A stretch of DNA of 27,888 nt, taken from a virus. Under the pieces are notes generated by a model that was not told where the DNA came from, searched no databases, and saw only the letters and a program-made list of their open reading frames with translations. A program made the translations under genes and the position numbers. Below are positions 1-27,888 of this stretch, one piece after another; position 1 is the first letter of the stretch; each line of letters begins with the position of its first letter. The stretch covers positions 1 through 27,888 of IMG/VR virus record IMGVR_UViG_3300021373_003546. The stretch is one strand, 5' to 3'.

Positions 1-103
1 CAAAGTCAACCAACATTTTTAGACCCTTAAATCTGTCTCTGTCATTGTAAAAATCATCCAAGTCCTTTTCAACCATAACTGTTAAATCTTCTATACGTAC
101 CAT
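1..103 (-). CDS. Hypothetical protein, N-terminal fragment cut by window edge
   Basis: An open frame begins with ATG at 103 and runs off the left edge with no stop, giving 34 codons that begin MVRIEDLTVMVEKDLDDFYN. The start lies 13 bases inside the end of the primase gene, in another frame. This tight overlap matches the other gene junctions here and suggests the gene is co-translated after the primase. The visible part is acidic and probably helical. A second ATG ten codons in is an alternative start. Too little is visible to name it. From context it is probably another DNA replication or recombination gene, which is an inference from position only. Confidence 0.55.
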   Translation of the reverse strand, partial: MVRIEDLTVMVEKDLDDFYNDRDRFKGLKMLVDF

Positions 104-1167
104 AGATCTAATTTACTTGAAGTGAAATAATCATTAATCTTCTTATAAGCATCTGATTTTAATTCATAACACTTAATCATCAAGTCATTTAGATCTTTGA
201 TATTATATTTATCTAACCCATTTTCTTGTAAGAACTTAGACCACATAAAGACGGGTCGGCCACGTTTGAGTTTCTCAGTCATTTTAGCTTTACCCGTTTT
301 ATCATTATCAAACATATATCTAACTGTCTCGATTTCGTCAAACTCCTCAGTTGAGCGACCAGCTGTTGAAAGTGCCAATGAGTTATGCATAAATTTAGCA
401 TCTAATGGTCCTTCAAATAATGTCACTGGCCTTTGAAAGTTGATGTGCATAATACCAAAAAGAGTTGAGATCTTTGTAATACTATTAAGTTCATCTTCTG
501 ATATTTCAAGAGGTTGACCCATTTCTTCGTAGAGTTTAGGTAAATCATATGATAAGTATCGCTGACCATATCCTTTCATTCTACGTGTTTGTGCTCCAAT
601 AATTTTACCTTCTGCACCAAAGTTAAGAATCCATAAGCGATGCTCTTTAGCTGAATATAAAAACTCATCTACTTTATGATGTAAAAGACGATCTTTAAGT
701 TGAAACCAGATCCAATCTCCAGGTTCTATAGGCTTAGCTTTAAACTTAGCTTTAAAAGTTTCAATATCAATCGCATATTTTTGTACCTTCTCAAAAACAG
801 TTGGCTGTAGAACGCTTTCGCTACTAACTTCAATTTTGTTTTGTTGAATGTAATCAATAATTGTAAAGGTATCTTCGCCGGTTGAGAACCTAATTTGATG
901 ATCCTTTAAAAAAGAGTGGAGATTTGTGTGGTAACTACAGTTGTAACAGTGATACTGTAGGGTATCCCAAAAGATATTGCCACGTTTTTTAGTGTCGTCT
1001 TTATGGGAATCACCACAATAGGGACATGCAAGGGTTATTCGCCCATGCATGTCCTTTAGTGATTGCTTATTTGGATTTGTATGTTCTTGTTGTACTACTT
1101 GTTTAAGTGCAACTCGAATTTTATCCTTAAGCTCCTCTGTTAGTTTTATATTAGATGTCGAGGTCAT
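91..1167 (-). CDS. 61: DNA primase, T4 gp61-like
   Basis: This is a 358-residue primase that would make the RNA primers for lagging-strand synthesis alongside the phage replicative helicase. The N-terminus carries a zinc-ribbon: CPYC at residues 48-51 and CYNC at 74-77, as in DnaG/gp61-type primases that read the priming site. The Toprim catalytic core follows, with LFEGPLDA around residues 250-257 (Glu252) and FDND at 286-289 (Asp287 and Asp289). These acidic residues would bind the metal ions. A later motif, KDLNDLM near residue 324, fits the end of the Toprim fold. The length is close to T4 gp61 (about 340 residues), and there is no fused helicase domain, so the helicase should be a separate gene outside the window. 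The ATG at 1167 overlaps the last 17 bases of the gp32 gene, implying translational coupling of primase to single-strand binding protein. There is no Shine-Dalgarno before the start. Confidence 0.92.
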   Translation of the reverse strand: MTSTSNIKLTEELKDKIRVALKQVVQQEHTNPNKQSLKDMHGRITLACPYCGDSHKDDTKKRGNIFWDTLQYHCYNCSYHTNLHSFLKDHQIRFSTGEDTFTIIDYIQQNKIEVSSESVLQPTVFEKVQKYAIDIETFKAKFKAKPIEPGDWIWFQLKDRLLHHKVDEFLYSAKEHRLWILNFGAEGKIIGAQTRRMKGYGQRYLSYDLPKLYEEMGQPLEISEDELNSITKISTLFGIMHINFQRPVTLFEGPLDAKFMHNSLALSTAGRSTEEFDEIETVRYMFDNDKTGKAKMTEKLKRGRPVFMWSKFLQENGLDKYNIKDLNDLMIKCYELKSDAYKKINDYFTSSKLDLWYV

Positions 1168-2068
1168 TCAAGAAAGAATCTAGATCATCGTCACTTGAAA
1201 CGCTTGATGAAGTTGAAGATTCTGTTGAAGAGGCCTCTTTCTCAACTACAGTGGTCGCAGCTACTGCTTCTTTTTTAGGTGCAGTTTTTGGTGCACTTGT
1301 TACTGCAGCGATTGAATCACCTGGATTGAGGTACATACGAAGTACATCGTTTACGAATGCACGAGTATCCTCGTCCCAAGCTTTGTAATCGTAACTTGCC
1401 AATGAAGGTGCAGCATCAAGTTCTTCTTTGATTGTAGCCATTGATTCTTTACTACGCTCTGCTGGAGTTTCACCGATTAAGATAGCTGATTTGCTAGCTG
1501 AGAATTTAGATTTGTCATAGTTGTTGTATTCACCTTGACGAGTGATGATCAACTCAAAGTTCTTACCTTCGAAAAGGTCAAATACTTGTGTTGGCTCACC
1601 GAAGTCTGGCTTCAACTCAGCGTCGATCTTCTCTTTGATCTTGTAACCAAACTTAAAGACCATGTACTTGCCTTCCAATTCTGGATTTTGTGGATCTTTA
1701 ATGATTTTGATTAGAGAATAGTACTGCTGACGTCTCTTAAGTTTTTCTGAAGCCTTACGGTCTACAGCTGAGTCGCTCTTACGCAACTTCCAGAATACGT
1801 CTGCAATTGGACACTTTTCACCGATTGAAGATGGTGAATCTACCAATTTACCGTCACCGCTTGAATTTGTCAACCAGTGTACGTACTTTTGAATAAGAGA
1901 ATTACGTGGATTCTCTGGGTTTGGAACGAAGCGAATCAACGCTTTGTAAGTTCCGTCTTTGCCATCGTCAGCGGTCGGCTTATAGATCTCGCTTACTGAT
2001 GTTTGTTGGGGCTGATGCGTTTCAACGTCTTCTACGCCCAAGTTAAAAATGTCAAAATTTTCACTCAT
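1151..2068 (-). CDS. 32: Single-stranded DNA-binding protein, T4 gp32-like
   Basis: This 305-residue protein aligns by eye with T4 gp32 across the DNA-binding core. Matching stretches include IKDPQNPELEGKYMVFKFGY (123-142), GEPTQVFDLFEGKNFEL (157-173) and NNYDKSKF (182-189). The C-terminus has the hallmark serine-rich stretch followed by an acidic tail (SSDDDLDSFLNDLDI), which in T4 recruits replication proteins. It coats single-stranded DNA during replication, recombination and repair. The zinc module is unusual: T4 uses one His and three Cys, whereas this protein has a single cysteine (Cys86) and the CPxC motif has become CPIA. His64 is present. The protein may therefore fold without zinc. 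The gene is followed by the overlapping primase start and preceded by an 81-bp leader with a hairpin. It is one of the few genes here with a partial ribosome-binding sequence (AAGG, 5 bases before the ATG). Confidence 0.94.
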   Translation of the reverse strand: MSENFDIFNLGVEDVETHQPQQTSVSEIYKPTADDGKDGTYKALIRFVPNPENPRNSLIQKYVHWLTNSSGDGKLVDSPSSIGEKCPIADVFWKLRKSDSAVDRKASEKLKRRQQYYSLIKIIKDPQNPELEGKYMVFKFGYKIKEKIDAELKPDFGEPTQVFDLFEGKNFELIITRQGEYNNYDKSKFSASKSAILIGETPAERSKESMATIKEELDAAPSLASYDYKAWDEDTRAFVNDVLRMYLNPGDSIAAVTSAPKTAPKKEAVAATTVVEKEASSTESSTSSSVSSDDDLDSFLNDLDI

Positions 2069-2149
2069 GATACCTTAAAATTGTTTAAAAATGTTTAATA
2101 CTTGAAATTACTTTCAATCCTTATAATCGTAACCAAACAAATGTTTCAC
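2069..2149 (-). promoter_or_regulatory. gp32 leader with hairpin and A/U-rich stretch
   Basis: The 81-bp gap before gp32 contains a perfect 6-bp inverted repeat, TTGAAA-GTAA-TTTCAA in the transcript (2102-2117). It is followed by about 30 bases of unstructured A/U-rich sequence up to the start codon. T4 gp32 is known to repress its own translation by binding an unstructured leader next to an RNA pseudoknot. The layout here is similar. The loop GUAA could also pair with a UUAC (2129-2132) upstream of the hairpin, giving H-type pseudoknot topology, although four base pairs may be chance. The autoregulatory role is an inference from layout. Confidence 0.45.
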
Positions 2150-2353
2150 TTACTCGTTGACTAATGTCAAAATAGCTGTGTCAGATTCTTGCCATCTACC
2201 GTCTTCTAGCTTAATCAGCCCTGATTTGTGCAGTAGGCCTTCGCGCTCTTCATTTGTGAGCTGTCCCATACGCACCATTTTTATGAGAACAGTGTTCAGA
2301 TGGTAAAAATCAACCGTGACTAAATTGTCATTTGTCATTGTGTTTGTAATCAT
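2150..2353 (-). CDS. Small hypothetical protein upstream of gp32
   Basis: This is a 67-residue open frame with no cysteine, membrane segment or familiar motif. The centre (residues 25-50) is mixed-charge with NEEREGLL and a LEDGRWQE segment, suggesting a small folded helix-strand domain. The usual ATG is at 2353, but a promoter-like box ends only 11 bases upstream. A second ATG at 2338 (residue 6) has an A-rich leader and would leave a more normal untranslated region, so the true protein may be 62 residues. It sits between the RuvC-like nuclease and gp32. In T4 the genes before 32 are 33 and 59, but no resemblance to either could be seen. Function unknown. Confidence 0.6.
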   Translation of the reverse strand: MITNTMTNDNLVTVDFYHLNTVLIKMVRMGQLTNEEREGLLHKSGLIKLEDGRWQESDTAILTLVNE

Positions 2354-2489
2354 TGTTAGTTACTTATTATATATCTCACTAAAGATATGTTTCATGCCTA
2401 GAAACTATCTAATGAAATTTTTTTATTTAATTATGAAACAGTTTGGGGGAACGTGCATATAACTAAAGTCTTTAGGTCTAGAGGAAAGA
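2354..2489 (-). promoter_or_regulatory. Longest intergenic gap: promoter-like box and two dyads
   Basis: This 136-bp AT-rich gap is the largest gene-free stretch in the window. It holds the box GATATATAATA on the minus strand (2365-2375), a perfect dyad ATATCT-N6-AGATAT overlapping that box (2371-2388), and a near-continuous palindrome CTAAAG-T-CTTTAG (2463-2475) just after the nuclease stop codon. The arrangement suggests a promoter for the 67-residue gene, gp32 and primase, possibly with operator sites. The 1-base loop of the second palindrome and the lack of a following T-run argue against a Rho-independent terminator. Only 11-codon open frames are present. Confidence 0.45.
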
Positions 2490-3143
2490 TTAGGCTGGGG
2501 GGTTGGACATATAAGCCACTAAGAAGTAAGCATCGATAAGGTCATCTAAAGGCTTCGGGATCTTCTTCCCGATTTCCAAACCACTCACAACATTCCACAA
2601 CGGGCTTTTAGCCAAGATGAGGTCTTCCGTCGAATTCTTTTGAAAAGCCTCAAACAACTGAAGCTTATTCATATTACCTTTACCGGCATATTTCTTAATA
2701 GTAGTTGGAGCGACTGTGACCAAGTTTTCGGGCTTTAAGGTCTTTAACATCTTCAATTTGAGAATAGCGGCACCTGCAGCCATGTCTATCATATTATTAG
2801 TTCCCATCTTAGAACCATATGAAGTGCCCTCAAACCCAACTATAAAGCCATCACCAACAAAGGCTTCTTGTAAAATTAGATTAATAATATCATCAGCCAT
2901 TCGATCATATCGTTTGACTTTAGTTAGTTCAGCACTTGAAAATGCCTCAGCTTCTTTACTAAAATCAGGTTGATCAACAAGCGTTACATCTTGGAGAAGT
3001 CCAAGTTCTTCCTGTAGTTTTTGTTCAGCTTTAGTACCTGTTTTAGGTTTTATGTAACTGATGAAATGGTATCGTTTACTCTTATCATTGTAAACACATA
3101 TACCAGGGGAATTTAGGGAAAAGTCTACCGAAACGTAGTTCAT
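2490..3143 (-). CDS. RuvC-like Holliday-junction resolvase / RNase H-fold nuclease
   Basis: This 217-residue protein carries the RuvC-type layout of catalytic acids. Asp7 lies in the first strand (VSVDFSLNSPG), Glu105 in FEGTSYGS, and the C-terminal LDDLIDAYFLV contributes Asp201 and Asp204. Between them, VAPTTIKKYAGKGNMNK (143-159) matches the P-x-x-(V/I)-K-K-x-x-(T/A)-G-x-G-x-x-x-K segment of RuvC enzymes. It would cut branched DNA in the cytoplasm, resolving recombination or packaging intermediates, a job done in T4 by endonuclease VII (gp49). The length exceeds bacterial RuvC (about 170) because of an insertion around residues 35-95. The ATG directly follows the stop of the 122-residue gene (TAAATG), so it is the first DNA-metabolism gene after the virion block. 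The nuclease family is well supported; the substrate is inferred. Confidence 0.75.
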   Translation of the reverse strand: MNYVSVDFSLNSPGICVYNDKSKRYHFISYIKPKTGTKAEQKLQEELGLLQDVTLVDQPDFSKEAEAFSSAELTKVKRYDRMADDIINLILQEAFVGDGFIVGFEGTSYGSKMGTNNMIDMAAGAAILKLKMLKTLKPENLVTVAPTTIKKYAGKGNMNKLQLFEAFQKNSTEDLILAKSPLWNVVSGLEIGKKIPKPLDDLIDAYFLVAYMSNPPA

Positions 3144-3512
3144 TTACATTCTTTTACCAAGACTAGCACCTAATGCAGCGCCAACAAGTCTTGAAGTTAA
3201 CAGATCATAAAAAATACCCTTTTGAATACCGAGAACTCTAGCAATCATCTTACCAACTGATTTACCAAGTGCAAAGCCTGTCAAACCACCTAAGATACTA
3301 CCTAAAAGACCTTCGTTCGTCATCTCTTCATTTAAGCGATCCATATCAAAGGTACCATCTTCATTACCGTACTCAGCAATAAATTGATCGATAGCTTCAT
3401 CTACTTGAGCCTCTAATTCTGGAGTCCATTCAGATTGTAGACCTTCTTTAAGCATACCCATATCCTGATCGGTCACTTTCTCTTCCAATAAGTATTTGTT
3501 AAATGTCTTCAT
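3144..3512 (-). CDS. Small glycine-zipper protein with T4-like capsid-targeting N-terminus
   Basis: This 122-residue protein begins MKTFNKYLLEEK, which closely resembles the capsid-targeting sequence of T4 internal proteins (such as IPIII, MKTYQEFIAE). In T4 this peptide steers proteins into the prohead core and is cut after (L/I)-x-E by the gp21 protease. Here LLE (8-10) and LEE (9-11) fit that consensus, and further sites occur at 21-23, 45-47 and 60-62. The middle is acidic. The C-terminal third is hydrophobic with glycine-zipper spacing (GSILGGLTGFALGKSVGKM at 71-89 and VGAALGASLGK at 110-120), a pattern of helices that pack together or enter membranes. It may be an internal or core protein ejected with DNA. 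A holin-like or assembly role cannot be excluded. The start lies 10 bases after the preceding stop. Confidence 0.6.
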   Translation of the reverse strand: MKTFNKYLLEEKVTDQDMGMLKEGLQSEWTPELEAQVDEAIDQFIAEYGNEDGTFDMDRLNEEMTNEGLLGSILGGLTGFALGKSVGKMIARVLGIQKGIFYDLLTSRLVGAALGASLGKRM

Positions 3513-3522
3513 AATGTATATA

Positions 3523-4074
3523 TCATTCTAATTCTATTCTCAAGTCTAACTTATTATAGTAGAACGTGACTTCAAATGTTGAGAAGTCTGCGACGTTCTC
3601 TGCAAAGTTAAGCGAGAGTTCGTTTATTGAGTTCATAATTGGTTTTTGAAATTCCATGTAGGCAACCGAAGCACCTTCTGCATCTAGAATTCTCAAAGTT
3701 AATGGATCCGTATATGGTCTAGTAGTCGATCTAGCATAATAATACAATAGAGTATCCATCATAATCCAATAGTTAATAAAACCATCGAGTAGTTGCATAG
3801 TTACTGTAAACTGACGCTCAATTGTATTTTGAATAGGCTGAGCTCCTCTGTGGTATCTAATAGATCCATCGTTATCAGCTTGACTAACTGGATCAAAGCT
3901 AATCCCGGGAATATTAATACCTTGAATTGAGTAGTTGACAAAATCAATCGGTTCTGCTAACATAGACCCTGGAACCTTGTCTAAATACTTTTTATATTTA
4001 GTGGCAACTTCTTCTGGAATAAACTTCCTAGGAAATCTAAAGTCAAATGAGTTATTTCTGCTATTTAAGATCAT
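3523..4074 (-). CDS. Tail-tube-family structural protein (tentative)
   Basis: This 183-residue protein has a texture like the T4 tail-tube family (gp19, and the tube initiators gp48 and gp54). An N-terminal basic/aromatic arm (FDFRFPRKFIPEEVATKYKKY) is followed by a strand-rich body with INIPGISF near residue 56, ERQFTVTMQLLDGFINYW (85-102), a domain-central helix, and a closing pair of strands (FSTFEVTFYYNKLDLRIE). The length is close to gp19 (163 residues). Its position far from the baseplate wedge genes is compatible with a second tube-like or tube-capping paralog. The assignment is by fold texture only. It is followed after 10 bases by the 122-residue gene and preceded by the 688-residue gene with a 1-base gap. 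Confidence 0.4.
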   Translation of the reverse strand: MILNSRNNSFDFRFPRKFIPEEVATKYKKYLDKVPGSMLAEPIDFVNYSIQGINIPGISFDPVSQADNDGSIRYHRGAQPIQNTIERQFTVTMQLLDGFINYWIMMDTLLYYYARSTTRPYTDPLTLRILDAEGASVAYMEFQKPIMNSINELSLNFAENVADFSTFEVTFYYNKLDLRIELE

Positions 4075-4075
4075 C

Positions 4076-6142
4076 TTATGCTAGTGTGAATTTTCCAGAA
4101 GTAATGTAAGTTTGATCAATGCCATTATCAAGACTAATATAGAACTTAGTGTTCTGCATGCCTCTAATTTTATTAGCATTAGCTTCATTAATCTTAAATA
4201 GAACTTCACCCTCGCCCATATCAATGTCTTTATTAGAAACGTGATTAAATGTTAATTTATTATCACCTTGTCCAAACGTTAAGATAACTCTTTCTGCATT
4301 TTCAAACGATACAAATTCAATATCACCATCCTTTTGTTTTGCAATCACAAATTTAAAATAAGCTGCAAATGGCGGAATCTTAATAGTCAAATCGTTTTCA
4401 TTTACAAAACCACTTGTTTCTACCTCAACGACATCTTGTGTCATTATGTTTTCATTTCCACTATCGAATGTTACGTTTGCAGTACTTGCTACAATGTTAT
4501 GTCTTTCTAAAAATGCAGGTACATATTTAACACTACGTGGGACTGAGTCAGTAATAAGACTCTTAATTACTTTATTACCACTTAAGTTAGGTAGAATATT
4601 GTAAACTTCAGTCAATTGGTTTGGACTGTTAATCTTTAAGGCCGCTAATTTTTTACCGTACTTTGCAGCTTGATTTACTGTTAAACTGGCTCTCTTAACT
4701 ATTTGAGTATTGTCAGTTTGGTTGTAAATTCTCATAGTTACATCAATTGAGAAATTGACTGCAACGTTAGCATTTCTAATTACTGGTCTATAAATAATAG
4801 GTTCGTTAAAGTCTTCATATTGAGTAAACGTTAATTCACCAGTTTTAACTTCACTTGTACCAATTTGTTCAAAGACTGCAACGTCAAAAATAACAACTAT
4901 ATCATCAGAGCTAGTTTGAATTCTATCTAAAATATAACCTTCAAATGCACCAATAGAATTGTCTTTCTCGCCATAGATCATGAAATAATCACCATCTTGT
5001 GCATCTTCAACAACAACTGTAAAGTCTTGATACTCATCTTCACGTGAAACTGTAAATGAGTTCTCTTCGCCAGTATAGAAGTAATCAAAACCATTTAAAG
5101 TTTCAAGTCTATCGATCAATTTAAAGTTAATACCGTAATTAGCAGAAGGATCTAAATCACTTGAACCTATTGTGCCATCGCCGTAGAATCTATCAGTAAA
5201 CTCTTCATTTTGACCAACTAACGAAGGCACTTTAACTTCAATAAATTTACTCCATAAAGTCTCACCTAAAATAAATGGCTTTGGATTAGAGTACTCATAG
5301 TTACTAGTATTTAAGTAAGCTAATTGAGTTAAGTAGTTTTGGATACCACTAGTTCTACCAGCTGAAATTTCAAACAAGAAACCTTCATAACCTCTTGCAG
5401 CAAAAGAGAATCCACTCTTTAAGTGAAGTCTAACAGTATCATATAAAATATAATTTACATTCTGAGTTGCTTCAGTTTGATAATTAATCAGATCGGCTTC
5501 ATTGCCACCGATCCAATTTGGATGGTTATTAATGTAGTTAAACATTTCATAATAACCTGTAGAATCATAACCTAAAAGAGCATACTTGGTTCTTTCTCCT
5601 GGGACTCTAACACCATGATAACGACCAATTGTTTGGTTAATATCATTACCCGTGTTTTCATCTGGTGAAGCAAATAATGGATTAGCTCTAGTATCAATAA
5701 TAATTTTACCGCCAATTAAACCAGGGTAAGAGTACTCAAGTGTACCGTTTTGACTTGGAATAAATTGACCAATTTGAGTAGCCGCTGAATATGTGTAAAT
5801 GCCCAAAGTTCCACTAATTGCAAATTGACTTGGATCCGCCAACGCACTTAGATCAAACTTATAAGTTTTACCATTTTGTAAAAGTAGTGTTCTTGCTGCG
5901 AAATTTTCAACAGCTAAATAACCTGCAGTCGAAGTAACATCAAAGTTAACAACGTCACTACCTAATTCATTAATTAAATGACGTTGAGAAAATGGATCAC
6001 CATCAACTGTATCTAGAAACTTTACTTCACTACCATTATCATCTACTTCGATTTTATAAGCATCATTATTGCTTTGATCGTGGTAGATAAATTCGAGTAA
6101 AACATCCTCGTCTATCCTAAAAAATCTTGATGATTGTGCCAT
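4076..6142 (-). CDS. Large virion structural protein, unknown
   Basis: This 688-residue protein begins MAQSSRFFRIDEDVLLEFIY, contains no cysteine in the parts checked, and is strand-rich with many aromatic residues, as expected of a baseplate or tail component. An N-terminal region (1-180) looks like a beta sandwich. A central region (about 185-300) is aromatic and Asn-rich. The C-terminal half contains successive segments of about 100 residues that resemble Ig-like or jelly-roll strands. There is no signal peptide, coiled coil or enzyme motif. It lies between the membrane-anchored coiled-coil gene and the tail-tube-like gene, separated by 8 and 1 bases. I do not recognise the family. Structural role is inferred from size, composition and context. 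Confidence 0.55.
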   Translation of the reverse strand: MAQSSRFFRIDEDVLLEFIYHDQSNNDAYKIEVDDNGSEVKFLDTVDGDPFSQRHLINELGSDVVNFDVTSTAGYLAVENFAARTLLLQNGKTYKFDLSALADPSQFAISGTLGIYTYSAATQIGQFIPSQNGTLEYSYPGLIGGKIIIDTRANPLFASPDENTGNDINQTIGRYHGVRVPGERTKYALLGYDSTGYYEMFNYINNHPNWIGGNEADLINYQTEATQNVNYILYDTVRLHLKSGFSFAARGYEGFLFEISAGRTSGIQNYLTQLAYLNTSNYEYSNPKPFILGETLWSKFIEVKVPSLVGQNEEFTDRFYGDGTIGSSDLDPSANYGINFKLIDRLETLNGFDYFYTGEENSFTVSREDEYQDFTVVVEDAQDGDYFMIYGEKDNSIGAFEGYILDRIQTSSDDIVVIFDVAVFEQIGTSEVKTGELTFTQYEDFNEPIIYRPVIRNANVAVNFSIDVTMRIYNQTDNTQIVKRASLTVNQAAKYGKKLAALKINSPNQLTEVYNILPNLSGNKVIKSLITDSVPRSVKYVPAFLERHNIVASTANVTFDSGNENIMTQDVVEVETSGFVNENDLTIKIPPFAAYFKFVIAKQKDGDIEFVSFENAERVILTFGQGDNKLTFNHVSNKDIDMGEGEVLFKINEANANKIRGMQNTKFYISLDNGIDQTYITSGKFTLA

Positions 6143-6150
6143 ATTAGTAT

Positions 6151-6957
6151 TTAGAATCTCAAGAACTTAGGTGACCAGTAAACTCCTACGCCAATAGAAG
6201 GGCCAGTACTAATTACTTGATTATTGTTTAAGTTTATTCCATAACCTACGCCGATTCCAATAGACCAGCCAGCCTTTTTCTCGTTACGTTGGTTTAATTT
6301 AGTATTTATCAGGTTTATATTCTCTATGTTAGAGATAGTCAAACCTGGATATGAAGTAGACAATTTAAGTCTATTAGCTCCATCAACTTCTTCGATGCCT
6401 GCAACTAATGTAAGCGTTTGATCAATATTAAATTGATTTAGTCCAGTAGTAAATAAGCCATTATCATAGTTAATAATAGAATAGCCAGTTAAATTTCTAG
6501 TGTTACCGTTTCCAAAATCACTAAACTTACTAAAATCTATTCTTGCAGAATTAGAGTCAATTTGAGTTACTTGAGCCGCTGCTAATAAACTATCTTTAAT
6601 TGCAATATCAGCTGAAAGTAAAGCATTTGTTTTTTTTAGATCACTATTAAGATTAAGTACTCTACGATATTTAGTTAATACCTTTTTTTGATCTTCTTTT
6701 AAATTATCAATATCAAACTCGTAACTTCTAATAGTAGCCAACATATCACCGTTATCGTTCTTTAACACTGTGACACTGTCCTTAGATGCTAAATAATTAT
6801 TAAAATTTCTATCAGCATTTTCTTGAGCCAATTTTACATCAGATTTAAGATCTGAAATACGATCACACTGTCTTAAAAACAATAAAACAAAAAGAGCACC
6901 TGCAATAAATACAATTGCGTTCTTACTAAGTTTTATATTTTTAATTTTATCTAACAT
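6151..6957 (-). CDS. Membrane-anchored coiled-coil protein, candidate spanin
   Basis: The preferred start (ATG at 6957) gives 268 residues, follows an A-rich leader and leaves a 19-bp gap to the previous stop. The longest open frame starts at 7017 but overlaps the preceding gene by 41 bases; a middle ATG is at 6984. A short basic segment is followed by one membrane helix (NAIVFIAGALFVLLFL, about 13-28), then a charged coiled coil to about residue 130. A Ser/Asn-rich region follows, and a glycine-rich amphipathic strand pair (GWSIGIGVGYGI and GPSIGVGVYW) closes the protein. This layout is that of inner-membrane spanins (Rz-like) that fuse inner and outer membranes in lysis, here with a C-terminal beta module that could contact the outer membrane. 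Cys31 follows the helix, but FLRQC is not a lipobox. The lysis role is an inference; no endolysin or holin is adjacent. Confidence 0.45.
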   Translation of the reverse strand: MLDKIKNIKLSKNAIVFIAGALFVLLFLRQCDRISDLKSDVKLAQENADRNFNNYLASKDSVTVLKNDNGDMLATIRSYEFDIDNLKEDQKKVLTKYRRVLNLNSDLKKTNALLSADIAIKDSLLAAAQVTQIDSNSARIDFSKFSDFGNGNTRNLTGYSIINYDNGLFTTGLNQFNIDQTLTLVAGIEEVDGANRLKLSTSYPGLTISNIENINLINTKLNQRNEKKAGWSIGIGVGYGINLNNNQVISTGPSIGVGVYWSPKFLRF

Positions 6958-6976
6958 AATCTTTAATTTTAAATTA

Positions 6977-7699
6977 TTATCCATCAAGGAGGTCTCTAAC
7001 ATCGCCCCCGCCGTCATCTACACCGCCACCTGATAATGTAGCTACTACAAAGAAAGAATCTGTTTGTCCAGCCCATGTAACAATAACTTCTTGTGTAAGA
7101 GTTGATATAGGGCTTGTCATTTGCCAAACATCAATAGTTCCTGTCCATGTTGTCATGCCAGTTTCCATATTAGTTATACCCGCTGTTGGGTTATTAACTT
7201 GCCATCCACCAGGATTAATTAAACTAGGAGCAGTAGTAACAGATGGGGGAACTGGGCTCACACCTGATACAAGAATTTGATATGTTACAGTTGCTGGGCT
7301 AGATGATGAAGTACCAAAAATCTCAACAGCAGTTAGATTTGTTGTATTACTAGTCATCGTAAATGTACTATTTGATGTAGTTGGAGTCGGCGTTGGAGGA
7401 ACTGGAGTTGCAGTTGCCGTTGGAGGAACTGGAGTTGCAGTTGGAGGAACTGGCGTGGCAGTTGGATTTACTGTAGCACCAGCTTGACTCACACTAATAG
7501 AATCTGTTGTTGTACCATCCTCATGTGTCACTGTTAGAGTTGCACTTCTAGCTCCACCTGTATTATCTGCAATTTCAATATTCCAACTATCAGAAGTACC
7601 TTGTTGTGTAATAGTGATCCAACTAGAAGCCGGATTATTCCACGTGTATAAGGCACCTTCTGGTGATGTTGTTATTGTTCTTGTATATGTATAAGCCAT
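6977..7699 (-). CDS. Virion adhesin with BACON-like domain and Pro/Thr linker
   Basis: This 240-residue protein has two beta domains joined by a linker. Residues about 12-75 match the BACON pattern: a W-x-x-I strand (SSWITITQQG), an N-x-x-x-x-R-x-A-x-L-x-V strand (NTGGARSATLTVTH) and the terminal SISVSQAG. BACON domains are typical of Bacteroidota surface proteins and of tail proteins of gut phages, and are thought to bind carbohydrate or mucin. A Pro/Thr/Ala/Val-rich linker (about 80-108) contains repeated PVPPTAT. The C-terminal domain (about 110-225) is an unrecognised beta sandwich ending in a glycine/aspartate-rich tail. It lies 20 bases after the collagen-like fibre gene, which shares the linker repeat, so the two probably form the adsorption apparatus. 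The start is preceded by an AT-rich leader without Shine-Dalgarno. Confidence 0.7.
   Translation of the reverse strand: MAYTYTRTITTSPEGALYTWNNPASSWITITQQGTSDSWNIEIADNTGGARSATLTVTHEDGTTTDSISVSQAGATVNPTATPVPPTATPVPPTATATPVPPTPTPTTSNSTFTMTSNTTNLTAVEIFGTSSSSPATVTYQILVSGVSPVPPSVTTAPSLINPGGWQVNNPTAGITNMETGMTTWTGTIDVWQMTSPISTLTQEVIVTWAGQTDSFFVVATLSGGGVDDGGGDVRDLLDG
7392..7460 (-). repeat. Short direct repeats encoding PVPPTAT linker
   Basis: Three copies of a 21-base unit (plus-strand gttggaggaactggagttgc followed by a) start at 7392, 7419 and 7440; the third has two changes. They encode the Pro/Thr linker of the BACON protein. An 18-base core is identical to copies in the fibre gene at 8724. Confidence 0.85.
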
Positions 7700-7720
7700 T
7701 TTAGTTTTCTATTATAATTT

Positions 7721-9652
7721 TTATCCTCCCCTTGGGCCGTCAGTTTGTCCTTGTGTTAAAGTTCCATTTATAGATAATGTAACATTTGTATCATCTGAGT
7801 GTCTAATAACTAAAGGATCTAGCGTTATACCAACTGGAAACTCAGCCCCAGAGTCTAGGCTTTGGATAATCATAGAACCAACATGTGCTCCTCCTATAAA
7901 CGTACCGTATGTAAAAGAAACGCTAATAAGATTATCTTTTGATACTAAAACTGGCACTGGTTGAGAAGCTCCAAACGAACCAGTCATTCTCCACGCAATA
8001 CTAGTTGTGCCTGTTCCTGGGCCGTTTTCAAAATCACTTACATTATAGCTAGTTTCTCCATTTTGAAATTCAATTGTATTACTTGTTGCAACGACACAAT
8101 CACTAATGCCCATAATTTCATCTTCCATAAATGCAAATACCTTTCCTACTTGCGATGATGCGCTACCAGTAGCTGCAGTAACAACTCTTGAAGTTTGACC
8201 AGGTCCAGCACCGCTAATAGAATCACCCACTACAAATGTACCATCATCTACATATGTGTATGTGTTCGAAGTTGTTGCATCACATGATGTGTTACCTGTC
8301 GGACCAAAAGAAATAGTAGCAGAATTATCTTCAGCTTCAGTATTGATTTCAAACGTTACATCTATTGTTGAATTCTGTGAACCTGTTATCAAATCAAATG
8401 TAATTGTACCTGTGTTAGCCGTAAAATTAGTCTCAGAAACTTCGTTTACACCAGATGTAGTAGAGAATATTTCAGCATAACTAGTTGTACCATTAGTGTA
8501 TATAAAATCTCGACCCGGAACTGTAGCAACGTTTACAGTAATTCTAACACTTGCATTTTGATCAGATTCAAATGAACCTCCACTTGTGCCTAACCCAAAA
8601 CCATTTACAGATACACTAGGATCTGAATTATTCCCATCAACGTTGACCGAAATAATATTCCAATTTGATCCAGAGTTTCCTTCTAATAAATTTAATGTTG
8701 TAGTTACTGAACCTGGTGTTGGTGTTGGAGGAACTGGAGTTGGAGGAACTGGAGTAGGCGTTACACCTGTGTTAGGTGATCCATCTGCATTTGCATCAAT
8801 ATCTCCACCACTAATTGTAATAGAGTTTGGAGCCGCAGCGCCACATGGAGCCATACAAAATTCTGTCCAACCACCGTCACTTAAATAACCTTCAAACGTG
8901 TCATTCCCAGAATTATATCTAACCATACCAATTGCAGGTGAAGTTGGATCTGTATCTGAAAGTTTTACGTATCCCTTAAACTCAGCATTTGCATCTATAT
9001 CAACAATACCAGTATTAGCTTGTAATTTAATGTTAGTAGCACCTGTAGAAATTAGATTGATTCCAGCTGCCGTGATTGTAGTTGTAGAAGTAGAATCTAA
9101 GTCAATTTTATTAGTGTTAATCGCAACCTCAATATTGTTTTGTCCAAAATCATTTTGAATGGCAAATCTAGTAAACTGCGAAACCGTATCATATCCACTG
9201 GTGATAACTAATTTAGCGGCTGCGGTATCATCATCTACTAGCATTATATAGTTATCAAATGTACCTGTGTGTTTTTTAACGGTAATCTTAGAGTTTAAAT
9301 TAAGTTCACCGTTTGCAGCGCTAGTTTCATCAAAGGCTTCATCACCTACATAAATAATTGGCGTTGAAGAGAGTCCTAATCTTTTAGGCTTTAAAAGTTT
9401 ATAAGTAGTTTGATCAATACTGTGCCATGGCCCTGAATCACCGGCGTCACCCTTAGCACCGACAGCGCCTTCGTCACCTTTTTCACCTTTTTGACCAGTT
9501 AAACCGACGTTTCCCTGTAAACCTTTTTCACCCTTCTGGCCAGCAGGGCCACCGCCGTTTGCTAGAATCTGATCAAAATTATAGTTAATCTTCTCAAACT
9601 TAATAGCGTCAGAATCGCTAGGGTGTAATATTTCTTGAATATTGATTGCCAT
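7721..9652 (-). CDS. Collagen-like tail fibre / receptor-binding protein
   Basis: This 643-residue fibre has a mosaic layout. Residues 1-32 form a short helical head with IQEIL (5-9) and INYNF (22-26), shared with the 190-residue protein and probably the attachment point to the virion. Residues 35-74 are about 13 collagen-type Gly-x-y triplets (GPAGQKGEKG onward), which would form a trimeric stalk. A strand-rich shaft follows (about 80-230). A fibre-tip motif, IGMVRYNSGNDTFEGYLSDG (241-260) with GGWTEF after it, resembles the knob module of many tail fibres. A linker TPTPVPPTPVPPTPTP (298-313) leads to a large Ser/Thr/Asn-rich beta region to the C-terminus, probably the receptor-contacting part. 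One base separates it from the stop of the giant gene. A promoter-like box lies 55 bases upstream, within that gene. Confidence 0.75.
   Translation of the reverse strand: MAINIQEILHPSDSDAIKFEKINYNFDQILANGGGPAGQKGEKGLQGNVGLTGQKGEKGDEGAVGAKGDAGDSGPWHSIDQTTYKLLKPKRLGLSSTPIIYVGDEAFDETSAANGELNLNSKITVKKHTGTFDNYIMLVDDDTAAAKLVITSGYDTVSQFTRFAIQNDFGQNNIEVAINTNKIDLDSTSTTTITAAGINLISTGATNIKLQANTGIVDIDANAEFKGYVKLSDTDPTSPAIGMVRYNSGNDTFEGYLSDGGWTEFCMAPCGAAAPNSITISGGDIDANADGSPNTGVTPTPVPPTPVPPTPTPGSVTTTLNLLEGNSGSNWNIISVNVDGNNSDPSVSVNGFGLGTSGGSFESDQNASVRITVNVATVPGRDFIYTNGTTSYAEIFSTTSGVNEVSETNFTANTGTITFDLITGSQNSTIDVTFEINTEAEDNSATISFGPTGNTSCDATTSNTYTYVDDGTFVVGDSISGAGPGQTSRVVTAATGSASSQVGKVFAFMEDEIMGISDCVVATSNTIEFQNGETSYNVSDFENGPGTGTTSIAWRMTGSFGASQPVPVLVSKDNLISVSFTYGTFIGGAHVGSMIIQSLDSGAEFPVGITLDPLVIRHSDDTNVTLSINGTLTQGQTDGPRGG
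8724..8753 (-). repeat. Tandem 15-base repeat encoding PVPPT linker
   Basis: Two exact tandem copies of plus-strand gttggaggaactgga (8724-8738 and 8739-8753) encode PVPPT units of the fibre linker. The first copy plus three bases is identical to the repeat core in the neighbouring BACON gene. Confidence 0.85.
9431..9550 (-). other. Collagen-like Gly-x-y segment of the fibre gene
   Basis: This stretch encodes about 13 uninterrupted Gly-x-y triplets with many Lys-Gly-Glu and Lys-Gly-Asp units, favourable for a short triple helix that trimerises a phage fibre. GQKGEKG occurs twice. Confidence 0.9.
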
Positions 9653-9653
9653 T

Positions 9654-12600
9654 TTATGACTTTATTTTTATTACAGGTCTTATATCATAAGAATAACCTA
9701 ATCTTTTATTATATATCAACCTAAAATTCATTGGCTTTTGAACGTGAGATCTGTATGCATAATTGTTTTGATCTTGTTCAAATCCACCTTGTGTTACCTC
9801 AGTAATATCATTTACAATGCTTATTGTTGATTCAGATCCTTTAAATCTTCTAATATAAAGATCAACCTCATCTAGAATGTAATTACCTAACAAGTTATTT
9901 TTAACATAGAGTTGAGCATCGTCATTCAGAGTCTCTTTGTTTCCAGCTGAATTTTCATTAGTTACATATCTAGATATAGTTGTTAAAACGCCATCTGAAA
10001 TCATAGTTTTAGTAAGAACATCTGTTATATAAAAATCAGCAATTATACTAGAGTCATTTTCAAAAATAACTACATCTGTTGGGTTATTACCATTAATTAA
10101 GATTTCATCTAACTCTTCTTCAGAACCAACACTTGACCACGTATACTTTAATAATGAATAAAGCTGTTTTGGCTTCATAATAGTTGAAGCTAAATATGAA
10201 CGCTCTTCTTTGGTTTCAAAAGTTCCAGGAACTGAAACTGATTCTCCACCTGCAAGAGATCTGCTATAGTAATCAAAATCCCAAGAAGATCTAAATACAT
10301 TTACATCTTTTTTATCAATTGCAATCTCACCAATTAACGGATACAAAGGTGGCTTATCACTTGTATTTGAAAGTTTAGTTACACCAGCTGGATTAATTTC
10401 ATTCACTTTGTGATAGAAGTGGTTTTTAATAATACCCCATTTTCCATCATGAGAACCTCCATCTTGAATAAAGCCCAAGTTAAATGCAACACCACATCTA
10501 TTGTAGCGATTATAATAAGCCTTAGCTCTATTAACTTCTAATAAATCTCTTTGAGAGTGTTTATAAAGTATCTCTTCAAAAGTCCATTCGTTATCATTCG
10601 TAGTAACTTGATTTCTATCAACTTTAAAATGAGTATAGACATCAGTAAACGTTACAACTGGTGTAAGATCTACGGTATAATTACCATTATGTCTAATCAT
10701 AAATGGGAAGTATTCTTCGTCACCTTGAATAATGTTATAACCAATATTACCTTTAAATAACTTGTAGCTTTTTGGTTTATCATTGTCTTCTTCTAGTGTA
10801 AGAGCTGACTTCATAACGATTTCGTTTCCATCGCTAAAGTTAATCACAAATTGATTATTAAGTGCAACACCAGACTCTTCGATTGTAGTGTATTTTACTA
10901 AGTTATTATTTAGGTTAACCAAGTCAGCAACTGCGCCCGCTGTTAATTCTTCTAAAATAGTTTTATGAGCGTTAGCTCCACCACCAATGTAAGTATAAAC
11001 TGCTTGACTCTGTACAGTGCTCGGTAAAAATTCTACTTGTAAAATATCAGTATCATCATTAATATTAACCGGTTTTCCGCTTACAATAAGCGTACTATCT
11101 GACTCGACAGAAACTACACTAACTTTATATGTTTTTTGATTAGCTGTTTGTGGAAAAATATCAATGTAAATATCACCATATAATCCGCCTTCACCTAATG
11201 CAACTTGACTTTCAAAATTAGGAACACTTCCACCGAAATGAGAAACACCTTGAATCGTAAAAGGTCCGTCAGTATTCCAATTAATATTAGAATCATTTAG
11301 TTTTAGAGCACCGTCTATTGGCGTATTAGCATATACGTAATCATCTTCTAATGTATCATAAACAATTTTATGATTTAATTCATATAGAAGTTTTCTATTC
11401 ATATTACCTTTAACCCAATATTCACTTAAGTTAAGAGTAATAAAGAACACTACAAATTTGAATTTCTTATTTTGAATAACTTCAAACTCTACACTATTAG
11501 AATCAACATCTTCGTTAACCTTTAAGATTGTGCTGAATTTATAACCGTTAAATTGATTGTCTTTAACAAACTCGTTTGCAGTATCATTAACAAATTCCTT
11601 TCTATTCTTAAAGTCAACTTTAATACCTTTAAAAATAGTACTAGCAAAGCTAACATCATTTCCACCTGAAATAATAGAATACTTCTTCTTTAATTCGGTT
11701 TTAATAAATGAATTAATAGTCTCATCAATTGAGTTTAACTCAGCATCCCCAGCATTAATGTTACTGTAAATATTAATAAGATCTTCTCTAGATAAACTCT
11801 TTTCAAAACCATCGCTAATCATAAACTTATTGAAATAATTATACTTAACACTCTTAAACATGTTAGGTGTTAATTCAAATCCTTCAATAAAGTTTAGATA
11901 ACTAAAGGTATCGTTGTATTGATCATATCTTAAATATTTTGGCATCTTTTCCATGTAGAACCACTCATGAGTCATTGCGTCCTTGTCTCTATCTGTGACT
12001 GTTAAATCAGGCGCAAAGTTAGTTCTACCAAAGGCTTCGTTCGCGTTTAAGTAATATGGTTGTTCTCTAACAGTTACCGTATCCTTTAAGACCCATTTAT
12101 TAGTATTAGGTACTACTCTTGATCTATTAGCAAACTGTTTAACTTGATTCTCTTTTAGCCTATCATATTCGCTTGTGATTTGTTCAAAGTCAACATCATC
12201 AACAGACTCTTCATTTAATAAGCCCGATAGGTTTGAAAAATACTCTATAGGATCTAAGCTAAAGTCATCATTAAAAATATCTCTACTATTAAGTGTTGAC
12301 GTTTCAGTACCTGTGTCTATATCTACACTATTGAGTGCATTTTGATATGGTTCATAATTAATAATAGCAGAAGTTTCATACTTTAACTCCTTAAGATCAG
12401 AATTAGAAGTATCGTAAAAGTCAAAGTTCATATCGTATAGATTATACGCTGAGAACAGACCTAAACTAATTTCGTTTTCATAGAATACATTAGCTTCTCC
12501 TCTGGTTAAATCATTTTTATCTTCTAAAATAACTTTAGAATATTGACCATTAACCCTAGTAATATCCTCTACTATATCAATGATTTTATTATAAACACCA

Positions 12601-15600
12601 ACATATCTAGTTTCTAAATAATCTCCCGCTGAAATTTCACTTAGAGTTTCATTGTTAATAAACACTGATTTACCAGCTGAGTTTCCTCCACTTAAATAAT
12701 AAGCAGTCCAGTTTTCTAAGATAGAAGTACCATCTGCTGGAATTTCTGGAACTGTCGCATCCGCTGGTTTTGGTTTTCTAAGAGTTAAACTATTATAAAG
12801 ATCTAAATTTTCAAGTTCTAAAAAGTCAACTGAATTTCCTTTTGCAATTAAGAAAACAGACTGATTTAGTTTATACCCTGGAACTTCATTAACAACATAT
12901 ACATTTGTACCGACATTATATGCTCTAAATGCCGTTTCATTTGCATTAATACATGCCGCTAAAGCTACCGCTACATTTGTGGTTGTCCCTTGGTTAGAGA
13001 ATCTATGTCCATTGAATTTACCTTCAGCTATTGAATAGTCAGCAAAATAGACGTGATTTTGAAAATCAACGCTTGTTTGAATTCTACTGTTCTTAATAAT
13101 ACATGCACCTCCAGAAACTAGTTCCATTGTTAATTCACCCAAGTTTGCTGAAATTTCAGTTAAGTAAATTGAATCAGCATCAGAAGAAAGACTAACATAG
13201 CGGTCTAAATTTTGATTGCTTAATTCAACTCGAGCATTGTTAATCGCATCAACAATAGAGTTTCCAGTGCTAAACGACATGGAATAAATTGTACCCATGT
13301 TATTTAATGAAATCTCAACCGTTTGGTTAGACACAAACTTAATAAACTTAAATCTATTAGCCTCTTCTTTAATAACACTAATTGCAATTGAATCGTTAGT
13401 GACAGGTATGTCAACCACGCTCATTTTAACAAAGTCATAACCATGATCATTGTTTTCTACAATGTCAATAGACTTGCCTTTACCTTTAATACCCAAATAG
13501 TTTGGAATTTGTTGTAAGCTGTCCTCGATAGCGACCTTAGACTCATTAGCATTATAATAAGTGTCTGTTGATAATCTAAAGAAAAGATCACCTACCGTTG
13601 CGTATGCTAAAACGGGCATTGATGAAATCATCTTGTAAGATGGGATCGCCGTTGTAGGTTCGCTTGGATCAACATAAGAGTTTAGCTCTTTAAACTCATG
13701 AACTTTACCATTAATATTAAAGATTCTACCTCTACCTGAATCAATATCATCTACGTATAAACCAAAATATCTGTTAGCAGAATATTCTGAAGCTGATTCA
13801 TCATTAAATAAGAATTCTAAGTTTATCACATTAGCAGATGCCACTTGATTTCTTCTAAATCCATCTGTTAAAAAGTCATTAGCTTCTATTAGTGGTTTAT
13901 CGGTTAAAGTAAAGTCTTTGTATAGGTATTCACCTTTAGAAGTAAATCCACCTTTAATTAGATCAATACCATTATATGTAGACTTTTCATTCTTCTCAAA
14001 ACTAACTGTCATTGGAGCGCTTGGGAAAGTTTCATTTTGAACATGATTTCTCAAATACTTACCAATATTAGAATTAGTAGTTAAATCAAAAGTCTTAATA
14101 ATCTCAGCATTTTTTAGCATGCTTTGAATACGATTAAAGTTACCATCTGATGTATCGTTATAATTAATAGCAGTTGATGGGTTTTTAACCTTAAAGATTA
14201 CAAATCTTTTAGGAATGTTTTTATCAATCCAAATTGGGGCAAGTAATCTAAAGTCTTCGTTATGTAACTTAGAATAATTGTAAGTCGTACCGTAGTGATA
14301 TGCCTCTTCTGTTTGCTTTTCATATGAGTCTAATACAGTAAGATCAGAATATTCTCTTTTTGTAGTAAACATTATTTCATTTGGAGTTCTATTTACATTA
14401 TAGAATCTCGCAACATCATATGAGTATTGACCGTTTTCATTAACAGGGAACTTTTTATATTCAACTGCTGCCAATTCTTTAGTCGCATTAATACTTTCTA
14501 AGTATAGTTTATCTGTTGAATTAACTACTAATTTAACGTTAGTTGTTAATTTAGGGTTTGTTCTAAGAAGTGGTTTAGAAAGATTGTCTAACTTGTAGTT
14601 AGTTTCTGTTTCAAAGTTAGGATTTAATTGAGATAGTTGTGCATCTTCTACAAATGGAATATCATATGTAGACACTGTAATATCATTAGTACAATCATAA
14701 CATGTATCAAACATACTGATTGTTTGTTCACTTGCAATACCAATGTCTTGAGGATTTACCGCTGCAATTTCTATATTATTGTATGTGGTTTCATATCCAA
14801 AATTTTTAAGAGTTTGTACAGCATCGTTAATATTTTCTGCATAAATCTTATGTACATATTGCATACATTGACCACTTCCGCTTGATTTAAAATAACCGCT
14901 AGGATTATCAATCTTAAGTTGATCAACAAAATCTTTAACATAACTTGTACCTAAGTCTTCGTGAACATGAGATCCATCTGGGTTTATAGTGTGAATAATA
15001 TCATATAAACCGTCGATTACATATAATTGCCAGTAATTAGAAATTAAACCATTCTCGTTATCTGTTTCGGTAGATGGTGCACAATTCATAAATGCATAGA
15101 ATACGTTAGTATCATTAACGCCTGAATTCCACTCTAAATCTTCTTGTAAAGAAACCGTAGGCCTAACATAATTATCACAATTACCAAGTCTTGTTGCATC
15201 TTGACCTTCTACAAATTGGTCATTCGAGTTAAACGCATACCACTTAAAGTTTATACCATCTTCCTCGTTTGTCCAAACTCCGTATTCTCCGTTAACACTA
15301 AATGTACCAGTTGGCCACATATCAGAGATAATCTCGCCTTGTAAACCTTCTTGTGACATGTAAATTGGAATATTCTGCTGAATAATTTCCAACAAGGATT
15401 TACCTTCGCTTAATCCAAAACTATCTTGTGCAACTGCATACCAAATTGTAGTACTCGATGTAGAACCTTCACACAAATTATGAACACTTGTCGCGCTATT
15501 AATAGGAACGTCTACGCTCGAAATAGAATAGGAATCATATACTACTGTCGCTGGACATTTCCAAAATATACTACCAGTTTCTGGGCTATTTACCCAAATA

Positions 15601-17723
15601 TTATCAACTGATCTTTTAAAATAAGAGAATACGGCGTTAGGATCATCGTATGCAGTATTTTCAGCATATAATCCAGATGGAATAAGCCCTTCTAATTCCG
15701 AATTAAGTCCATTGGCATATAAGTTTGCATAGTATTCGCTTGTAAATAGAGGTACATTGTCGCCTATTAATGTTGCTAGTGTTGAACCCGCTTGTGCAAG
15801 GTTAACTGAGTACCACACTGTAACGATGTCCGCTGCGTTGTCACACATTAGGGACTCTGATGCTGTGTAGTATACGTTTGAAGAAACACCTAAGCCAGAT
15901 TGCACCCCACATAATTGTGGTGTACTCGTAATATTACCACTTGGATCTACTTCAAAATATCTTATAGTACCGTCAAAATCTTCAAGTTTAATAAATGCAT
16001 TTGTTTCTGGTCTATAAGGTTGACCACCTGAAGTTTGTAAAAGAGTTGCACCTGGCCCTAAATCCTCTACTGAGTAAAATTGATTAGCGGTTGCAACCCA
16101 AACAGTACCTGTAATTTCTTCTAAACAAGCACTATCTCCATCTAGTTGGTAAATTGTAGCTCCAAATGAAATATATGGAGGCGTCTCAATAGTAACTTGA
16201 ACTGTTTCACTAGTTGTGCCGCCTTGACCATCAGAAACTTGAATCGTAAATGTGTCTGTGCCAACTTCACCGGTATTAGGCGTATATGTATATTGACATT
16301 CTGTAATGCCACCAGAAATAACTGAAGTTGAAACTATAGCTACTGAACCCTTATTGCCTTGCGCTGAAACAGTAACCGCTAATGGTCCTGATTGTTCATT
16401 ATCATCGCATGTAAAAGAGAAATCATTAGCACCACTATTAAATTCAACATTAGTTGTATTATCAATTGTAACAATAGGTGCGGTATTTGCCGCTGGATTT
16501 ACTTGAATATTAATTTCACCCTCGTCGGAAAGTCCACCACTATCAGTTACTCTATATATGTAGCTTGTTGTTACCGCTGAGTTTCCAAATGGTACCGTAG
16601 GGGCTTGGTATTGTCCAATATAGCCATTAACAATAGTAACGCTACCTTCACCACTTGGCGGTTGTGATACTATAGAATATGTGAGATTTTCATTTGATTC
16701 TTCGTTGTCCGATACTAAACCAGCAGTAGTCGCAAAATTTGTACTTAGCGTTCCCCCTGAGTTTACAGTAAACGTTTGAGAATCGTTAGCAACTGGGCCA
16801 GTATTAGCTGCAGCCGTAATAGTTAAATCTACAATTCCAACTGGATTTGCAGTCAATCCCCCAGTATCCTGAACGCTGTATCTAAATTGAGTCGTCACAT
16901 CTGGGTTACCATATGCAACGGTTGGTGCAGTAAATACTATTTCGTTATCTGTAATGGTGTCGTTAACACTAAAATCTAAGCTACCTGCATCAACCGTTTG
17001 AGTTAGTGTTAATACTAGATCTCCGTCAACATCTTCTAAATCCTCTATATAGTCATTTAGCTCAATCGGAGTAACACTACCGGAAGCAACCGTTAAATTA
17101 GCCGTTTGTGCGGTAGGTGCAGTGTTAGCTTGAGTAATTGTAATCGTAATCTGTCCAGTGCTAGATGCGTTTTCGTTTAGGTCTTCCGCTGTAAAGTCAA
17201 TCGTTTCTGTATCTGCCGTGCTTCCGGCAGTATATGATACTAGACCTGTCGTACTATCATAAGTTCCTAATGTACCAAAAGTTGGTGTTGAAAAAGTAAC
17301 TGTTAAATTCTCATCAGCGTCTATATTATCACTAATTAAATCGTGAATATTAATGTCTATTGAACCGCCAGTTACTACTGTTTCGGTCCCATCGTCTACA
17401 CTTGGGCTACAATATGTGACCGCACCAATTTTACCAGTATTTATAACTTCTATTGCACAATCAACAGCCGCCTCGTTTTCAGTATCACAATAATAATACG
17501 TACTCGTACCTGCCCATGCAGCATCTAACGCGTCTGAGGTATAAAGTTGTAAGCCTCCTACCGGAAGATTGTTTAAACTTAACGTACCACCGTTACTATC
17601 ATCATCGTTATACCAAAGTTCCTGACTACCGTTTTGAGCGTCTATGGTCACAGGGCCGTTTGTACAAGCAGCGCTTGCATCGACATACGTTGTAGTTGTA
17701 ATCCTTATTGAAATTGCAGCCAT
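9654..17723 (-). CDS. Giant virion protein with adhesin-like N-terminal repeats
   Basis: This 2689-residue protein is the largest in the window. The N-terminus (20-105) is a Cys-flanked module with a WY core. Residues 105-513 hold four tandem beta domains of about 100 residues resembling cadherin-like or Ig-like repeats, each ending in an NTAP-type boundary (200-203, 414-417) and containing paired motifs such as VTTQFRYSVQDTGGL and VTTSYIYRVTDSGGL. Residues about 520-1005 hold further Cys-flanked modules (627-723 and 751-849), with WYSV and WYAV cores. From about 1035 (NPNFETETNYKLDNL) to the end is a single long region rich in aromatic and acidic residues with no low complexity, which looks like a conserved baseplate or tail core. 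The likely role is a very large side fibre or baseplate-peripheral protein. The family is not recognised. Preceded by a promoter-like box and dyad; no Shine-Dalgarno. Confidence 0.6.
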   Translation of the reverse strand: MAAISIRITTTTYVDASAACTNGPVTIDAQNGSQELWYNDDDSNGGTLSLNNLPVGGLQLYTSDALDAAWAGTSTYYYCDTENEAAVDCAIEVINTGKIGAVTYCSPSVDDGTETVVTGGSIDINIHDLISDNIDADENLTVTFSTPTFGTLGTYDSTTGLVSYTAGSTADTETIDFTAEDLNENASSTGQITITITQANTAPTAQTANLTVASGSVTPIELNDYIEDLEDVDGDLVLTLTQTVDAGSLDFSVNDTITDNEIVFTAPTVAYGNPDVTTQFRYSVQDTGGLTANPVGIVDLTITAAANTGPVANDSQTFTVNSGGTLSTNFATTAGLVSDNEESNENLTYSIVSQPPSGEGSVTIVNGYIGQYQAPTVPFGNSAVTTSYIYRVTDSGGLSDEGEINIQVNPAANTAPIVTIDNTTNVEFNSGANDFSFTCDDNEQSGPLAVTVSAQGNKGSVAIVSTSVISGGITECQYTYTPNTGEVGTDTFTIQVSDGQGGTTSETVQVTIETPPYISFGATIYQLDGDSACLEEITGTVWVATANQFYSVEDLGPGATLLQTSGGQPYRPETNAFIKLEDFDGTIRYFEVDPSGNITSTPQLCGVQSGLGVSSNVYYTASESLMCDNAADIVTVWYSVNLAQAGSTLATLIGDNVPLFTSEYYANLYANGLNSELEGLIPSGLYAENTAYDDPNAVFSYFKRSVDNIWVNSPETGSIFWKCPATVVYDSYSISSVDVPINSATSVHNLCEGSTSSTTIWYAVAQDSFGLSEGKSLLEIIQQNIPIYMSQEGLQGEIISDMWPTGTFSVNGEYGVWTNEEDGINFKWYAFNSNDQFVEGQDATRLGNCDNYVRPTVSLQEDLEWNSGVNDTNVFYAFMNCAPSTETDNENGLISNYWQLYVIDGLYDIIHTINPDGSHVHEDLGTSYVKDFVDQLKIDNPSGYFKSSGSGQCMQYVHKIYAENINDAVQTLKNFGYETTYNNIEIAAVNPQDIGIASEQTISMFDTCYDCTNDITVSTYDIPFVEDAQLSQLNPNFETETNYKLDNLSKPLLRTNPKLTTNVKLVVNSTDKLYLESINATKELAAVEYKKFPVNENGQYSYDVARFYNVNRTPNEIMFTTKREYSDLTVLDSYEKQTEEAYHYGTTYNYSKLHNEDFRLLAPIWIDKNIPKRFVIFKVKNPSTAINYNDTSDGNFNRIQSMLKNAEIIKTFDLTTNSNIGKYLRNHVQNETFPSAPMTVSFEKNEKSTYNGIDLIKGGFTSKGEYLYKDFTLTDKPLIEANDFLTDGFRRNQVASANVINLEFLFNDESASEYSANRYFGLYVDDIDSGRGRIFNINGKVHEFKELNSYVDPSEPTTAIPSYKMISSMPVLAYATVGDLFFRLSTDTYYNANESKVAIEDSLQQIPNYLGIKGKGKSIDIVENNDHGYDFVKMSVVDIPVTNDSIAISVIKEEANRFKFIKFVSNQTVEISLNNMGTIYSMSFSTGNSIVDAINNARVELSNQNLDRYVSLSSDADSIYLTEISANLGELTMELVSGGACIIKNSRIQTSVDFQNHVYFADYSIAEGKFNGHRFSNQGTTTNVAVALAACINANETAFRAYNVGTNVYVVNEVPGYKLNQSVFLIAKGNSVDFLELENLDLYNSLTLRKPKPADATVPEIPADGTSILENWTAYYLSGGNSAGKSVFINNETLSEISAGDYLETRYVGVYNKIIDIVEDITRVNGQYSKVILEDKNDLTRGEANVFYENEISLGLFSAYNLYDMNFDFYDTSNSDLKELKYETSAIINYEPYQNALNSVDIDTGTETSTLNSRDIFNDDFSLDPIEYFSNLSGLLNEESVDDVDFEQITSEYDRLKENQVKQFANRSRVVPNTNKWVLKDTVTVREQPYYLNANEAFGRTNFAPDLTVTDRDKDAMTHEWFYMEKMPKYLRYDQYNDTFSYLNFIEGFELTPNMFKSVKYNYFNKFMISDGFEKSLSREDLINIYSNINAGDAELNSIDETINSFIKTELKKKYSIISGGNDVSFASTIFKGIKVDFKNRKEFVNDTANEFVKDNQFNGYKFSTILKVNEDVDSNSVEFEVIQNKKFKFVVFFITLNLSEYWVKGNMNRKLLYELNHKIVYDTLEDDYVYANTPIDGALKLNDSNINWNTDGPFTIQGVSHFGGSVPNFESQVALGEGGLYGDIYIDIFPQTANQKTYKVSVVSVESDSTLIVSGKPVNINDDTDILQVEFLPSTVQSQAVYTYIGGGANAHKTILEELTAGAVADLVNLNNNLVKYTTIEESGVALNNQFVINFSDGNEIVMKSALTLEEDNDKPKSYKLFKGNIGYNIIQGDEEYFPFMIRHNGNYTVDLTPVVTFTDVYTHFKVDRNQVTTNDNEWTFEEILYKHSQRDLLEVNRAKAYYNRYNRCGVAFNLGFIQDGGSHDGKWGIIKNHFYHKVNEINPAGVTKLSNTSDKPPLYPLIGEIAIDKKDVNVFRSSWDFDYYSRSLAGGESVSVPGTFETKEERSYLASTIMKPKQLYSLLKYTWSSVGSEEELDEILINGNNPTDVVIFENDSSIIADFYITDVLTKTMISDGVLTTISRYVTNENSAGNKETLNDDAQLYVKNNLLGNYILDEVDLYIRRFKGSESTISIVNDITEVTQGGFEQDQNNYAYRSHVQKPMNFRLIYNKRLGYSYDIRPVIKIKS
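9707..9717 (-). promoter_or_regulatory. Promoter-like box GATATATAATA before the fibre gene
   Basis: This is an exact copy of the 11-base sequence also found before the giant gene and the 67-residue gene. It lies inside the last codons of the giant gene, 55 bases before the fibre start. This spacing would suit a -10 or late-promoter element driving the fibre, BACON and spanin-like genes. The role is inferred from position and repetition. Confidence 0.4.
16185..17411 (-). repeat. Four cadherin/Ig-like protein repeats in the giant gene
   Basis: Residues 105-513 of the giant protein divide into four units of 95-107 residues (about 105-199, 200-305, 306-412, 413-513). Each ends with a T-I-T-I or I-Q-V strand, and units are joined by N-T-(A/G)-P. 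The second and third share APTVAYGN/APTVPFGN and DTGGL/DSGGL. The units are diverged at DNA level, so this is an old domain expansion. Confidence 0.75.
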
Positions 17724-17742
17724 TTAGTGCTTAATCTTTTAT

Positions 17743-17772
17743 TAATAGAGTCTGTGTTCTCTATTATATATC
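17743..17772 (-). promoter_or_regulatory. Promoter-like box with overlapping perfect dyad
   Basis: In the 74-bp gap before the giant gene, the box GATATATAATA (17762-17772) overlaps a perfect 8-bp inverted repeat, TAATAGAG-N8-CTCTATTA (17743-17766). The start codon is 38 bases after the box. This is the only sizeable gap among the structural genes, so it is a good candidate for a transcription start. The dyad could be an operator or form an RNA hairpin near the 5' end of the message. Both roles are inferred. Confidence 0.5.
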
Positions 17773-17797
17773 TAACCATTCCGGTCAGAGTTTAAGC

Positions 17798-20700
17798 TTA
17801 GCGCGATTCGAACTGGAACAGTCTAGGCTTAGTTGCAAGTGACGTAGATGTTGGCACGTTTCTAACTAATTGGGCAGCTCTAATAGAATTTAAGTTTTTA
17901 CCCTTAGGACTGTACTTAGCAAACACTTCTAGATCAAACGAGAATTGAGTATCATATTTGTCAAAAATATCTAGACCGATTTTCTTAGTATAAGTTAAGT
18001 TAGGGAAACTTAATTTTGCTTGACCACCAATTCTACCAATATCTGAAGATGGATCATTACCAAAATAATCAGTCATTCTATATTGGAATACAACGTCAAG
18101 TGATAAAGCATTTGAGTTACCTAATGTTGAGTTGTCTCTACCTTTAACTTGCTTTCTTGATTGCTTAGTTTCACCATCAACTGAAAGAGTTGCTAAGTTA
18201 ATTGGAGATAAGTATAAAAAGGCTCCACATGATCTACCACCTAATAAGTATTGATCATTTGCATCAAAACTCATTTTAAACGAACGAGCACCTGCTGCAA
18301 TTAAATCAGTGTATTGATATGCCAGTTGTTGTTTCGATTTAACAGGATCTGCATCGACAGCAGATGAACCAAAGACTGCAGCGCTTGCAGTTTTAAACGA
18401 AGTACCAGTAACTAGCGTTGCTGTAATCGGCATGCTGTAACCAGCATTGTTGATTAGTGCTTGTAAGCTTGTTTGTTGTTCAGAATCTGTAACAGCCGCT
18501 GGGTTTGAAACCGTACTATTACCATCTTCATCCGTGGTCCAACCAGCATAAATGTTTTCTAAATCTGGGTGATCTTTATGGAAATACAATCCACTGTTAT
18601 AGTTTGCAGCACCAATTGTACTAATAGAACATACATCAATCATAGAAGCATCAAATCTTTGAGTAAGATCTGGTGTAATCCAGCTTGTTACGTTTTGGTT
18701 CTTACCAAAAGTACCTGTCCAAATAAAATCACTAGAGTTTCCATCTCCACTTCCTTGAATTAATGATATATTACCAGCCGTACCTTCAAATGTAGCATAA
18801 CTTAATGTGTATTCATAACTATTAAGAGTTGCCGTACCTGCAGTTAATGGTGAAGTAATATAGTGTGGATTTTGATTAGCAATGTCCATATATCTTGAGT
18901 AGACAAATTGCCCACGTCTTTGAGCAGATTGATATGGTGCATCTTCTAATAAATCATATGTTGAAATTTCAGTAGATGAAATGTTTTGGAACTGAATTGG
19001 TGCCAAATCATATTTACCTTCTGTTGTGTAGTAAGTATCAGACTCAACTTTAGTATCAATTGAAGTAGTACCTTGATCATTGGTTAATGTACCAAAGCCA
19101 TTTGTTGTAATAGTTGAAGCCGCATTTGAAGACTTATATGCTGGTTTGTTTCTGTCACCAGTCAATCTAGATACAAGTTCAAGTTGAGTTGCTTTAGTGT
19201 TTTCTAAAAGTAGTTTAAATGTCTTAGTAACAATGTGACCTTTTTTAACTGAAAGTTCAGCCACCTCGTCAACATAGTAACCAGCGAAAATTTGATTAAC
19301 TGTGTTATTCTTAATAATCGTTACCGTACCGTCTTCTGCTTGAAGCTTAACTACCAATTCACCAACTTCAGCTTCGATACCTTCTTTAAGTGCTCTAATC
19401 TGATTTTCAAGTTCAGTTAATTTGTCAAAGACAGAAACTGGTTTTTGTTCTGGTGAAAGAAAGCCCGATGCAATGTTAGTCGCAGTGTGAGCATAATATG
19501 TTTCGTTAGCTGTAAAGCTTTCATCAACGTGAGTATAAACACCTTTAGCTGTCAATTCGTCTGAAATTCTAACAGCTGCAACTTCAGCTAAGTTTTTATC
19601 TACTAAATTGTCAAGATCTGTTGTATCGATTTCAGCTTCTGGGAAATCAACCGTGATTGGCTCTGACCAGTCACTAAAGATTGGGTTTGCAGGATAACCA
19701 GCTTCTGAAACTGACTTAACTCTAATTTCAACTAGTTCACCTTCATTAATAGCAATATCTAATTGGTTAAAGTTGATCTCTTGACCATCTTCAACTAAAC
19801 TCTCTTTCCACTCAAATTTACCAGTGTCAGTATTTCTTGCACGATCTCTAACCTTGGTTCTAATCTCATTCCAATTTGAGAAGACCGCAGTCTTTTCTCT
19901 AGTGCCATCTGTAAATGGTAGTTGAGCAACTTCACCTGCCTTACCGCTCGTCGATAGGTATCTATATTGAATAGCAAATTGAACTACTTGTTGATCAGTA
20001 GTGTCTGCAACTTTCTTTGGAGATGGAACAGCCCAAAAACCCCTAACGCGATACTTAGGTGCAATATTAGTAATATTTGTGCCCGAAGCCAAAGATTGAA
20101 TCTGATTTACAAGTGAGTTGTAGAGTTTAGTTTCACTAGCTCTTTCCTCGATAAGTGCATTTAATTCACTCTTATCCTTGTCTTTTTGAATGTCAGACTC
20201 ATATTTCTTAGTAGAGATTTCAGTTCTCTTCTTAGCTATTGTATCGTCAAGCTTCTTAATTGTTTCTTCAACTGTCGTCTTATCTGCTGAAAGCTTTTTA
20301 ATTTTATCAGCAGTATCATTTTGTGTTAAGTGTGAGTTGATCTGAACCACCTTAAAGTTTGAAGCTTCAAGTGTTGGAGCATCTGGAGTTACACCAACCG
20401 TAGCCGGTGGAATAGCATCCTCTTTTAATGCTTTAATATATTGACCGAAATCAGCAACGTTGTCCTTGTAATAGTCATCTAATCTAATCTCTGAACCATC
20501 TTCTTGAAGAAGGATCATTTCGTTAGTATAGAAGCCAATACCAGGTGACCAATTTTCTGCTAACATGCCAGAATCTGAGTCAATCGCCTTAACAAATAAG
20601 AGGACTCTCTCGTTAAACCCTAAACTAATTTCAATGTTTAACGCAGTTGTGTTATATTTATAAATCGATAGTACGTCAGTACCAATCTTAATAGGATCGT

Positions 20701-21586
20701 AACCTTCTACTAATTGAACTTCAATTTGACGAGTTGAACCATCAATTTTAGAAATCTTATATCTAGTGTTTCTGTTGCCAGAGTTAACCATTAACTCATC
20801 ACCAACTTTTAACAATTCTGTTTGATCAAGATCTTTATCGTTATCAGAGTAAGTTAGTTTGTCAAGCGTGATTAACTTAACTGATCTTTTAACAGTTGTG
20901 CCTTCAACGATAACATCTTTTTTGGCCGAATCAATTGACAATACATCAAACTTACCAATATATTGATTAACTCTATACGGTAGATCTCTAACTTCTTCAT
21001 CAACGATATACGTTAAGTTATTGTTAGCAATGTCTCTAAGTGCTGTGTAGTAATCAATACCTTCTTGGTTCTTATAGTTTTCCTTAAAGAACTCAACTGA
21101 TGGCACATTAGTAGAATCGAAAATAATTCTTTTAACTAAAACTCTTTCAGTGTCATTTGGAATTTGACCAGTAACGTTTAAAGTTGTAGTTAAAAGAGGG
21201 TTTAAAAAATCTTCAAAGAAATAGTTGCTCTTAGTAGTAAATGAAGATGGTCTGATTAGAGACGAAATATCATTTGCTGGAGCTTTTAATCTTGAAGTAA
21301 CAATATTTTGATATGTGCCATCTGGCAATTTAATCTTAGTATTACCTTTACCCAATCCTGTTAAAGCCTTAAGATTAGTGTCTAATCTTTCTAGCTCTCG
21401 CTTCATAAACCCAAAAGAAGGCACATATACGGTCTTAGTTGTACCCTCATCAGTAATGACTTCTAATGGTACATCTTTTAAATCCGTAGTAATAGCTTCA
21501 TTAATTCTCTCATAAATTTTTAATGAGTTAGAGTTAATTTCAAGAAGCTTCTTGAGCGAATTAGAAATTGAGTTATTAGTATTCAT
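17798..21586 (-). CDS. Large coiled-coil virion structural protein, unknown
   Basis: This 1262-residue protein has a helical N-terminus (1-80), beta-rich regions, a strongly charged coiled coil at about 425-498 (KIKKLSADKTTVEETIKKLD onward), and a fibronectin-III-like segment at about 505-650 with the end pattern VEIRVKSVSEAGYP then FSDWSEPI. A second short coiled coil lies at about 717-742. The C-terminal 500 residues are Ser/Thr/Asn-rich and beta-like. The layout suggests an elongated trimeric or dimeric baseplate or fibre component. It starts two bases after the stop of the 645-residue gene and is followed by the promoter-bearing gap. No specific T4 counterpart could be recognised; a gp10-like or other wedge-peripheral role is possible but unsupported. 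Confidence 0.55.
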   Translation of the reverse strand: MNTNNSISNSLKKLLEINSNSLKIYERINEAITTDLKDVPLEVITDEGTTKTVYVPSFGFMKRELERLDTNLKALTGLGKGNTKIKLPDGTYQNIVTSRLKAPANDISSLIRPSSFTTKSNYFFEDFLNPLLTTTLNVTGQIPNDTERVLVKRIIFDSTNVPSVEFFKENYKNQEGIDYYTALRDIANNNLTYIVDEEVRDLPYRVNQYIGKFDVLSIDSAKKDVIVEGTTVKRSVKLITLDKLTYSDNDKDLDQTELLKVGDELMVNSGNRNTRYKISKIDGSTRQIEVQLVEGYDPIKIGTDVLSIYKYNTTALNIEISLGFNERVLLFVKAIDSDSGMLAENWSPGIGFYTNEMILLQEDGSEIRLDDYYKDNVADFGQYIKALKEDAIPPATVGVTPDAPTLEASNFKVVQINSHLTQNDTADKIKKLSADKTTVEETIKKLDDTIAKKRTEISTKKYESDIQKDKDKSELNALIEERASETKLYNSLVNQIQSLASGTNITNIAPKYRVRGFWAVPSPKKVADTTDQQVVQFAIQYRYLSTSGKAGEVAQLPFTDGTREKTAVFSNWNEIRTKVRDRARNTDTGKFEWKESLVEDGQEINFNQLDIAINEGELVEIRVKSVSEAGYPANPIFSDWSEPITVDFPEAEIDTTDLDNLVDKNLAEVAAVRISDELTAKGVYTHVDESFTANETYYAHTATNIASGFLSPEQKPVSVFDKLTELENQIRALKEGIEAEVGELVVKLQAEDGTVTIIKNNTVNQIFAGYYVDEVAELSVKKGHIVTKTFKLLLENTKATQLELVSRLTGDRNKPAYKSSNAASTITTNGFGTLTNDQGTTSIDTKVESDTYYTTEGKYDLAPIQFQNISSTEISTYDLLEDAPYQSAQRRGQFVYSRYMDIANQNPHYITSPLTAGTATLNSYEYTLSYATFEGTAGNISLIQGSGDGNSSDFIWTGTFGKNQNVTSWITPDLTQRFDASMIDVCSISTIGAANYNSGLYFHKDHPDLENIYAGWTTDEDGNSTVSNPAAVTDSEQQTSLQALINNAGYSMPITATLVTGTSFKTASAAVFGSSAVDADPVKSKQQLAYQYTDLIAAGARSFKMSFDANDQYLLGGRSCGAFLYLSPINLATLSVDGETKQSRKQVKGRDNSTLGNSNALSLDVVFQYRMTDYFGNDPSSDIGRIGGQAKLSFPNLTYTKKIGLDIFDKYDTQFSFDLEVFAKYSPKGKNLNSIRAAQLVRNVPTSTSLATKPRLFQFESR

Positions 21587-21587
21587 A

Positions 21588-23525
21588 TTATCTTAAAATA
21601 TCAGCTTCAAAGACATAATTTGTAGGATCAATACAAGTTATCTCTATATACGGTTTGTTTGTTATTAATTGAGTAACGTCAATGTCTGCTACAAGTTTAT
21701 CAAAACCGGTTGATTTTCCGGTGTAAAACTTAATGTCATACCCATCCATATCAATTGTATCAAATGCAACTTTAATGGTTTGACCTTCTTTCCAAGCATT
21801 GAAACTGTCATCAATGTATATATTCAAGTCTGCATTAGGGCCCGATGAAAGTAGTCCCTTTAAACTCAATCTATTTGTGTAAGCCAATAACTTAGTCCAA
21901 ACAGCAAAACTGTCTGCACCGTTACCGTTAACGTTAGCATCAAATAAGGTTGATCCACCCAATTGAGTAGCTAAATATTGACCAGCAATATTCCACAACC
22001 AAACCTCATTTAAAGAATAGCCGTATACTGTGTTGTTGACTTTAATTTTATTAGCAATCGATTTGTCAACTTGAGTACCTTGACCATTAAAAATAACATC
22101 AGTGTTATACTGTAATTCGACAGGAATGGTACCGTCAATTAGTTGGTTAATTTTATCATGTGCTTTAGTGATCAGATTAAGAAGTGCTCTTGAGTCTTCT
22201 AATTGAATAGAAGCGTTCTCAAAATCTGTTTCTAAAGTTTCTAATCTAGCAATAATTTCTTGAGCATCTTGACCATTTACAAGTAGCCCTTCCATGTCAT
22301 CTAGTCTATCGACAATTGAAGAATATCTTGTGTTGGCCGCTAAAAGTAATTCAGTTGCATTCTCTAGTGCAGTCGTGGTATCCATAAATAGATCCATTGA
22401 GAATGTAGTAAAATCATTAACTGAAGTTTCTACACCGACATTATCGAGAGATGAGTTGAATTTTAAGTTTAACTTTAAAGAGTAAGCATTACCATTAAGG
22501 CCAGTAACCTCATTTGGCTTATACTTAATTTGTTCGTGAATTTTTGTACCAGGACCAAAAGCATCTTGAATATCATCAAGAATTAAGATACCATAAAGGT
22601 TAGTCGCTCTATTTGCAGGCACTGATTCACTATAAAGATCGTAATAAACTAATACTGCGTTGAATCTAAAATCTTGACCCTTTTTAGCGTAGTCTAATAG
22701 TGACTTAACGTCTGGATCATTTTGAATCGGAGCGTAATTAGCCGCATTAAAATCGATTTGAACACTATTTGTAGCATTCGTTTGAATATCATAGTATGCA
22801 CCGCTGTTTTGTGTATAAGCATCAACGATAGTATCAATATTGATGTTAGGGTCTGGGTGTTGTTGTCCAGCTCTACCTTCAATATAATCACTTGCATACA
22901 ACTTAGTTGCAGTTGTGTTATAATCTGTTGGCTTAAATAGGACTAGCGGTGTATAACCAACTGAAGTTGGTACATTAATGTAAACCTCGTGATAGGTATT
23001 GTCTTTATAAGTAATATCGTTTTCAGCGTCGATAGAACCAAGATACTTAACTACTTTATCATAATTAGAACCACCTAAGATTGCATTATCATTTTCAGCG
23101 TAGTTTCCTAATACACTCTCGTTAGAATCAGTCGGCCTAAAATCAATCGCACCTAAGGCAGAAAGCCATTTAAAGAAGATTTTCTCAGCGTCTGATTGTA
23201 AAATGATTGGATCATAATCATCATCCCCTAAAAGAAGTTCTTCTAAGTTAAGTGCGTAATTTTGAAAGGTTTGTGCGAAGTCAACATTCGGCATCGAAGC
23301 AACATAAGGCTGACCAGAAGCTTGTTTTAAATTAAGCTCATAATCAATCGTATTAGAACCGTTAACAGATTGGGTAAAGTCTGGTAAGTCCAGTAAAGCG
23401 TATTTACTAAACTCAAACTTAATATCTGGATTGTTAAAGGCCCTAGTTATGTCTCTCGCTGAAGATGCGAACGCATACATCGTGCCACCTTGCGGCTGAG
23501 GTATTCTAACTAAAGGAGTAGCCAT
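21588..23525 (-). CDS. Virion structural protein with central coiled coil, unknown
   Basis: This 645-residue protein begins MATPLVRIPQPQGGTMYAFA. The N-terminal 130 residues include a patterned segment with FAQTFQNYALNLEELLLG (83-100) and SDAEKIFFKWLSALGAIDFR (111-130). A beta-rich middle is followed by a coiled coil at about 385-465 (LENATELLLAANTRYSSIVD onward), and a C-terminal beta domain ends with strands such as PYIEITCIDP. No signal peptide or catalytic motif is visible. It sits between the fibre-tip-like gene (21-base gap) and the 1262-residue gene (1-base gap), and the two coiled-coil proteins may assemble together. The structural role is inferred from context; I do not recognise the family. 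Confidence 0.55.
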   Translation of the reverse strand: MATPLVRIPQPQGGTMYAFASSARDITRAFNNPDIKFEFSKYALLDLPDFTQSVNGSNTIDYELNLKQASGQPYVASMPNVDFAQTFQNYALNLEELLLGDDDYDPIILQSDAEKIFFKWLSALGAIDFRPTDSNESVLGNYAENDNAILGGSNYDKVVKYLGSIDAENDITYKDNTYHEVYINVPTSVGYTPLVLFKPTDYNTTATKLYASDYIEGRAGQQHPDPNINIDTIVDAYTQNSGAYYDIQTNATNSVQIDFNAANYAPIQNDPDVKSLLDYAKKGQDFRFNAVLVYYDLYSESVPANRATNLYGILILDDIQDAFGPGTKIHEQIKYKPNEVTGLNGNAYSLKLNLKFNSSLDNVGVETSVNDFTTFSMDLFMDTTTALENATELLLAANTRYSSIVDRLDDMEGLLVNGQDAQEIIARLETLETDFENASIQLEDSRALLNLITKAHDKINQLIDGTIPVELQYNTDVIFNGQGTQVDKSIANKIKVNNTVYGYSLNEVWLWNIAGQYLATQLGGSTLFDANVNGNGADSFAVWTKLLAYTNRLSLKGLLSSGPNADLNIYIDDSFNAWKEGQTIKVAFDTIDMDGYDIKFYTGKSTGFDKLVADIDVTQLITNKPYIEITCIDPTNYVFEADILR

Positions 23526-23546
23526 TTATCTTTTTATCAATTTTGT

Positions 23547-24119
23547 TTATTGGATTGTAGCTGCGTGCGAGCTAACTACGTACCATTTATCGCTAAAACA
23601 TCTTAAAGTTACTGAAGAGTTTGCTGCATCTAAAGAAATAGAAGTAGCGCCTAAAGTAACACCTGCTCCGGTTAAAATTGAAACTGCAGCTGAAGCTGTA
23701 GATCCAACAATTACCGTTACTTCTTGACCATCATCACCTGAAGGCAATGTAAAGGCCGCGTCAACAAAATAAGTTGAAGCTTCAAGTGTAGTCGGCTGCA
23801 AAGTTGCAGTCGGAGCAACTGTGGTACCTACAACACCGCTCTTAATAACTTTACCACCCATTGTGATAGCATTATTAAATGCAAAGTCAGTGTTGATAAC
23901 GCCACCGTTACCATTAACTTGGAGAAGGTTTAAGTTGTTTTGCGAAACAGTAATAGCCGCTGTTGTAATATTAGAAACTCCACTTAAAACCTGAGTTGTT
24001 GGATTTAAGAGAGAAATTACACTAGCTAACTCATCATTCAATAACTCAAAATTAGTATTGATAATTGGTCTAGACGAAGATACCGAGTCAGTACCTAAGA
24101 TTTCAGTAATGTTTGCCAT
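23547..24119 (-). CDS. Short fibre-tip-like virion protein
   Basis: This 190-residue protein has an N-terminal head with ITEIL (4-8) and INTNF (20-24), the same spaced motif as in the collagen-like fibre. The head is followed by helix and a repetitive Asn/Thr-rich strand region (40-105). The C-terminal segment (about 110-185) has the pattern of many phage fibre tips: FTLPSGDDGQEVTVIVG, then SSVTLRCFSDKWYVVSSHA, a beta-prism or knob-like end. It is probably a small trimeric spike or fibre attached to the baseplate. It lies 9 bases after the gp7-like gene and 21 bases before the 645-residue gene, in the position where T4 carries its first small baseplate and fibre genes. Function inferred. Confidence 0.55.
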   Translation of the reverse strand: MANITEILGTDSVSSSRPIINTNFELLNDELASVISLLNPTTQVLSGVSNITTAAITVSQNNLNLLQVNGNGGVINTDFAFNNAITMGGKVIKSGVVGTTVAPTATLQPTTLEASTYFVDAAFTLPSGDDGQEVTVIVGSTASAAVSILTGAGVTLGATSISLDAANSSVTLRCFSDKWYVVSSHAATIQ

Positions 24120-24128
24120 TTTCTTTGT

Positions 24129-26882
24129 TTATTTTACTTTTAACATGTTTCGTTTTACAACGTTCTTATTACCATATGTGTCTTCCGCTTCAAGTTCAAT
24201 AGAGTAGTACCCTGGATATTTGAAAATGTAGGTAAGCCACATATTATTATAGTATATATCAGTGATTTCTGGGTTAGTTATATTCTGAATTCTCCAAATA
24301 GCGTTCTTAGCGCCTGGAAATTTAGAAATATCAGTAGAAATCGTTACGTGAGTTGATCTTTCAACTTCAGCAAAACTCTTAAATACTCGAGTATCGTCCC
24401 ATGTAGGATTGTAATGTACAACATGGGTTTCACCAGACACTGCTGAGTTACTAGATGGATTTGCTTTTACTATGTATACATTCGAGTAATCGTACGTATA
24501 TGAGTATTCCCAACCAACTGCTAAAATAAATCTAAAAATATCTGAAGCTAGTGGATTTGTACCATCGATGTCCTCAAATACAACATTGTAATTAAACTTA
24601 CTAATAATAGGATCTGTACTATCATTGAGTTCATTTATAATAGCATTCCAACCACCAATATCAGAATAACTTACTGGGGTTGCCGAAGTAATAGTGTGAG
24701 TTGCTGTAGTAACTTCTCTAGTAATTGGATTTGTATGTTCAATCACTAATTGATCACCTTGTTCAATATGATCTATTTTAAAGCTAGCCGTTAAATCAGA
24801 ACCAACTCTCATAGCTTTCCACCATAAGTGCTTAGTGTCATTCCATCTAAAATCACATTCATCCCATTGATACGGCCCAGTAGTTTCACTAAATCCATCT
24901 TCTGAGTAAATATCAAAGTATCTTCTAACTGTTGAGAATCTAACACCTTGATCATCTTCCATATGAACGTAATTTGCTCTATCTAGAGTCAAATAAAGAG
25001 TAGCAATGCTATCATCAATTTTTGTCAAATTATCTTGTGCAAAATCCCAATAACCACCGCTTTCTCTCCAGTCTAAAACTTTATCATTCCAAGTTGTGTC
25101 TTCTTTCCACTTATAAATACCATAGAGTTCAAGTTCTTTAAGTCTAACGTCAACAAAGTCGTCCTTTCTATAATGTGACCTATGACCAAATAAGTCATAT
25201 GTTCTAAACTCTACACTGTACTTGCCACTGTATGGTAAATTTAGAGGTAAAACTAAAAAGTCGTCGATTGGTCCTCTAAACGATTGATTATATCCTCGCG
25301 CGTGATTAGTAACTACCCATTCAACTTCATAAACCCAACGTTTCCACCAGTTTTCCCATGTGACTTTAAGATTTGAGTTAGCGTCCATTGCATCTTCCCA
25401 TGTAAAGTCAGCCTCATCCCAAATATCATCAAATGTCAAAGTACCGTCTAAAGTTACAGGAGCACCGATAGGAATATTTTGATTATATGAGTGTAATTCT
25501 CTGTTATAATAAGTTTCGTAAAATTCTTTATAGATCGATTTAAGTTCTATACGTTGCGCTTCAGTTAATTGATCTTCAGTCCCAGGAATCATGTTCAAGA
25601 ATAAATCATAATTCGAAGTAGGATCATTTTGATCTAGCATTGACTTTAAAACCATTGAGGTGTCCTCAATAAAAATAGGACGCTCTTTAGGATGCATTTC
25701 AAATTTAATATCATGTCCTTCACTAAAGAAACCAATACCATTTTGAATGTTCCAAACATTTAAGTTTTTCTGAGCAAAGTAATCACCTTCACCGGTAATA
25801 TCAATAATTTTAGCATTAAGAGGTAAATACTCTCGTTGTAACTTGTTTTTTAGACCATATAATTTAATAATAACCTCATCTGGTGTATAGTCAAATACTT
25901 CGTCAACATTCGGAATATCCCAGTAATCAAAGGTGCCATTAGGCTCATTTAATCTGTAAACTAAAGAGAATCTACTTGTCTTTTTAGTTGTGTTACTAGG
26001 TACTTTGAAACGCATCTTCTTGCGAATCATTTCACCTCTCTTAGATGCATTTGGCACTGGCACAGCATAGAGTTTACCAAAGCTATTGCTTGATTTATCT
26101 ACATTGATCCAATACTCTTTAAGTGTAATTCTATCATAACCGAAAAAGTCGATCGCATTTAAAATAGCTTTATATGTGCCAACGAAAGGCTTAATGTTGT
26201 GGAGTTCTAATAAAAGTTCCTTTCTTTTTTGGTTAAGTAATACATAATCTGGTGACATTTCACTAATGTCATGATCTTTAAACAATAAAAAGTCACCTTC
26301 ATCTAAAGTAGCACCAAAGTTTTGAAGTAGTGTTTTAAGTCTTTCATCTTCAGCTTCAACCTCACCATAAAATTGAATTGAGGCAATTAGAGTTTCTGTC
26401 CCGTTAACTGATTCATAAACTTCTAGTGTTCTTCTGTGTGGACCCTCTATTTTAGAGCTAAGTGCTACGTTTACTTGAAGTGCTACATTTTGTTTTGTGT
26501 TTACTTCTCTAACACCATTCGTATCAAACCCTGGAGAAACTGAGCTATCAATTAGATCATGTCTAACCTCAGTAAGATTTTCTATTTTATACATGCCATC
26601 ATCTAGCTTAGCTGAGTATAAAATAATGTCTTGAGATTCACCTAAATCTCCTTGTTTCCATTTAAAAACAAATTGAGTTGGATCTACAGATTCGGCAACT
26701 GGCGTGTTTGGTGTTAAATCACCTAAGTACTTACATTCTTCTAAAACAAAAAGGTTGACGGTTTCATATAATTGCACAGAAACTTCAGGCATGTAAATTC
26801 TACCGGCCCAAATACCTTGTGAGTTTTTAACCAAGTTTAAATCTGTGGTTAACCCATTAAAAAATCTTAGATTATTGTACAT
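24129..26882 (-). CDS. Baseplate wedge protein, gp7-like (tentative)
   Basis: This 917-residue protein follows the gp6-like gene, as gp7 follows gp6 in T4 (gp7 is about 1030 residues). Residues 221-258 (KELLLELHNIKPFVGTYKAI followed by LNAIDFFGYDRITLKEYW) resemble the P2 gpI/gp7 wedge family segment that packs against gp6. The C-terminal half has two PKD-like beta domains (about 519-580 with YSGKYSVEFRTYDLFGHRS, and about 845-917 with YPGYYSIELEAEDTYGNKN). It also has Trp/Asp-rich patches at about 484-518, 591-613, 671-690 and 827-834. The start overlaps the 88-residue stop by one base (TAATG), showing coupling. The wedge role is supported by order and this segment; a search would be needed to fix the family. 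Confidence 0.55.
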   Translation of the reverse strand: MYNNLRFFNGLTTDLNLVKNSQGIWAGRIYMPEVSVQLYETVNLFVLEECKYLGDLTPNTPVAESVDPTQFVFKWKQGDLGESQDIILYSAKLDDGMYKIENLTEVRHDLIDSSVSPGFDTNGVREVNTKQNVALQVNVALSSKIEGPHRRTLEVYESVNGTETLIASIQFYGEVEAEDERLKTLLQNFGATLDEGDFLLFKDHDISEMSPDYVLLNQKRKELLLELHNIKPFVGTYKAILNAIDFFGYDRITLKEYWINVDKSSNSFGKLYAVPVPNASKRGEMIRKKMRFKVPSNTTKKTSRFSLVYRLNEPNGTFDYWDIPNVDEVFDYTPDEVIIKLYGLKNKLQREYLPLNAKIIDITGEGDYFAQKNLNVWNIQNGIGFFSEGHDIKFEMHPKERPIFIEDTSMVLKSMLDQNDPTSNYDLFLNMIPGTEDQLTEAQRIELKSIYKEFYETYYNRELHSYNQNIPIGAPVTLDGTLTFDDIWDEADFTWEDAMDANSNLKVTWENWWKRWVYEVEWVVTNHARGYNQSFRGPIDDFLVLPLNLPYSGKYSVEFRTYDLFGHRSHYRKDDFVDVRLKELELYGIYKWKEDTTWNDKVLDWRESGGYWDFAQDNLTKIDDSIATLYLTLDRANYVHMEDDQGVRFSTVRRYFDIYSEDGFSETTGPYQWDECDFRWNDTKHLWWKAMRVGSDLTASFKIDHIEQGDQLVIEHTNPITREVTTATHTITSATPVSYSDIGGWNAIINELNDSTDPIISKFNYNVVFEDIDGTNPLASDIFRFILAVGWEYSYTYDYSNVYIVKANPSSNSAVSGETHVVHYNPTWDDTRVFKSFAEVERSTHVTISTDISKFPGAKNAIWRIQNITNPEITDIYYNNMWLTYIFKYPGYYSIELEAEDTYGNKNVVKRNMLKVK

Positions 26883-27148
26883 TATCTAATGTATTTGTCG
26901 TCTTTTTTCACAGTGTAGTTTTTATAACTCTTTAAAACTTTAACACCTTTTAATAGGTTAAAAATATAATCATCTATAAAAATTAAAAAGTCATTTAATG
27001 TTTGATTTCTAATAATGTGTCTTGAAAGCATTCTAGCTAAAAAGGGCTCATTTGTGTAATCATAACCAATATTTAACCTATCATCTTTTCTAGATTTAGC
27101 ATTATCATAAACGCGTGTTTTCTTATATAAAAATAAATTATCAAACAT
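26882..27148 (-). CDS. Small basic hypothetical protein between wedge genes
   Basis: This 88-residue protein is lysine/arginine-rich (YKKTRVYDNAKSRKDDR at 8-24) with a central hydrophobic helix (DFLIFIDDYIFNLLKG at 53-68) and a basic C-terminus. It starts and ends with one-base TAATG overlaps to both neighbours, so it is translated between the gp6-like and gp7-like proteins in a fixed ratio. That position suggests a small wedge component or chaperone. No similarity to gp25 or gp53 was evident by eye. The helix is too charged at its ends and too short to be a convincing membrane span. Function unknown. Confidence 0.65.
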   Translation of the reverse strand: MFDNLFLYKKTRVYDNAKSRKDDRLNIGYDYTNEPFLARMLSRHIIRNQTLNDFLIFIDDYIFNLLKGVKVLKSYKNYTVKKDDKYIR

Positions 27149-27888
27149 TATCTAAGTGCTTTTCTATTTCCGGCCTGTACTCTAGTGTAAATTGTTCTAG
27201 GTACAGGATTTCCGTCGAAGTTAATACTTAATGCAGCTTCAGCATTGATCAATACATCGTCAACGATTTCGTCACCGTCTCTGTCTTGCCATCCACCTCT
27301 AAATACAGCAACTTCTTCTTTTTCCATAATAATATCACCCCACTGATCAAGCCCTTTGACTGTTTCTGGAATAATAGTCGTTTCATCAACATCTACGGTT
27401 TCAACTTCTTCAATACGCTTAAAGAAAACATATTTTTGTTTACCATTACCGACCGTTTCCAAAGTTACAGGCTCTTGTGGTACCACAGTTGTAGTTACAG
27501 ATTCAAAATAACCAAGTCTTCTAGCGGTCTCTTCAGTTTCTGAAATAAATCTAACGTTAACTGCATCAATACCTTCAATTTCTTCTAAGATATACACAAT
27601 ATCAGATTTTGGTAATTTATCTCTTCTAGTAATATTTAATAGATATGTACTGATACGCTCTCTAATTTCGGTTGCAAGTTCTTCTTTAGTGAAACCTTCA
27701 AAATATCTAATGTTTACATCCATACTGTACTTTCTAATTTGAGGTTTAACAAAAACAACTTCAGTAGTTACCATTTGTTGGCCGCTATCTTGAAGCACTT
27801 GATACATTTTATCATACTCATTTTGATCAAAGAACATTTCTTGTTGTGGAATTGAGAAATAGTCTTGACCACTTGCCAATTTCTTTCT
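27148..27888 (-). CDS. Baseplate wedge protein, gp6-like C-terminal part (partial)
   Basis: The frame is open through the right edge: codons before the TTG at 27879 read R-K-K with no stop, so that TTG is probably internal and the real gene starts outside the window. The visible 247 residues contain the C-terminal signature of gp6/gpJ baseplate wedge proteins. A strand lies in VFVKPQIRKYSMDVNIRYFE, a helix in TKEELATEIRERISTYLLNI, and a strand-helix in KSDIVYILEEIEGIDAVNVR. The C-terminal extension has GGWQDRDGDEIVDDV and an acidic-to-basic end. In T4 gp6 forms the ring that links six wedges. The downstream order (small gene, then gp7-like) supports this call. The stop overlaps the next start by one base. 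Confidence 0.5.
   Translation of the reverse strand, partial: RKKLASGQDYFSIPQQEMFFDQNEYDKMYQVLQDSGQQMVTTEVVFVKPQIRKYSMDVNIRYFEGFTKEELATEIRERISTYLLNITRRDKLPKSDIVYILEEIEGIDAVNVRFISETEETARRLGYFESVTTTVVPQEPVTLETVGNGKQKYVFFKRIEEVETVDVDETTIIPETVKGLDQWGDIIMEKEEVAVFRGGWQDRDGDEIVDDVLINAEAALSINFDGNPVPRTIYTRVQAGNRKALR

Follow-up and report, generated by a model that had tools for sequence, protein, structure and literature searches.

A conserved phage protein joining a T4-like capsid-targeting tag to a glycine-zipper peptide, and its candidate processing sites

What would a phage do with a small protein that begins like an internal head protein of T4 and ends in a glycine zipper? We know of no such combination of capsid tag and glycine zipper from T4, and the question arises here from a stretch of viral DNA of 27,888 bases, a whole IMG/VR virus record, which we call the window. 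Its genes, nearly all on the minus strand, mark it as late/tail region of a large phage of the T4 type, and its products include primase-like, gp32-like SSB, RuvC-like and tail-tube-like proteins in addition to those of the large tail genes. The gene in question is an open reading frame that lies exactly at 3144-3512 (minus strand), as an earlier sequence-only reading had it; its product of 122 amino acids, here called the zipper protein, has the N-terminus MKTFNKYLLEEK. The features discussed below are collected in table 1.

Table 1. Features of the zipper gene and its surroundings (window coordinates; a slash within a sequence marks a candidate cut)
Feature	Coordinates	Strand	Basis
Zipper gene, 122-aa pre-protein (acidic propeptide and glycine-zipper peptide)	3144..3512	-	ORF, viral relatives, dN/dS
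Capsid-targeting-like tag, residues 1-10 (MKTFNKYLLE)	3483..3512	-	Conservation in 62 homologs; T4 IPIII determinants
Rest of acidic propeptide, residues 11-67	3312..3482	-	Net charge -14 over residues 1-67; replaced by unrelated sequence in L145/L146
Candidate cleavage site L21-K22-E23/G24	3441..3452	-	[LIV]21 and E23 62/62, G24 53/62
Main candidate cleavage site T65-N66-E67/G68	3309..3320	-	E67 and G68 62/62 in close homologs, also invariant in divergent alignment
Predicted mature 55-aa glycine-zipper peptide, residues 68-122	3147..3311	-	Charge +6, GRAVY 0.80, AF2 helices, weak Gly-zipper_Omp match
Candidate late promoter (GATATATA element) just before the start codon	3517..3524	-	Upstream in most relatives and before other window genes
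Probable tail tube protein, upstream neighbour	3523..4074	-	phrog_45, E 8e-6; same place in most relatives
RuvC-like resolvase, downstream neighbour, directly abutting	2490..3143	-	phrog_159, E 9.4e-15; abuts or overlaps the zipper gene in all relatives listed

The gene, its relatives and its neighbours

Relatives of the zipper protein are numerous among the viral contigs of IMG/VR (254 with a single-sequence query, 578 loci with a profile), and a scan of 84,980 cellular genomes returned no cellular copy; the family is virus-only, its carriers being hundreds of marine relatives of giant phages. Every searched record that has the gene has one copy of it. The open reading frame is under purifying selection, the median dN/dS being 0.16 in the first part (residues 1-67) and 0.11 in the second (residues 68-122). 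Farther away, the 462-kb phage LR756500.1 encodes a homolog 46% identical to the zipper protein of the window, and the 540-kb Lak phages encode a homolog of its C-terminal part. The family profile (A2) found no match in T4, Sphingomonas phage PAU, Tenacibaculum phages PTm1 and pT24 or three phages of 630-735 kb; searches of PHROGs and Pfam with the zipper protein gave nothing over the cut-off, and a PDB sequence search gave chance matches only. Recoding of TAG to glutamine has been reported for the Lak phages, and the Lak-type zipper gene (L147 / G013 176939-177274) has an in-frame TAG codon that fits such recoding.

The flanks of the gene are fixed among its relatives, usually a tail-tube-like gene upstream and an abutting RuvC-like gene downstream, so that in most of them it adjoins tail tube and RuvC genes and lies outside the head operon. 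The same flanking genes are found in LR756500, except for one inserted gene, and in contig L145 the zipper gene also follows a tail-tube-like gene; in Lak-C1 some 4 kb separate the homolog from the protease gene, which lies downstream on the same strand. The GATATATA element before the start codon has the look of a late promoter belonging to this group of phages. Late promoters of T4 have the sequence TATAAATA. Further minus-strand copies of the window element start at 2375, 9717, 17772 and 24260.

An N-terminal tag like that of the T4 internal proteins

In the sequences compared, T4 IPI begins MKTFKEF, and IPII and IPIII begin MKTYQEFIAEA. Experiments with IPIII have attributed targeting mainly to residues 4 and 7 and processing to residues 8 and 10 (PMC9026906). 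The 62 distinct homologs of the zipper protein that we aligned all have K2, T3, F4 and E10, and 61 of them have Y7 and 61 have L8. The likeness to a T4 internal protein that had been noticed in the window holds in these homologs, the conserved positions being the very IPIII determinants: an aromatic residue at 4 (62/62) and 7 (61/62), an aliphatic one at 8 (61/62) and Glu at 10 (62/62). Distant homologs in the Lak phages are without the KTF tag. IPI, IPII and IPIII share with the zipper protein the MKT[FY]xx[FY] start, the key positions 4, 7, 8 and 10, Glu-based candidate cuts and a basic mature part, and among known systems its targeting is most like that of a T4 internal protein (PMC9026906, PMC12373910), here judged from the sequence alone. 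Homology to these proteins was not detected: neither tblastn nor profile A2 gave a T4 match (E up to 1), and we found no likeness outside the tag. Moreover, the cut would most likely come after about 67 residues, as against 10-19 in the T4 internal proteins, the mature part would be a glycine-zipper hairpin rather than a soluble restriction inhibitor, and the gene, unlike those of the T4 proteins, is single-copy and conserved across its phage group.

A search for further N-termini of this type, which the sequence-only reading had proposed as a check, was productive. Among the predicted proteins of five related contigs, KTFxx[FY][LIVM] occurs in the N-terminus eight times against 0.16 expected, five of the eight being orthologs of the zipper protein. 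The broader motif [FYL]xx[FYHW][LIVM]xE is found near the N-terminus of 44 proteins against 5.7 expected, a count that excludes the zipper family and the protease fusion described below (in the five contigs the expectations were taken from the remainder of the same proteins). In the 400 kb of LR756500 that were searched it is found in 25 against 3.6, which brings the matches besides the zipper protein to 69 in six related phage sequences. The corresponding P values, 2e-24 for the five contigs and 2e-13 for LR756500, are too strong and indicative only, since the calculation ignores relatedness among the proteins and the motif was broadened once the family was known; even so, the excess is large, far above chance. 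An earlier pattern search had turned up few tags because its motif was too narrow. T4 serves as an independent yardstick for the broadened motif: it has three matches, namely IPII, IPIII and one open reading frame with a doubtful non-ATG start. Tenacibaculum phage PTm1 has five against 1.95 expected. Judged by these motif counts, the tagged proteins form a genome-wide class in these phages, and an S6-modification-like enzyme is among them. By sequence alone, the tag allows one to list proteins that may be injected, mostly of no known function, in abundant uncultured phages, both marine and huge.

Directly upstream of the zipper gene lies a hotspot for insertions (L006 1092-1523, L018 from 5037, L009-L011 and L012-L017). 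Its products are small proteins that begin MKHIKLFEQF, MKHVKLFKQYVNE or MKHLLTLESYY, or a 151-aa protein of the form MA[KE]QKxYTxWGSNPEKG. L006 and the window have identical zipper proteins; the extra gene inserted just upstream in L006 has a related start (MKHIKLFEQFIGSQ...), and L018 and L020 also have a tagged gene near the zipper gene. In L145 the zipper gene is followed (5321-8438) by consecutive small genes, several of which start in a way similar to MKSLxxYLxE (MKSLKYYLVE, MKSLSSYLTE), in some cases followed by [LI]xE/A; from these starts the run is likely a cargo cluster. The variable tagged genes near the zipper gene in L006, L018, L020 and L145 are reminiscent of the ip loci of T4.

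Protease, scaffold and head genes of the relatives

The sequence-only reading had also called for a gp21-like protease. Such a gene, within a T4-like head operon, is present in related genomes; the window record itself, a 27.9-kb fragment, includes no head genes, and the protease of the window phage is inferred from relatives. Peptidase_S77 scores over its cut-off in 8 of 12 related records, mostly long ones, and in 2 of 40 shorter ones, as is to be expected of records that are fragments; one of the two (G018) encodes a zipper protein 80% identical to that of the window. A gp21-type protease, a T4 feature, is thus found also in genomes related to the window phage. The head operon of these relatives runs portal (phrog_213, 1.8e-72), small acidic protein, protease/scaffold fusion (phrog_207, 2e-41, and Peptidase_S77) and major capsid protein (phrog_138, 1.2e-44), an order comparable to T4 genes 20 (portal), 67, 68, 21, 22 and 23. 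In several contigs a tag of this kind (KTFEDFISE, KLFEQFIKE, NTFESFIKE) is also present on the small acidic protein that occupies the place of gp67/68.

The protease of the relatives is fused to a long scaffold-like tail, and in each fusion the motif [FY]xx[FYHW][LIVM]xE is repeated five to six times, mostly with a 14-residue spacing, as against a mean of 0.07-0.10 in shuffled sequences; no other protein across the five contigs has three or more copies. The repeats DFANYLAEAH and EYAEYIAESI may be set beside the TFNKYLLEEK of the zipper protein. From this match we infer that the tag would dock on the core by copying the repeat of the core itself, and shared coiled-coil preferences could be a partial cause of the likeness. 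To the question of which part of the core recognises the ten-residue tag of T4, the visible recurrence of the tag motif in this scaffold suggests a direct and testable answer.

Candidate cleavage sites and the mature peptide

L-x-E sites, which had been noted earlier in the N-terminus, are present at L8-L9-E10 and L21-K22-E23/G24, and three glutamates in protease-like contexts are invariant: E10 ([LI]xE), E23 (mostly [LIV]xE/G) and E67 (TNE/G or VNE/G). The last of these, which had not been picked out earlier, forms the best conserved candidate cut site. In the divergent alignment there are no invariant columns before residue 67, while E67, G68 and 15 later columns are invariant. The corresponding junction is INE/G in LR756500, LNE/G in L145/L146 and VDE/G in the Lak phages, and the homologs in all of these retain little beyond the E/G junction and the zipper; in L145/L146 junction and zipper follow an N-terminal domain of some 160 residues that is unrelated to the propeptide it replaces. 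The propeptides of T4 end in LTE/A (gp23), LRE/S (gp24) and IAE/A (IPIII), so the P1 Glu is common to both systems; the P3 residue at E67 in close relatives, T in 56 of 62 and V in 6, deviates from the L/I of the T4 sites. At E10 the usual P1' residue is N or E instead of A. A mature N-terminus after residue 10 or 11, as first proposed, is probably not the main one: both E67 and E23 are followed by Gly, E67/G68 is the better conserved, and it is E67/G68 that we prefer. Release of the peptide 68-122 seems to us reasonably probable.

The two parts so defined differ in character throughout the family, homologs averaging a net charge of -13.8 in the propeptide and +5.5 (GRAVY 0.85) in the C-terminal part, whose length is 55-60 residues in 43 of 43 homologs measured. 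A basic mature part, as expected of an internal head protein with a capsid-targeting sequence, is thus found here (+6 for residues 68-122). AF2 predicts two helices in the mature part (2-26 and 33-52, pLDDT 71), the full-length prediction having a low pLDDT of 61, and the peak Kyte-Doolittle hydropathy over 19 residues is 1.25, low for a confident transmembrane helix. Weak matches to PF13488 (Gly-zipper_Omp) were obtained with 38 of 38 members scanned, the best at 3.5e-5; for the window protein the score is 17.1 bits against a curated cut-off of 25. The G/A/S-rich helical pattern is common to the zipper protein and the glycine-zipper domains PF13488, PF05433 and PF13441, whereas the TSRLVGAALGASLGK signature and the charge pattern are specific to its family. 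A zipper-like region had been placed in the C-terminal third of the protein; the region is there, but it spans residues 68-122, nearly half of the chain.

Proposed role and alternatives

We propose that the pre-protein is packed into the prohead of this T4-type large phage, where its MKTFxxYLxE tag would dock on a protease-scaffold core carrying the same helical motif. During maturation a gp21-type protease would remove the acidic propeptide by cutting after glutamates, at E23/G24 and above all at E67/G68, and the 55-aa cationic glycine-zipper helical hairpin would stay in the DNA-filled head. It would then exit with the DNA via the tail and help at the host envelope, perhaps by lining or stabilising the passage of DNA through the inner membrane. 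The proposal starts from direct observations, namely the conserved tag and the class of proteins that share it, the T4-like head operon with its protease in the relatives, the repeat in the scaffold and the E/G junction that the family keeps; docking on the repeat, cleavage, presence in virions, ejection and the membrane role are its hypothetical parts. The claim of capsid targeting and gp21-type processing is well supported by comparison (tag positions, Peptidase_S77 in relatives, tagged class), and from these sequences packaging and processing of the zipper protein are quite probable. Action at the host membrane after ejection, argued from analogy and physical properties, is plausible and falls a little short of an even chance. 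As a whole, the account of a packed, cleaved and ejected zipper peptide is one that we favour slightly. A literature search for a virion proteome of a relative found none in the papers covered.

The best surviving alternative, which we nevertheless consider unlikely, is that the protein is a prohead core accessory of the gp67/gp68 type, whose protease-cut fragments leave the head and whose glycine-rich part serves assembly, for example by contacting the inner membrane or the shell, and not infection. In T4, gp67 and gp68 belong to the prohead core and are processed (PMC9958956); like them, the zipper protein has an acidic helical N-terminal half with protease sites (three conserved Glu-based candidates), and its single-copy gene with fixed neighbours is unlike those of the variable T4 internal proteins. 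On the other hand, the place of gp67/68 between portal and protease is taken by a different small acidic protein, and the zipper is the best conserved half, which argues that what matters is the product after the cut. Identity with gp67/gp68 itself was rejected, given a gene that lies between tail tube and RuvC and not between portal and protease, and a C-terminal half that is a conserved glycine zipper.

Rather less probable is a small inner-membrane protein of the producing cell, linked through its tag to the prohead core, that anchors head assembly or takes part in lysis or superinfection exclusion. A glycine-zipper hairpin does make up the C-terminal half, and T4 proheads are assembled at the inner membrane (PMC9958956), but a stable membrane anchor would be expected to have a higher peak hydropathy, a lysis protein would not need a conserved E67/G68 junction and a tag, there are no adjacent lysis genes, and the zipper protein matches no holin family. 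A phage holin was rejected on the same hydropathy value and on its neighbours, tail tube and RuvC. That the protein is instead a component of the lumen or end of the tail tube, co-transcribed with the tail tube gene it follows in most relatives, LR756500 and L145, and only coincidentally tag-like, is very improbable, as the tag positions are invariant and agree with the T4 determinants, many non-tail proteins are also tagged, and the Lak homolog is near the protease gene and not tied to a tail tube gene.

Returning to the packed and ejected peptide, a fuller version may be put forward tentatively, as possible but doubtful: the tag copies the 14-residue scaffold repeat, so that cargo slots into the core like another repeat; the cargo set is large and variable, and its widely conserved member is a latent membrane-active peptide that the acidic propeptide keeps inactive until capsid maturation frees it for delivery into the host with the DNA. 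What is known of this cargo class so far mainly concerns anti-restriction and host take-over. If the proposal is true, a zipper peptide activated by maturation would add a membrane function to it.

Related architectures and other observations

Among the papers listed by a literature search on glycine-zipper ejection proteins, none was found to use that term. The nearest architecture is that of SPN3US gp47, in which a long propeptide with a Glu cleavage motif is followed by a transmembrane segment, and which has been proposed to be an ejection protein acting at the host membrane (PMC5694885). The plan of the zipper protein, a long predicted propeptide that ends in Glu and then a mature part of possible membrane type, though of modest hydropathy, fits that of gp47; the SPN3US motif is AxE and gp47 is much larger, the zipper tag is T4-like, and the likeness meant here is one of architecture.

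Several other proteins of these phages have comparable layouts. In LR756500 the next gene (L082 10380-11231) encodes 283 amino acids with an acidic N-terminal half, LEE/G and a basic glycine-rich part, and has no evident sequence relation to the zipper protein. Just after the major capsid gene, G004 7669-8529 (L124) encodes a product with an LFEEF start, an LNE/G junction and a hydrophobic segment, from its sequence a candidate for a second processed membrane-type head protein. The element ENITPANxxGMGPVxLP...GSGDVPAG, common to MPSTSK-type proteins and the L145 zipper propeptide, recurs at G003 46273-47451, G005 73740-74339, G001 119262-120167 and L145 4665-5312. The part of this propeptide that resembles the major capsid protein N-arm is a GMGxVxLP...GSGD element; it is shared with the MPSTSK-type proteins and matches the capsid protein only at a borderline level, and the resemblance was set aside. 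Finally, a family of 1262-aa tail proteins (window 17798-21586, minus strand) has KTFERINE/A near the N-terminus in relatives and KIYERINEA in the window, and from its sequence this is a possible processing site.
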